Made by a program: the position numbers and the translations under genes. From a bacterium (lineage in GTDB: Bacteria > Vulcanimicrobiota > Vulcanimicrobiia > Vulcanimicrobiales > Vulcanimicrobiaceae), in NCBI GenBank assembly GCA_021778415.1, contig JAJYCL010000015.1, positions 1-64,000 of the forward strand: a stretch of 64,000 nucleotides of DNA. Direction: 5' to 3'. Numbering within the stretch: position 1 is the stretch's first letter; every line of letters starts with the position of its first letter. Under the pieces are notes generated by a model that was not told where the DNA came from, did not search any database, and saw only the letters and a list, made by a program, of their open reading frames with translations. Shown here in pieces: positions 1 to 64,000 of the stretch.

Positions 1-224
1 TCGTCAGCGCTGACAGCAAAGGCTTGCACCTCACGATCGGTCCGAAGCATATGACCTTTGCGCTGCGTCACTGGAATGGCGACACGTTCGTGTTCCGTCC
101 CGGCGGCGGCGGTTTCCGTACGCTTACGGAACTCACGTTCAAGCCGGCGACGAGCGATCACGCGGCGCGGATGACGATCGAATGGTTGAACGACCACGGG
201 AACGGTACTTTCACGAAACAATAG
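1..224 (+). CDS. C-terminal end of a serine hydrolase (beta-lactamase family, DUF3471-like tail), partial
   Basis: The reading frame is open from the window edge and stops at 222-224, so only about the last 73 residues are visible. The segment reads like the small beta-rich domain that follows the beta-lactamase fold in many secreted serine hydrolases (DUF3471-like): 'HMTFALRHWNGDTFVF' followed by an 'ARMTIEW' strand and a final 'GTFTK'. The catalytic domain lies outside the window. It converges on another serine hydrolase gene 15 bp away, so two paralogous secreted hydrolases may sit tail to tail here. Assignment rests on this short tail only. Confidence 0.6.
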   Translation, partial: VSADSKGLHLTIGPKHMTFALRHWNGDTFVFRPGGGGFRTLTELTFKPATSDHAARMTIEWLNDHGNGTFTKQ

Positions 225-239
225 AGTTCGCGGACGTCG

Positions 240-1415
240 TTAGATCGTTCCGCCGTCTTTCGCGTTGAATGGGTGGCTCGTCGGATCGACGATGTGGGCG
301 ATGTCGCGGAAAATGGCGTTCGCCACACCCGGCGACTTTGCCGATTGTACGTCAACCCAGACGAGCACCAGCGTTCCGGTTTTCGTCGAATAGTATTCGG
401 CGGTGTTGTAGCCGTTAAGGCCGCCAGTATAGCCATACCAATTGTCGCCGGCGCATGCAAGACCGATGCCGAAACCAACATTGCCGTCAAACGTCTTGCA
501 CTGCTTGATCGCGCTGAAGCCCTTCGGTTCCCCGGTCTTCGCGAGTACGAACAACTTGATCCAACGCTCCGTGTCGCTTGCATCGGAGATCATGTCGCCT
601 GCGGGACCCATCGCGGAGACGGGAAGGACGGAAGTCTCGTCTTGCCAGTCTTTTTTCGCATCGAGACCGTACCCGTGAGCCCACGGCTTGGGCATCGCCT
701 GGGTGGATGGAACGCTCGTCTCCGTTAGTTTAAACGGCACGAGCAAACGCGTTTGAATTTGATGTGCGATCGTGTCGTGCGTGACGGCTTCGATAATGAG
801 CCCAGCGATCAGGTACCCAGTATTGCTGTAGTGATACCCATGACCCGGCGCAAAATATGGCTTTTGCGCGACCGCCCAGCGAATAATCTCCCGCTGGTCC
901 ATCGTGGAATTGGGATTGATCCCTTCTTGTTTTCCCATTTCCGGCGTCTGGTACGCTTCGAACAAACCGCTACGCATGTCGAGTATTTGCCGGATCGTGA
1001 TATTTTTCGCGTTCGGGACCACGACACCGATGTCGAATTTACTAATCGGATCGTCGAGGCTCAATTTCCCTTCGCGTGCGAGTTGCAACATCACGCTCGC
1101 TGTAAACGTCTTCGTGTTGCTCCCGATGCGGAAATGATCCGCGATGGTGAGCGGACGCTTCTTCAAGAGATCCGCATAACCGAATCCGTGTACGTAGCTG
1201 CGTCCCTGCGCATCCCACACGCCGACGAGGACGCCCGGGACCGGCGTCCGGCCGCCATAGATGGCGCGATTCTTCGCAACGATGGCGGCAATGCTGCGTT
1301 GCACGCCGGGATCCGTAATCGACGTCCCCGCGGCACCGGCGGAGCCGTGCCCGATCGAGATGGAAAGAGCGACGGCACATGAAACAGCGGCAGAGGCCCG
1401 CACGAAAGTATTCAC
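240..1415 (-). CDS. Secreted serine hydrolase, beta-lactamase class C / D-Ala-D-Ala carboxypeptidase family
   Basis: A 391-residue protein with an N-terminal signal peptide (hydrophobic stretch about residues 8-30, ending in a small-residue cleavage region). The beta-lactamase fold is shown by the nucleophile motif SxxK ('SNTK', about residue 99) inside 'FRIGSNTKTFTA', and by the second motif Y-x-N ('YSN') in 'YHYSNTGY'. Such proteins act outside the cytoplasm on peptides, esters or cell-wall peptides; the exact substrate cannot be read from the sequence. It is the last host gene before the genomic island. Length fits the family. It is transcribed toward the window edge and has no obvious operon partner. 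Confidence 0.85.
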   Translation of the reverse strand: MNTFVRASAAVSCAVALSISIGHGSAGAAGTSITDPGVQRSIAAIVAKNRAIYGGRTPVPGVLVGVWDAQGRSYVHGFGYADLLKKRPLTIADHFRIGSNTKTFTASVMLQLAREGKLSLDDPISKFDIGVVVPNAKNITIRQILDMRSGLFEAYQTPEMGKQEGINPNSTMDQREIIRWAVAQKPYFAPGHGYHYSNTGYLIAGLIIEAVTHDTIAHQIQTRLLVPFKLTETSVPSTQAMPKPWAHGYGLDAKKDWQDETSVLPVSAMGPAGDMISDASDTERWIKLFVLAKTGEPKGFSAIKQCKTFDGNVGFGIGLACAGDNWYGYTGGLNGYNTAEYYSTKTGTLVLVWVDVQSAKSPGVANAIFRDIAHIVDPTSHPFNAKDGGTI

Positions 1416-1720
1416 TCGGCAAATCTCCTCAAAGGCTCAGCTCATGAAAACCCGGGGTTCCGTCATCGGGTAAAATTGCCTTTGCCCGTTCGACCTTACC
1501 GGCTGCGTCGGCGCAAATAGAGTTTACTCGTGCTCTTGCGTTGTCGGCATCGCGCGCTGCGATACTCCGCGTGGAAGGCGCAACTGCGCGAGTTCATTCT
1601 TCCCTACGAAGCGATGCTCGCGGGCCGGGGCCGAGGCATCCATCGAACCGTGCTTGGCTTTCACGCGTGGCAACGTATGCCGCAAGCTGACCGCGTCCGC
1701 TCTGCACCATTCACGGTTTC
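1416..1720. other. Host intergenic region, no supported gene
   Basis: About 305 bp lie between the serine hydrolase start and the left island boundary. Open frames exist but none has recognisable protein features or a convincing ribosome binding site, and one runs across the attachment repeat. Before island insertion this DNA would have lain directly downstream of the tRNA-Glu gene. The promoter of the minus-strand hydrolase should be here, but no clear -35/-10 pair stands out. Confidence 0.5.
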
Positions 1721-1755
1721 ACAGGGCAAACGTGGTAGCGCCAACGGGAATCGAA
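1721..1755. repeat. attL: left copy of the 35-bp attachment repeat
   Basis: Matches 18909-18943 at 34 of 35 positions; the one difference is A at 1728 versus T at 18916. It contains 'GTGGTAGCGCCAACGGGAAT', the complement of the tRNA-Glu acceptor end and part of the T arm. Beyond 1755 similarity to the tRNA stops, so this is only the 3' tRNA fragment left by site-specific integration. Confidence 0.88.
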
Positions 1756-1863
1756 TGCGCCGACTAGCGGTCTTAGCACGTCGCGAGCGGCCAACAGGGG
1801 TCGCGTCGCCGCCCAAGCCTAGTCGTGGCGGGTCGCGGTAAGTTGCCTGAAGCTGCTCACAAT

Positions 1864-1881
1864 GGCTACCAAAAGGCTACC
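1864..1881. repeat. Putative integrase arm-type site pair, left end
   Basis: Two copies of GGCTACC start at 1864 and 1875, an 11-bp period with AAAA between them, about 110 bp inside the left attachment repeat. A similarly spaced pair lies just inside the right end in the opposite orientation. Short direct repeats near the ends are typical arm-binding sites of tyrosine recombinases. The role is inferred from position and spacing. Confidence 0.4.
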
Positions 1882-1888
1882 GCTTTGA

Positions 1889-2323
1889 CTATGAGGATCC
1901 GCTCAGGCGGCCAGGCTGATTCATGCTTACGATGACGGGAACCGAGCCTGTAAGAAGTACGTGGCGCCATCTGATTTCGACCCCATCCTGGTCCGTACTC
2001 CGAGCGTCGCTCCTACTTTCAGCGACTGACCCCTTCTCCTCAATTTGCTCTTCAAGCACGGGGAGCACGGCCTTTTCTGCTTGCAATAAGACCGAATCAA
2101 TTGCTCCCCATTGCTCGCGCGTTCCCCTTGCATAGTTTAGCCTCTCACGCGCACTCAATGGGCCGAAAATGCCCTTAGGATCAATCCACGCTTTGTCAAC
2201 CGGCTTCGGGTCTGAGCATTCCCAAACTCTCCCCGCCCTGGTGTACCGTATCCCGTGCGGCCGGCCCGTGTCGGCGATTTTATTAAGCCATCTCACTTTG
2301 ATCCAAGCTGTCTCTCCGATCAA
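1889..2323 (-). CDS. Hypothetical protein or gene remnant at the left end of the island
   Basis: An open frame of 144 codons from a TTG start. The same frame stays open upstream to about 2437 without a good start codon. The translation has a credible composition, with a Trp-rich N-terminal part ('GETAWIKVRWLNKIADTG') and a charged helical stretch ('LEEQIEEKG'). I recognise no family. The lack of a strong start and of a clear ribosome binding site suggests the 3' part of a decayed gene. A second frame at 2350-2565 on the same strand could be its frameshifted upstream part. Coding status is uncertain. Confidence 0.3.
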   Translation of the reverse strand: MIGETAWIKVRWLNKIADTGRPHGIRYTRAGRVWECSDPKPVDKAWIDPKGIFGPLSARERLNYARGTREQWGAIDSVLLQAEKAVLPVLEEQIEEKGSVAESRSDARSTDQDGVEIRWRHVLLTGSVPVIVSMNQPGRLSGSS

Positions 2324-2728
2324 AACCTTAGCGTCAGATGCCTGCCTTACTAAGTCAGCATTATCCTTGGCAGTCGATGCGCAAAAGTAAGTGTCATCCC
2401 ACGTCTTGGAGAGATCGCAAAGACCGTTGTGCTGTCGCTAAGGCGGGCGCTTTCGCGACTTGTGATATTCAACCCAGAGGTGTCGCAATTGAAGTCCCAC
2501 CGCGTTCCCCGCAGCGGCGCTTGGTCCCCCATTACCTGCGGTCTCTTAAACTGCAGAAGCAACAATCATAGATTGCCAGTATAAAGCGCTGCATCAACCG
2601 GGAACTCAGCTTCGCGATTCGTGGTCGGCGCGAACGGTGGGATCAGGATCCCGACGGTCCTTTCAATCGCAAGCAGCATATTAAAAGCAAACTGTGTTTC
2701 GCCATAATCGGTTCTCAAGCAATTTACC
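2324..2728. other. Island DNA without a confident gene
   Basis: About 400 bp between the hypothetical frame at 1889-2323 and the end of the NERD-helicase gene. Only short overlapping frames are present. The minus-strand frame 2350-2565 may be the upstream part of a broken gene. I see no clear terminator hairpin for the defence operon. Confidence 0.4.
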
Positions 2729-4657
2729 TCAGCGATGAACAGTCACGAAATCTCGGTGCGATGATACAAGTCTCATAAGCAACCGCGAGGCGACCGAATA
2801 TTCGTCGGCAACGCCAATAACGAGCGTGTCAATGGCCCGCGTCAAGGGGATGAGAATCCAGTCGAGCGCGCGCCGCTTAGCAAACTCTTCTCTAAGAAAC
2901 TGCGGTAATCCATCGGTGGGTAGTTCGGAAGCGGCTCGCAGCTTAGCGGCGTAGAACTCGTCGAAATTTTCAAGCGCCACTATCCAACCTTCTAACCCGC
3001 GACAGGACTCGTATTGGACAATACGAATGTCGTCGGCGGAGGATGGCACGCCGATGCGAACTTCTCTATCAACAGCATCGTAAACAGAATAGCCGCTTTC
3101 TTGAAAGGCCTTTCCTAAGGAAGAGCGGCGCAATCCACGCTCCGCCTTGACGCTGTCGGGCGGCACACAAAAAAGGTGATCTACTGGCTTAAGCGACTCG
3201 TCCTCACGAGACAGCAGTTGCTTCAATACTTCAAGATGGCGGGAAGGCGAGCCGATGAGGATATGCACCTCGCCGCCGCTCAACTCTCCGTCCGATTCGA
3301 TCACCAGACCGTGATCTCCGAACGCTCGAGCAACGGCAGTTACGAATAATGCGAGATTCGGCTTCATGCGCAGACATCGCTCAAGATTGATTAGCCTTAG
3401 TTCGTGTGGCGGCGGCGGCGTCCAGTCGCATGGCATGTCAAGGCGAACGAGTTGGCGATGCCCGACACTGATGACCAGATTCTTCGGCAAATAGGCCGCG
3501 TGTAGGAAATCGCGCTCAGCATCATCCCAGTCTTGTGCTTCATCAACCATCACTGTCGCATAACCAAGGATTGCCGGATTCGCCTTCTTGGCGCGGCTTA
3601 TTTCTTCCGGTGTGACATCACCCGAGGCAACTCTTTCATTTAGGGCCTTGAGCGCTGGAAGATAGCCTCGATCAAACCAATCTTCGTCTATCTCGGAGGG
3701 CTCCGCCTGACCAAGAGCAACCAACCAGCAACGGAAAAATCTGTGGAGAGTTTCAACATTTACACTACGCCCAAATGCTGACTGCCGAAGGCCTAGGACT
3801 TGCAGTTGCCGATAGAGGTCCGAGGTAAGCGCAGTATGATAGGTCAAGATCAAGCAGCGTTGACCTGACTCGAAGAGATCGCGCGCGAGCCGAAGGAGAA
3901 TTGCTGTCTTTCCTGCGCCGCCGAAACCGTCGAACTGAAGCTGTTTCTTGCCGAGATCAACGAGTTCCATCGCTTTGTATCGGCTGTGCGCCAGTGCTTC
4001 TACTCGGCGCCTAAGGAGACCAGATGGAGCGAGGACTCGACTTAACATCTGAACGCCGCGTTTAAAATCAAAATCCCGCTTAAGCAAACGTACGTTGTGA
4101 ATGCCGTCTAGTCGCAACAGCGTCTTGCCAAGAATCTCCGAGAAAGGGGAATCAGAAAAGAACGCATCTAATGGTAGCTCGGAAGCATCGCAGTTGAATT
4201 GCTCTTTCTTGCATTGCGACAGCCACACAAAGTCCATTACATACGGCGCCTCGGCGAACCCCCGGCGCGTGAAGAACTTCTTGATCGCAAATACTTGCCT
4301 GAACGCTTGCAGAGTCGCATCGCTCTTGCCTTCCGGATACTGAACGTAGACCTTGTCCCCTTCCAGCCATACTCCCGGCGGCGTATGTGATTTCACTTCG
4401 ACCGTGGCCGAAAATGAGTAGCATAACGAGGTCTCTCCGTCAACTGTAAATGGGAGCGGTGTATCGAATTTTCCAAGGAGATACAAATCTACGTTTTTGC
4501 AATCTGCGCAGAATGGCGTTTGCAAAGAGACAAAGATGTACAGTGCCTGATCAGCGGCGGAGGCAAGGCTCGGATACTCGCATAAAATCGCGTCGCGCAA
4601 CTGCCTAGCAGCGCGCGCCTCGCCCGAGTCATCATCGTCGCCTACAATCGTGATCAA
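2729..4657 (-). CDS. NERD-like nuclease domain fused to an SF1 (UvrD/Rep-like) helicase, sixth gene of the Druantia operon
   Basis: 642 residues. The N-terminal part (about 50-130) has a strand ending in Asp57 ('NVDLYLLG') and then 'VEVKSH' (Glu87-x-Lys89), the D...ExK arrangement of NERD and other PD-(D/E)xK nuclease folds. Residues 240-630 look like an SF1 helicase: Walker A 'GFGGAGKTA' (244-252), Walker B 'VMVDEAQDWDD' (369-379), a motif III-like 'VISVGHRQL', a motif V-like 'ESCRGLEGWIV' and motif VI 'IPLTRAIDTL'. A cytoplasmic nuclease-helicase acting on DNA is inferred. It starts with TTG 8 bp after druE and lacks a clear ribosome binding site, so it is probably translated by coupling. 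Canonical Druantia type I has five genes, so this is an unusual addition. Function in defence is inferred from position only. Confidence 0.75.
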   Translation of the reverse strand: MITIVGDDDDSGEARAARQLRDAILCEYPSLASAADQALYIFVSLQTPFCADCKNVDLYLLGKFDTPLPFTVDGETSLCYSFSATVEVKSHTPPGVWLEGDKVYVQYPEGKSDATLQAFRQVFAIKKFFTRRGFAEAPYVMDFVWLSQCKKEQFNCDASELPLDAFFSDSPFSEILGKTLLRLDGIHNVRLLKRDFDFKRGVQMLSRVLAPSGLLRRRVEALAHSRYKAMELVDLGKKQLQFDGFGGAGKTAILLRLARDLFESGQRCLILTYHTALTSDLYRQLQVLGLRQSAFGRSVNVETLHRFFRCWLVALGQAEPSEIDEDWFDRGYLPALKALNERVASGDVTPEEISRAKKANPAILGYATVMVDEAQDWDDAERDFLHAAYLPKNLVISVGHRQLVRLDMPCDWTPPPPHELRLINLERCLRMKPNLALFVTAVARAFGDHGLVIESDGELSGGEVHILIGSPSRHLEVLKQLLSREDESLKPVDHLFCVPPDSVKAERGLRRSSLGKAFQESGYSVYDAVDREVRIGVPSSADDIRIVQYESCRGLEGWIVALENFDEFYAAKLRAASELPTDGLPQFLREEFAKRRALDWILIPLTRAIDTLVIGVADEYSVASRLLMRLVSSHRDFVTVHR

Positions 4658-4665
4658 GGGGAGAG

Positions 4666-7600
4666 CTACTGCGTCGCTCGGACAACGAGGTCAAACACTG
4701 AGGGAAGATCTCGTATGAGGTCATATGCGCTAACCGATAACGTCCACCCGTTGCTATTCTTTGGTGCGGGCGCACCGTCACTACCCGCAAGAATCCCGCT
4801 CCTAACGGTTACGATGGTACCGTCGACACATAACGGAACGTCTTTACCATCCGAAGTCGCAGAGTAACGAACGCCGCTTAGGTCAAGCATTCGTTTCAGG
4901 GCGCGAAGTCGCTGCGACTGCGCCGGAATCGATGCCTCCGGTATCTCGAGCCCTAATGTGGTACTAAGTAAAAGGTCGCGCCCTAGGTGCCGATCCAGTC
5001 TGTCCTTCAAGTGCTGGTTGTGGTAGTGCCGTAGGCAATCTTGGCACGACGATTGACATTTGCTTGGGCACTTGTCGAGAAGCTCGATGGCGTCGCGCAA
5101 AATCCCGTCTATGTGAAGGCCAGCTATTTCACTGTAGCCAGCGCCGCCCGAAGTGGCGTCGAACAGATAGAGATCAGCAACGCAGAGTTCCGTATCGCTC
5201 GCCGGATTCACCCGGAAACCGGCGCCAAGTTCACTCTGGCTAATGTCGAGTTGCGGATGACGACAAGCAGCCTGTTTTATCGCTTCGGCTGCGCTGTAGA
5301 GAGCGTCTTCTATAACCCGCAGAGTCCCCTGGTTTGTCGTATCTGTTAGCAGAGGCTTCCTAAGAGTAAGGCGCAGCAGAAGCAAATCGGTTGTAAAAAC
5401 GCCTCCTAGGTAAACTAGTCTGAGGTTCCCCTGGCAACGCGAGGGTCGTCTACCCCGTTTTAAGGGAAGTAAATAGGGTCGCTCGTGAGACCCAGTGTGA
5501 GCGATGTCCGGCGTGGCGAAACCACAGTGGTCGCAAACTAGGAAGCCATCGTAGCTCCCGTCACGACGCCTCTTACCCTTGTTGACCGTTATCAGCCGAC
5601 GGTCCCTCGTATACGTTACTGAGCAATTTGCGCTTATATCGCGCCAGCTCGTTACGTCATCACCTATAGGGACAGGGAACTGTGCCATGGTCGCATACGT
5701 GATGTCTTGCTCTCTGTCGTCTTCTTTCAACTCTCGGGCAGCTTCCGGGACGAAAACCTCCGGCTGTATTGTTTGGTGAAGCGCCAAGCGGCTATGGCAA
5801 ACCGGGCACTCCGTACGGTTCTGTAAACCGCCCTCCTGAACAAAACTACAGGCCGTGCAATACGCGAGCAACATCGCTGATTCGAATAAAGGCGCTGCCT
5901 TCCGCGTCGCGTCTTGCGAAAAGCTGGCGATCACTCCGCCCGAGCGGTACGTCTTCTTGTTGACAACGAGCAACCGCCCCGGCGCGTATTCGCTCAGTGC
6001 TTTGTCGATGGCTTGTTGCGGGTTTTCTTTGACTTTCACGGTTTGCCACTCGTCCCGCAAGACGTATTCCTCTATGCGAAAGCCTGTCAAATTGGTTGGG
6101 AAAGCGTAGCTCGGTAGCAAGTTCTCAGAGAAGAGAAATTCTAGCAGCGTGTCCGCCTCAGCACCGTCAGCGGCGTCATCGTAGTCTTCATCGGTGCTCG
6201 AGGGTTTCTCACTGCTCCCGTCAGAGGCGTCAGCGGTCCGGCTTTCTACTCTCCCTTGAAGAGAAACTAATCGTTCACAGAATTCTGTTGAAACGACCTT
6301 AATCCAATCCTCCCTAGTAGACGCAACCGTTAAGCCCCCCGGGAGCCACGATGCGATCTCCCCACAGAGCGCGCCGCTTACTATGTTCTCCTGAATCCAT
6401 CGCGAGAAGGCCTCCAGGCTCGTCGCGCCACTACCGAGGAAGAACTCCACCGTCGAACCCAAGGCCATTTCAAGTCTGGATGTGTCGGTGTCCGGTTTAA
6501 TATCGCCGGCTTCAATTGCCCGATCAAAAAAGGTCTGCAGCAAGAACGAATGGACGTGACGACGGGCAATCTTTTCATTATCGGTCTTGATAACGGGGGT
6601 GGGTGGCGCCCCGGCGACGATCTTCTCCGGATTATTAAAGTAGTAAGAATCGTGCGGCCCATTTTGCGCATACGTAAGGACTGTGGATACGGATGATCCG
6701 CGACGGCCGGCACGGCCAGCTCTTTGTTGGTAGTTTGATCGCTGCGGCGGAACATTTCTGAGCCCAACTGCCAGGAGCGACCCGATGTCAATACCGACTT
6801 CCATGGTTGTCGTACAACTCAGAACGTCAATAGGGCGGTCAGTCTTCGCAACCATCAAATCTTGGAAGCGCAACTCGTATATCTCAGTAGTTGCCTGAAC
6901 GCTTGCCCTATCACGATGCGATAGTTGCGCTGTATGTTCCTCAACCGAAACAGACTCAATTGCTCCCACGTCATTGAGAGCCTCGCGCACTGGATCGCGC
7001 CAGTATGATTTTCTGGCTATTAGGTACCGGGACTCTAAGGGCGACAACAGTTCCACTCTCGGAGAGACACAATAGATGCAATGGCCCCTCAGTGAAACGA
7101 AGCTTAACCTCGTGCAGGCCTGGCATTGATACCACGACCGCTCCAGATCTACGCGCAGAGAAAGCCTACGCGGAGTGAGGAAAAGAGTGCCTTCTCTTGG
7201 GCCCGACTCGCCAAGACCGTCGGCGACGGCGCGAATTATTTGGTCGAGATCCTCCGATTCGATTTCCATGAGCTCGGCGATTTTTCGTGATTGATCTTTC
7301 CCGAGCGTGGAAGCAGTCCCCCAGCCAAACTTTCCAGGATAGCCGCCAGCCTGCCAGCGCGCGTGGTCCTCTATTTGAGAGTCGAATGAAAAATTGTCAA
7401 GACAGCGTTGAATCCAGGCAGAAGCGAGCGCCTCGACATCGACCGCGCTGATAGATTTGCAAATCGCTGTGATTGCCGCATTTAGTCGGTTTGCTTCACG
7501 TCTAACGGGGGCGACACTGCCAATCGCAGTATCTGTGATTGAATAGAAGCGTGAGCAAAGTTGCCGTAATAGGTAACTTTGATACCGTGATGGGGCTGTA

Positions 7601-10152
7601 AGATCTGGCGCTAACTCGTCAATGACCCTGTCCAAATCGCCATCGTATTCCCTTCGAAACTGGGCTACGTGGCGCTCGAGTGCCTCGCGCGCTTCGCCGT
7701 CATACATTAATAGATTGGTGTCAGCGAGTACCCCGAGAAAAGCTATGTATAGCTCCTTGCCAAGTCGAGCCTCACCGCGCTCATCCTCGACACGCTTTGC
7801 GGCAACTGAGATCGCCTGACGAAATACATCCAGTTCCACAGCGCGGGGCAAATCACGCGCAAGCCGCGCTGCCTTTTGTCGCCCGTCCGAAAACAGTAGT
7901 ACCTTCTTCCCGCCGTTCGGAAACTGAAGCGACGTTGGTTTTGACTCCGGCTGACTCCGCAGTTGCGTCGCAACGAGTGCCGCAAAAGGATCCTCGCCTT
8001 TGGTGACGTGGTCCATAATCCTTTGAGACTCGTCTCGCCAGGACTTAAGGCACACAGGGCAACTTTGGAAAGTAAAATCGGCCCCTTCTTCCGCGGCACT
8101 ACGATCAGGCAAATACACGCGTCTGAAACCAGCGTCACCCGGGTCGGCATCACGAATTTGCCCGGTCGCGACGTCAACCCACGCCGTGCGAAGCAAACCT
8201 ATCTGATCTTGATGCGGTTGGCCCTCTATTAGCAACTGAATTTCGGAAAGCGTCGCTGCCGCGCCGAGCATCGTGCGTTCGTAGCGCTCGCTCCAGAGAA
8301 AATCACCCTCGGTTCCCCTAATGAATGCTCTCAGGAACGCCGAGCCGCAGTCCCTATGCGTCAATAACTCGAAAACGCGCGCCTGCTTTTTGCAATCGCA
8401 AGTGACGCGGGGGTCTGTATGTAGCCTGCCAATTATGGCACCAGCCGCCGCGCTTCGTCTTTCAGAGCAGTTCGGGTCAACACACGCGTAGAGCCCCGGC
8501 AGGCCTCTAAATAGCATGTGCACTCGAGTTGGCAGTACTACCCGTCCGTCGGCGCGCCGCGCATAAGTACATAGCGCCAACAGCGAACTCAGGGAATCCT
8601 CGGCCTTTGAAAGTTCACTCGTCGGAAACAAGTCCGCGGCCAGGCGCTGCAAGCTCAGGGTAGCGCCCGAGATTTGCGAAATTAATCGTCGCGCAACGGG
8701 CAGATTGAAGAGCAACTCGCCGACGGCGACTCGCAGTTGCTCATCCGTCTCGACCGCAATATCGTCCCTCCCAAGCTTCCGAGATAGCGCATTGACCTCG
8801 GCGAGGGCTTTACCAACATCGTGCGTCCGGGCGTCGAGCCGTGCCACGCTAAACTCTTCCAGAATCTTCGCGATTTTTTCACTGGCAGGTTCTCCGACGG
8901 GTATCGGTTCCAGCGTCCCTTCAACGTGAGCAAACTGGTTGGCGACCTTGCGGACACCAGTCAATTCCCTAGCAAACCTCTTTGCGTCCTCAACAGCCGT
9001 CTCGCCTGATCCAAAGCTAGCGCTGGTAAGAATAAATCGAACTCGTTCCCTACTAATCCCCAAGCGTGAGATTAAGCGCCTTAGTAACAGGGCGACCTCT
9101 GCGCCGGCAACGCCAGAGTAAAGATGCGCCTCGTCTAAAACGATGGTGAGTACGTTACGATTGTCCGCCCTTAACCACTCTCTCGTCTGCTGAAAAATAT
9201 TTCGCTCAATCGGGCGAAGCAGCATATATTCAAGCATGGAATAGTTCGTGATCATGAGGTCGGGGCATGCTTGCTGTACCTCATGACGAGTCATCAGCTC
9301 GCGATCTGAGGCGCACGTCTTGAGCCGCTCAGCCCAGTTCCACCTTGTTCGATTCTTGTTAGTGCGCGTGACAAATTGCGTCGCTTTACTAGCTGCGTAG
9401 AAAGCCGTCAGGTCCTTCGCGGGCCATTTCCCTGACTGGCGCAGCTTCTGCACGATGTCGGGGTGGGCATCGAGTGGGATGTAATATTCTTCAAACAGTG
9501 GTCGGATCAAGGAATGATCCTTTTTGGCCTCCTTCTTTCCGGGATAGGGTGTACGTCCCGTATACGAAGCGAAGCGTATTGGCCGATCACGGTGGCGCGA
9601 GATGCGCTCAGAAGCCGCCTCCGTTCCGAACAGGCGCCGCACACGAGCCAACTGATCGTTCACCAGAGCGTTCATGGGGTAAAGGAGGAGCGCTCGCATC
9701 CCAGGCATTTTCGCGCTTTCCTTGCGTTCGGCGGCCTCTTGAGCGAGCATACCAAGGATTGAAAACAAGAACGTTTCCGTTTTACCTGAACCAGTACCGG
9801 TGGCCACGATTACGTCTTGCTCTTCCTGCAAAAACGCGCTGAGCGCCTGTTCTTGATGCACATACAAGCGCGGAAAGACTCCTACGTTCATTTGTATCAG
9901 ATCGACAAGCAAGTTGCGCGCAGGACTTGGAATATCAATATCTGACATCGCAGAGCCAAGTTGGTAGCTGGGCGTTGCTTCTAGGAACGGATCATTAGAG
10001 ATTGAACCATGCTCGCGTAAGAGGGCATTCCGCTCGTCGATTAGAGCCTCGTTCCGGACATGGTATTGCGCTTCGATGTAGGCGCGAAGTCGATCAGCCA
10101 AAGTATTGGAAATATTGTGAACGCCTTCGGGCGCACGAAGTTTTTTAACCAC
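4666..10152 (-). CDS. druE: Druantia anti-phage protein DruE, giant DEAD/DEAH helicase with DUF1998
   Basis: 1828 residues, the expected size for DruE. The N-terminal helicase core shows Walker A 'ATGTGSGKTETF' (117-128), 'LLYPMNALVNDQLARV', 'ITNYSMLEYMLLRP' and the DEAH box 'LDEAHLYSGVAG'. The second RecA-like lobe has 'QRAGRAGRRG' (motif VI). The C-terminal region contains the DUF1998 cysteine cluster 'CPSKCQSSCQDCLRHYHN', a likely metal site as in MrfA-type helicases. DruE is the component common to all Druantia types. It starts at GTG 10152, overlapping the end of druD by 8 bp. No frameshift is seen across 5.5 kb, which argues for a maintained, functional system. The biochemical role in phage defence is known only in outline. 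Confidence 0.9.
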   Translation of the reverse strand: MVKKLRAPEGVHNISNTLADRLRAYIEAQYHVRNEALIDERNALLREHGSISNDPFLEATPSYQLGSAMSDIDIPSPARNLLVDLIQMNVGVFPRLYVHQEQALSAFLQEEQDVIVATGTGSGKTETFLFSILGMLAQEAAERKESAKMPGMRALLLYPMNALVNDQLARVRRLFGTEAASERISRHRDRPIRFASYTGRTPYPGKKEAKKDHSLIRPLFEEYYIPLDAHPDIVQKLRQSGKWPAKDLTAFYAASKATQFVTRTNKNRTRWNWAERLKTCASDRELMTRHEVQQACPDLMITNYSMLEYMLLRPIERNIFQQTREWLRADNRNVLTIVLDEAHLYSGVAGAEVALLLRRLISRLGISRERVRFILTSASFGSGETAVEDAKRFARELTGVRKVANQFAHVEGTLEPIPVGEPASEKIAKILEEFSVARLDARTHDVGKALAEVNALSRKLGRDDIAVETDEQLRVAVGELLFNLPVARRLISQISGATLSLQRLAADLFPTSELSKAEDSLSSLLALCTYARRADGRVVLPTRVHMLFRGLPGLYACVDPNCSERRSAAAGAIIGRLHTDPRVTCDCKKQARVFELLTHRDCGSAFLRAFIRGTEGDFLWSERYERTMLGAAATLSEIQLLIEGQPHQDQIGLLRTAWVDVATGQIRDADPGDAGFRRVYLPDRSAAEEGADFTFQSCPVCLKSWRDESQRIMDHVTKGEDPFAALVATQLRSQPESKPTSLQFPNGGKKVLLFSDGRQKAARLARDLPRAVELDVFRQAISVAAKRVEDERGEARLGKELYIAFLGVLADTNLLMYDGEAREALERHVAQFRREYDGDLDRVIDELAPDLTAPSRYQSYLLRQLCSRFYSITDTAIGSVAPVRREANRLNAAITAICKSISAVDVEALASAWIQRCLDNFSFDSQIEDHARWQAGGYPGKFGWGTASTLGKDQSRKIAELMEIESEDLDQIIRAVADGLGESGPREGTLFLTPRRLSLRVDLERSWYQCQACTRLSFVSLRGHCIYCVSPRVELLSPLESRYLIARKSYWRDPVREALNDVGAIESVSVEEHTAQLSHRDRASVQATTEIYELRFQDLMVAKTDRPIDVLSCTTTMEVGIDIGSLLAVGLRNVPPQRSNYQQRAGRAGRRGSSVSTVLTYAQNGPHDSYYFNNPEKIVAGAPPTPVIKTDNEKIARRHVHSFLLQTFFDRAIEAGDIKPDTDTSRLEMALGSTVEFFLGSGATSLEAFSRWIQENIVSGALCGEIASWLPGGLTVASTREDWIKVVSTEFCERLVSLQGRVESRTADASDGSSEKPSSTDEDYDDAADGAEADTLLEFLFSENLLPSYAFPTNLTGFRIEEYVLRDEWQTVKVKENPQQAIDKALSEYAPGRLLVVNKKTYRSGGVIASFSQDATRKAAPLFESAMLLAYCTACSFVQEGGLQNRTECPVCHSRLALHQTIQPEVFVPEAARELKEDDREQDITYATMAQFPVPIGDDVTSWRDISANCSVTYTRDRRLITVNKGKRRRDGSYDGFLVCDHCGFATPDIAHTGSHERPYLLPLKRGRRPSRCQGNLRLVYLGGVFTTDLLLLRLTLRKPLLTDTTNQGTLRVIEDALYSAAEAIKQAACRHPQLDISQSELGAGFRVNPASDTELCVADLYLFDATSGGAGYSEIAGLHIDGILRDAIELLDKCPSKCQSSCQDCLRHYHNQHLKDRLDRHLGRDLLLSTTLGLEIPEASIPAQSQRLRALKRMLDLSGVRYSATSDGKDVPLCVDGTIVTVRSGILAGSDGAPAPKNSNGWTLSVSAYDLIRDLPSVFDLVVRATQ

Positions 10153-11221
10153 GCTCTATGTCCTTTCGGGCAGCATCGGTAATGCTTAGGCCGAGCGATT
10201 CCATGATCGCCGCGGTAACGTCAAATAGCGGTTTCGGTACGCGGAAGCCGACCGATGTTACCGTGGCCGTTGAGAAGATTCGTCCCTCTGGCATTGGGAA
10301 GCGCCCCTTAAAGCGAACGAGTACCATGCCATGTTCCAACTCCACACTTACTTGGCGTTGCTGTCCTGATGCAGCTTGGATTCCGAACAACATGCGGACG
10401 CCGTCATCCCGCCTAAGGGGCGCGCGTTGCTGAATGCTGATACGATTCTCCCGCTCTATAAACGTGGCGAGCCAATACTCTTTCATTCTTGAAGATCCAG
10501 GCTGAAGCGACCGACACAAGTATATTTGAGCTGGAAGTGCTCTTATTGCGTCGGCATTTTTCCATCGATACCCTTGCCGCGATCTCACTAGCACATCAAA
10601 CTCACTAATGAGTTGTGGGCCTACACTTGCGTTCGCAATTTCGGCAGCCATGGTCGCTGCTGTCCATTTCCTAAGCGGTTGCGGGTCCAGCTTGAGCCAA
10701 GAATCCGCCCTCTGCCAAAGTCGCGAATTGTCGCGCAGCGACTTCGAAAGACTGTCGTATCTGCAATAACGCAGGATGCCGCACTGACGTACTTCGACGC
10801 CAAGCAGTTCCTGTAAGGTGTTGGTTGACTGACAACCTAGCACAATCGCATATTGGCTGTCTTTACCTGGTCGGACGAGACGCGAAGCAGTAGCCTGCCA
10901 GCGTTTGCTTTCAGTTCTGGAGGCCTCGCCGAGATGAACCAGTCTCGTAAGAACCGCGTCAATCCACTGCCCGGTTCCGACCCCTAATGCTCTCGACACG
11001 TCGTTGTTCAAGTGCTCCTGATCGAAGAGACCCGCAATTCGATCTCCTAACGTACTTTTGAGCGCGACAGTAGGGACGCCGTCGCGGGAGCTGGCGATTA
11101 CCGAGCGAACGGCGGCACTCGCCACCGCTATTGTTTGCTCAATAGAGGATCCCTCGAGGTTCCATGCGCCACACAACTTTTTTAACGCATAACTTGGAGT
11201 AACAAATGACGCAGCTTGCAT
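10145..11221 (-). CDS. druD: Druantia type I protein DruD
   Basis: 358 residues with no motif I can name. The assignment comes from order and size: it lies between druC and druE in a druABCDE array, and DruD is the roughly 350-residue member of type I systems. The protein appears soluble, with mixed alpha/beta character and no signal peptide or membrane segment. The start is ATG 11221, 5 bp after druC, and its end overlaps the druE start by 8 bp, so the three genes are almost certainly co-translated. Its molecular function is unknown. Confidence 0.75.
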   Translation of the reverse strand: MQAASFVTPSYALKKLCGAWNLEGSSIEQTIAVASAAVRSVIASSRDGVPTVALKSTLGDRIAGLFDQEHLNNDVSRALGVGTGQWIDAVLTRLVHLGEASRTESKRWQATASRLVRPGKDSQYAIVLGCQSTNTLQELLGVEVRQCGILRYCRYDSLSKSLRDNSRLWQRADSWLKLDPQPLRKWTAATMAAEIANASVGPQLISEFDVLVRSRQGYRWKNADAIRALPAQIYLCRSLQPGSSRMKEYWLATFIERENRISIQQRAPLRRDDGVRMLFGIQAASGQQRQVSVELEHGMVLVRFKGRFPMPEGRIFSTATVTSVGFRVPKPLFDVTAAIMESLGLSITDAARKDIERG

Positions 11222-11226
11222 AATAC

Positions 11227-13071
11227 CTACTTAAGCGCGCTGGCAATACGAGGCTTGCTCAAGAACTGCGAAAACCTGCTGCCCTGGGACAGCGCTTCGC
11301 TAATTGCCGTCTTTTGAATTCCCCTCGCAAGTAGGTGCGGTATCACCCAGGACGTCAGCAGGGACGCATCGTCCGCTTTATCCGCCGCAGCGCTGTCCTT
11401 CGGTACAATCGAAATTGCCGCAAATGCATTCTTAACGATACGCTTCCATAACTCGCTACCCGCGTTCGTGACGAGCGGAACGTCGGCGATTAGGTCCTCC
11501 CAGAAATCCCGAGCCGCACCATCGGCAAACTGGAAGGTCGGCGGCTTCATCCGAACGCGCCTTAACGCCCTTCGAATCGGTGATTCGTTCCACGACAGCG
11601 CGTCCGAATCAATAATTGGCCCGAGTTCAGAGAACGCAAGTTCCGAGGGCAGGCCACTCGGCGGTGGCGCCAGCGTTAGGAAGCAGATAGGTACGGCTGT
11701 CAGCAGGTGGCGGGAGAACTGATTCTCCATGATCCGACTCTTGGAAGCCGCAGCATAAAGCTCGATGGATCCCACGTTGGCATTATTGAGGATAAGGCAA
11801 GTACGTGGCGGCCCGTTCGCAAGCTCGCGCCCGTCCGAGAAGCCTATCGGAATATCAGCAACGGCGTAGTCGCTCGCGGCGAGGCTTGTAGCGCAGACCT
11901 GCGCAACCCACAGCGCGGCACTTCCTGAGAACGTTACTCCCTGTCCCGACAACACGGCTGCAAGAACCTCGCGCGCAACTTCTTGCGCACAGCTTTGCGT
12001 GACGCCCGAATAAGCCAGGTTTTGCCGAAGCGCGTCAGCGATCTCCTCAAGATTATCGATTTGCTGTTCTTCTTTGTCCGACTCGAATAGTTTTGCGCCT
12101 TCTCTAAAGGAGAGCGCTTCTGATTGGCGCTCCGCCCTAGCGGAAATCTGACGTATCTCCAGCGGGGGAGAAACGACTGGAGTCACATTGATGCTGCTTA
12201 GGCGATCAACTAAGTCCTGCATTTGCTTTGCTCTCTCCGAGCTGTCTCTGCGCAGGTCTTCAATGGCCGCACTGGTCGAAACTATCACATCGCGCTCACC
12301 GTCGGCTTTCTTGGCGGAGGCCCTTGCCTCGTCAAGGCTCTTGTGAATTGCTGGAAGCTTTCCGGCAATATCTGTAATTTCACTTCTCAGCGTCGTGATT
12401 TCTCCAGCCGCTTCGGTGGCTTTGACAAACGCTGCAGAATTCGCGCTGACCTCAACGGTTAGCTCTGCATTCGCTTTTGTTATGCTGTTGATGCTCGCCG
12501 TGAGCGCCGTCAGTCGCTCATCCAGCTTGTCTAGTAACACATCAATTGCGTCGAGCCGCTTCGCCGTCTGCCGCGCGCTTTCCAACTCAACCTTTGGCGA
12601 CGCCGCCTCAGAAGCCTCATCGATTAATGAGTCGCGCACTGGTGCAAACAGCGAGAACGTTTCGATATCTTCACGCGACGCCTTTTTATCGGTGGCAAGC
12701 TCAAGGAGTCGCATCCCAATCTCAGCACCAATATCGGCTTCTGGTTGCCCATTAGGCCTCACGGCCTTGGCGGCCAGCTTCGTTAGTTCTACGTCTTCAA
12801 AGGTCGCGGCGGTCCAAGCAGACCAAAGTTGCGCCAAGGAAAGCCAGTCTTTATCTGACGATGCCTGATCCGCACCGTCGCCCGAGATTCTGTGTGCAAG
12901 CACGCTTCTTTTGCGCTTGTATTCCGATTCAGAGCCCCGGCGAAATCCGGCTGGTCGGATGTGGGGAATGAAGCCATTCCCGTGCGCGAACTTTATCCGA
13001 TCAAGGAAGCCCGCAATTGTAGCGTGATCAAGATCGCCGATGCGCTTCTTGATGTCTTCAGAATAGCTCAA
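11227..13071 (-). CDS. druC: Druantia type I protein DruC, coiled-coil protein
   Basis: 614 residues. A long heptad-like coiled coil spans about 165-300, with many Leu, Ala, Glu and Ser residues ('LDKLDERLTALTASINSI', 'ITTLRSEITDIAGKL'). It is flanked by an N-terminal alpha-helical region and a C-terminal globular part of about 300 residues without a recognised motif. Position and length match DruC of type I systems. The TTG start at 13071 overlaps the druB stop (TTGA), a typical coupled junction. A structural or oligomerising role is plausible from the coiled coil but not shown. No membrane segments are seen. Confidence 0.77.
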   Translation of the reverse strand: MSYSEDIKKRIGDLDHATIAGFLDRIKFAHGNGFIPHIRPAGFRRGSESEYKRKRSVLAHRISGDGADQASSDKDWLSLAQLWSAWTAATFEDVELTKLAAKAVRPNGQPEADIGAEIGMRLLELATDKKASREDIETFSLFAPVRDSLIDEASEAASPKVELESARQTAKRLDAIDVLLDKLDERLTALTASINSITKANAELTVEVSANSAAFVKATEAAGEITTLRSEITDIAGKLPAIHKSLDEARASAKKADGERDVIVSTSAAIEDLRRDSSERAKQMQDLVDRLSSINVTPVVSPPLEIRQISARAERQSEALSFREGAKLFESDKEEQQIDNLEEIADALRQNLAYSGVTQSCAQEVAREVLAAVLSGQGVTFSGSAALWVAQVCATSLAASDYAVADIPIGFSDGRELANGPPRTCLILNNANVGSIELYAAASKSRIMENQFSRHLLTAVPICFLTLAPPPSGLPSELAFSELGPIIDSDALSWNESPIRRALRRVRMKPPTFQFADGAARDFWEDLIADVPLVTNAGSELWKRIVKNAFAAISIVPKDSAAADKADDASLLTSWVIPHLLARGIQKTAISEALSQGSRFSQFLSKPRIASALK

Positions 13072-14669
13072 CCGTTACTACCTACTGGATTAGCGGCATT
13101 GTTCCAACATTGGAGCAAATATCGGTAATGCGCCAGATGCTGTCTTTTTAAGGCAACAACCTGAAGCGCATCAATTAAAACGGCATCGTCGTGCGATGTG
13201 GACAACGCACGAAGGCCGTCGTGGTAGTGCGAAAGCAGCCATTTTAGCGTTCCTCGCGCCCACTCGGGTAGCACGCGAGCCGAGCCTTCGGCCGCGCTTG
13301 CGTTTGCCTTGAACCGATGATATCCCAATGGGCCAAGATCAACAAGGAGGTCCGTGGTCGCGTCCTCAAGACGAGTGCGTAGATCAACATGGTCTATCGG
13401 GTCGCTCCAGGGCCGAGCATAGCTCGCTCGTCTCATTATCCTCGGCGGCGGGCATCCGGTTACCGAGATCTCGACCGCTTTTGTACGCCCCCGCCGAACG
13501 CGAAGCATCAGCCCACGAGCAGCCTCCGAGTAGAATGGCGCACTTATAGTTGATCGCGAATCCGTCACAGAGATTTCTGCACGCGCATCGCCCTTGTTGA
13601 GCTCCAGCTCACCGATCGTAAACAACATACCTGGTTCGTCGCCGCACCGCATATACAGGAGTGTATCCTTCCGATTGATTGGCATTGACACTACGGTGCA
13701 CTTTTCGGCTGGCATGGCCAGGACCGCGGGACCGGAGTTTGTTTCAATCCAAATTTCGTTCGAGATGTCAGAGGCAAGCGTCTCGCGCTGAACCAAGACA
13801 AGCGCCTCATCACCTCTGCTTAACTGGCGCGGCAGACCGTTGTCAATTTTCTGTACATCCGGGTATATCAGCGTCACTTTCGCACGGCGTTCGTGGAGCG
13901 AAAGCCCCGTATTATCCAGGCACCATTTGGCAGCGGCGTCGTTTGGATTTTCCGGCAGAGTTACCAAATAGCACTCATGATCGTCGCGCGGTAAGAGCGC
14001 CTCCGGCCGCAGAGCCTTCGGAATCGCCGCCCGGGCGCCCGCGCGCAAGACGAAGTAATACGATGAGCCCCAGAATAGCTTTCCGGCGCGCCGATAATAT
14101 CGATCCCAGTCAGAAACCTGAAATGCCGTTACACCTCCTGCGTTTAGCATGGTCTCCGACGCTCGAATGCGATTCAAATACGAGACGTCGACATCTTTAC
14201 TCGCAGAAACGAAGCCGATAGTGAAATTGCCTGGCGCCACAGCAATGTGCCGCGTTGTCGAGTGCAACGACGAGATTGGGATCACTCGCACGTCGTTCTC
14301 TGCAACACGAACGCTAATCTCGCCGGCATAGCTTCCCGACGGTGGGAGCAGCAAAAACAGACGCCAACTTGCCTTGTCATTGGCGTTGATGCACAGCGTT
14401 AAACTTGCGTAACGGACGGATTCACGTTGAGTTCGCGAAGCCGGCTGGAAGGCCGTTCGACCGGCGCAACCCGTACCCGACCAGGGCGAGTACAACTCGC
14501 AATCCGATTCGCCTTCGCCCGGATAGTGCTTGAAGTGTGCTTCCCGCCAATCTCCTCGATTGAAATAAACGCGCGCATTGCATTTTCCGCACCGATAGGG
14601 ACGATGGCGCTCGACTACATCGTCGGCGCTGATGTGCTTATTGGCGAGTTCATCCCACGCGAACTTCAC
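13068..14669 (-). CDS. druB: Druantia type I protein DruB, N-terminal zinc-ribbon-like motif
   Basis: 533 residues. The N-terminus carries a metal-binding-like arrangement: Cys27-x2-Cys30, His45-x2-His48 and Cys57 ('RCGKCNARVYF', 'AHFKHYPGEGESDC'). It resembles the zinc finger at the start of CoiA-like competence proteins. The remainder is beta-rich and unassigned. Order and length match DruB. The GTG start at 14669 has a good ribosome binding site (GAGGA about 9 bp upstream). It lies 87 bp after druA and overlaps druC by 4 bp. The metal site hints at nucleic-acid binding, but this is inference. Confidence 0.78.
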   Translation of the reverse strand: MKFAWDELANKHISADDVVERHRPYRCGKCNARVYFNRGDWREAHFKHYPGEGESDCELYSPWSGTGCAGRTAFQPASRTQRESVRYASLTLCINANDKASWRLFLLLPPSGSYAGEISVRVAENDVRVIPISSLHSTTRHIAVAPGNFTIGFVSASKDVDVSYLNRIRASETMLNAGGVTAFQVSDWDRYYRRAGKLFWGSSYYFVLRAGARAAIPKALRPEALLPRDDHECYLVTLPENPNDAAAKWCLDNTGLSLHERRAKVTLIYPDVQKIDNGLPRQLSRGDEALVLVQRETLASDISNEIWIETNSGPAVLAMPAEKCTVVSMPINRKDTLLYMRCGDEPGMLFTIGELELNKGDARAEISVTDSRSTISAPFYSEAARGLMLRVRRGRTKAVEISVTGCPPPRIMRRASYARPWSDPIDHVDLRTRLEDATTDLLVDLGPLGYHRFKANASAAEGSARVLPEWARGTLKWLLSHYHDGLRALSTSHDDAVLIDALQVVALKRQHLAHYRYLLQCWNNAANPVGSNG

Positions 14670-14756
14670 GCTTTCTCTTCCTCAACTCGAAAAAAACGAG
14701 CGGCTTTCAGACCCTTTATCGGGTGCTCGCGACGGAACCCTGCCGGGACGTTTGCA

Positions 14757-15938
14757 CTATTTGCCGGTTATTTCGGCAAGAAAATCTTCCCGACGCCACT
14801 CCCGGTAGGTCGGGACCCGCTCGCTCCTTGGGATGACCCATCTATCCAGGGAGAGTCTCGCGATTTCACTGGCGCTTTTGCACTGATCCGGATTCAAGTC
14901 TTTGACCTCGCCACGCAAATATGCGAGTGAGTTTGCGCCGGTCTCGCAGACAAACACCTCTCTTGCGATCCCATGCTGCGTCAATTGCGGCGAGAGCCCG
15001 ATACGCGTGATGGCCTCTCGGACAACTCTCAGGCGCCAGTTTGGGCCGTTACCGTAGGAATGTTTATTTGCGTACTCGTGCCCGACCATTTCGAGGTAAA
15101 GCCGCATATCCAAAAAGAGGCTGTCCGGAATGTGAAAATGCCCATAGCCCTGAGTTTGGCCAACCGAAAGAAAATACTGATCGCCACCGAGACGCAATCT
15201 GTTGTAGACGGACGACCTACCGAGGGCGGAGCTTGTGGTGATCATTGCAAGGGGTGCCTTGCGTCGACGCTTACCGCTTATGATGGAAACGTAGTTCCGG
15301 TACTTCGCCGCGAACGCCTCGGCTACATCGGTAGAGCGCAACAAACAAGCGAGCATTTTTCCGCACAGCAACGCATTGTAAGGTGGGACTGCTCCAAGGA
15401 CATATGCATCCATGACCGACCAGAGGCGCTCACGACGGTCGTCCCCGTTCCAACCAATATAGCGGTCACGCGCGCCCAGATTGAAAACAGGATCGCCGAG
15501 AGCAACGATACCGATCAAACAATCGGTGTTGTCATCCCAGCAAAGAAAACGAAGGCGTCTCCCGTAACCGGCGGAAGTCGGAACACTCCAGTAGAGAGAT
15601 GCAAGCGCAAACAATTGCGAGTGCCACGTGTCGCCGTCCACTAATTCCAATCGCGGCCTAATCTGAGTGGGGCTAACATCGGACCCATTTGCAAAATATC
15701 GTGCGAACTCCGGCCAGAGTTCGATCAAGTTGCGCGACTTTTTTAATTTGGCTCTGCGCTGATCGCTGTGACGATGGCGAATGGCGTCTTTCGTAAGAGC
15801 GCTTTCGTCTTCGCACGCCATACCTAACTTGTTTAGGTGATAACGAAATCGCCGACGCAAAGATGTTTCAAGGCGTTTACGCTTCTCAGCCGGAGAGTAT
15901 CTTCGTTTAGCAGGCATTGGACGTCTTGCGTAGGCCAC
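14757..15938 (-). CDS. druA: Druantia type I signature protein DruA (DUF4338)
   Basis: 393 residues. The DUF4338 core is clear: 'LIGIVALGDPVFNLGARD' (141-158), 'IGWNGDDRRERLW', 'MDAYVLGAVPPYNALLCGK' (176-194), 'TTSSALGRSSVYNRL' (about 238-252), 'GWGHFH'-like 'GYGHFHIPD', and a C-terminal 'LDRWVIPRSERVPTYREW'. This family defines Druantia type I and makes the neighbouring unnamed genes identifiable. The N-terminus is strongly basic (Lys/Arg-rich, residues 9-70). The GTG at 15938 is used here; an ATG at 15917 is an equally possible start. It is the first gene of the defence operon, 124 bp after the integrase on the same strand. Confidence 0.92.
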   Translation of the reverse strand: MAYARRPMPAKRRYSPAEKRKRLETSLRRRFRYHLNKLGMACEDESALTKDAIRHRHSDQRRAKLKKSRNLIELWPEFARYFANGSDVSPTQIRPRLELVDGDTWHSQLFALASLYWSVPTSAGYGRRLRFLCWDDNTDCLIGIVALGDPVFNLGARDRYIGWNGDDRRERLWSVMDAYVLGAVPPYNALLCGKMLACLLRSTDVAEAFAAKYRNYVSIISGKRRRKAPLAMITTSSALGRSSVYNRLRLGGDQYFLSVGQTQGYGHFHIPDSLFLDMRLYLEMVGHEYANKHSYGNGPNWRLRVVREAITRIGLSPQLTQHGIAREVFVCETGANSLAYLRGEVKDLNPDQCKSASEIARLSLDRWVIPRSERVPTYREWRREDFLAEITGK

Positions 15939-15977
15939 AGATCACTTCTATAGATAGTTTTGGTGACGTTTTTCCGA

Positions 15978-16013
15978 AGCCCTTCCTCAAAGGGGGATAT
16001 CTCGGGAAGGGCT
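15978..16013. promoter_or_regulatory. Inverted repeat in the druA leader
   Basis: AGCCCTTCC (15978-15986) pairs with GGAAGGGCT (16005-16013) across an 18-nt loop, in the 124 bp between the integrase stop and druA. On the minus transcript it is followed by an A run, not a T run, so it does not look like an intrinsic terminator. It could be an operator or a leader structure controlling the defence operon. Confidence 0.4.
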
Positions 16014-16062
16014 ACTAAAGACCGGCGGTCTGGCGCGGGTTATTAATCCACACAGATCCGTA

Positions 16063-16992
16063 TCAAATATACGCTCGCATTACCGCTGGACTTCGACGCC
16101 TCGTTTGCGCCATGATGTCGCGCTCTGGAACTCCGCGAGCAGCAGCCTCAGTCACGAAGCCTGCGCGCAACGAGTGCGCGCCAAATGACTTGCCGGTAAG
16201 GCCTTGGGCAACGGCACGCTTCATAACGATACGCGCCACAGAATCACCCGAAAGACGATTCCCCATACGGCCGTGACGATTAATGCTTCTAAACAGAAGG
16301 CCATGGTCGCAATTTAGAACTCTCATCCATGCTTTCAGAGCGCTCACAGGGCAAGTATCGAGGCTCTGTCCCCATGGAATGCCAACGATAGCACCGTCTG
16401 CGAATTGATCGGTTTTCGAACGACGTATCTTGAGGATTTCGCCCTTATCATCAAACGTAACGTCGGCGCAATCGTGGTTCACCAATTCAGCGCGGCGCAA
16501 GGCGCCGGCAAACCCCGCTAACAGGAGGGCGCGATCACGAATTTCTTTCGGTGTATTTTCGGAAATAGCGCTGACCATTCTTTGTAGGTGCGCGAGGCGC
16601 ACCGGATCCTTTCGTTTTTGTGCCGCGCCGAAGGTCCGTTTGATTCCAGCCACGACAGAACGCACGACCGGATCCTTCGATGGGTCGTCATACCGCGCTA
16701 CCCGGTGCGCAAGCCCGATTGCGCCGAGGCGGCGCGCTGCCGTCCTTGCACAAAGGCGCCCCGCGATATCGGCCAAGTATAGAGCGACCTTGTTCGGCCG
16801 GGCCGGTAGCGACGAAGCACTCGCCCTCGCGCACCAACGCTCAAAATCGCGAAAGTCGGCCCGATACGCGCGGCGTGTCGCGGATGCATGGCTCGCATAA
16901 GCGAATTCCCGCGCTCGCTCGTTCAATGCCCGTGTCGGGGCCGCATCGGGCCCGCACGACGGCACGAGCCAATGCCCAAGGGTCATCGCCAT
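16063..16992 (-). CDS. Tyrosine recombinase / integrase, possibly inactive
   Basis: 309 residues. An N-terminal SAM-like core-binding domain ('TRRAYRADFRDFERWC', about 38-55) precedes the catalytic domain. Catalytic residues visible are Arg in 'GALRRAELV', Lys in 'RRSKTDQ', His-x-x-Arg in 'HSLRAGF' and the presumed nucleophile Tyr308 in 'VMRAYI'. Two oddities stand out. The box II His seems replaced by Arg ('QTRRRS' where relatives have TRHRS-like sequences). The protein also stops one residue after Tyr-Ile, lacking the usual C-terminal tail. It lies upstream of druA on the same strand and near the tRNA end of the island, so it is the best candidate for the integrating enzyme, though its present activity is doubtful. 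Confidence 0.85.
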   Translation of the reverse strand: MAMTLGHWLVPSCGPDAAPTRALNERAREFAYASHASATRRAYRADFRDFERWCARASASSLPARPNKVALYLADIAGRLCARTAARRLGAIGLAHRVARYDDPSKDPVVRSVVAGIKRTFGAAQKRKDPVRLAHLQRMVSAISENTPKEIRDRALLLAGFAGALRRAELVNHDCADVTFDDKGEILKIRRSKTDQFADGAIVGIPWGQSLDTCPVSALKAWMRVLNCDHGLLFRSINRHGRMGNRLSGDSVARIVMKRAVAQGLTGKSFGAHSLRAGFVTEAAARGVPERDIMAQTRRRSPAVMRAYI

Positions 16993-17156
16993 ATGAACCC
17001 CTCATTTCTAGAATCGGAGAACAACAGGTTATCCGACGTTAGAAGACCGATCACTTATCTGCTGAATGCACTCAGTACCCCGGCAACCTTTCGGAAAATG
17101 TCGTGCCGATTTTCGGGCAATTCTACGGAGCAGCGTAGCCTCTTGCATGCATAGTA

Positions 17157-17625
17157 TTATGCGGCCTTCTCGTTTGCAGGTGCAATCGCGTGGTACCCGT
17201 TAATTCGTCGCCATGTCTTTGCTGAGCGTTCGATGAGCTTAAACATGAGCTAGAGCGCCGATGCGCCGATGCACCGCTGCGTAGCCGTTTTGCCACGTTG
17301 GCGCAAAGGCGGGCGCTCGAAAATACCGCCCCAATGGGATTCGTTGTGCGCAAGTTCTTCCAACTCGCTTGGGGAAACGCGAAATACGCGAGCCTACGAT
17401 CGATATCATCTCGAACGCTTGCCCCCGCTTTCGAATAATCATTTGAGAGCGAAATGGCAAGCGTTTCGATCTTGCTCGTCGGCTCCGTACGTGTAGTAGA
17501 ACGACATATTTCGCGTAAATTCCGGTGCACGTCCGATTTGGGCCGCTCGCGCACCTTATCCAGAATATTGCGCATCTTGTGCAACCAGCAGCGCTGACAA
17601 GAATCCATTTGTTCCGTCCGCAATG
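17157..17625 (-). pseudogene. IS256-family transposase relic
   Basis: Three minus-strand frames together give the C-terminal half of an IS256-type transposase: 'QRCWLHKMRNILDKV', then 'LAYFAFPQASWKNLRTTNPI', then 'ANVAKRLRSGASA', and in another frame 'KLIERSAKTWRRINGYHAI' ending at the TAA at 17157-17159. The frame changes and missing N-terminal half show it is dead. Upstream it abuts an integrase relic on the opposite strand, so the junction probably marks an old insertion or deletion. I could not identify terminal inverted repeats. Confidence 0.75.
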
Positions 17626-18120
17626 GCAAGCCATGGAGCGCGCAAGCTGATCTCGCTTTCGCAAACGAGGGACGCCATTTCGCTCAAGAGTACAAAAACG
17701 GATCGCACCCGTATGATTCCTCTCTCACGCGCTGCCCTCGAAGCCCTACGCCGTCAACGCGCGACGCAGTCGGCAGACAAGCTACGGTCCGCGGAGCTCT
17801 ATGAGCATACCCGATTCGTATTCGCCGATGAACTCGGGGGCTGCGTCTCGCCAATGGCAGCGACGAGTGCCTATGCGCGAATCGCGGTGAAGGCAAAACT
17901 TTCCTCGACTCGATTGCATGATCTCCGCCATACCGCGGCGACAACGATGCTGCAAGCGGGAACCGACGTTGTCACGACCGCGGGCGTACTCGGGCACTCG
18001 ACGCCGACAACGACGCTTGGCGTTTACGCTCACGTTCTTCGCGAATCCAAGCGCAAGGCGACGGATCGCCTTGGCGAAGTTTTCGATGCAATTGCGCTCA
18101 AGAAGAGCCGAAGCAGTTAG
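17623..18120 (+). pseudogene. Tyrosine integrase C-terminal fragment
   Basis: About 165 codons encode only the second half of a phage-type integrase: the Lys strand 'LKSTKTDRTRMIPLS', then 'RLHDLRHTAAT' (HxxR), 'GVLGHSTPTTTLGVYAHV' (box II His and the nucleophile Tyr) and a basic tail. The core-binding domain and the first catalytic Arg are missing. The visible homology starts abruptly next to the IS256 relic. It is unrelated in detail to the integrase at 16063-16992, so it is probably left over from an earlier element at the same tRNA. Confidence 0.8.
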
Positions 18121-18252
18121 CTGCAAATGGGCTGATAGAATCAAGGAACCTGGCAACGCGGGATAAACTCGAGACCAGGTCCGCCCATTACACACAGGGC
18201 CGGTTACGAGAGCAGACGATATGCTCGTTTACGGCAGAGAGGATTCGTTTAT

Positions 18253-18825
18253 ATGACGTCCCATCGGTGCACTGTTGGACTGCTCGCGATCATGTCGCTT
18301 CTTGTGCTCCCGGCCTGTGATGGCGAGGCCAACAAATCAAGCGATTCGGTTCGGCGCCCAGCGCCGGAAGAGACGTTCCTAAATGCGAAAAGCGCCGTAT
18401 CCTCCCGCTTCGAGGATGCACCAAATGATGTGATCAAGCATCAGATAGCGCACGCGTGGCGCCAAGGCGGCACCTGTGCGGCACTTAAAAGCGCTCAGTT
18501 TACGGACTGGGTCGGAACTATCTCAACGATCACGTACGACGGCACTCTTTCCGTTGATCTAGGCGACGGCGTAACACTTGAGGGCTCCATTACAACGCGA
18601 CAGGCGTCCCACTTGCAGGAAGGCGACACAGTAGCCGTATCCGGTGCATTTGCCCCGAAGGCGGTAAACAAACTTTTTGGGGACATCGGCGATGCTCTCG
18701 GTGGCAAACATATTTCCGATTGTCCAGCACTTGCTATGACAGACGACGTAACTGACCAGGACACCGGCACCGTTGAATCACCGCAGTTCAATGTTCATTT
18801 TTCGCATGTTTCCGACCAGCACTAA
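18253..18825 (+). CDS. Hypothetical lipoprotein, island cargo
   Basis: 190 residues. It begins with a lipoprotein signal peptide: hydrophobic residues 9-21 and a lipobox 'VLPAC' (Cys at 22). The mature part has a beta-rich segment ('VGTISTITYDGTLSVDLGDG ...' through 'EGDTVAVSGAFAP', about 86-135) that resembles the OB-fold of small secreted tRNA_anti-like lipoproteins. ATG 18253 is preceded by GAGGA about 10 bp upstream. It faces the tRNA-Glu and is the only plus-strand intact gene in the island. Membrane anchoring is likely; the role is unknown, and a link to the defence operon is not evident. Confidence 0.65.
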   Translation: MTSHRCTVGLLAIMSLLVLPACDGEANKSSDSVRRPAPEETFLNAKSAVSSRFEDAPNDVIKHQIAHAWRQGGTCAALKSAQFTDWVGTISTITYDGTLSVDLGDGVTLEGSITTRQASHLQEGDTVAVSGAFAPKAVNKLFGDIGDALGGKHISDCPALAMTDDVTDQDTGTVESPQFNVHFSHVSDQH

Positions 18826-18855
18826 GCTAGTGGGCGCGTTCCACGGTACGGAGAC

Positions 18856-18876
18856 TGCACCCGTTTTGCACCCGTT
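18856..18876. repeat. Putative integrase arm-type site pair, right end
   Basis: TGCACCCGTT occurs at 18856-18865 and 18867-18876, again an 11-bp period, about 35 bp inside the right attachment repeat. On the minus strand it reads GGGTGC-AAAAC-GGGTGC, a layout similar to the GGCTACC-AAAA-GGCTACC pair at the left end. Confidence 0.4.
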
Positions 18877-18890
18877 ACCTCTCGGACAAA

Positions 18891-18916
18891 GAAAAAAGCC
18901 CTGTAAATACAGGGCT
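18891..18916 (-). terminator. Intrinsic terminator of tRNA-Glu
   Basis: On the minus strand AGCCCTG (18910-18916) pairs with CAGGGCT (18897-18903) and is followed by six T residues. It lies just downstream of the tRNA-Glu 3' end. The half of the hairpin nearer the tRNA lies inside the attachment repeat and the other half is island DNA. Confidence 0.75.
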
Positions 18917-18943
18917 AACGTGGTAGCGCCAACGGGAATCGAA
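18909..18943. repeat. attR: right copy of the attachment repeat, in tRNA-Glu
   Basis: Matches 1721-1755 with one mismatch. It covers the tRNA-Glu CCA end, acceptor strand and part of the T arm, plus 12 bp of downstream DNA that form one arm of the terminator hairpin. Confidence 0.88.
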
Positions 18944-18995
18944 CCCGTCTTTGCCACGTGAAAGGCGGCTGTCCTAACCGATAGACGATGGCGCC
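18921..18995 (-). tRNA. tRNA-Glu (anticodon TTC)
   Basis: 75 nt. The minus-strand sequence begins GGCGCCATCGTCTATCGG, has the anticodon loop CTTTCAC with anticodon TTC, the T arm GGGTTCGATTCCC and an encoded CCA end. The acceptor stem pairs over 7 bp with a G-U at the first position. It is the integration target of the island and is intact. Confidence 0.93.
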
Positions 18996-19052
18996 ACGTT
19001 GTCTCAAACTAGCCGAGCGGGGGTGATGCTGTCAACCGCTTGGGTCCACGTG

Positions 19053-19091
19053 CCCTTCGAGACGCGCACTGCGTGCGCTCCTCAGGGTGAC
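19053..19091. repeat. REP-like palindromic repeat, copy 1
   Basis: 39 bp beginning CCCTTCGAGACGCGCACTGC with an internal palindrome around GCGCACTGCGTGCGC. It is identical to 19115-19153; a diverged inverted copy is at 63362-63402. The copies lie in intergenic DNA. Confidence 0.8.
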
Positions 19092-19114
19092 AAGCGGTGT
19101 GCGCTCCTCGGGGG

Positions 19115-19153
19115 CCCTTCGAGACGCGCACTGCGTGCGCTCCTCAGGGTGAC
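19115..19153. repeat. REP-like palindromic repeat, copy 2
   Basis: Identical over 39 bp to copy 1 and in the same orientation, 23 bp further on. The spacer contains a partial third unit (GTGCGCTCCTCGGGG), suggesting tandem growth. Confidence 0.8.
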
Positions 19154-19169
19154 GGGGCTGGGAGTCTCT

Positions 19170-19241
19170 TGGGCCTGGTAGGATTCGAACCTACGCGCAA
19201 CCAGTTATGAGCCGGGCGCTCTACCGCTGAGCTACAGGCCC
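19170..19241 (-). tRNA. tRNA with anticodon CAT (Met elongator, or Ile2)
   Basis: 72 nt on the minus strand: GGGCCTGTAGCTCAGCGG start, anticodon loop CTCATAA with CAT, T arm AGGTTCGAATCCT, 7-bp acceptor stem and discriminator A; CCA is not encoded. The initiator type is unlikely because it lacks the initiator's three G-C pairs in the anticodon stem. Elongator Met and lysidine-modified Ile2 cannot be separated by eye. Confidence 0.88.
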
Positions 19242-19250
19242 GCGAAGGGC

Positions 19251-20450
19251 TTACGCTTGTTCGCGATGGAGCTCATTGAGCCTCCGCAGGCTCGGAAAGA
19301 GCGTCGCCCACAGCGCGATTACGGCCAGGGTGGCAATGCCGCCGAGCACGACGGAAGCCTCCGCGCCAAGCCACGCGGCGACAGCACCGGATTCAAACGC
19401 GCCAAGCTCATTTGAGGCGCCGATAAAAATATTTTCCACCGCGGTGACGCGGCCGCGAAGCGCATCCGGTGTGCCGAGTTGCACGAGCGCCATCCGAATC
19501 ACCACGCTCACCATATCGAACGCCCCGGTCGCCAAAAGCGCAATCGCCGAGAGCCAAATATTCCGCGACAGGCCGAACACGATCGTCGCCACGCCGAAGG
19601 CCGCAACACACGTGAAGAGCAAGCGCCCGGCGTGCCGCCGGATCGGCCGGCGCGCAATAAGATAGGCCGTAATGCCCGCGCCGATTGCCGGCGCGCTGCG
19701 CAAGAAGCCAAACCCCACCGGGCCGATATGCAAAATCGAGAGCGCAAAAATCGGTAGCAACGCCGTCGCGCCGCCGAAAAGCACGGCGAAAAGATCCAGC
19801 GAAATTGCACCGAGTACAATCGGATGCGCAAACAAAAACCGGATGCCGTCGATGGCGCCGCCGCTTCCGCTATCGGCTTGCTCGCGCGCATCGAGCGTCG
19901 TATACCCGATCGCCGCCAGCAGATACCCAAAGCCCGCGAATGCAAAAGCCCACGGCGCACCAACTGCCAGCAGAAGACCGCCCACAGCCGGAGCGGCCAC
20001 ATTGATCACTTGCCCGACCGATGACGTGAAGGCTTGCGCGCGCACAAAATGCTCACCGCGCACGATGCTCGCAAGAATCGAACGTTCCGCCGGAGCGGCC
20101 ATTGCATGCATCACGCCGACCAACCCGAGCACACAAAAATACGGCCAACGAAGATGCACGCCGTGCGCCGCCAACATCGCAAACACGAGAACGCCGCCCA
20201 TTTCACCAAGCGACGTCACCATCACCACGCTGCGCCGATCGACGCGATCGGCCAATACTCCGGCCGGAATTGCCAACAGCACTTGCGGAATAAAAAGAAT
20301 CAAGCCGACAAAAGCAAGATCCAAGGCGCGATGATGCAGGGCATAGATCTGCCACGACACGGAAACGGCCTCGATTGCATACCCGATGAGACCGCCTTGA
20401 CGCGCGAGAAAATAGCTAAGAAATCGGCGCTCTGCAAACAGGTCGCGCAA
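19251..20450 (-). CDS. MFS transporter (EntS-like exporter family)
   Basis: 399 residues with about 12 hydrophobic helices. The N-terminal 'RFLSYFLARQGGLIGYAIEAVSVSWQ' region and the loop 'PAGVLADRVDRRSVVM' (MFS motif A between helices 2 and 3) fit the EntS-like branch of the major facilitator superfamily. It should be an inner-membrane proton-driven exporter, substrate unknown. It starts at TTG 20450, 6 bp after the enolase stop, so it is the last gene of an ndk-eno-MFS operon that runs into the tRNA-Met region. Confidence 0.85.
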   Translation of the reverse strand: MRDLFAERRFLSYFLARQGGLIGYAIEAVSVSWQIYALHHRALDLAFVGLILFIPQVLLAIPAGVLADRVDRRSVVMVTSLGEMGGVLVFAMLAAHGVHLRWPYFCVLGLVGVMHAMAAPAERSILASIVRGEHFVRAQAFTSSVGQVINVAAPAVGGLLLAVGAPWAFAFAGFGYLLAAIGYTTLDAREQADSGSGGAIDGIRFLFAHPIVLGAISLDLFAVLFGGATALLPIFALSILHIGPVGFGFLRSAPAIGAGITAYLIARRPIRRHAGRLLFTCVAAFGVATIVFGLSRNIWLSAIALLATGAFDMVSVVIRMALVQLGTPDALRGRVTAVENIFIGASNELGAFESGAVAAWLGAEASVVLGGIATLAVIALWATLFPSLRRLNELHREQA

Positions 20451-20456
20451 AGCGAG

Positions 20457-22219
<1,763 letters not shown>

Positions 22220-22304
22220 AATGCCCCTTGATACGTCCCGCCGGGGCCTGAGGCCTGTTCGCGTGCGGGGAAGGATGCAGCGCGTAGACGAACGTCGCAC
22301 GCGT

Positions 22305-23078
22305 ATGCCACACGACGAATTTTCATTGTCGCGGGAACGCCTGCGCGGCACTCCCTTTGCGCAGATCCGCCACGTTGCTCAAACCGCCAGCACCAACGAC
22401 GATATGACGGCGCTGCTGGGCGAACCGGGAACGGGTGGATTGACGATCGTCGCCGATGCCCAGACGCACGGAAACGGCCGCCGCGGGCGAACCTGGGAGG
22501 CAGCACCGGGCGCGGCATTGCTGTTCACCACCGCCCTGCCGGAAGCGATTCCAAGTGCGCATCTGTGGGCGGTCACATTATGGACGGCCTTAGTCGTGGC
22601 AAAAGCGCTCCATGCGCTCAAGATTCCGGCCGAGTTGCGTTGGCCTACCGATCTTCTGGTCAACGCAAACAAACTCGCGGGAATACTCTGCGTTTCGCGC
22701 GTGAACGGCGATCACGCGTGGGTCGGGTGCGGCATCGGAATCAACTTACTCCGAAACGCAAGCATGGCCAACGCCATCGAACCGCCGCCGGCATTTTGCG
22801 ATGATGCGCATCCCGTGAATCGCGATGAACTGCTCGCGGGGATTCTGACAACCATGCATGCGGATCTCGCGCTCTTGCAGACTCCGCGACGTATTCGCGT
22901 GGAGTGGGAACAGGCCGCCCACCTTGCCGGCGCAACCTATCGCATCATTCGCGATGGAGAAGAGCATCCGTTCGATGCCAAAGTGCTCGGCCTCACCGAC
23001 GACGGTTCCTTACACGTGATGCGAGCCGATGGCGCGTACGAAAACGTCACCATGGCCGATTGTCGCATTTTGCGCTAA
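22305..23078 (+). CDS. birA: Biotin--[acetyl-CoA-carboxylase] ligase (no repressor domain)
   Basis: About 257 residues. It makes biotinyl-AMP and attaches biotin to carboxyl carrier proteins. The catalytic domain is shown by 'TASTNDDM' near the start, the biotinyl-AMP loop 'GNGRRGRTWEA' (usually GRGRRGRxW) and 'LRWPTDLLVNANKLAGIL' (K-x-x-G-I-L). The C-terminal SH3-like domain is present ('DAKVLGLTDDGSLHV'). There is no N-terminal winged helix, so it should not act as the biotin operon repressor. Start uncertain: ATG 22305 is used; ATG 22275 also fits, with a purine-rich stretch directly before it. Divergent from ndk. Confidence 0.93.
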   Translation: MPHDEFSLSRERLRGTPFAQIRHVAQTASTNDDMTALLGEPGTGGLTIVADAQTHGNGRRGRTWEAAPGAALLFTTALPEAIPSAHLWAVTLWTALVVAKALHALKIPAELRWPTDLLVNANKLAGILCVSRVNGDHAWVGCGIGINLLRNASMANAIEPPPAFCDDAHPVNRDELLAGILTTMHADLALLQTPRRIRVEWEQAAHLAGATYRIIRDGEEHPFDAKVLGLTDDGSLHVMRADGAYENVTMADCRILR

Positions 23079-23095
23079 GGCCTAAGTTTTTCTCG

Positions 23096-23311
23096 CTACT
23101 TTGCGACTCCACCGAGGGAAACGCCGGCGGCAATGAGCGCGCCGCGCGCAGAGCCTTCCGCACCAGAATCCAAACTCACGCAAAGATTTGCGGCAGATTG
23201 CACCGATGCGGGTTTTGGAATCATCTTCGAAACGACACCGGCATCTTTGAGCGCTTTAGTTGCGATCATCGTATCGGCATTGGATGCGAAGTAGAAAATG
23301 ACGTCAGCCAT
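23096..23311 (-). CDS. DUF3343-like small protein (putative Se/S carrier-like)
   Basis: 71 residues. The start 'MADVIFYFASNADTMIATKALKDAG' and the following 'SKMIPKPASV' match the pattern of DUF3343 proteins, in which a short ferredoxin-like fold begins with a beta strand, a helix with 'A..A...LK..G', and 'v.liPtP..i'. DUF3343 proteins are proposed to carry sulfur or selenium, but the conserved Cys here is limited to one ('NLCVSLDSG'). It follows the chemoreceptor genes on the same strand (15 bp downstream) and converges with birA. Confidence 0.6.
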   Translation of the reverse strand: MADVIFYFASNADTMIATKALKDAGVVSKMIPKPASVQSAANLCVSLDSGAEGSARGALIAAGVSLGGVAK

Positions 23312-23325
23312 AGGCGAGGCCGCGA

Positions 23326-24657
23326 CTATTCCGTATCGCCTGAGACGAGCTTATTGAGCCCGGCCGCGACATCGTTGAGTTCATTCACGCGTGTTACGGC
23401 ATCTTTCATACGCGAAGCCATCTCCTGCGAGAGCGTATCGATGACGATAATATCGCCCTGCAGTTCGTCGTTCAACGATTTGAGCTCGGCGAATTTCGGA
23501 TCGGTCGCCCCTTTTGCGAGATCGTCGATCAACGCACCGCTGCGTTCAACGGTTGCTCGTGTTTGCGAAACGTGATCGCCCGACACTTCGCTGCCGACGA
23601 TGGCAACGCCCAAATCTTTGGCCGCAGAACGCACCTGACGACTACGGCGTCCAAGCGCATCGGAGAGACGCCCGACAATCGGAATTGACACCATCAGCGC
23701 CACGACCATCGCAACGAGACCCCAGAGCAGAAGACTCCAGGTGGTGTTGTTGATAATCGAGGTAATCTGCGAGAGCGGAATGCCATACCACAGCGCACCG
23801 ATAATATCGCCTTGATCGGTTTTAATCGGTTCCATGCGCGAGAGATATTCGGTTCCACCGATTGTTTGCACACCGGTGAATGATGCGCCGGATTTCACGG
23901 ACGTATCGTACGCCGGAACGGCGAGATCGGCGGCAATGGTTCCATCGGGGAGCTTGATGGTTGAAGCGACGATCGCGTTCCCATCGAGTAATGCCGTTGA
24001 ACCACCGAGCGCAGCCTTTGCCGCATCGACGAGATCCAGCGAATGGTTCATCAGAATGCCACCGTAGACGACACCGATGGTTCGCTCGTTGAGATCGGTC
24101 ACCGGAGCCGCGGCGATCAACGCTAAACCGGAGTCAAGCGTTCCGGCAGTTGCTCCCGAAGCGGTTTTGACCGTCGACGTCGCTTGATCGGCCAGGCCTT
24201 CCGGCGCGAGTTCGCTACTCGCAAGCAAGGCAGCGGTGCTCACCGTTTCACCGGTGAGCGCGCGTTGCACGAATTTATTCGTTGCCAGCGTTCCCAAGCT
24301 CGCGTTGTTTGCGCGCGCAAGAACGCGGCCGTGGGCATCGACGACCGTCAGGAACGAAAAGCCGGTTGTGCGTGCGATGTTTCCGAGTTGATCCTGCAAC
24401 GTTTTCGTATCGTGCGCGGCAACAAGTTTACGCAAGGAATCCGAAGCGGCATCTTGCGTCACCAATAATTTAATTTGATCGCGATGCGAGGTCCAATAGC
24501 CGTCGAACGCTTGCCCGCCGCTCTTGACTTCGGAACGGCCCAACTCGTTGAGATCTCGCCCAAGCGTCAACCGTGCAGCGACGACGCTAAAGACAAAAAA
24601 GAGCACAATCGCGCCGATGATCGTTCCGAGTAAACGGACGCGCAAATTCATTTTCAT
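23326..24657 (-). CDS. Membrane Cache-domain sensor without signalling domain, partner of the adjacent MCP
   Basis: 443 residues. TM1 at about 9-30, then an extracytoplasmic region of about 285 residues resembling a single Cache fold ('[19 protein letters not shown]', '[14 protein letters not shown]', '[16 protein letters not shown]'), TM2 at about 320-345, then a cytoplasmic helical region of about 95 residues. There is no HAMP that I can identify and no MCP hairpin. The ATG overlaps the stop of the upstream MCP gene (ATGA), so the two proteins are made together. It probably senses a small extracellular molecule and signals through the neighbouring protein; that interaction is inferred. Confidence 0.75.
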
Positions 24658-26366
24658 AGGTGGGCTTCCTCCGAACCGGAATCGCTGATCTTAAAGCGAC
24701 GCACGCGCTCATCAATGCTCGTGGCATAATCGTTAACTTCGTCAACGGATGTTAAAATGGACTGCGCAGCGTCGGTGACTTCTTTGTTCACGTAGGTGAG
24801 CACTTCAACCGACGATGCGTTTTGTTGCGAGATCGAGAGAATATTTTCAAACGCCTTATCGACTTCATCGGAGTGCGAACTCATTTGTTGCGTCGCACCG
24901 AGATTGATTGAAACCGAGCGTGTAATTTCTTCCAGCGAGCGAATGACCGTATACGAATTTTCGCTCATGGCACGGGTCACCGAACTGATTTCGCCGATCT
25001 GCTGGTTCGAGGTGAGCACCGCTTGCACGATGTCGCGAAGCGCACCGGAAGCGGAATTCGTACTGCCGACCGATTCTTCGACGCGCTCCGTCAGCGTATC
25101 CATTGCACCGACAACTTCGGAGATGACCATCTGCGTCGATGAAATATGTGCGGCGATCTCTTTGGTCGCCTGGACGCTTCCGTCGGCAAGCTTGCGAATT
25201 TCACTCGCTACGACGGCGAAGCCGCGTCCGTGTTCGCCGGCGCGAGCGGCTTCGATTGCGGCGTTAAGCGCCAGCAAATTGGTTTGCTCGGCGATGCGAT
25301 CGATGACTTTGACGATGTCGCCGATCTGCTCGGAGTTGGATCCCAACTGGCTGATATCGGTGGCTAATTCATTGATCGTCGCGCGAATCATCGACATGCC
25401 CTCGACGATGACATGAATGGCGCTTCCGCCACGCTCAGCCGTGCGCGAGGTTTCCGTCGAAATCGTTAAGAGCGAATCGACTTGGGCGGCAACTTCTTCA
25501 ATGGATGTCGCCATATTGGAAACGGCCAACGACGTTTCATCGAGCGTTCGCGTTTGTTCTTCCGCGGATGCCGCCATGCCCGAGATCGCTTCGATCAGCG
25601 ATTTGACTTTGAGCGTCGCTTCTTCAACGATGCGCGATTGTTCCTTAATACCGTCGTCGAGCTGGCCTTGGGCCACGGACGCCCCTTCGATGACGGCAAG
25701 AGCGGTCGATGCCGTGCCGCGGAGGTTGCCGCCGGAGTTGCCGAGCTGGCCGGTGCTGGCATGAAGCTGCCCGAAAAACTCCCGCAGGCCGAAGATCAAC
25801 TTATTAAGAGCGATGGCAAGTTCTTGAAGCGAGGCATCGGAGACGGCGATATTTTTGGTGAAATCGCCTTGCGAGACATCGCGAATGCCGGCTGCGAGGG
25901 CGCTGATCGAGATCGCTGCACCACCGGAATCGCCGCCGCGCGGGAGCGCTTTGCGCCCGGCCGCAGGGAAGGCAAGTTGGCCGCTGCCGAAATCGCTGAG
26001 CGATTCAACGGGCATGGCGTCGCCGGAAAAGAGCAGACTCACCAGAATGCCGCCCACGCCGACGATGATGGCGCCGGAGAGCGCCCCAAACGAATGATGT
26101 GCATGGCGCGCCCACCAGTCGATTCCCGCCGCGAGGACGGCGACGCCGGCCCCGATCGGGAAACCCGTGAGGGCGGCGACGAAGGCGACGAGCGCGACGA
26201 GCGCCGCCTCAACGGCAAAGGCCGTGCCATACCAAGAGGCTAGGGCAATAAGGGCAAGGCCGACGAGCGCAATGAGAATGCGCTTGGGCGGGGAGAGCTG
26301 CGCTCGAAACCGGGCAAAGTATGCGTAAACCACGACGCTCCTTAGAAAGCCTGGAATGATTGGCAC
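24654..26366 (-). CDS. Methyl-accepting chemotaxis protein lacking a periplasmic ligand domain
   Basis: 570 residues. Three or four hydrophobic helices lie at about 28-115 with only very short loops, so there is no extracytoplasmic sensor. The remaining 400 residues are cytoplasmic and helical. The signalling hairpin tip is well conserved: '[20 protein letters not shown]' followed by '[16 protein letters not shown]', the CheA/CheW contact region. Gln/Glu-rich methylation helices flank it. It is directly upstream of, and overlaps, a Cache sensor gene. No cheA or cheW is in the window. Confidence 0.9.
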
Positions 26367-26450
26367 GGGCGATGGTCCGAGCCCTGCAACGATGCCATTC
26401 CAGCGGGGTTAAGGTTCCTTAACAGTGCCATGACACGCCTGCTTCCTGGC

Positions 26451-26999
26451 TCATCGCCGGGTCCGGCTGATGCGCTTATCGCAGACCTCGCAAAAGTGCG
26501 ACATCTTATTATCCGTCTCGAAAATAGAGTTCGAATAATACATCGCGCAGCGGGCGTTAAAACAGTGTTTGAGCCCTAAAACGTGGCCTAACTCGTGGAC
26601 ACATTCTTTGAGCGTCCGCTGAAACAGCGCGTTGAGATCCGGCTCCTCGCCATAGTATTCGCGACGCAACCGATGGATGGAGACGGCGGCGATCCGCTGC
26701 TGCTCATCGGCATCGCTGAACACAAAACGCGCCGACGTCTTATAGAGATCGTAATCTGTGAGCGCAAGAACCAGGCTATCTTCCTCGGGCATGGCGCGAA
26801 CGATCCTGTTCATAAGTGCGCCGATGAAGAGCTGCTTACGCGTGGTATTGAGTGCGCTACGCGGAATCGAGAGGGAACGCTCGATGCGAGACGTCAGCAA
26901 AAAGCGCTCTTCTAAACAGAGCGCTAAGCGGTCGACGAACTCCGCGTCGATCGCGTTGACTGGAATGATTCGCAGAACTCCCTGCACGCCGAAGCACAT
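26451..26999 (-). CDS. amzA: Archaemetzincin-type zinc metalloprotease
   Basis: 182 residues. The long zinc signature of the archaemetzincin family is complete: 'HELGHVLGLKHC', then Cys-x-Met ('ARCAMYYS'), then Cys-x2-Cys ('CEVC') near the C-terminus, giving one catalytic and one structural zinc. The N-terminal half has the expected 'LVLALTDYDLY' strand. Archaemetzincins are peptidases of uncertain substrate, found in many archaea and vertebrates but patchily in bacteria. No signal peptide, so cytoplasmic. It is divergent from acpS with 48 bp between starts. Confidence 0.9.
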   Translation of the reverse strand: MCFGVQGVLRIIPVNAIDAEFVDRLALCLEERFLLTSRIERSLSIPRSALNTTRKQLFIGALMNRIVRAMPEEDSLVLALTDYDLYKTSARFVFSDADEQQRIAAVSIHRLRREYYGEEPDLNALFQRTLKECVHELGHVLGLKHCFNARCAMYYSNSIFETDNKMSHFCEVCDKRISRTRR

Positions 27000-27047
27000 T
27001 CGCCGTCGGGTGGCGGAAAACTTGTTACGACGCGGAATCGGCTGCGG

Positions 27048-27410
27048 ATGATCATTGGAATCGGCATCGACATCGCCGAGGTCGCCCGGTACCGTTTTGA
27101 CGATCGCGCGTTAGCGTGGTTCGCGCGGAAGATTTATACGCCCGAAGAGATGGCCTACGCGCTACGCAAACGCAACCGGGATGAACGCCTCGCCGGCTTT
27201 TTTGCCGCCAAAGAAGCTGCGCGTAAAGCCTTCGGCCATGCCATTCCGTGGCGCCAGATCGGCGTCACGCACGAAGCGTCCGGCCGGCCCACGCTGGCAC
27301 TCTTCGATGAGGCACACGCGCTCATTGCACGACGCGAGGTACGCAGTATTCACCTGACCATCACGCACACGCAAACAACGGCCGCAGCCGTGGTCATTCT
27401 CGAGCGATGA
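27048..27410 (+). CDS. acpS: Holo-[acyl-carrier-protein] synthase
   Basis: 120 residues. It transfers 4'-phosphopantetheine from CoA to acyl carrier protein. Signatures are 'IIGIGIDIAEVARY' with the metal-binding Asp, 'RLAGFFAAKEAARKAFG' with the catalytic Lys-Glu, and a C-terminal 'SIHLTITHTQTTAAAVVI'. It overlaps the NAD(P)HX repair gene by 4 bp, the common acpS-nnr pairing. Confidence 0.95.
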   Translation: MIIGIGIDIAEVARYRFDDRALAWFARKIYTPEEMAYALRKRNRDERLAGFFAAKEAARKAFGHAIPWRQIGVTHEASGRPTLALFDEAHALIARREVRSIHLTITHTQTTAAAVVILER

Positions 27411-28945
27411 TTCCGGCGCTCACCGCCCTTGCGATGCGCGAGTTGGATGATCGCGCGTGCGCCGCCGAATCCGCCACCATGCTGATGCGCCGCGCCGGAA
27501 TCGCCATCGCAGCGCACGTGACGCGCCTGATTGAGGCGGGGCGCGTCATCGGCATTGCCGGGCCGGGAAACAATGGGGGAGACGCCTTTGCCGCTTGCGC
27601 CTCCCTCGATGCGCAGTACGAGCGCATCGTCCTCGAACTCGAACACGGTACGGAAAGTGATGCGCGACGCGACGCACGAGATCGCGCCATCAAAAGCGGG
27701 GTCGCCATTTGCACCGTTTCACTCGATACACTCGCCGATGAACTGCGCAGCGCCGATCTCATTCTCGACGGCATCCTCGGTGCCGGATCGCGGTTTCCAC
27801 TTGCGCCCGACCTGCAGACCTGCATCGATGCGATCAATGCTGCGACGTGCCCGGTTCTCGCGATCGATAATCCCAGCGGGATCGATGCCGATACCGGCGC
27901 GATTCCATCACGAGCCGTTCGCGCGACGTGTACGCTCGCACTCGGTGCGCTTAAACCCGGGATACTGCTCGATCCGGCGCGCGCGATTGTGGGCGATGTG
28001 TATCTGCATGATCTCGCTATCGCTGCGAATCTCATTGCGGCAACGCCGCATCGCTTTACAAGCTTGGATGCTGCGTCATTTCTTGCCTCGCTTCCGCAGC
28101 GAGCAATTCTTGCGGATAAACGCGCTGCCGGCGCAGTGCTGCTGATTGCCGGCTCCGCGCAGTTTCCCGGTGCAGCCGTCCTTGCCGCACGCGCTGCGAT
28201 GCGCGCGGGTGCGGGCTATGTCACGATTGCTGCGAGCCGCAAAGCGGCCGCCGCGATTCGCGCTCATGTGCTCGAAACCGTCGTCATCGAACTTGATGAC
28301 GATGCATCGCCATCGGCGATCGTCGATGAACTGCTGAGCGCATCGCGTCGCAATGCGGCACTCGCGATTGGCCCCGGGCTTGGACTCGATGATCGCACCG
28401 GAGAGATCGTGCGCGGTATTCTCGCGCAGTCAGCACTTCCGAGCGTCGTCGATGCCAGCGGGCTCTTTCACTTGAGCAAACATGTGGATGCGCTGCGCGG
28501 CAAGCCGTTAGTCCTAACACCGCATAGTGATGAATTCGCGCGGCTTTCCGGTGAAAGAACGGTACGCCCCGGAACACGTGTCACCCGCGTGCGCGCGTTC
28601 GTCGAGCGCACCGGAATCGCGACGCTGCTTAAAGGGCGCGACACGCTCGTCGATGATGGTTCCACGTGCTATATCAATCCGACGGGAACGAACGCACTCG
28701 CTACTGCGGGCTCGGGTGACGTTCTCACCGGGATCATCGCGGCACTCATGGCTCGCGGCGCAACGCCGGCGACGGCTGCGTGTCTTGGTGCGTACTGGCA
28801 CGGCCTCGCCGGGCAAATCTGCAGCCGCCAGCGGCACATCGGCACGATAGCCGGCGATCTTCCCGAGGCCTTAGGCGACGCACTCGAACTTGCCGCAACG
28901 CGAGCCTATCCTTCGCCCGGTGGAACGTTGATTGCGACGGCTTAA
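27407..28945 (+). CDS. nnr: Bifunctional NAD(P)HX epimerase / ADP-dependent dehydratase
   Basis: 512 residues. It repairs hydrated NADH and NADPH. The N-terminal epimerase (YjeF_N, about 1-210) shows 'GPGNNGGDAFAACASL' and 'DGILGAGSRFPL', with 'AIDNPSGIDADTG'. The C-terminal ribokinase-like dehydratase (about 215-505) shows 'AIGPGLGLDD', 'VLTPHSDEFARLSG' and 'ATAGSGDVLTGIIAALMARG' with the catalytic Asp. Start overlaps acpS (ATGA). Its 3' end overlaps the convergent hypothetical gene by 4 bp. Confidence 0.95.
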   Translation: MIPALTALAMRELDDRACAAESATMLMRRAGIAIAAHVTRLIEAGRVIGIAGPGNNGGDAFAACASLDAQYERIVLELEHGTESDARRDARDRAIKSGVAICTVSLDTLADELRSADLILDGILGAGSRFPLAPDLQTCIDAINAATCPVLAIDNPSGIDADTGAIPSRAVRATCTLALGALKPGILLDPARAIVGDVYLHDLAIAANLIAATPHRFTSLDAASFLASLPQRAILADKRAAGAVLLIAGSAQFPGAAVLAARAAMRAGAGYVTIAASRKAAAAIRAHVLETVVIELDDDASPSAIVDELLSASRRNAALAIGPGLGLDDRTGEIVRGILAQSALPSVVDASGLFHLSKHVDALRGKPLVLTPHSDEFARLSGERTVRPGTRVTRVRAFVERTGIATLLKGRDTLVDDGSTCYINPTGTNALATAGSGDVLTGIIAALMARGATPATAACLGAYWHGLAGQICSRQRHIGTIAGDLPEALGDALELAATRAYPSPGGTLIATA

Positions 28946-29589
28946 GCGGTGATGGAAAAAAGCGGCTGCGAATAAATCGCTTGCACCGCAAGGGATCGGA
29001 CCGTTGAAAGAAACGCTTTCACAGTATGCACCGGGCCGCTGGGTGCCACGGCGCTCGGCGCGGTCGGAGTTGCTTGCGGCGTTGCACCTGTCGCGGGAAG
29101 CGGCGCACTTGGCTTCGGGTTTGCATCGGTTGTCTGCGGGGCTTTTATCAGATCGAATGTTTGCGCGACAATATCTTGGGTCGCCGTTTGCGCAGCCGTC
29201 GGCGCAGTGGTCACAAAACTCACCGGAACGGGCACTTGGCCGAAGCTATTCGCCGGAGCGCCGAGCGGAGAAAATGCCGGCGGCGGAACGTTGGGTGTGG
29301 CGGTAAAGAGCACGTTGCTCGCACCAAGATACGATGTCGTCAATGGTGGTTTCGGCGGAACGGCTGCTTTGATCGCCAGAATCGCCGCATGCTGCTGGCT
29401 CGCTCGCAACAGCAGGTTCAGCGGCAAGCCGCTCTGCGCGTTTTGGGTGACAGCCGCGGGAAGCTGAGCGGCGGTGCCGTACGGCGTTGCCGGCAACGTC
29501 GGCGATGTCCCGACGAGCGAGAGCGTTTGAAAGAGTTGCGGTACGGCTTGCGTCTGCGCTGCTCCGAATCCGCTGATTCCAAATGACAT
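28942..29589 (-). CDS. Ala/Pro/Thr-rich hypothetical protein
   Basis: 215 residues, low complexity, with a disordered central stretch rich in Pro, Ala and Thr (about 125-190), and short hydrophobic segments at both ends ('HTVKAFLSTVRSLAVQAIYS' near the C-terminus). No signal peptide and no family recognised. It follows ligA on the same strand by 27 bp, so it may be the last gene of the uvrA-ligA operon. The open frame and start context look genuine, but I cannot suggest a function. Confidence 0.55.
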   Translation of the reverse strand: MSFGISGFGAAQTQAVPQLFQTLSLVGTSPTLPATPYGTAAQLPAAVTQNAQSGLPLNLLLRASQQHAAILAIKAAVPPKPPLTTSYLGASNVLFTATPNVPPPAFSPLGAPANSFGQVPVPVSFVTTAPTAAQTATQDIVAQTFDLIKAPQTTDANPKPSAPLPATGATPQATPTAPSAVAPSGPVHTVKAFLSTVRSLAVQAIYSQPLFSITA

Positions 29590-29616
29590 CGTGGTGTTGC
29601 GCCAATCCCTTTGCTT

Positions 29617-34580
<4,964 letters not shown>

Positions 34581-34583
34581 AGC

Positions 34584-35318
34584 CTACCCTTCCGACGTTT
34601 GGTGCCGGAGTTTGAGATATTCACCAACCACGACAAAGACCACGTAGCACACCGTCAGTTGTTCAAGAATCGCTCCAACGATTTTGCCAACCAACGGCGA
34701 CACCTCGGTAAAGAGCCCGGAAATTGCACCGGTGATCGCGGCGATCACAAAGATCAGCAAGACGACCGTTAACGTCGGCCAGGCATTTTCAAGGGCGATT
34801 TGCGCTGATTCGAATATTGCCTGAATCGGCGCATGCTTGCCAAGTGTCACGGCCGGTACGGCGTACAAACAAAAGAAGATGTAGCCGACGAGTGAAACAC
34901 CGAAGGTGAAAGGCGCGAGCGGAGCGGCAATAAGCCCCAAGGTAAAGAGTGCCGCCATCAGCCCGAGGAGCGGAAGCCAACGCAACGACAGCATGGCAAA
35001 GCCATCGCGCAACGTCGTTTGCGACTGTTGCCACGCCGCCGTCGCCATGCCCGTCACCAAAAGCATTTGAATCAACGAAATGAAAAGGGAAATGAGCGCT
35101 GCAAGAATCGCAACGGCGACGCTGCGCGCGTAACCGATATTCGCGTTCCCTCCAGGACCGAACAGCACGAATGAATCCGTCAACGCGCGCAGTCCCATAT
35201 CCAGGAGTCCGTTGAAAACGGCTAAGATGACTCCGGGAAGAACGACAATAGGATTTCGTACGAGGAGCTTTGCCGCTCGTAAAAATGTGTTTTCGAGATC
35301 CCGTATGGATTGTGTCAT
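34584..35318 (-). CDS. Polytopic membrane protein of unknown function
   Basis: 244 residues with about six hydrophobic helices (roughly 25-45, 70-100, 105-135, 140-160, 180-200, 210-235), reminiscent of the membrane domain of the glycerophosphodiester phosphodiesterase-like/DUF4013 group. No catalytic motif is visible. The start overlaps the HAD phosphatase gene by 4 bp and uvrA begins 3 bp after its stop, so it is co-transcribed with a DNA-repair gene, probably without functional meaning. Confidence 0.7.
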
Positions 35319-36031
35319 GACTCTTCTAGAAGGATGCGACGAACTGCAGAGACATCATACACCGTATAATCGGGCTGCCGTTTCCCCGACTCCAGCGTTT
35401 CGCGTCGGATATTGAACCAAATGGTCCGAATACCCGCCTGGTGCGCGCCAACGATATCACGATCATAACGGTCACCCACCATGACCGTTCGCGACGGCGA
35501 CGATTTGAGTTGCGCACACGCGTGTGCGAACAACAACGGATCGGGCTTACACATACCCACTTCATCGGCGATAAAAATTGCGTCGAAACTTTCAACGAGC
35601 CCGAGGACGGCTATTTTTTCACGATGGGTTTCCGAAAATCCATTGGTGAGCAACCCTGTGCGTATGCCGTGAGCACGAAGCGCGGCGAGCAATTCACGAG
35701 CTCCGGGAAACAAGGCCAGACGAGCCGTTCGCGCCTGCACATAGCGTGCCGAACTCGCACGTGCCGCATTTTCATCGTAGATGCCGACGGTCGCAAGAGC
35801 GGTCTTCCAAAGCCCGATCCGAATCGTCTCCATCCGTTCGGCAAGCTGACTGGCCTCCAATCGCTGCCAAAAGCCTTCCGCTTGCGCCACGTACGCGGCT
35901 TTGAGTTCAATTGCGCTAATACCGTGTTCTGCGGCGATTTCGCGCGCCACCTCATCGGCTGCGGCATGGTATGCCGCCGAATCGTCGTGAAGCGTGTCGT
36001 CAAGATCAAAAAGCGCGGCCTCTAGGTCCAT
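35315..36031 (-). CDS. HAD-family hydrolase (YjjG-like nucleotidase type)
   Basis: 238 residues. HAD motifs: I 'ALFDLDDTLHDD' (nucleophile and acid Asp), II 'LLTNGF', III/IV 'CKPDPLLFAHAC' and 'VMVGDRYDRDIVGAHQAG'. A helical cap lies between motifs I and II. This form (FDLDDTL...GDxxxxDixGAxxxG) is typical of YjjG-like phosphatases acting on pyrimidine nucleotides or other small phosphoesters. Cytoplasmic. First gene of the operon that includes uvrA and ligA. Exact substrate unknown. Confidence 0.88.
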   Translation of the reverse strand: MDLEAALFDLDDTLHDDSAAYHAAADEVAREIAAEHGISAIELKAAYVAQAEGFWQRLEASQLAERMETIRIGLWKTALATVGIYDENAARASSARYVQARTARLALFPGARELLAALRAHGIRTGLLTNGFSETHREKIAVLGLVESFDAIFIADEVGMCKPDPLLFAHACAQLKSSPSRTVMVGDRYDRDIVGAHQAGIRTIWFNIRRETLESGKRQPDYTVYDVSAVRRILLEES

Positions 36032-36092
36032 CGTGCCTTAGACCCGGGCGGCGCCATAGGAGTTACGGGGGGCAGCGCAAAGACCGCTCCTC

Positions 36093-37253
36093 GTGAAAGC
36101 CCCCTCAAAAGCGCACGTCGGTGTTATCGATGGCTTGCGCGGTCTTGCAATCATCATGGTGATCATCTATCACATTTTCGAGCGCACGGGCTTCGCCTTC
36201 TCGCTGGCACCTCTCGGCATCCCGTTTGATTTCCACACACTTCCGCGAGCCGGTTTTCTCGGCGTTGAAATCTTCTTCTTTATCAGCGGCTTCTGCATTT
36301 TCTATCCGTATGCCGGAGCCATCGCCGGAACGCGGCCGATGCAATCCTTAAACCACTATGCGTCGCGGCGTTTTTGGAAGATCGTTCCGTCCTATTATGT
36401 CGCGTTGTTTTTTCTCGCCTTTGTCTACCCGTTTAATGCTCAGCCCGGCATCCCGCTTTGGCAAGATCTTCTCTTGCACGCGACGTTTTTGCATTCGCTT
36501 TCACCGGCATCGTTTATTTCCATTAACGGAAATTTTTGGTCGCTGGCCGACGAAGTGCAGTTTTATGTCATTTTCCCGGCAATTTTATGGTTTGCCCTTC
36601 GTAGCCCGTGGCTCGCTTTCGTCTCGACGGCGGCCGTCGGAATTTTCGCGAACATCTACAACAGCTTCACTTTTCATGACGGCCTCTTTACGCCCGTTTA
36701 CACATTGCCGGCGAACCTTGCGCTCTTCGCCTTCGGCATGGCAACGGCATATATCGTCGTTCGCCTGCGTGAAATCGAGCTGAGCAACGACGCGAAACTC
36801 GCGGCTACCGGGGCTTCGATTTTAGCCGCCTGTAGCCTGATGCTGCTGTTCGAGAATCTCAATCGTTCGGGCGGGGGACCGGTCGCCTGGAGTTGGCAGA
36901 ATGCCCACCGCTTTGTCTTCGGCGCCTCACTTATGGCAATGAGCCTCGGTGCAATTTTCGGCGTCGCGTGGTGGCGCAATGCCATCGCCAATCGCGTCTT
37001 GGTGTTTTATGCCGATATTTCATATACGACGTATCTCTGGAACGCCGCGATTCTCACGTTCCTCGCGGCGAACGCGAAAGCCATCTGGGGCTACCCGTGG
37101 TCGGGATGGCTTTTTGCTGCCATCGGTATCGGTTCGTGTACGCTCGTCGGCTATCTCACAACGCATCTCATCGAGCGGCCGCTTCTGCGCAACGGCGAAC
37201 GCATCGCCACTACGACGTGGGCTTTCATCGCAAAGAAATTTGCCAAGAGCTGA
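36093..37253 (+). CDS. Acyltransferase 3 family membrane protein (OafA/YrhL-like)
   Basis: 386 residues with about 10 membrane helices. The family start 'IDGLRGLAIIMVIIYHIFER' with the conserved catalytic-type His is clear, as is 'GVEIFFFISGFCIFYPY'. Such enzymes O-acylate cell-surface polysaccharides or lipids in the inner membrane. No C-terminal SGNH domain. It stands alone on the plus strand between two minus-strand operons; the partner glycan is not indicated. Confidence 0.88.
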   Translation: MKAPSKAHVGVIDGLRGLAIIMVIIYHIFERTGFAFSLAPLGIPFDFHTLPRAGFLGVEIFFFISGFCIFYPYAGAIAGTRPMQSLNHYASRRFWKIVPSYYVALFFLAFVYPFNAQPGIPLWQDLLLHATFLHSLSPASFISINGNFWSLADEVQFYVIFPAILWFALRSPWLAFVSTAAVGIFANIYNSFTFHDGLFTPVYTLPANLALFAFGMATAYIVVRLREIELSNDAKLAATGASILAACSLMLLFENLNRSGGGPVAWSWQNAHRFVFGASLMAMSLGAIFGVAWWRNAIANRVLVFYADISYTTYLWNAAILTFLAANAKAIWGYPWSGWLFAAIGIGSCTLVGYLTTHLIERPLLRNGERIATTTWAFIAKKFAKS

Positions 37254-37268
37254 TTGCGCTGCACGCGG

Positions 37269-37496
37269 TTATTGAGCTTCGACCGGCTTCGCGTACAATC
37301 CCGATATTTTCCCGGCCTTATCGAGAGAAAATATCCAGTGGAGTTGCGTCTTATCGGCAAACGTCATCAAGAACACGTACGCCATCGATCCATCGGCCGC
37401 TTGTTGCCCGAGCGGAACGAACGCGGTCGGTGCGCCTAGTGGCCCCAATTGCGCCGCAAATTTCCCGATGAGTTCATCGGTCATCAACGCATTCAT
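37269..37496 (-). CDS. Small hypothetical protein downstream of uvrB
   Basis: 75 residues from an ATG at 37496. The frame is open up to 37658, inside uvrB, and the sequence just before the ATG ('RDIVANKLDRATLDAK') also looks protein-like, so the true start may be a rare codon upstream. The end 'WIFSLDKAGKISGLYAKP' resembles the small DUF3887-like domain that precedes secreted hydrolases. It may be a truncated remnant. No signal peptide is visible, as expected of a fragment. Confidence 0.45.
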   Translation of the reverse strand: MNALMTDELIGKFAAQLGPLGAPTAFVPLGQQAADGSMAYVFLMTFADKTQLHWIFSLDKAGKISGLYAKPVEAQ

Positions 37497-37551
37497 TTTT
37501 GCATCCAACGTCGCGCGATCCAGTTTATTGGCAACGATGTCACGGGGTGAT

Positions 37552-39603
37552 CTAACGAAACGTGTCGACGAGAGCGCGTTCGAGGACTTTGGGAGCTTTC
37601 CCGCCGAAGAGGATTGATTCACTTCCACCGATTTGCTTGCGCAATTCAATGAGTTCATCGCGCATTGCCGCGGCCTTTTCGAATTCCAAATTGGCTGCGA
37701 ACTCGCGCATCCGTCGTTCGATATCGGCCATCATCTTCTGCGCAACATCGCGCGGGATTTTTTCGCGCTTACCCTTTTTCCGGGAGGTACCATTTTGCTG
37801 TTCTAGGCCCACCATCGCAAGAATATCGCGTATCTCTTTGCGAACGCTGCGCGGTTCGATTCCGTGCTCGCGATTATAGGCCACTTGCCGCTCGCGACGT
37901 CGCTTGGTCTCGCCGATGGCGCGCGCCATGGATTCCGTGATGTTATCCGCATACATGAGCACCTTGCCCTCGACATTCCGCGCCGCCCGACCGATCGTCT
38001 GAATCAGCGAGGTCGAGCTGCGAAGATAGCCCTCCTTATCGGCATCGAGAATTCCAACGAGCGAGACTTCCGGGAGATCCAAACCCTCGCGCAAGAGATT
38101 AATGCCAACCAAAACGTCAAAAACACCCTCGCGCAATTCGCGCAAGATTTGCACGCGTTCAAGGGTATCGATTTCGCTATGCAAGTAGCGCACTTTAAAC
38201 CCCATCTCGACGAGATAATCGCTAAGATCTTCGGCCATTTTTTTGGTGAGCGTCGTGACCAGCGTGCGCTCTTTGCGCTCGACGCGCAGCGTTATCTCCT
38301 CCATGAGATCATCGATCTGATTGCGCGTCGGCCGTACCTCGACTTCCGGATCGACGAGGCCCGTCGGACGGATAATCATCTCGACGATCTGCGCGCTGTT
38401 TGCCGTTTCATATTTTCCAGGAGTAGCCGAAACGTAGACTGCTTGGGAAATATGCGCATCGAACTCTTCATACGTCAATGGACGATTATCCAAGGCGCTG
38501 GGCAGGCGGAAGCCATGCTCCACCAGCGATAGCTTACGGGCACGGTCCCCACCGTACATGCCGTGCACTTGGGGCAACGTCACATGCGACTCATCGACAA
38601 AGAGCAGCCAATCCTTTGGGAAGAAATCGATAAGACACCATGGCGTCGATCCCGGCTCCCGCCCGGCGAGGTGACGAGAATAATTCTCGACGCCGTTACA
38701 ATAGCCAACCTCGCGCAACATTTCCAGATCGTAGTTCGTGCGTTGCTCGATGCGTTGTGCCTCCAGTAATTTCCCATTCTCTTTGAACCAAGCGATGCGC
38801 TCGATGAGTTCCGCTTCAATTCCCTTGACGGCCCGCCGCAGTTTTTCATCGGGCGTAATGAAATGTTTTGCCGGAAAAATCATGAGCTCGTCTTTGCTTT
38901 CGATATATTCACCCGTCATCAAATTGACGACGTTGATTGCTTCGACGGTGTCTCCGAAAAATTCGATTCGATGCACCAGTTCTTCGTCGACGGCGACAAA
39001 CTCGAGCACGTCTCCGCGAACACGGAACGTACCGCGCGTAAGGTTGAGATCATTCCGCCGGTATTGCATATCGATCAGCTTGCGCAAGAACGCATCGCGC
39101 AAAACCTCTTGGCCGACGGCGATCCTCGCCGACATCTCCATGTAATCCGAGGGCGATCCCAAGCCGAAAATGCACGAGACGGAGGCCACGATGATCGTAT
39201 CGGGCCTCGTCAGGAGCGATTGCGTTGCGCTGTGACGCAAGCGCTCGATCTCATCGTTGATCGCCGAGTCCTTTTCAATATAGGTATCGGTCGATGCGAC
39301 ATATGCCTCAGGCTGGTAATAATCGAAATACGAGACGAAATACTCGACGGCATTTTTCGGGAAAAATTCCCGAAATTCGGCGCACAGTTGGGCGGCCAGC
39401 GTCTTATTGTGGCAGAGCACGAGCGTGGGCTTCTGGACGAGTTCGATGACCCGGGCCATGGCCATCGTCTTTCCGCTTCCGGTAACGCCAAGGAGCGTCT
39501 GGACGCGATCTCCACTCGCGATGCCCTGAGCCAATTCATCGGTTGCCCGGGGCTGGTCCCCGGCGAGAGCAAAGGGCGAAACGAGTTCAAAGCGCTGCGA
39601 CAT
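37552..39603 (-). CDS. uvrB: Excinuclease ABC subunit B
   Basis: 683 residues. Damage-verifying helicase of nucleotide excision repair. Walker A '[13 protein letters not shown]' (about 38-50), the beta-hairpin '[15 protein letters not shown]', DEAD-type '[13 protein letters not shown]', motif VI '[12 protein letters not shown]' and the C-terminal UVR motif ('[20 protein letters not shown]'). Starts at ATG 39603, divergent from prs with 92 bp between them. Confidence 0.98.
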
Positions 39604-39695
39604 ACGTGTCTCCCCCTTTCAACGGCGGGGAGCGCGGCCCCCAGGGTGGAACCCTGCAAGCCTAGTCCCCACGAGCCGAACGGAGAATCCGACCG

Positions 39696-40709
39696 TTGAG
39701 TCACCCGACGATTATCTTCAGCGGGAATTCGAATCAGCCGCTGGCCGATGAAGTCGCCAAGCGGTTGAAGATTTCCGTTGGCAAAGCCCTGGTATCGCGC
39801 TTCAAAAACGAAGAGACGCGCGTTGAAATCGGCGAGAATGTCCGTGGAGCCGATGCCTTCATCGTGCAATCCATTGCCCGTGGACCGGATATCGGCGTCA
39901 ACGATTCGCTGATGGAAATGTTGCTCATGGCCGATGCGCTGAAACGTGCGTCCGCCTCACGCATTACCGCCGTGATTCCCTACTACGGCTACGCAAAGCA
40001 AGATAAGAAAACCAAAGGCCGCGAACCGATTTCCGCAAAGGTTGTTGCGAATCTGCTCAAGGTTGTCGGGATCCGCCGCATTGTGACCATGGATTTGCAT
40101 GCCGCGCAAATTCAGGGCTTCTTCGATCTCCCGGTCGATAATCTCATGGCGATGCCGGTGCTCTGTAATTATCTCAAAAAAGAAAACCTCTGCGATGAGC
40201 GTGTCGTCATCGTTTCGCCGGATGCCGGTGGCGTGCATCGCGCCGAACTTTTCGCGAAACGTCTCAATACATCGCTTGCCATCGTCTTTAAGCGGCGTCC
40301 TCGCCCGGATGTCGTCGAAGTGACCGATATCGTCGGCCATGTCAACGGCAAAATTGCCGTGATCGTCGACGACATGATCTCAACCGGCGGAACGCTCGCC
40401 AAAGCGGCCGAAGCGATCAAAGCCAGCGGAGCGACGCAAGTCTACACCGTTGCAACGCACGGACTCTTCGCCGGCGAGGCCATCGATGTGCTCAACGATT
40501 CGTGCATCGAACGGGTAATCAGCACGAATACCGTGCAAAATACGGATTTAAGCCGGCACCCGAAATTCGTGCAACTCTCCATCGCTCAAACTTTCGCCGA
40601 TGCGATCTCTCGCATCACGACGAATCGTTCCGTCTCCGAACTCTTCTATCCGGATGAGAGCGCGCCGACGGAATCACTTCCGATCCTCGAACCAGTGGTC
40701 GCATCCTAA
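39696..40709 (+). CDS. prs: Ribose-phosphate pyrophosphokinase
   Basis: 337 residues. It makes PRPP from ribose 5-phosphate and ATP for nucleotide, His and Trp synthesis. Features: 'RFKNEETRVEIGENVRG', 'YYGYAKQDKKTKGREPISAK', 'VTMDLHAAQIQGFF', 'VIVSPDAGGVHRA' and the PRPP loop 'AVIVDDMISTGGTL'. It uses a TTG start (39696) with GGAGA about 10 bp upstream. It leads the run prs-rplY-pth-kinase-degV. Confidence 0.97.
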   Translation: MSHPTIIFSGNSNQPLADEVAKRLKISVGKALVSRFKNEETRVEIGENVRGADAFIVQSIARGPDIGVNDSLMEMLLMADALKRASASRITAVIPYYGYAKQDKKTKGREPISAKVVANLLKVVGIRRIVTMDLHAAQIQGFFDLPVDNLMAMPVLCNYLKKENLCDERVVIVSPDAGGVHRAELFAKRLNTSLAIVFKRRPRPDVVEVTDIVGHVNGKIAVIVDDMISTGGTLAKAAEAIKASGATQVYTVATHGLFAGEAIDVLNDSCIERVISTNTVQNTDLSRHPKFVQLSIAQTFADAISRITTNRSVSELFYPDESAPTESLPILEPVVAS

Positions 40710-40733
40710 GACGCCGCCACGAAGGAGTCCATC

Positions 40734-41381
40734 GTGTCTGAAAAAACCCTCAACCTCACCATCGAATTTCGTTCCTCGACGGGAACGACCGGGTCCAATG
40801 CCCTTCGCGCGGCTGGAAAAGTACCGGCAGTCATCTATGGGCACGGCGCGAAGCCGCAGCCGATCGCAGTCGACGCGCGCCAATTCGCCGAGCTTTGGCA
40901 CCGTGGTGCTCGCAGTTCGCTGGTCACCCTCGTTCTCGATGGTAAGGCTTCCGACACGGCGCTTGTCCGCGAGGTCCAACGCGATCCCGTTTCCTCGCAT
41001 ATCGTGCACATCGATTTACAACGCGTCTCGGTGCACGAATCCATTCACGCTCGCCTTCCGGTTGTCACCGTCGGCGTCGCCCGCGGCGTTCGCGATTCCG
41101 GCGGCGTCATGGATGTCATCACGCATGAACTCGAAGTGAGCGGTCCGGCCGACGAACTCCCCGATCAACTCACGGTTGATGTCTCGGGCTTGGGCATTCA
41201 CGATCACGTTCTCGCCGGGAGCATTACGCTGCCCACCAGCGTCAAAATGATCACGGCCGCCGATACGCTTGTGGTTTCCATCGAAGCCTCGAAGACGGCC
41301 CGCCAAGTCGAAGAAGCGGCATTTGTCACCAGCGAACAACCCGAGCCCGAAGTGATCGGCCAAAAGAAAGAGACCGAGTAA
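40734..41381 (+). CDS. rplY: Ribosomal protein L25/TL5/CTC
   Basis: 215 residues, the long CTC form with an N-terminal L25 domain ('RAAGKVPAVIYGHGAKPQPI') that binds 5S rRNA and a C-terminal TL5 domain ('RLPVVTVGVARGVRDSGGVM'). GTG start at 40734 with GGAG about 9 bp upstream. It is between prs and pth, the usual context in many bacteria. Confidence 0.96.
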   Translation: MSEKTLNLTIEFRSSTGTTGSNALRAAGKVPAVIYGHGAKPQPIAVDARQFAELWHRGARSSLVTLVLDGKASDTALVREVQRDPVSSHIVHIDLQRVSVHESIHARLPVVTVGVARGVRDSGGVMDVITHELEVSGPADELPDQLTVDVSGLGIHDHVLAGSITLPTSVKMITAADTLVVSIEASKTARQVEEAAFVTSEQPEPEVIGQKKETE

Positions 41382-41969
41382 CTGTCTGCTCCGTCAACGT
41401 CGCCGAGCCTCATTGTGGGGCTCGGCAATCCCGGGCGAGAATACGAACAGACCCGGCATAACGCCGGGTTTATGGTGATCGACGAACTCGCACGTCGCCT
41501 CAACGTCGCCTCATTTCGCAATAAAGACGGTGCCTTACAAGCCTTAGTAAGCACACACAACGTCGTCTTGCTTAAGCCGCAATCCTATATGAATCTTTCC
41601 GGCGAACCGACGCGAAAAATTGCGGCCTGGTATCGAACGCCGGTTGAGCGCATTCTCGTCATCAGCGACGATATGGATATTCCGTTTGGGAGCTTGCGCC
41701 TTCGGGCCAGCGGCGGGCACGGCGGACACAATGGCCTGCGCTCGCTGATCGATCATTTCGGCAACGAGTTTCCTCGCCTGCGCATCGGCGTTGGCCGCCC
41801 GGCATACGAATCGATCGATCACGTTCTGTCACCCTTTTCATCGGATGAGCGTATAGGTTTACCAAGCGTCATCGATGCTGCAGCAACCGTCGCCCTCCAA
41901 TGGCTCGATGACGGCTTAACCAAAGCCACGCAATCCGCCAATAGCTGGCGGATAAAAAGCGCCGACTAG
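41382..41969 (+). CDS. pth: Peptidyl-tRNA hydrolase
   Basis: About 195 residues from a CTG codon at 41382 directly after the rplY stop. A GTG at 41415 is too late because it would cut off the conserved N-terminal 'LIVGLGNPGREYEQTRHNAGF' strand that carries the active His. An in-frame stop lies just before 41382, leaving CTG (or ATT at 41412) as start. Other motifs: 'LLKPQSYMNLSGEP', 'ISDDMDIPFGSLRLR' with the catalytic Asp, and 'GGHGGHNGLRSLI'. The enzyme releases peptides from peptidyl-tRNA. Confidence 0.94.
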   Translation: MSAPSTSPSLIVGLGNPGREYEQTRHNAGFMVIDELARRLNVASFRNKDGALQALVSTHNVVLLKPQSYMNLSGEPTRKIAAWYRTPVERILVISDDMDIPFGSLRLRASGGHGGHNGLRSLIDHFGNEFPRLRIGVGRPAYESIDHVLSPFSSDERIGLPSVIDAAATVALQWLDDGLTKATQSANSWRIKSAD

Positions 41970-42007
41970 AGTGACGATACTTCCATCAACGGGGAGGTAT
42001 CGTCACT
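41970..42007 (+). promoter_or_regulatory. Perfect 11-bp hairpin with a ribosome binding site in its loop
   Basis: AGTGACGATAC (41970-41980) pairs exactly with GTATCGTCACT (41997-42007). The 16-nt loop (41981-41996) ends in GGGGAG, the Shine-Dalgarno-like sequence of the next gene. No T run follows, so it is not a simple intrinsic terminator. It sits between the pth stop and the start of the amino-acid-kinase gene and may control its translation. Confidence 0.6.
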
Positions 42008-42682
42008 CTGCACGGATTTGGTGGATCGGCATTTGTTCTTCGACTCGATGATGTCGCGACCTCACACGAGGCAAGCACGCTTTTTGATGACCTCGAATTT
42101 CTGACGATCGAGGGTATTCATCCGATTATTGTTGCCCCGAACGGCGAATCGGCGCGAACCATCGTGCGCACCATGAATCGAAGTCGAAGCACGGCGGTCC
42201 ATGTCAGCGGAGCCGATGCCGCACTTTTCCCCAGCAATGGCGGTGAAATTGCCAGCGTTCAACCGGCACTCTTACGAACGCTCACCGGCGCCGGCTTTAT
42301 TCCGGTCGTCGAGCCCTCCGTCTACGGCCCGATTCTTGCGAATGAAGAGCCGGCCAACGCCGATGCTATTGCGGGGGCACTTGGAAGTGCCATCGAAGCC
42401 TCACGAGTGATCTTTTTTCATCCAGCCGGCGGCTTACATGATCCGCTGACGCATGCTATTTTTGAAGATCTCACTCCGGCTGAAGCACTCGCACTTGCCG
42501 ACGATGCTCGCATCGATACCTCGTTGCGCACGACGGCGCGAGCCGCAGCACTCGGAGTTCGCGCCGGCGTCGGTGCAGCACAAATTATCAATTCGCGCAT
42601 CGCGCACGCATGCGTCGTTGAAGTTCTCACAGCCACGCACTGCGGAACGCAAGTGACGGGCGGAATTCGAATGGGGCGTTAA
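42008..42682 (+). CDS. Acetylglutamate kinase-like (amino-acid kinase family), divergent and short
   Basis: About 224 residues from CTG 42008; a GTG at 42164 would lose the first strands of the fold. The central part matches N-acetylglutamate kinases: 'LLRTLTGAGFIPVVEPSVYG', 'NADAIAGALGSAIEASRVIF' and a C-terminal 'RIAHACVVEVLTATHCGTQV'. The family's N-terminal Lys-x-Gly-Gly phosphate-binding lysine is not obvious ('LHGFGGSAF') and the usual GGG substrate loop is changed ('VAPNGES'). It is about 70 residues shorter than ArgB. It may be an inactive or re-purposed paralogue. It lies 1 bp before degV. Confidence 0.65.
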   Translation: MHGFGGSAFVLRLDDVATSHEASTLFDDLEFLTIEGIHPIIVAPNGESARTIVRTMNRSRSTAVHVSGADAALFPSNGGEIASVQPALLRTLTGAGFIPVVEPSVYGPILANEEPANADAIAGALGSAIEASRVIFFHPAGGLHDPLTHAIFEDLTPAEALALADDARIDTSLRTTARAAALGVRAGVGAAQIINSRIAHACVVEVLTATHCGTQVTGGIRMGR

Positions 42683-42683
42683 T

Positions 42684-43532
42684 ATGGCCGTTGCAATTGT
42701 TGCCGATAGTACTTGCGATCTCTCTCGCTCGGAAGCCGCCGGACTTGGCGTCGATCTCGTTCCGATCATCGTCCGATTCGGTGATAAGGAATATCACGAT
42801 GGGGTCGATCTTCTCCTTACCGATTTCTACATCAAGCTCGATCCCAACGGAGAATTACCCGTTACGTCACCGCCGCCGGAAAGCGATTTCGAGGCGGCGT
42901 TTAAACGTCATGTCGATGCAGGTCGCGAGGTCATCGCACCGATCGTTTCTGCGAAGCTCTCAAAGACCTACGAACGTGCACTGGCTGCGGCGGCAAAATT
43001 TCCGGGGAAAGTGCATGTCGTCGATACCAAAACACTTTCGGCCGGTGTAGGCTTGATCGTCACCGGAGCCGCAAAATTGGTCCGCGAAGGTCGAAATGCG
43101 CAAGAGATTCTCGACACGATGAATCGTTGGATCGCTTCGCAACTTGGCTACGCAACGTATCCCGATTTGCGCTTCCTGGCCAAGAGCGGGCGCATCAGCA
43201 AAGCGCAAATGATCTTGGGGACAATGATGCATTTGTACCCCATTGTTCGCCTCGACAAAACCGGCGGACTCGAAGGTGAAACGACCGTCAAGAGTTTTGA
43301 ACTGGCGCGCGAGATGATCGTCGATATTATGATTCGCAAGCTCGAGCATCCCGAACGCGCGCGCATCACAATCGTGCATGCCCACGATCAAGCGCTGGCC
43401 GATCATGTCGATACCGAACTGCGCAAGAAATTAAAAGTTGTTCCACGCTCTCTGACAATTCATGAAGCCGGCCCATCGATTGCGTCAAACGGCGGACCGG
43501 GCCTCGTTGCAATTTTTTCCCTCGACGAATAA
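42684..43532 (+). CDS. DegV family fatty-acid-binding protein
   Basis: 282 residues. 'VAIVADSTCDLSRSEAAGLGVDLVPIIVRFG' is the typical DegV start, followed by 'TSPPPESDFEAAFKRH', 'SAKLSKTYERAL' and 'VDTKTLSAGVGLIVTGA', and a C-terminal 'GPSIASNGGPGLVAIF'. DegV/FakB-like proteins hold a fatty acid for the FakA kinase. No fakA is adjacent, so whether it serves exogenous fatty-acid use is unknown. Last gene of the prs-rplY-pth run. Confidence 0.92.
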   Translation: MAVAIVADSTCDLSRSEAAGLGVDLVPIIVRFGDKEYHDGVDLLLTDFYIKLDPNGELPVTSPPPESDFEAAFKRHVDAGREVIAPIVSAKLSKTYERALAAAAKFPGKVHVVDTKTLSAGVGLIVTGAAKLVREGRNAQEILDTMNRWIASQLGYATYPDLRFLAKSGRISKAQMILGTMMHLYPIVRLDKTGGLEGETTVKSFELAREMIVDIMIRKLEHPERARITIVHAHDQALADHVDTELRKKLKVVPRSLTIHEAGPSIASNGGPGLVAIFSLDE

Positions 43533-43548
43533 CTTGGGGGGGCTTTCG

Positions 43549-44703
43549 CTACTGCGCCGCTGCGTTGCGCACGGCGGCAATGCGTTCGGCGATCGGCGGA
43601 TCGTCATCGCCGAAAACTGCCTCAAACGTCGAGACGGAGAGCGGCTCTAAGCCGCGATCCGCCTCGCGGACGAAGGCGCGCACGGCTTCGGCAACATTTC
43701 CCGATTGCCGTTCTGCGAGCGCATCGATGCGCAACGAATCCATCCGAGCATAGTTTGCTGCGATCATATGCGCAGGAAGAGCCAACAATGCGAGGACTGC
43801 AGCCGCGACGACGACGCGCGTCAGCGGATCGTCATCGCGGCGAAAGACAATACGATCGGCAATACCGACAGCCGCGCTCATGGCAAGCAGAACTAAGAGG
43901 ATCAGCAGCACCAGGCGATGCGCAGGCTGATGGAGCGCGCGCTCGATGGTTATACGCGTCGTCGCGAAGCGGTATTCAGCCGGCGTTGCCGCGCGAATAA
44001 ATGCCGGGGGAATAACGACATGCAGTGTGGGGCCCAAGCCGATGGTAAACGGGAGTTCTCCATGATCCTGCGTCATCGTTCGCGTATCGTAGCCGGAGGC
44101 AAGCGACGCAAGCACAATGACGGCGACAACGCCAAGAAGCGCCGGGATATACCACACATGTGATCGATCGGCAAGCCACAGAATCGCAGTGACCGAAACG
44201 GCTGCAACGAGCATCCACGCGCATGTCACGAGCACCCACTGCAAAAACCATGGCGTCGTCAATTGCGAGAGTAAATCCATGCTGCGATCGACACGGTATA
44301 AATAGAACTGCACGGGTAATTCGGCGAGACGCACGATGCATGCCGCGGCCGCCGAGAACATCATCCGTACCATCCACTCACGGCGAACACTTCGACGAAT
44401 GCGATCCCGCAACCGAGCCGCAGTTCCCGATTTCCAAAACCATGCGAGGGCAAGCGCGGCGAAAAGATAGACCGCGATTCGCCCCGGAATAATCAGGGCT
44501 TCGCGTTTCTGCGCCGCTTCCTGGCGTTGCGGATCGATCAGCCGATCTGCCGGGAGCCGGAGTAACGCGCCTGCGTCCAGCGCATCAACGCGTCGATCAA
44601 GCGAGGTCGTCGCCCCTGTGGCGGCATAGCTCTGCTGCCCGCTCAAAGCCATGAGCAGAACGAAGCAGCACAATCCGATGATCCAAGGAAAACGATAGGT
44701 CAC
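43549..44703 (-). CDS. M48 (Ste24/HtpX)-like membrane protein lacking the HExxH zinc site
   Basis: 384 residues with a signal-like first helix and about six further membrane helices. The central part aligns by pattern with Ste24-type proteases: 'ELPVQFYLYRVDRSMDLLSQ' followed by 'TPWFLQWV', and later 'GLGPTLHVVIPPAFIRAATPAEYRF', the stretch that normally leads into the HExxH helix. At that point the sequence reads 'ATTRITIERALHQ', without HExxH, and no downstream metal Glu is seen. It appears to be a pseudo-protease of the inner membrane. Convergent with degV; upstream neighbour is a diguanylate cyclase on the same strand. Confidence 0.65.
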   Translation of the reverse strand: MTYRFPWIIGLCCFVLLMALSGQQSYAATGATTSLDRRVDALDAGALLRLPADRLIDPQRQEAAQKREALIIPGRIAVYLFAALALAWFWKSGTAARLRDRIRRSVRREWMVRMMFSAAAACIVRLAELPVQFYLYRVDRSMDLLSQLTTPWFLQWVLVTCAWMLVAAVSVTAILWLADRSHVWYIPALLGVVAVIVLASLASGYDTRTMTQDHGELPFTIGLGPTLHVVIPPAFIRAATPAEYRFATTRITIERALHQPAHRLVLLILLVLLAMSAAVGIADRIVFRRDDDPLTRVVVAAAVLALLALPAHMIAANYARMDSLRIDALAERQSGNVAEAVRAFVREADRGLEPLSVSTFEAVFGDDDPPIAERIAAVRNAAAQ

Positions 44704-44739
44704 CTATCGTCTCTTCGGCCCGCATCGAACTATCGCATG

Positions 44740-45786
44740 CTATGGCGTCTGGGTGACTGTTTGATAGATCCCCGCGTGGCTGCGAAAGGAAACGCGATCG
44801 CGACCCTGCCGTTTACTGTGGTACATGGCGGCATCGGCCGCTTCCAGCAATTCACTGGCGCTGGCGGCGTCATCCGGGAATGTGGCGACGCCGATCGAGA
44901 CGGTCATCGCAATGCCGGTCAAAAAATCGTGCGCACGAACGGCCCGGCAAAACTCCTCGGCTCGAAAAAATGCCTGACTCTTGTGCGTCCTCCAGAGCAG
45001 AGCGCAGAACTCATCGCCGCCGTTACGAGCGGCAATATCATGTGGGCAAGGCAACGATGCTTGCAACAGCGAGGCGATACGTTGGAGCACGCTGTCGCCA
45101 ACAGCATGGCCGAATTGGTCGTTGACGGTTTTAAAATGATCGGTATCGATGAACCACAATGAAATCGGCGAACTGGCTTCCAATCGCTTGGCAATCGTCT
45201 CACTCAGGACGGCACGAAATGCGCGAGGCGCGTGCAAGCCGGTCAACGCATCGAACGTCGCGCTGCTGCGATCCGATTCGCGCTCACACGCCAAGATGTA
45301 GGCCATCGCGGCAAGATCGACGGTATCGGCCATAACGTCGGTATTGTCCAACGTCTCCCGCGTTGTCGACCAATAGACGATACCGTGGACGCGCCCGGTC
45401 GCATCGCACATCGGCAGTGCGATGCCGCAGCGATCACCGGGAATCAGTCGAGCGTCGCGATCATCGGCAACGATGCGCGATCCCGACCGCGCCGCACGCG
45501 CTACGGCGCTCGGAGATGAAAGGCGACTCACGCGCATGCCGATAAAATACGCACCTCGATCGCCGGCATTATAGACGCAGGTCAATTCATCGCCGTCGGG
45601 CACAAAGACGACCATTGCATCACACCCTTTACAGAGGGAGAATCCCGCCATGCCCAGAGCAGAGAGCACGGCAAGACTCGAATCCCGAGCTGCTGCGACA
45701 ATCTGAAGCGACGCGTGGTGAATATCTCGCGAGAGGTTGGCGCGACGCGATTCCCCAATCACCGGAAGAAGTGATGCGACCTTCAT
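44740..45786 (-). CDS. GAF-GGDEF diguanylate cyclase
   Basis: 348 residues from ATG 45786. A GAF-like domain (about 30-170; 'VVFVPDGDELTCVYNAG') precedes a GGDEF domain (about 185-340) with 'TFDALTGLHAPRAF', 'WFIDTDHFKTVNDQFGHAVGD' and an intact active site 'RNGGDEFCALL'. It should make cyclic di-GMP. The RxxD inhibitory site that normally lies five residues before GGDEF reads 'CPHD', so product feedback is probably absent. No membrane segments. Its start is only 25 bp from the divergent TPR/ATP-grasp gene. The frame is open further upstream, so the start is not certain. Confidence 0.9.
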   Translation of the reverse strand: MKVASLLPVIGESRRANLSRDIHHASLQIVAAARDSSLAVLSALGMAGFSLCKGCDAMVVFVPDGDELTCVYNAGDRGAYFIGMRVSRLSSPSAVARAARSGSRIVADDRDARLIPGDRCGIALPMCDATGRVHGIVYWSTTRETLDNTDVMADTVDLAAMAYILACERESDRSSATFDALTGLHAPRAFRAVLSETIAKRLEASSPISLWFIDTDHFKTVNDQFGHAVGDSVLQRIASLLQASLPCPHDIAARNGGDEFCALLWRTHKSQAFFRAEEFCRAVRAHDFLTGIAMTVSIGVATFPDDAASASELLEAADAAMYHSKRQGRDRVSFRSHAGIYQTVTQTP

Positions 45787-45811
45787 ATTGCCAGAGAGTC
45801 CCCCGCGTACG

Positions 45812-47143
45812 ATGAATCGGACCAACGATGCCGATGATCGCATCCTCGCTTTGCAACGCATCATTGCGTCCCGAGAGCAGGCGCCGCGGGAGCGCACCGT
45901 CCTCGGTATTCTCTACCTCCAGAAAGGTGATAGCGATGCCGCACATGAGCAATTCCTCAAAGCGGCCGCCGAAGATCCCCTCTGGACGGATGCGCACGAG
46001 GGCCTGGGATCGATTGCCATCAAGCGCGGTGATTTCGACGCAGCGCGGCCCCATTTTCTACGCGCAATAGCAATAAATCCCGATAATTTGAGCGCGCGAT
46101 TTGCGCTCTACGATATCGAACAAGCCTTGCATAATACTCCGGTGGCTTTGGCCCATCAAATGGAGATACTCGCTCGGCAGCGGCTATTCACCATTCGCGC
46201 TCCGAACGAGCAGCGCAGCGTGCTGATTCTTCTCGCTCCCGGCGATTGGAAGGCCAATGTTCCCGTCGATTTTCTCATCGACTTCTCGACGACGACCGTT
46301 CACAAACTCTACCTCACCGACGATGGAGCGCTTCCTCCGATACCAAAAGCCGATCTCATCTTCTGTGCCATCGGAGAATCGGATGCAGCGATACCGTTGT
46401 TGCACCAAGCCGAAGCTCTTGTCGCACAATTGGGACTGCCGTGTATCAATCGGCCGCAGCGGATTGTGCACACCAGTCGTACCGGCATTCTCGAATCGCT
46501 GGGCACGTGTTCCGATCTCGCACTTGCACCAACGCGTCGCTGTTCTCGCGAGGAACTCTTGGAGGATGTGCGCGCACACCAGGAGACGCTCCTTATTCGC
46601 CCCGTCGATTCACATGCCGGACTGGGCCTTGAACGCTTCCCGGCCGACGATGAGCGCGAAGAAAACGTTCGCGCGTACATGGAGCGCGTCTGCGCCGACT
46701 ACTATTATATCGCGCCGTTTATCGACTATAAAAACGACGACGGCTATTACCGCAAATATCGCATCATCTGCGTTGATGGCGAGCCTTATCCATTCCACTT
46801 GGCGATTTCCGACAAATGGATGATTCACTATTACAATGCTCCGATGCGCGATCATCTCTGGATGCGAGAGGAAGAACAGCGCTTCTTGGCTGACCTTCCA
46901 GCTACAATGGGAACGACTGCATGCGAGGCCTTACGCGCGATTGCACGACGCACGAATTTGGAATACGTCGGCGTCGATTGCTCGATTCTCCCCGACGGAC
47001 GTCTGCTGGTGTTTGAAGCGGATCCGGCAATGATCGTGCACCATCTCGGAGCCGATGGCGTCTTCGGCTATCACGTTCCATATGCTCGCGCCATCTATGC
47101 CGCATTCGAACGCCTTATGGATCGACTTCGTGCTCGATCCTAA
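45812..47143 (+). CDS. TPR protein fused to an ATP-grasp domain
   Basis: 443 residues. The N-terminal 120 residues hold about three tetratricopeptide repeats ('LQKGDSDAAHEQFLKAAAED', 'HEGLGSIAIKRGDFDAARPH'). The remainder is an ATP-grasp-like ligase: 'LLIRPVDSHAGLGLERF' as the ATP-binding strand, 'YYRKYRIICVDGEPYPFHLA' and a metal-binding end 'YVGVDCSILPDGRLLVFEAD'. Such enzymes join a carboxylate to an amine. Substrate unknown. The next gene, a PLP-dependent decarboxylase, overlaps its 3' end, suggesting a two-step amine pathway. An in-frame GTG at 45737 lies inside the divergent cyclase gene and is less likely. Confidence 0.8.
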   Translation: MNRTNDADDRILALQRIIASREQAPRERTVLGILYLQKGDSDAAHEQFLKAAAEDPLWTDAHEGLGSIAIKRGDFDAARPHFLRAIAINPDNLSARFALYDIEQALHNTPVALAHQMEILARQRLFTIRAPNEQRSVLILLAPGDWKANVPVDFLIDFSTTTVHKLYLTDDGALPPIPKADLIFCAIGESDAAIPLLHQAEALVAQLGLPCINRPQRIVHTSRTGILESLGTCSDLALAPTRRCSREELLEDVRAHQETLLIRPVDSHAGLGLERFPADDEREENVRAYMERVCADYYYIAPFIDYKNDDGYYRKYRIICVDGEPYPFHLAISDKWMIHYYNAPMRDHLWMREEEQRFLADLPATMGTTACEALRAIARRTNLEYVGVDCSILPDGRLLVFEADPAMIVHHLGADGVFGYHVPYARAIYAAFERLMDRLRARS

Positions 47144-48557
47144 AGATTGGGAGCAATTCCGCGCACTCGCCCATCGCGCGCTCGATGATGCCATCGATTA
47201 TCAACGCGATGTTCGGGATCGCCCGGTCTGGCAACCCGTACCCGATGAGATTCAGGCGTCGCTTGCGCAAAGGATGCCGCTTGATCCGACGCCTCTAGGC
47301 GACGTCTATGATCGTTTCGTGCGCGAGATACTTCCATTTTCGAGCGGCAATATTTCGCCGCGTTTCTTCGGCTGGGTCCAGGGAACGGGAACGCCAACCG
47401 GTGCGTTAGCCGAACTTCTCGCGGCAACCATGAATCCCAATGTCGGCGGCCGCAATCATGTCGCGATTTACGTCGAGCGCGCCGTCATCGCGTGGTTTCG
47501 CGATCTCTTCGGATTTCCACACGACGCAAGCGGCGTGCTCACTGTTGGAACGTCGGCGGCAAATCTCATCGCCGTCGTCTGCGCTCGCATGCGCGCTCTC
47601 GGCCCAAACGCGCGAGAGATCGGCCTGCAAGGAAGCAAAAAACGCCTGGTGGGCTACGCATCGAGTTCAACGCATGGATGCGTACGCAAAGCCTTCGAAA
47701 TTGCCGGCTTAGGTGCTCATGCATTACACATCCTCCCCGTGGATGCGCGTCATCGCGTCGATCCCGAAGCGCTATCGGCGGCTATTGCAAGAGATCGCGC
47801 CGCTGGGCTTGAGCCCTTTCTCGTCGTTGGCAATGCGGGCACCGTCGATGTCGGCGCCATCGATCCGCTCGATGCACTCGCCGATATCGCACAACGCGAA
47901 CATCTTTGGTTCCATATCGATGGCGCGTTCGGCGCGCCTGGCGTGTTAGCGCCGACGTTGCGCCCGATGCTCAAGGGCTTGGAACGCGCCGATTCTCTGG
48001 CCTTCGATTTCCACAAGTGGATACACGTTCCGTATGATGCGGGCTGCGTTATCATTCGAGACGGAGAACTGCATCGCGCCGCGTTTGCATCGGACGGCCC
48101 GTACATCACGCGGATGGAGCGCGGACTCGCAAGCGCTACGCCGTGGTTTACCGATTACGGCATCGATCTCTCGCGCGGATTCCGCGCACTCAAAATCTGG
48201 TTCACTATTCAAGAACATGGCGCAAAGCGTATCGGGCAAGCCATCGAAACCAACGTTCGCCAAGCCGCAATGCTCGGTGATCTCATCGATCGGCACGAAC
48301 GTTTCGAACTGCTCGCCCCCGTCGCCACCAACGTCGTCTGTTTTCGTTATCGGAAGCCCGGAATGAACGAAGCCCAGCTCGATACGTTGAACGATGCACT
48401 TGTTATTGCCGTCCAAGAAAGCGGTAGGGCCGTCGTTTCGTCAACGACGGTGAACTCCCATCGCGCAATCCGCGTTTGCATTGTCAACCAACGCACCACC
48501 GACGACGACGTTCGAGAAACCCTTGCCGCTCTTGACGAGTTAGCGTCGCTTTCCTAG
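47130..48557 (+). CDS. PLP-dependent amino-acid decarboxylase (group II)
   Basis: About 475 residues. The family fold is shown by 'PRFFGWVQGTGTPTGALAEL' near the N-terminus, 'LTVGTSAANLIAVVCAR', 'ASSSTHGCVRKAFEIAG', 'VVGNAGTVDVGAIDPL', 'WFHIDGAFGAP' and the PLP-lysine motif 'FDFHKWIHVPYDAGC'. It probably decarboxylates an aromatic or acidic amino acid; specificity is not readable. Start uncertain: GTG 47130 is used, overlapping the ATP-grasp gene by 14 bp; the frame is open to ATG 47055. Its end overlaps the convergent glmU by 18 bp. Confidence 0.88.
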   Translation: MLDPKDWEQFRALAHRALDDAIDYQRDVRDRPVWQPVPDEIQASLAQRMPLDPTPLGDVYDRFVREILPFSSGNISPRFFGWVQGTGTPTGALAELLAATMNPNVGGRNHVAIYVERAVIAWFRDLFGFPHDASGVLTVGTSAANLIAVVCARMRALGPNAREIGLQGSKKRLVGYASSSTHGCVRKAFEIAGLGAHALHILPVDARHRVDPEALSAAIARDRAAGLEPFLVVGNAGTVDVGAIDPLDALADIAQREHLWFHIDGAFGAPGVLAPTLRPMLKGLERADSLAFDFHKWIHVPYDAGCVIIRDGELHRAAFASDGPYITRMERGLASATPWFTDYGIDLSRGFRALKIWFTIQEHGAKRIGQAIETNVRQAAMLGDLIDRHERFELLAPVATNVVCFRYRKPGMNEAQLDTLNDALVIAVQESGRAVVSSTTVNSHRAIRVCIVNQRTTDDDVRETLAALDELASLS

Positions 48558-49877
48558 CGGACGGGCCGGGTTGCCGGCGACACGTTCTCCGGGCGCGATA
48601 TCGTGGGTGACGACGGAACTCGCTCCGGTGAGCGCGCCATCGCCGATCGTGCGCGGTGCGATGATCGAGGTGTTCGAGCCGATGCGAACATTCTTGCCGA
48701 TGATCGTTTGGTGCTTATTCTGCCCGTCGTAATTGCAGGTAATCGTTCCCGCTCCGATATTGGTATCTTCACCGATCGTCGCATCGCCGAGATAGCTCAA
48801 GTGACTGGCTTTGGCACCTTTGGCCAGACGTGATTTCTTTATTTCAACAAAATTTCCGACGCGAACATTTTGGCCGAGATCGGCACCGCCGCGAATATGA
48901 GCAAAGGGACCGATCGTGGTTCCCGATCCGATATGACTATCGAAAATCACCGATTCGCGCACATGAACGTCATCATCAAGCACACTTGCCGATATCCGAG
49001 TATTGGGGCCAACGACGCAACCACGACCGATGTCACTTAACCGACCAATATGCGTATTGGGATAAATAACCGTATCGGCCCCAATCTGCAATTCCGGCTC
49101 AAGATACGTCGTCAGCGGATCGATGATCGTCACACCGGCAAGCATATGCGAATGGCACAAGCGTGCATTGAGCTGGGCATGAGCATCCGCCAACTCGACG
49201 CGATCGTTGATCCCTAGAACATGCCGATGATCCTCAACGAGCAACGGCAGCACTGTTTTGCGGTCACGCACGAAATGCGCGACGGCATCGGTCAGATAAT
49301 ATTCACCTTGCGCATTCGTGTTGTTCAGTTGTTCGACTACCTGGCGCAATGCGGATTCGGCAAATGCGTAGACTCCCGCATTCATTTCATCGACCGCCAG
49401 TTGCTCCGACGTCGCATCGCGGACTTCGACAATCTGCTCGATCGCGGCATCTTTGCGGATGATGCGGCCGAAATTCGACGGCATCGGCATCTTCGCCGTC
49501 ATCAAGACCATGGCGACGTCGCGGGCAAGCGCAGCAAGCACCTCGGCATATAAGGCTCCCGGAACCAACGGCATATCACCGGACGCGACGACGATTTTCC
49601 CATCGGCGTCCTGCTCCATTGCGTCGAGGGCAATTTTTACCGCATGTCCGGTGCCGAGTTGCTCCTTCTGGAGCACCGTGCGCACATCGAATGCGTCGAG
49701 CTTTCCTTGTAATTCCTCATTGGCAACGACGATAATCTCATCGATTCCGGCATGCCGAAGCGCTGTCACCACGTACCACAACAGCGGGCGACCGCACAAT
49801 GAGTGCAAGACTTTAGGAAGCGCCGATTTCATGCGCGTCCCTTTTCCCGCGGCAAGAAGTATTGCGCGCGTCTTCAT
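48540..49877 (-). CDS. glmU: Bifunctional UDP-GlcNAc pyrophosphorylase / glucosamine-1-P acetyltransferase
   Basis: 445 residues. It makes UDP-N-acetylglucosamine for cell wall and outer-surface glycans. The N-terminal uridylyltransferase has 'LLAAGKGTRMKSALPKVLH' and 'VASGDMPLV'; the C-terminal left-handed beta-helix has the hexapeptide repeats ('IGPFAHIRGGADLG', 'IGSNTSIIAPRTIG') and the acetyl site 'HLSYLGDATIGEDTNIGAG'. The ATG overlaps the gltX stop by 4 bp. Last gene of the mutase-gltX-glmU operon. Confidence 0.97.
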   Translation of the reverse strand: MKTRAILLAAGKGTRMKSALPKVLHSLCGRPLLWYVVTALRHAGIDEIIVVANEELQGKLDAFDVRTVLQKEQLGTGHAVKIALDAMEQDADGKIVVASGDMPLVPGALYAEVLAALARDVAMVLMTAKMPMPSNFGRIIRKDAAIEQIVEVRDATSEQLAVDEMNAGVYAFAESALRQVVEQLNNTNAQGEYYLTDAVAHFVRDRKTVLPLLVEDHRHVLGINDRVELADAHAQLNARLCHSHMLAGVTIIDPLTTYLEPELQIGADTVIYPNTHIGRLSDIGRGCVVGPNTRISASVLDDDVHVRESVIFDSHIGSGTTIGPFAHIRGGADLGQNVRVGNFVEIKKSRLAKGAKASHLSYLGDATIGEDTNIGAGTITCNYDGQNKHQTIIGKNVRIGSNTSIIAPRTIGDGALTGASSVVTHDIAPGERVAGNPARPLGKRR

Positions 49878-51373
49878 GCGACGATATCCGCCGGTGCTTC
49901 AGGTGGAAGAAGTTTGCGCCATTCTTCGAGTTCTTTTGCCGATGGCTTTCCTAAAAGTTCAAGTGCCATGCGAAGCCGTTCGCGCACGATATCTCGCCCG
50001 AGAATTTCCATAGCATCATAGAGCGGCACCGATGTCGGGCTTCCCGTAATCGCCACATAAAACGGCCGCATCACATCGCGCAATTTCTTGCCAAGAGCGC
50101 CGGCAATGCGTTTTAATCCCGCATCGATGGCGGCAATCGTCCAGCCGGCCAGCGCATCAAACTCCATTTGGGCCAGAGCAAAGGCCTGGCGCATCTCAAG
50201 ATCCGCTAATTTTCCGGCGCGCAAATCTTCCGCCGTTACGGCCAAGCGCCCGGCGAAAAAGAATGCGAGAAAGGGCCCGAGATCGGACAGACGCTCGACG
50301 CGAGGTTGGGCAAGCGCGGCGATGCGTTCGATGCGTTCGGGGGTAAAGCCCCATTGACCGATACGCCCAAGAAATTCCGCCCCCGTGAGGCCTTCGCGCA
50401 GATAGCGCCCGTTGAGCCAATCTAATTTGGCAACATCGAACACCGGGCCGCCCATCGAAATGTGCGCAAGATCGAACCGTTCGCACAACGTATCGAGCGA
50501 CATCATTTCATCGCCTTCGCCATGGCTGGAGGCGAGCAAGCCCAAGAAATTCATCAGCGCTTCCGGCAAATACCCCATACGTTGATAGAAGAGAATGCCG
50601 GTGGGATTTTTGCGTTTACTGAGTTTGCTCTTATCGGGATTACGGAGCAGCGGTAAGTGAATAAGTTTGGGCGCTTCCCATCCAAAATACGAATACAGCA
50701 GCAAGTGTTTGGGAGCGGACGAGACCCACTCTTCACCGCGAATCACATGCGTGATTTCCATGAGGTGATCGTCCACCACGTTGGCCAAATGATACGTCGG
50801 CAAGCCATCTGATTTCATCAGGACTTGCATATCGACGGATTTCCACTCGATCTCGATGGCTCCACGACGCTCATCCTGCACGACGCAGACGCCGTCTCCC
50901 GGAACTTTGAGACGCACCACGAACGGATCGCCCTGCGCTTTGTGGGCGCGTTTCTCTTCGGCGCTCAGACCGGCACAAAGTCCATCGTAGCGCGATGGTT
51001 GTTTAGCCGCCCGTTGCGCAACGCGCATCTCTTCTAATCGTTCCGGCGAACAAAAGCACTCAAACGCATTGCCGGCAGCTAACAGCTCATCGATGTATTT
51101 TGTATAGATGGCACTGCGTTCGCTTTGACGATATGGGCCGTGCGGTCCACCGATATCGGGGCCTTCGTCCCACGAGAGACCAAGCCACCGCAGCGATTCC
51201 AAAATAGCATGCTCGGATTCGCGCGTACTGCGCGCTTGATCGGTATCCTCGATGCGCAATAAAAATTTCCCGGCGTGTTTTTTTGCAAACAGGAAATTAA
51301 TGAGGGCGACGTAGGCGGTTCCAACATGCGGATCGCCGGTCGGCGATGGCGCAACACGCGTTCTTACGGTCAA
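49874..51373 (-). CDS. gltX: Glutamyl-tRNA synthetase
   Basis: 499 residues. Class I synthetase: HIGH-type motif '[20 protein letters not shown]' and KMSKS-type '[12 protein letters not shown]'; the discriminating 'RFAPSPTG'-like start reads 'RVAPSPTG'. The start is taken as TTG 51373, which overlaps the stop of the B12 subunit gene (TTGA) and has an AAAAGG site 7 bp upstream; an ATG at 51394 would overlap by 25 bp. Full length for the family. In an operon with acyl-CoA mutase genes. Confidence 0.96.
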
Positions 51374-51780
51374 GTACGAGCCTTTTTGCCGCATTCGGCA
51401 TTGACGAAATCAATAATATCTTGCAGCGGCGCACCCGGAGTAAAAATCGCCTTCACCCCCGCTGCTTTGAGTGCGACGACATCGTCGGGCGGAATCGTCC
51501 CGCCGCCGAAAAAGACGATATCGTCGGCGCCCTGGGCCTTTAGCTGTTCGACGATAAGCGGAAAAAGCGTCATATGCGCGCCCGAAAGAATGGAAAGCCC
51601 AATGCCATCGGCATCCTCTTGAATGGCCGTCTGCACGATCTGTTCCGGCGTTTGGAAAAGCCCCGTATAAATGACTTCCATTCCGGCGTCACGCAAGGCG
51701 CGCGCGATAACCTTCGCTCCTCGGTCATGGCCATCAAGGCCGGCTTTGGCAACGACGACGCGCAATGGGCGATCAGCCAT
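51370..51780 (-). CDS. B12-binding small subunit of an acyl-CoA mutase
   Basis: 136 residues. A stand-alone cobalamin-binding domain: the 'DxHxxG' motif occurs as '[16 protein letters not shown]' (His18 ligates cobalt), with 'SILSGAH' and '[11 protein letters not shown]' completing the Rossmann-like B12 site. It pairs with the large subunit at 51903-53615. Two-subunit mutases of this type include archaeal methylmalonyl-CoA mutase, isobutyryl-CoA mutase and 2-hydroxyisobutyryl-CoA mutase. It overlaps the small frame upstream by 8 bp and gltX by 4 bp. Confidence 0.95.
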
Positions 51781-51901
51781 GTTTTTTCTCCCCGCGTCGA
51801 CGCCATAGGCGCAACGCTTCCTCGAATTTCGCTTTGACTTCCCGTAGCGTGGCTTCCGCGCGCAGGCGTTCCGTATCGTTGATAAAGCGCTGCATCGGCA
51901 T
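51773..51901 (-). CDS. Small basic protein between the two mutase subunits
   Basis: 42 residues from ATG 51901, just past the stop of the large subunit. The sequence is one predicted helix with many Arg, Glu and Lys residues ('[20 protein letters not shown]'). It overlaps the B12 subunit by 8 bp. The tight overlaps on both sides suggest it is translated and may be an assembly or linker peptide, or may only couple translation. No family recognised. Confidence 0.5.
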
Positions 51902-51902
51902 A

Positions 51903-53615
51903 TTAAAAGACACTCCGCTCGATATAGCGCCCGTAGACGGAGACCATCGCTTCAACGATTTCACCTTCCGTGCAATACGCGTTCACACAATCGATGAGAT
52001 GCGGCATCAGATTATCTTTGGGATCGCCGCAGGCTACCTTTAAGCGCGCGAGTGTTGCGGCAACTGCCGCCGAATCTCGCGTCGCCCGAATCTCGGCAAC
52101 ACGCGAGGATTGCTCGCGTGCCGTTTCTTCCGTGATCCGTAAAAGTTCGAGATCATCGATGTTCTCTTCGCGCGTAAAATGATTTACGCCGACGATAACA
52201 CGATCTTTGCTCTCCACCGAACGCTGATACCGATACGATGCTTCGGCAATTTCCTTTTGGAAGAATCCGGCTTCGATTGCTTCGACGACGCCACCGTACT
52301 CTTCGATCTGCGCGAAATACGCTTCGGCCTGACGTTCCATCTCGTCCGTCAACGCTTCGACGTAATACGAGCCGCCGAGCGGATCGACGACATTGGTGAC
52401 GTTGGTCTCAAAAGCGAGCACTTGTTGCGTACGCAACGCGATTTCGACGGATTTCTCACTGGGTAGTGCGAGCACTTCATCCATCGAATTCGTGTGTAAC
52501 GATTGCGTTCCGCCAAGGACGGCGGCCATCGCTTCATACGCCACGCGCACGATATTGTTTTCGGGCTGCTGCGCCGTAGCCGAACATCCGGCCGTCTGGG
52601 TATGAAAGCGCAGTTGCCACGATTTGGGATCTTTCGCGCCATATTTATCGCGCATGTGGCGCGCATATATGCGCCGTGCCGCGCGAAATTTTGCGATCTC
52701 TTCAAAGAAATCGACATGCGAATTAAAAAAGTACGACAGTCGCGGAGCAAACGAATCGACATCCATGCCGTGCTTCATGCAGGCTTCAACGTAGGCGAAT
52801 CCATCGGCCAGCGTAAAGGCGAGCTCTTGCGCGGCCGTCGAGCCGGCTTCACGAATATGATAGCCGGAGACGGAAATCGTGTTCCATTTCGGCATTTGCG
52901 CCGTGCAGAACTCGATCATATCGACAATCACGCGCATGTGCGGGCGTGGAGGGAAGATCCATTCTTTTTGCGCGATATATTCTTTAAGAATATCGGCCTG
53001 AATCGTGCCGCCGAGTTTGGCTCGCGGAATGCCCTTCTTTTCAGCGGCCGCAATATATTGCGCAACCGCGATACACGCCGGTCCGTTAATCGTCATCGAC
53101 GTGGTGATCGCACCCATATCGATGCCTTCAAAGAGCGTTTCCATATCGGCGAGCGTATCGATGGCGACGCCGCATTTTCCGACTTCGCCGCGAGCTTGCG
53201 GTGCATCCGAATCGTAGCCCATCAACGTGGGCATATCGAAGGCGACGGAAAGGCCCATCTGGCCTTGCGACAGCAGGAAGTGATAGCGTTCGTTGGTTTG
53301 CTTTGCGCTGCCGAAGCCGGCGAACTGACGCATGGTCCACAGGCGATCGCGATAGCCGTTTGGGTGGATGCCTCGCGTATACGGGAACTGCCCCGGCATC
53401 GCCTGATCCCGAGCGAGATCCATATGCTGGATATCCTCGGGGCCGTACACGGTTTTCAGCGGAACATCCGAGAGTGTTCGATCGGTGGCTCCGGAGCCCG
53501 GACCCGTACGCGGCTTGCCTTTGGCGCTCGCCGCTTCCCACAATCGCTGTTGTTCGAGGTATTCGGGAGACACGGGGTTACCCGAGCCACTCGCTCGATC
53601 CATCATCTTGGCCAT
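51903..53615 (-). CDS. Acyl-CoA mutase large subunit, isobutyryl-CoA mutase-like by key residues
   Basis: 570 residues. The TIM-barrel acyl-CoA domain of B12 mutases: '[20 protein letters not shown]', '[12 protein letters not shown]', '[20 protein letters not shown]', '[20 protein letters not shown]'. At the two positions that set substrate choice, methylmalonyl-CoA mutases have Tyr89 and Arg207, whereas isobutyryl-CoA mutases have Phe and Gln. This protein has Phe98 ('MRQFAGFG') and Gln216 ('EYIAQKEW'), with the same 118-residue spacing. Isobutyryl/butyryl-CoA interconversion is therefore favoured over methylmalonyl-CoA. It lies 52 bp after the MeaB-type chaperone gene. Confidence 0.9.
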
Positions 53616-53667
53616 AGTTCGGCTCCTATTCTACGCGACGAAACCCAGTTCCCAAACGGCTAAAGCC

Positions 53668-54594
53668 TTACAGCGAAACGTTGAAGGTTGCCAACACCCG
53701 TTCGGCCGCCGCATAGGGATCGCTGGCCCCATGGGATTCGGCCTTCACCCGGTCCTCGAGACGGACCGCGATATTGCCAAGGGCGAGCTGACGGACCTGA
53801 TGCTCGAACGCCTCCTGGCGCTTTTCGTGCATCTTCCCCGTGGTTTTGAGCCAAGCGATGTGTTTTTCGATCGCTACCCAAAGCTCGTCGATGCCGACGC
53901 CGGTCGTGGCCTGCGTCGAAACCACCTCGGGAACCCAGCCGGAAAACTGCAGTATCTCCATCATCGAGCGAATCTCTCGACGCAGTTGATTGGCCATCGG
54001 ATGGTCGGCCTTATTGATAATGAAGATGTCGGCAATCTCCATAATGCCGGCCTTGAGGACTTGCACGGAATCGCCACTTCCGGGCTGAAGGGCCACAAGC
54101 GTCGTCTGCGCCAATTCGGCGATCTCAATCTCGCTTTGGCCGACACCGACTGTTTCGATCAGAATGACATCGAGGCCATAGGCATCCATGAGCGTGACGG
54201 CATCGGCCGTCGCCCCCGCCAATCCGCCAAGGTGACCGCGCGATGCCATCGAGCGAATGAAGACATCGGCATCGACGAAGTGCTCGGTCAGCCGAATGCG
54301 ATCGCCGAGCAATGCCCCATGCGAAAACGGCGACGATGGATCGACGGAAATCACGCCGACGCTCTTACCGAGGGTCCGCGCCTTGCGCACGAGCGCCGAG
54401 GAGAGCGTCGATTTCCCGACACCGGGCGGGCCGGTGAGCCCGATTGTCATCGCACGCCCCACCTGCGGATAGACTCGGGCGATGAGCGGCGCTGCTCGGC
54501 CGGATTCGGCGAGGGAAATAGCGCGCGCTAAACCGCGTTGCGTACGCGCATCGAAATCATGGACGATGGTATCGAAATCAACCTGAGGGCACAC
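53668..54594 (-). CDS. meaB: MeaB/ArgK-type GTPase chaperone of the B12 mutase
   Basis: 308 residues from GTG 54594; longer frames start inside the divergent hydrolase gene. The P-loop 'GLTGPPGVGKSTLSSALV', 'VDPSSPFSHGALLGDRIR' (switch region), 'ETVGVGQSEIEIAE' and the NKxD motif 'INKADHP' are those of G3E GTPases of the MeaB group. It loads and protects the cobalamin mutase. First gene of the operon with the mutase subunits, gltX and glmU. Confidence 0.93.
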   Translation of the reverse strand: MCPQVDFDTIVHDFDARTQRGLARAISLAESGRAAPLIARVYPQVGRAMTIGLTGPPGVGKSTLSSALVRKARTLGKSVGVISVDPSSPFSHGALLGDRIRLTEHFVDADVFIRSMASRGHLGGLAGATADAVTLMDAYGLDVILIETVGVGQSEIEIAELAQTTLVALQPGSGDSVQVLKAGIMEIADIFIINKADHPMANQLRREIRSMMEILQFSGWVPEVVSTQATTGVGIDELWVAIEKHIAWLKTTGKMHEKRQEAFEHQVRQLALGNIAVRLEDRVKAESHGASDPYAAAERVLATFNVSL

Positions 54595-54620
54595 GGTCCG
54601 CAAGGATTGTGGCCAATAGG

Positions 54621-55655
54621 ATGGCGCACCTCCCGGCCATGTGGCTTGCGGCACCGTTGCTGATGCTTTTGACGATGACTCCGCAACAGGGCGCATCCGT
54701 CGATTCGGTCGTTTCGTTCGTGATGCAGCGCGATCATATCGCCGGGCTCTCGCTGTGCATTACCCGCAATGGCACACAGCTCTATGCGCGCGGCTACGGC
54801 CGACGCGATCTCGACGGCGGAAAACCGGCAAATGCGTATACCGTCTATCCCGTCGGGTCGCTCGTCAAGCAGATGATCGCAGCAGAAATTCTCCGGCAAA
54901 CGGCGAGCCATGCACTGTCGCTGAACACGCCGGTCGCGTCGTGGATGCCGCAGTATTCCTGGGCGCGCACGGTGACGTTGCACGATCTTCTCGCGCAACA
55001 AAGCGGGCTCGCCTCTTCCGATGATTCCACCACGTGGGAAACAGCGCCATTGCAATTTACGCCGGGAACGTCGTGGGCGTATTCCAACGCGAATTACCTT
55101 GTGCTGGGGCAGATTCTCGAACAACTCACCGCAGCGCCGTGGCAATCCAGCATCGCCGCGCTTGCGTTGCACCTTCACATGCACTCCACCCATACGCGAT
55201 TCGATCCCAACGCCGTGAATCGAGCGACAGGATACCGATGGACCGCCGAACGATGGGAAGCCATGCCGGCGAGAGCGCACGAATTTGCGACGCTATCCTC
55301 GGCGGGTGCTCTCGAATCCAACGCCATCGATCTCACCAGATGGTTGACGTCGTTGTGTCGCGGAGAGGTGCTCCCCGCACGACAGTTCGATGCCATGGTG
55401 ACGAATCAGCCGCTGCAAAACGGCGTACTGAGTAATTACGGTTATGGTTTTTTCATTCGCACCTGGTCGGGCACGACCGTAGCCGAACACAAAGGCAACG
55501 TCGACGGCTTCTCGGCCGACGATGCGCTCGTGCCGAGTAATGGTCTGGCCGTGAGCGTGGTAAGCAATGCCGACCGGGTCGATCTCGTCCCGCTCGTGCA
55601 CAGCATTGTCGATATTTTTTCCGCGTCACGGCGAAATGAGGACGCGTGCGTCTGA
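54621..55655 (+). CDS. Secreted serine hydrolase (beta-lactamase class C family)
   Basis: About 344 residues. A signal peptide (hydrophobic 5-20) is followed by a beta-lactamase domain: 'YPVGSLVKQMIAAEIL' (SxxK as SLVK), 'HDLLAQQSGLASSD', and 'WAYSNANYLVLG' (Y-x-N). It is exported and should cleave peptides or esters. Start: ATG 54621 or GTG 54609; either leaves fewer than 30 bp to the divergent meaB start. It overlaps the GH125 gene by 10 bp, so the two are co-transcribed. Confidence 0.87.
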   Translation: MAHLPAMWLAAPLLMLLTMTPQQGASVDSVVSFVMQRDHIAGLSLCITRNGTQLYARGYGRRDLDGGKPANAYTVYPVGSLVKQMIAAEILRQTASHALSLNTPVASWMPQYSWARTVTLHDLLAQQSGLASSDDSTTWETAPLQFTPGTSWAYSNANYLVLGQILEQLTAAPWQSSIAALALHLHMHSTHTRFDPNAVNRATGYRWTAERWEAMPARAHEFATLSSAGALESNAIDLTRWLTSLCRGEVLPARQFDAMVTNQPLQNGVLSNYGYGFFIRTWSGTTVAEHKGNVDGFSADDALVPSNGLAVSVVSNADRVDLVPLVHSIVDIFSASRRNEDACV

Positions 55656-57013
55656 TTGTTTTTCTTGGAGTAGTCCTGGCATGCATGAGCCTCCGCGTAA
55701 ACGCGCAAACACTCGACGTTCCACTGACCGGGCATCGCGTTCGCCCGATCGAGGCACGCTCACTTTTTCACACGCTCGATAGCGATTTTTTTGTTCAGCG
55801 TGATGGGACGACCTACGTGCAAACCGGTGATATTCCCGCAATGTGGCTGCGTGACGCAGCCTCCCAAACACTGCCCTACGTTCGTTTTTCGAACCTTGAG
55901 CCGGGGCTTGCTCGACAATTTCGCGGAGTGATCGCACGCGAAGCAACGGATATCACCATCGATCCCTACGCCAATGCCTTTACCGCGCAAAATACGGTAT
56001 GGGAACGAAAATGGGAGATCGACTCGCTCGCCTGGCCGGTCATTCTCGCCTGGGTCTATCATCGACAAACGAACGATGCGTCGATTTTCACTCCGACGCT
56101 CCACGCAGCGTTTCGCACGATCGTTGCCACGTATCGATGCGAACAACGCCATGCGACGTGTAGTCACTATCGTTGGCCGCATGCGACGACAACCGTCCAG
56201 ACCTATAACCCGTACACCGGATTGATCTGGTCGGGCTTTCGACCATCCGATGATCCGGTTCGTTATCGCTTCAACATCCCGCAAAATATGTTTGCTATTA
56301 TTGCACTGGGCGATCTTTCCATTATGGCACGCGATGACTATCATGATGCCGCATTAGCCAACGATGCCGCGGCACTCGCCGTCGATGTTGAATACGGAAT
56401 CCTCCAATATGCAACGGTCTATACGGATGCAACGCACCAAATCTACGCGTATGAAACCGACGGGTACGGCAACTACCGTTTCATCGACGATGCCAACATT
56501 CCGAATCTCACGACGCTCCCGTATATCGGTTGGTGCTCGGCCTACGATCCCACCTATCTTGCGACCCGTTCTCGGATCCTGAGTGTCGCAAATCCGTATT
56601 ATTACAGCGGAAAATTTGCGATGGGATTGGGAAGCCCGCACACGCCCCCGGATTGGATTTGGCCGCTCGGCATTATCGGTCGGGCGCTCACCGCAACATC
56701 GTCGGCGGAAGTCGATGAATCACTCTCCGAACTCGCCGAGACGGATAGCGAAAGCGGGCTCATTCACGAATCGTTTTACGATAATGGCTATTGGAAATTC
56801 ACGCGGGCGGATTTCGGCTGGGCCAACGCCCTCTATGCCGAGTTGATCTTCCGCTCCGTGGCCGGTATGGGTGCCACGCCGTTTACTCCCGGTTCGACGG
56901 TTATTGCCGGTGAGCCGATCTCCGAAACGCCCACCCTGGTTCCGTTCTTGGTGCAGCTAGAAAACCAGGGGCGCATCTATGAGGCCCTTCACGCGGTGAT
57001 GACGCACGCCTGA
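55646..57013 (+). CDS. Secreted glycoside hydrolase family 125 (exo-alpha-1,6-mannosidase type)
   Basis: 455 residues with a signal peptide (1-20, ending 'VNAQT'). The GH125 (formerly DUF1237) signature 'TGDIPAMWLRDAASQ' is intact, with 'RGVIAREATDITIDPYANAF', 'WERKWEIDSLAWPV' and 'GLIWSGFRPSDDPVRYRF' further on. GH125 enzymes are inverting exo-1,6-mannosidases acting on alpha-mannans or N-glycan-like chains. It overlaps the upstream hydrolase and is followed 48 bp on by a tricorn-like protease, making a small degradative cluster. Confidence 0.9.
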   Translation: MRLIVFLGVVLACMSLRVNAQTLDVPLTGHRVRPIEARSLFHTLDSDFFVQRDGTTYVQTGDIPAMWLRDAASQTLPYVRFSNLEPGLARQFRGVIAREATDITIDPYANAFTAQNTVWERKWEIDSLAWPVILAWVYHRQTNDASIFTPTLHAAFRTIVATYRCEQRHATCSHYRWPHATTTVQTYNPYTGLIWSGFRPSDDPVRYRFNIPQNMFAIIALGDLSIMARDDYHDAALANDAAALAVDVEYGILQYATVYTDATHQIYAYETDGYGNYRFIDDANIPNLTTLPYIGWCSAYDPTYLATRSRILSVANPYYYSGKFAMGLGSPHTPPDWIWPLGIIGRALTATSSAEVDESLSELAETDSESGLIHESFYDNGYWKFTRADFGWANALYAELIFRSVAGMGATPFTPGSTVIAGEPISETPTLVPFLVQLENQGRIYEALHAVMTHA

Positions 57014-57061
57014 CCGCCGCAGCGGCGGACGAGGTGCCTACCACGACGAACGGGGGCCCCT

Positions 57062-60000
57062 ATGAATGATCTCGGGTATTATCGTCAGCCGACCGTGGCG
57101 CAGGACCGCATCGTCTTCGCCTGCGAGGATGATCTGTGGAGTGTCGGCACCTCGGGGGGCGTCGCCACGAGGCTGACGTTTAGCTTCGGGACCTGCACCA
57201 GCCCGAAACTCTCACCCGATGCCCGTTCCGTCGCGTTCATCTCCACCGACGACGGCAGCCCCGAGCTCTACGTCATGCCAACCGCCGGCGGAGTGCCCAA
57301 ACGCTTAACCCACCTCGGCTCGACGGCTGCGAGCTGCCTTGGCTGGAGCGCAGACGGTAGCGATGTCTACGTCAGTGCAAATGCTCCGACCGGACTTCAT
57401 GGCTGGTACGAGCGCGAACTTTTTGCCTACGCCGTCCCTCGTGATGGAGGTGAACCGCGCGCACTGCAGTTAGGCCACGTTCTGTCGCTCTCGTATGGCC
57501 TGAATGGCGCGATGGCGCTCGGACGAAACGCATCGGATCCGGCGCGCTGGAAACGGTATCGCGGCGGAACGTCCGGTGAGATCTGGGTGGACGCTCAGGG
57601 AACGGGTGATTTTGAACGGGTCGCACTTCCCGACGGCAATCCGGTCACACCGATGCTCATCGGCGAGCGACTCTATTTCAATGCCGACCACGAAGGCATC
57701 GGGAACATCTATTCCACCACCTTTGATGGCCTCGATATCCGACGGCACACGCACGAAGGCGAATATTTCGCACGGTTCGCTTCCACCGACGGAACGCGCA
57801 TTGTGTATGCATGCGGCGGCGATATCGTCCTCTACGATACCGACACGGATGTTGCCACTCGCATCGCAATCGATGCACCGTCGGCTATTCCGCAGACGGC
57901 GCGACGTTTCGAAAGCGACGGGCACATGCTCGAGCATATCGCAGTGCATCCCGATGGCACGCGTCTTGCTCTCGTCATGCGCGGGCAGCCGTTTACGATG
58001 CCGCTCTTTGACGGCGCAGTCATTCATCACGGAAGCAGCAGTTTGCACCGACACCGATTGGCCGAATGGCTCCCCGATGGAAAGCGCTTTCTGTGCGTGA
58101 CCGATCGCAACGGCTTCGAACAGCTCGCCATTTTTGACGGCGAAGCGCAAGGCGAACCAACGTATGTTGGCGCGAGCGATATCGGCCGAGTGACTGAACT
58201 CTGCGTTTCGCCGCGTGCAGAAATCGTCGCCTTTGCCAATCATCGCCACGAACTTTGCGTCGTCGATCTTGAGGATGGGAAGGTCCGCGTTATCGATCGT
58301 AGCCCGGCGCATCGCATTACCGATCTTGCCATCTCACCGGATGGCCGATTTATTGCATACGTATGGTGGCCGGCAAACGAAACCTCGATCATTCGCGTTG
58401 CAAAAATCAAATCGGGAAAAATTCACGATATTACGACGGCTTTGCGCGTCGATCGCGCGCCGGCGTGGGATCCCAATGGCGAGTATCTGTACTTTCTTTC
58501 CACGCGCGATTTTAATCCGGTCTATGATGCGCTGCAATTCGATTTAAGTTTTCCACAAGCGCAACGACCGTTTTTAGCGACGCTTCGTCGCGATGTTCGC
58601 TCGCCGTTCGTCCCCGAACTCAAGCCCATCCATCGCGACCACGATCATAAACACGACGACGATGGAGAGAAAAAGAGCAGCAAGCCGGAAGATATCACCA
58701 TCGATTTTGATGGCATCTCGGGGCGCATTCTCGGCTTTCCCGTTGATGAAAGCGAGTACGGTCAATTAGTAGCGACCAAAAATCGTGTGCTATTTACGCG
58801 GTTTGAAGTGCGCGGGATCAAGCCGGAGGGCAAATCCTGGGATGAGGAAAACGGCTACGGAACGCTCCTTGCGTATGATTTCGAAGCGCAACGTTGCGGC
58901 GCCCTCGCACACGATGCTTCCGATATTCGCATCGGCTCGGATTTACACACGTTGGTCTATACATCTGGAGATCGCGCGCGGGTCATCGACGCGCAAATGG
59001 ATTTACCCGAAGATGGGGACGAAGCAAAACCCTTGATGGAACCTGGTCGTAAATCCGGCTGGTTAGATTTGGATCGCATCCACGTTGAGATTCAGCCTCG
59101 GGAAGAATGGTCGCAAATTTACCGCGAAGCGTGGCGCCTGCAAACCGAACAATTCTGGGTCGAGGATATGAGCGACATCGATTGGGACCGCGTCTACGAT
59201 CGCTATGCAGCACTTCTCCCGCGTATTCGTACCCGTGGCGAACTTTCCGATCTCATCTGGGAAATGCAGGGAGAACTTGGAACCTCGCATGCCTACGAAT
59301 ATGGCGGCGACTATCGCATTCCACCGCAATATCAACGCGGATTTCTCGGCGCCGATCTGAAGCCGCAAGCCGATGGCAGTTGCCTGATCGAACGCATTTA
59401 TCGAGGCGATTCCTGGAATCGCGACATCGATTCGCCGCTGGCCCAACCGGGGCTCGACGTGCGCGAAGGCGATAGCATCTTGGCAATCGGCGGCAAACGT
59501 CTTACGTCCGAGTATTCCGCTTCGGTTGCACTCGTCAACGCCGCGAATCGCGATATCGCCGTGACGATTCGCAACCGCAAAAACGATGAGCGGACGGTAT
59601 TGGTCACAGCGCTCGAAAGCGAAACGATGCTGCGCTATCGCGCGTGGGTTGAGGCCAATCGCGCCTATGTGCACGAACAGTCGAACGGCCGCATCGGATA
59701 CCTGCATATTCCCGACATGGGCCCATGGGGATTCTCGGAATTTCATCGCGGTTTTTTGAATGAGTTCGATTATCGCGGCTTAATCGTCGATGTTCGTTAC
59801 AACCGCGGCGGTCATGTCTCGCCGTTGCTGTTGGAGAAGCTCGCTCGCAAACGCGTCGGCTACGATGTTCCGCGTTACGGCAAACCGTTGCCGTATCCGC
59901 CGGAATCCGTCGGCGGTCCGATTCTTGCGCTCACCAATCAATTTGCCGGTTCCGATGGCGATATCTTCAGTCATTGTTTTAAACTCTACGAACTCGGTCC

Positions 60001-60304
60001 GCTGATCGGCAAACGCACCTGGGGCGGTGTCATCGGTATCAATCCCTATCATCGCCTTGTCGACGGCACGATCACGACGCAACCGGAATTTTCGTTTTGG
60101 TTCGCCGATGTCGGTTGGAAGGTCGAGAATTACGGAACGGATCCGGATTACGATATCGACATCGCGCCGCAAGATTATCACGCCAATCGCGATCCGCAAC
60201 TTGATTTCGGTTTGAGGCTCATGGGGTCCGCACTCGAACGCGCGGTGCCGCTCGTTCCGGATCTCAGTCGTCGTCCGTCGCTTCCCTTGCCGAACTTGGC
60301 GTAA
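57062..60304 (+). CDS. Tricorn-type protease (S41 family)
   Basis: 1080 residues, the length of archaeal tricorn. The N-terminal two thirds form beta-propeller repeats ('LSPDARSVAFISTDDGSPEL', 'ISPDGRFIAYVWWP'), followed by the tricorn C1 domain, a PDZ domain (about 750-830, 'DVREGDSILAIGGKRL') and an S41 catalytic domain. All four catalytic elements appear: Ser-His in 'GELGTSHAYEYGG', the nucleophile Ser-Asp in 'NQFAGSDGDIF' and the Glu in 'WKVENYGTDPDYD'. No signal peptide, so it degrades peptides in the cytoplasm. A good terminator follows. Confidence 0.95.
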   Translation: MNDLGYYRQPTVAQDRIVFACEDDLWSVGTSGGVATRLTFSFGTCTSPKLSPDARSVAFISTDDGSPELYVMPTAGGVPKRLTHLGSTAASCLGWSADGSDVYVSANAPTGLHGWYERELFAYAVPRDGGEPRALQLGHVLSLSYGLNGAMALGRNASDPARWKRYRGGTSGEIWVDAQGTGDFERVALPDGNPVTPMLIGERLYFNADHEGIGNIYSTTFDGLDIRRHTHEGEYFARFASTDGTRIVYACGGDIVLYDTDTDVATRIAIDAPSAIPQTARRFESDGHMLEHIAVHPDGTRLALVMRGQPFTMPLFDGAVIHHGSSSLHRHRLAEWLPDGKRFLCVTDRNGFEQLAIFDGEAQGEPTYVGASDIGRVTELCVSPRAEIVAFANHRHELCVVDLEDGKVRVIDRSPAHRITDLAISPDGRFIAYVWWPANETSIIRVAKIKSGKIHDITTALRVDRAPAWDPNGEYLYFLSTRDFNPVYDALQFDLSFPQAQRPFLATLRRDVRSPFVPELKPIHRDHDHKHDDDGEKKSSKPEDITIDFDGISGRILGFPVDESEYGQLVATKNRVLFTRFEVRGIKPEGKSWDEENGYGTLLAYDFEAQRCGALAHDASDIRIGSDLHTLVYTSGDRARVIDAQMDLPEDGDEAKPLMEPGRKSGWLDLDRIHVEIQPREEWSQIYREAWRLQTEQFWVEDMSDIDWDRVYDRYAALLPRIRTRGELSDLIWEMQGELGTSHAYEYGGDYRIPPQYQRGFLGADLKPQADGSCLIERIYRGDSWNRDIDSPLAQPGLDVREGDSILAIGGKRLTSEYSASVALVNAANRDIAVTIRNRKNDERTVLVTALESETMLRYRAWVEANRAYVHEQSNGRIGYLHIPDMGPWGFSEFHRGFLNEFDYRGLIVDVRYNRGGHVSPLLLEKLARKRVGYDVPRYGKPLPYPPESVGGPILALTNQFAGSDGDIFSHCFKLYELGPLIGKRTWGGVIGINPYHRLVDGTITTQPEFSFWFADVGWKVENYGTDPDYDIDIAPQDYHANRDPQLDFGLRLMGSALERAVPLVPDLSRRPSLPLPNLA

Positions 60305-60330
60305 GCGCCAAACCCCCGCCGTAATCGGCA

Positions 60331-60373
60331 AAACGACCCGCAGGGAAACCTTTCACCTGCGGGTCGTTTTTTT
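60331..60373 (+). terminator. Intrinsic terminator after the tricorn-like gene
   Basis: AACGACCCGCAGG pairs with CCTGCGGGTCGTT (60356-60368) across an 11-nt loop and runs into seven T residues (60367-60373). It lies 27 bp after the stop codon. Confidence 0.92.
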
Positions 60374-60415
60374 GCATGCCGTGGGCAAGCTCATTAAATT
60401 TACTATTGAACTATA

Positions 60416-60445
60416 TTGACATACCTAGCACGACTTTTGTATAAG
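60416..60445 (+). promoter_or_regulatory. Sigma70-type promoter of aceA-aceB
   Basis: TTGACA at 60416-60421 and TATAAG at 60440-60445, 18 bp apart, in an AT-rich stretch about 110 bp before aceA. A nearby partial repeat (GTATAAGTGTTGTATG) overlaps the -10 region and may be an operator. Confidence 0.65.
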
Positions 60446-60552
60446 TGTTGTATGCCATCCATTGATTGCCGTCAAGCATGCCAATGCCCCGGTCCAATGG
60501 TTGAGCCAGACCCATCCATTTTAAGAACCATCGTTTTTGGAGGACACCACGA

Positions 60553-61854
60553 GTGAACGCATCCGAGCGCGCAGCCGCCCTCAAACACCAATGGGAGAGT
60601 GATCTCCGTTGGACAGGCGTGAAGCGCCCGTATACCGCCGAAGAGGTGGTACGTCTGCAAGGCTCCCTCGTTATCGAACATACGCTGGCCCGCTCGGGCG
60701 CGAAACGCCTCTGGCATTCGCTGCATGAGACCGAGCCCGTGGCTGCTTTAGGCACCATGACGGGCGGCCAAGCAGTCCAAGCGGCCAAGGCTGGCCTCAA
60801 GGCCATCTACTGCAGCGGTTGGCAGGTCGCCGCCGATGCCAATACCTCCGGGAACGTCTACCCCGACCAGTCGCTCTATCCGGTCAATTCCGTTCCGCAA
60901 CTCATCAAACGCATCAATGCCGCCTTACAGCGTCTCGACCAGATCGAGTCGCTTGAAGGTCGTGGCGGCGAAGCGACGTTCTTGCCCATCGTCGCCGATG
61001 CCGAAGCCGGTTTTGGCGGCGCGCTCAATGTCTTCGAACTCGTCAAGGCGATGATCGAAGCCGGCGCATCGGGGATTCATCTTGAAGATCAGCTCAGCTC
61101 CGAGAAGAAATGCGGCCATCTCGGTGGCAAAGTGCTCATCCCGACGCAGCAAGCGGTTCGGCATTTAATTTCGGCTCGTCTCGCCGCCGATGTCTGCGGA
61201 ACATCGACGCTCGTGATTGCACGCACCGATGCAAACGCGGCCACGCTCATCACGAGCGACGTCGATCCGATCGATCGTCAATTCTTGACGGGCGAACGCA
61301 CCAATGAAGGCTTCCATGTGACGAAGCAAGGCATCGAGGCCTGCATCGCGCGCGGCCTTGCCTACGCGCCGTATGCCGATCTTCTCTGGGTGGAAACATC
61401 GGAGCCGAATATCGAAGAAGCGCGTCAGTTCGCCGATGCGATCCACGCGAAATTCCCGGGCAAACTTCTGGCATACAATTGTTCGCCGTCGTTTAACTGG
61501 AAAAAGAAACTCGATGATGCTGCCATCGCGACCTTCCGCGAAACGCTGGCAAAAATGGGATATAAGTTCCAGTTCATCACGCTTGCGGGCTTTCACGCGC
61601 TCAACTACTCGTTCTTTGAACTCGCGCGCGATTTCGCGTCCCGCGGCATGACGGCATACGCCGAATTCCAACAGGCCGAATTCCGCAGCGAAGAGTTCGG
61701 GTATACCGCCACGCGCCATCAGCGCGAGGTTGGCACGGGATACTTCGACGAAGTTGCAACCGTCATCAGCCAAGGACAGTCATCAACAACTGCACTTGCC
61801 GGTTCAACGGAAACCGAACAATTCTCGACCAATGGAGCCACCGTCCACGCATGA
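60553..61854 (+). CDS. aceA: Isocitrate lyase
   Basis: 433 residues. It splits isocitrate into succinate and glyoxylate, the first step of the glyoxylate shunt. The active-site signature '[13 protein letters not shown]' is intact, along with '[12 protein letters not shown]', '[13 protein letters not shown]' and '[13 protein letters not shown]'. GTG start at 60553 with GGAGG 9 bp upstream. It overlaps aceB by 4 bp. Confidence 0.97.
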
Positions 61855-63353
61855 ACGTAGCGCCCGCGCGCTTTCGCATCGAAAGCGATCTGCCCACCGG
61901 TTTTGCCGAGTTTTACACCCCGTTACACGATAGGTTTACCGGCGAACAACAACGATTGGTTCATGCGCGAGCAGCGATGCTCGCGCATGCCCACGCGGGC
62001 GAACTTCCCGATTATCTGCCACCGTCGGCAGCAACGACAACTTCGTGGAAGATCGATCTTCCCGTATGGTGTCGCGATCAACGCAATCAAATGACGGGCC
62101 CGGCCGACGATGCCGAACTCGTCGTCAAAATGATCAACTCGGGAGCTCCGGGAGTTATGCTCGATCTCGAAGACTCGATGGTCAACGATTGGGAGCATAT
62201 ACTCCTCGGCCTCAAAAATGTTCGTGCGGCATTATATGGTGAGCTCACCTATGAAGATCGCAAGCGCAATCGGACCGTCGCCATCACCTCGCGAAAACCG
62301 ACGATCTTCACCCGTGTCCGCCCCTTGCATTTGAGCCAAGCCGGCGTCTTCGATGAGCTCACGAGCGCCTCGCTTTTCGATCTGGCTCTCTTAGTCTATT
62401 CACTGGACTACGCTCAACTCGCACACCCGCTCTGTATCTATATTCCAAAATCCGAATCGGCCGATGAAGCCTTGTGGTGGCGCGATGTTTTCAGCGCGCT
62501 CATCGAGGCCCGCGGATGGCCGAAAGACGGCATACGTTGCATGGCACTCGTTGAAGCCCATCCGCTCGTGTATCAGATGGAAGAGTTTCTTTTCAACCTA
62601 CGCGAGTATATTCTCGGCTTAAATCTTGGCCGCTGGGATTATATGGCATCGCTTGCGCATTACAATCTCGCCGATCCCGCGTGGCTGCTCCCCGATCGCA
62701 ATACGATTCCCCACGACGTTGCATTCTTTCAGAATCTCAGAACGCTCATGCCGGAGATTTGCCATAAACATGGCGCATTGGCGATCGGCGGGATGACGGC
62801 ACTCTATCCCAGCCGTGAGGATGCCGAACTCAATGCCCGCGCATTGGCCGCGCTAGAGCGCGATAAGGCCAATGAATCTGCATGCCTCATGGATGGCGCG
62901 TGGACCGGACATCCCGACCAAAACGCCATTGCCGTCGCGCAATTTCCCGAACCGAATCAAATCGATAAGCGACCGAATCTGGCCGACGTGCATCCGACAA
63001 TGCGCCCCGCACCAATCGGCATCGGAACGCGCACGCTGGACGGGACGTGCGCAGCCGTGCGCACGGTCATTCGCTATCGCGACGGCGTCCTCGCCGGGCG
63101 CGGAGCATCGCTGCTTGATGGTTACATGGAAGATCTTGCGACGGATCGCATCTATCGCGTCATGATCGCGCAGCGCATGCGTCATCCCGGCCCGTATACG
63201 CCGGCTTCGCTGGCTGAACTCTTCGATGCCGAACTCGAACGCTTGCTTCGCGAACTCCCAGCCACCGCAACGAACGAAGATCGCCAACGCCTGCAGCGAG
63301 CACGAGCGCAATCCGAAGAAATGATCCTCACCGGAGCCTTCGACCCGAAGTAA
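61851..63353 (+). CDS. aceB: Malate synthase A
   Basis: 500 residues. It joins glyoxylate and acetyl-CoA to malate. '[20 protein letters not shown]' and '[17 protein letters not shown]' and '[14 protein letters not shown]' are those of the MSA group (about 530 residues); the C-terminal helical cap is present ('[19 protein letters not shown]'). The ATG overlaps aceA, so both shunt enzymes are made together; the operon allows growth on acetate or fatty acids. Confidence 0.97.
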
Positions 63354-63361
63354 CCGCCCCT

Positions 63362-63402
63362 GTCATCCTTTGAGGAGCGCACGCAGTGCGCTTCTCGAAG
63401 GG
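63362..63402. repeat. REP-like palindromic repeat, copy 3 (inverted)
   Basis: Reverse complement of the repeats at 19053 and 19115, with a few mismatches and a 2-bp insertion. It starts 8 bp after aceB and could act as a transcript-end hairpin. Confidence 0.75.
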
Positions 63403-63467
63403 CGCATACTTCGATCCATCAAACGACCGAGAAACTCTTCTGCCCGTTGGTCGTCGTGAGGAACGTT

Positions 63468-64000
63468 ATGCGTGCTTCGGAGCCCCTTTCGATTCCGAAA
63501 ATTGCCTGGATCGCAGCGGCGATAGCATTCATTCTGCATCTGATTGGTAATCCGCACTACGGATTTTTCCGCGATGAACTCTATTTCATCATCTGCGGCT
63601 TCCATCCGGCGTGGGGCTACGTCGATCAGCCGCCGATCGTACCGCTGCTCGCGGCAGGGACACAAGTATTCGGACACTCCCTCGTTCTGCTGCGCGCGCT
63701 GCCGGCGCTCTTTGCTGCAGGCTCCGTCTTTGTGACCTGCCTGCTCGTCGCTGAACTCGGCGGAAGCACGTTCGCAATGGCGACCGCTGCACTGCTCGTC
63801 TTTTTTGCACCGGTGCTTATGAGCTTCGGGATGAAAGTATCCACGGATATGCCAGGGCTCGTCCTGTGGCCGCTGATCGCACTGTTGCTGCTTCGTATCG
63901 TGCGCGGTGCCGATCCGCGCAACTGGCTCATCGTCGGCGCGCTTCTCGGCCTTGCATGCGAAAGCAAATATAGCGTTATCTTTTTTGCCGTCGCGCTGCT
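63468..64000 (+). CDS. Glycosyltransferase family 39-like membrane protein, partial
   Basis: 177 residues are visible before the window ends. After TM1 (about 10-28), the motif 'GFFRDELYFIICGFHPAWGY' followed by 'DQPPIVPLL' carries the DE and dolichyl-phosphate-mannosyltransferase/ArnT-like first loop. Several further membrane helices follow. Such proteins transfer a sugar from a lipid carrier outside the inner membrane. ATG 63468 has GAGGA just upstream. Confidence 0.85.
   Translation, partial: MRASEPLSIPKIAWIAAAIAFILHLIGNPHYGFFRDELYFIICGFHPAWGYVDQPPIVPLLAAGTQVFGHSLVLLRALPALFAAGSVFVTCLLVAELGGSTFAMATAALLVFFAPVLMSFGMKVSTDMPGLVLWPLIALLLLRIVRGADPRNWLIVGALLGLACESKYSVIFFAVAL

Follow-up and report, generated by a model that had tools for sequence, protein, structure and literature searches.

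The stretch of DNA analysed here (the window, 64,000 nucleotides) carries a Druantia type I operon followed, in the same direction, by a gene for a putative nuclease-helicase, and it raises the question of what that sixth gene contributes to the system. The DNA-cutting part of type I Druantia is itself in question because the nuclease domain of type I DruE looks dead. The locus is a complete Druantia type I operon on a 17.2-kb tRNA-Glu island, and we consider it fairly probable that the operon-linked sixth gene supplies an optional nuclease effector in trans, serving types I and II/IV.

The operon and its island

An earlier note on this DNA had named DruA and DruE and proposed that the three unnamed genes between them complete a Druantia type I operon. 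Searches with the PADLOC profiles, which that note had suggested, bear this out: all five proteins match type I profiles in the canonical order, the 393-residue protein being DruA by both PADLOC and Pfam and the 533-, 614- and 358-residue proteins being DruB, DruC and DruD (Table 1). For DruE, PDLC00013 is the top-scoring of all the DruE models, and Pfam recognises DEAD, Helicase_C and MZB (E = 3.4e-9) domains; the protein contains an MrfA Zn-binding/DUF1998 module and a short C-terminal tail of 121 aa. The N-terminal segment of DruB resembles a CoiA-like zinc finger at a sub-threshold level (Pfam CoiA_N, E = 8e-4, under the cut-off). DruA and DruE are each 47% identical to their counterparts in E. 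coli MB1, and DruB, DruC and DruD are 22–25% identical (for DruD, 23% across the alignment, blastp E = 2e-7). The open reading frames all lie on the minus strand, as had been described, with overlaps at the DruB/DruC and DruD/DruE junctions and a 5-bp gap between DruC and DruD. On this sequence evidence, druA-druB-druC-druD-druE is a complete Druantia type I operon with a predicted anti-phage role.

Two parts of the earlier account need revision. Its extent of the operon stands for the five genes, but a sixth co-directional gene within the same range had been left undescribed; and the surprise attached to a plain Druantia I was overrated, as 69 of the 5,426 complete E. coli genomes carry a Druantia I DruE. 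The canonical operon also occurs on a P. putida plasmid, and a five-gene Druantia I in another lineage is, by itself, an ordinary further member of a known system.

The view that the operon sits on a tRNA island is upheld by a 27-bp exact direct repeat, one copy of which overlaps the 3' end of tRNA-Glu, and none of the shuffles reached as many matches. Besides the five Druantia genes and the sixth gene, the 17.2 kb bounded by the repeats hold an integrase, an integrase fragment and a Mutator-transposase fragment. The SAM-like N-terminal domain of the integrase scores 20.6 bits, under the Pfam cut-off of 22.3. Scans for sigma-70 promoters and terminators across the island gave results no better than shuffles. 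The Mutator-transposase and integrase fragments are remnants of earlier insertions. Elsewhere in the same genome (G000, contig C6, 72037-83160; positions 4037-15160 of locus L066), a second DruE-like YprA helicase of 1699 aa immediately follows homologues of PsyrT, PsyrA and PDC-S06, in another defence island; a relative, G023, has the same DruE-like gene (L068).

Table 1. Features of the island, with positions in the window
Feature	Position	Strand	Evidence or remark
Distal att-like repeat, 27 bp exact	1729-1755	+	Direct-repeat search
Sixth gene, NERD-like PD-(D/E)xK nuclease (predicted) + UvrD/Rep-type SF1 helicase, 642 aa	2729-4657	-	Conserved residues, AlphaFold/Foldseek, PADLOC
DruE, YprA-like SF2 helicase, 1828 aa	4666-10152	-	PADLOC PDLC00013, 1963 bits, E 0
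DruD, 358 aa	10145-11221	-	PADLOC PDLC00009, E 7.7e-13
DruC, 614 aa	11227-13071	-	PADLOC PDLC00006, E 1.2e-46, residues 2-594
DruB, 533 aa	13068-14669	-	PADLOC PDLC00005, E 4.4e-30
DruA (DUF4338), 393 aa	14757-15938	-	PADLOC PDLC00002, E 1.5e-152; Pfam DruA PF14236, 271.9 bits (cut-off 27)
Tyrosine-recombinase integrase, 309 aa	16063-16992	-	Pfam Phage_integrase, 40.1 bits (cut-off 27.1)
Mutator-family transposase fragment	17123-17629	-	
C-terminal integrase fragment	17623-18120	+	
Proximal att-like repeat, 27 bp exact	18917-18943	+	Overlaps tRNA-Glu 3' end
tRNA-Glu	18921-18995	-	

The sixth protein

The sixth gene starts 8 bp past the stop codon of DruE. Its start codon is TTG, with no evident Shine-Dalgarno sequence, and the homologues in an alignment of 25 start at the same position. 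The residues E13, D57, E87xK89 and Q121 are invariant in all 25 homologues, as are the Walker A motif GxGKT and the Walker B motif DExQD. The former set comprises the residues of a PD-(D/E)xK nuclease of the NERD type, and the protein is predicted to be a nuclease. The AlphaFold model (mean pLDDT 85.3) is matched by Foldseek to SLFN11, Rep, UvrD and PcrA at E-values of 1e-10 to 4e-13, and also to Upf1, and the PADLOC candidate profile C3a187 (NERD+UvrD) matches the protein with E = 1e-4. The Pfam NERD profile (PF08378) has no match in the window's protein and reaches E = 0.036, under the cut-off, in one homologue; the domain is therefore referred to here as NERD-like, a term that makes no claim to NERD family membership. 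Profiles for Nhi and Gabija GajB match the helicase part weakly and incompletely and do not extend over the whole protein, and a search of phage records found no homologue. Identity with DruG or another known Druantia subunit was ruled out, as none of the PADLOC Druantia profiles matches.

In the tree of the sixth protein, the homologues linked to DruF-DruE cluster together (support 90/82), and so do three of the four type I homologues (support 100/98). The protein of the window falls outside both groups on a long branch (2.41), which suggests that it was either separately recruited or has diverged far; its grouping with the other type I homologues is unsupported.

Linkage to DruE

A search for the sixth-protein family in a species-genome collection (84,980 genomes) yielded at least 28 loci, and in 10 of the 28 listed the gene directly upstream of the homologue is DruE, often with a 4-bp overlap (L026, L029, L030, L031, L032, L033, L036, L039, L042 and L047). 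The homologue sits before DruF-DruL-DruE in L028 and L052, opposite a DruE gene in L048, and before DruM-DruF-DruE in L067, which comes from another genome in the host's family; the arrangement in two plasmid loci (L002 and L003) and in the insertion-broken L004 also agrees with linkage to DruE. The DruE-linked homologues spread over several phyla, and about a dozen homologues among the matches listed, from Cyanobacteria, Bacteroidota, Dadabacteria and others, have no DruE nearby. An assignment of the NERD-linked DruF loci to type III was rejected, as PADLOC gives DruF/DruE2 and DruL, not DruH. Further genes accompany the homologue in two of these loci: a 385-aa UvrD-type helicase and a 548-aa protein with no Pfam match directly before it in L067 (992-3792), and a cytosine methyltransferase and an MvaI/BcnI restriction endonuclease after it on an Alisedimentitalea plasmid (L002, 18097-20711).

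The linkage was also sampled from the side of DruE, by searching three genome samples with DruE profiles and analysing the flanks; the loci were chosen regardless of the sixth gene, which makes this sample less biased. In this sample, a NERD-helicase is the next gene in three of the four evaluable type I loci: a sixth-gene homologue adjoins DruE in L073 and L075 and a different NERD-UvrD protein does so in L077, whereas L074 has no NERD-helicase next to DruE (L076, a type I locus that is cut off, was left out of the count). None of the 11 type III (DruH-DruE) loci has a NERD-helicase next to DruE (Fisher p = 0.009), two of these loci being called by profile and the others by DruE score, size and neighbour. 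The contrast weakens when plasmid and E. coli loci are added, giving 5/13 for type I and 3/9 for type II/IV-like loci. The gene is absent from E. coli MB1, P. putida, Nitrosococcus, four haloarchaeal loci and one sampled type I locus. Given this mixed presence, the sixth gene is optional and not required for Druantia I.

The position after DruE is also occupied by a second, distinct NERD-UvrD family in three loci (Leisingera, Paracoccus and the genome G1017), and in Deinococcus a relative of this family is encoded 640 bp past DruE. The second-family proteins tested (L063 and L064; Leisingera and Deinococcus) exceed the Pfam NERD cut-off, and an hhalign comparison of the family with the sixth protein gives a probability of 98.2 and E = 3.3e-14, with the ExK site within the alignment. 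The presence of two distant families at one position argues for function. We tentatively suggest that NERD-helicases may be a swappable nuclease effector of types I and II/IV, such that DruE types whose C terminus lacks an active nuclease would rely in trans on a recruited nuclease-helicase, drawn from two or more distant families, whereas in type III the nuclease is part of DruE itself.

Proposed role and comparison with known systems

The tails of type I DruE are about 121–142 aa long and hold no conserved catalytic set, and those in operons that lack the sixth gene are equally short where measured; three measured type III tails span 388–410 aa. Published work describes the Vsr domains of type I and II DruE as predicted to be inactivated (PMC12458937) and places PLD nuclease domains in the tail region of type III DruE. 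It further reports that the DNA engaged by type III DruE has 3' single-stranded parts and that changing its active PLD pocket abolishes defence, so that cleavage is required (PMC13192584). A Pfam run on the type III tails did not recognise PLD domains, and the assignment there follows the papers. The model of the DruE tail in the window is poor (mean pLDDT 54.8, with the last 95 residues below 50), too poor for a dead Vsr fold to be confirmed by structure, and our argument from the tail therefore uses its length and residue conservation only.

Since no active nuclease can be recognised in type I DruE, we propose the sixth protein as the cutter. DruA-DruD would recognise the infection, and DruE, an SF2 helicase, would load on phage DNA that is partly single-stranded and open it, as shown for type III DruE. 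The sixth protein would enter on the exposed strands by means of its own SF1 motor and cut with its NERD-like site, providing nuclease activity in trans to DruE as an optional module, not a core part. In canonical operons that lack the gene and have equally short tails, the DNA must be cut by another nuclease, or defence must proceed without cutting.

Five-gene Druantia I is sufficient for defence in E. coli, and this fact lends itself to two other explanations. The sixth protein may be a self-sufficient defence, an Nhi- or Gabija GajB-like nuclease-helicase that does not act with DruE and is found beside Druantia because both are defence-island cargo. The homologues that occur apart from any DruE are consistent with such independence, as is the weak similarity to the GajB, Nhi and C3a187 profiles; however, the repeated immediate adjacency with 4-bp overlaps, the occupation of the same position by two distant NERD-helicase families and the difference from type III loci go beyond what co-residence in islands usually produces. 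We regard an independent system as a possibility to be taken seriously, towards which the evidence does not lean. That the locus is a plain Druantia I followed by a passenger gene without any part in defence, for instance one for a DNA-repair helicase, seems very improbable: the divergence of the protein and its long branch would fit a passenger, but the nuclease and ATPase residues are all kept, the gene lies within a mobile island, and DruE-linked homologues occur in several phyla.

The recurrent, operon-linked nuclease-helicase is a named, mutable candidate for the nuclease that type I Druantia seems to lack; if it acts in trans to DruE, as we favour, the definition of Druantia operons would extend to a sixth gene. 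In the passages covered of indexed full texts on Druantia and NERD, no NERD protein is placed in Druantia, and a full-text search on Druantia, UvrD and nuclease gave no further description of such a gene.

Several known systems share elements with the locus. Nhi and other NERD-UvrD nuclease-helicases (PADLOC C3a187) resemble the sixth protein in joining a nuclease domain to an SF1 helicase, but the profile similarity is weak and limited to the helicase part. ARMADA and TALON, as described in PMC12458937, resemble the locus in pairing a YprA-like helicase with a UvrD-type helicase (ArmD) and a NERD nuclease, respectively, and differ from it in lacking DruA-DruD; ArmD has a RelE-like domain, not NERD, and the TALON nuclease, described as a NERD-type endonuclease, has TPR-CSD and TBP partners.

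Among Druantia systems, types II/IV (DruF, DruL, DruE and sometimes DruM) share DruE with the window but have DruF/DruL in place of DruA-DruD, and the sixth-gene homologue lies downstream in L002, L003 and L030 and upstream in L028, L052 and L067. Druantia I of E. coli MB1 (NZ_CP073994.1; L072) consists of the same five genes in the same order, and the lengths of its DruA to DruE proteins (404, 548, 627, 347 and 1836 aa) are close to those in the window (393, 533, 614, 358 and 1828 aa); this operon lacks the sixth gene and has an IS3 transposase after DruE. In the type I variant loci L073, L075, L026 and L032, unlike in the window, one protein of ~950 aa, which has no PADLOC or Pfam match (tested in L026), replaces DruB and DruC, and in L026 and L032 DruA is a long form on the opposite strand. 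These variants share with the window DruA, DruD, DruE and a sixth-gene homologue immediately following DruE.
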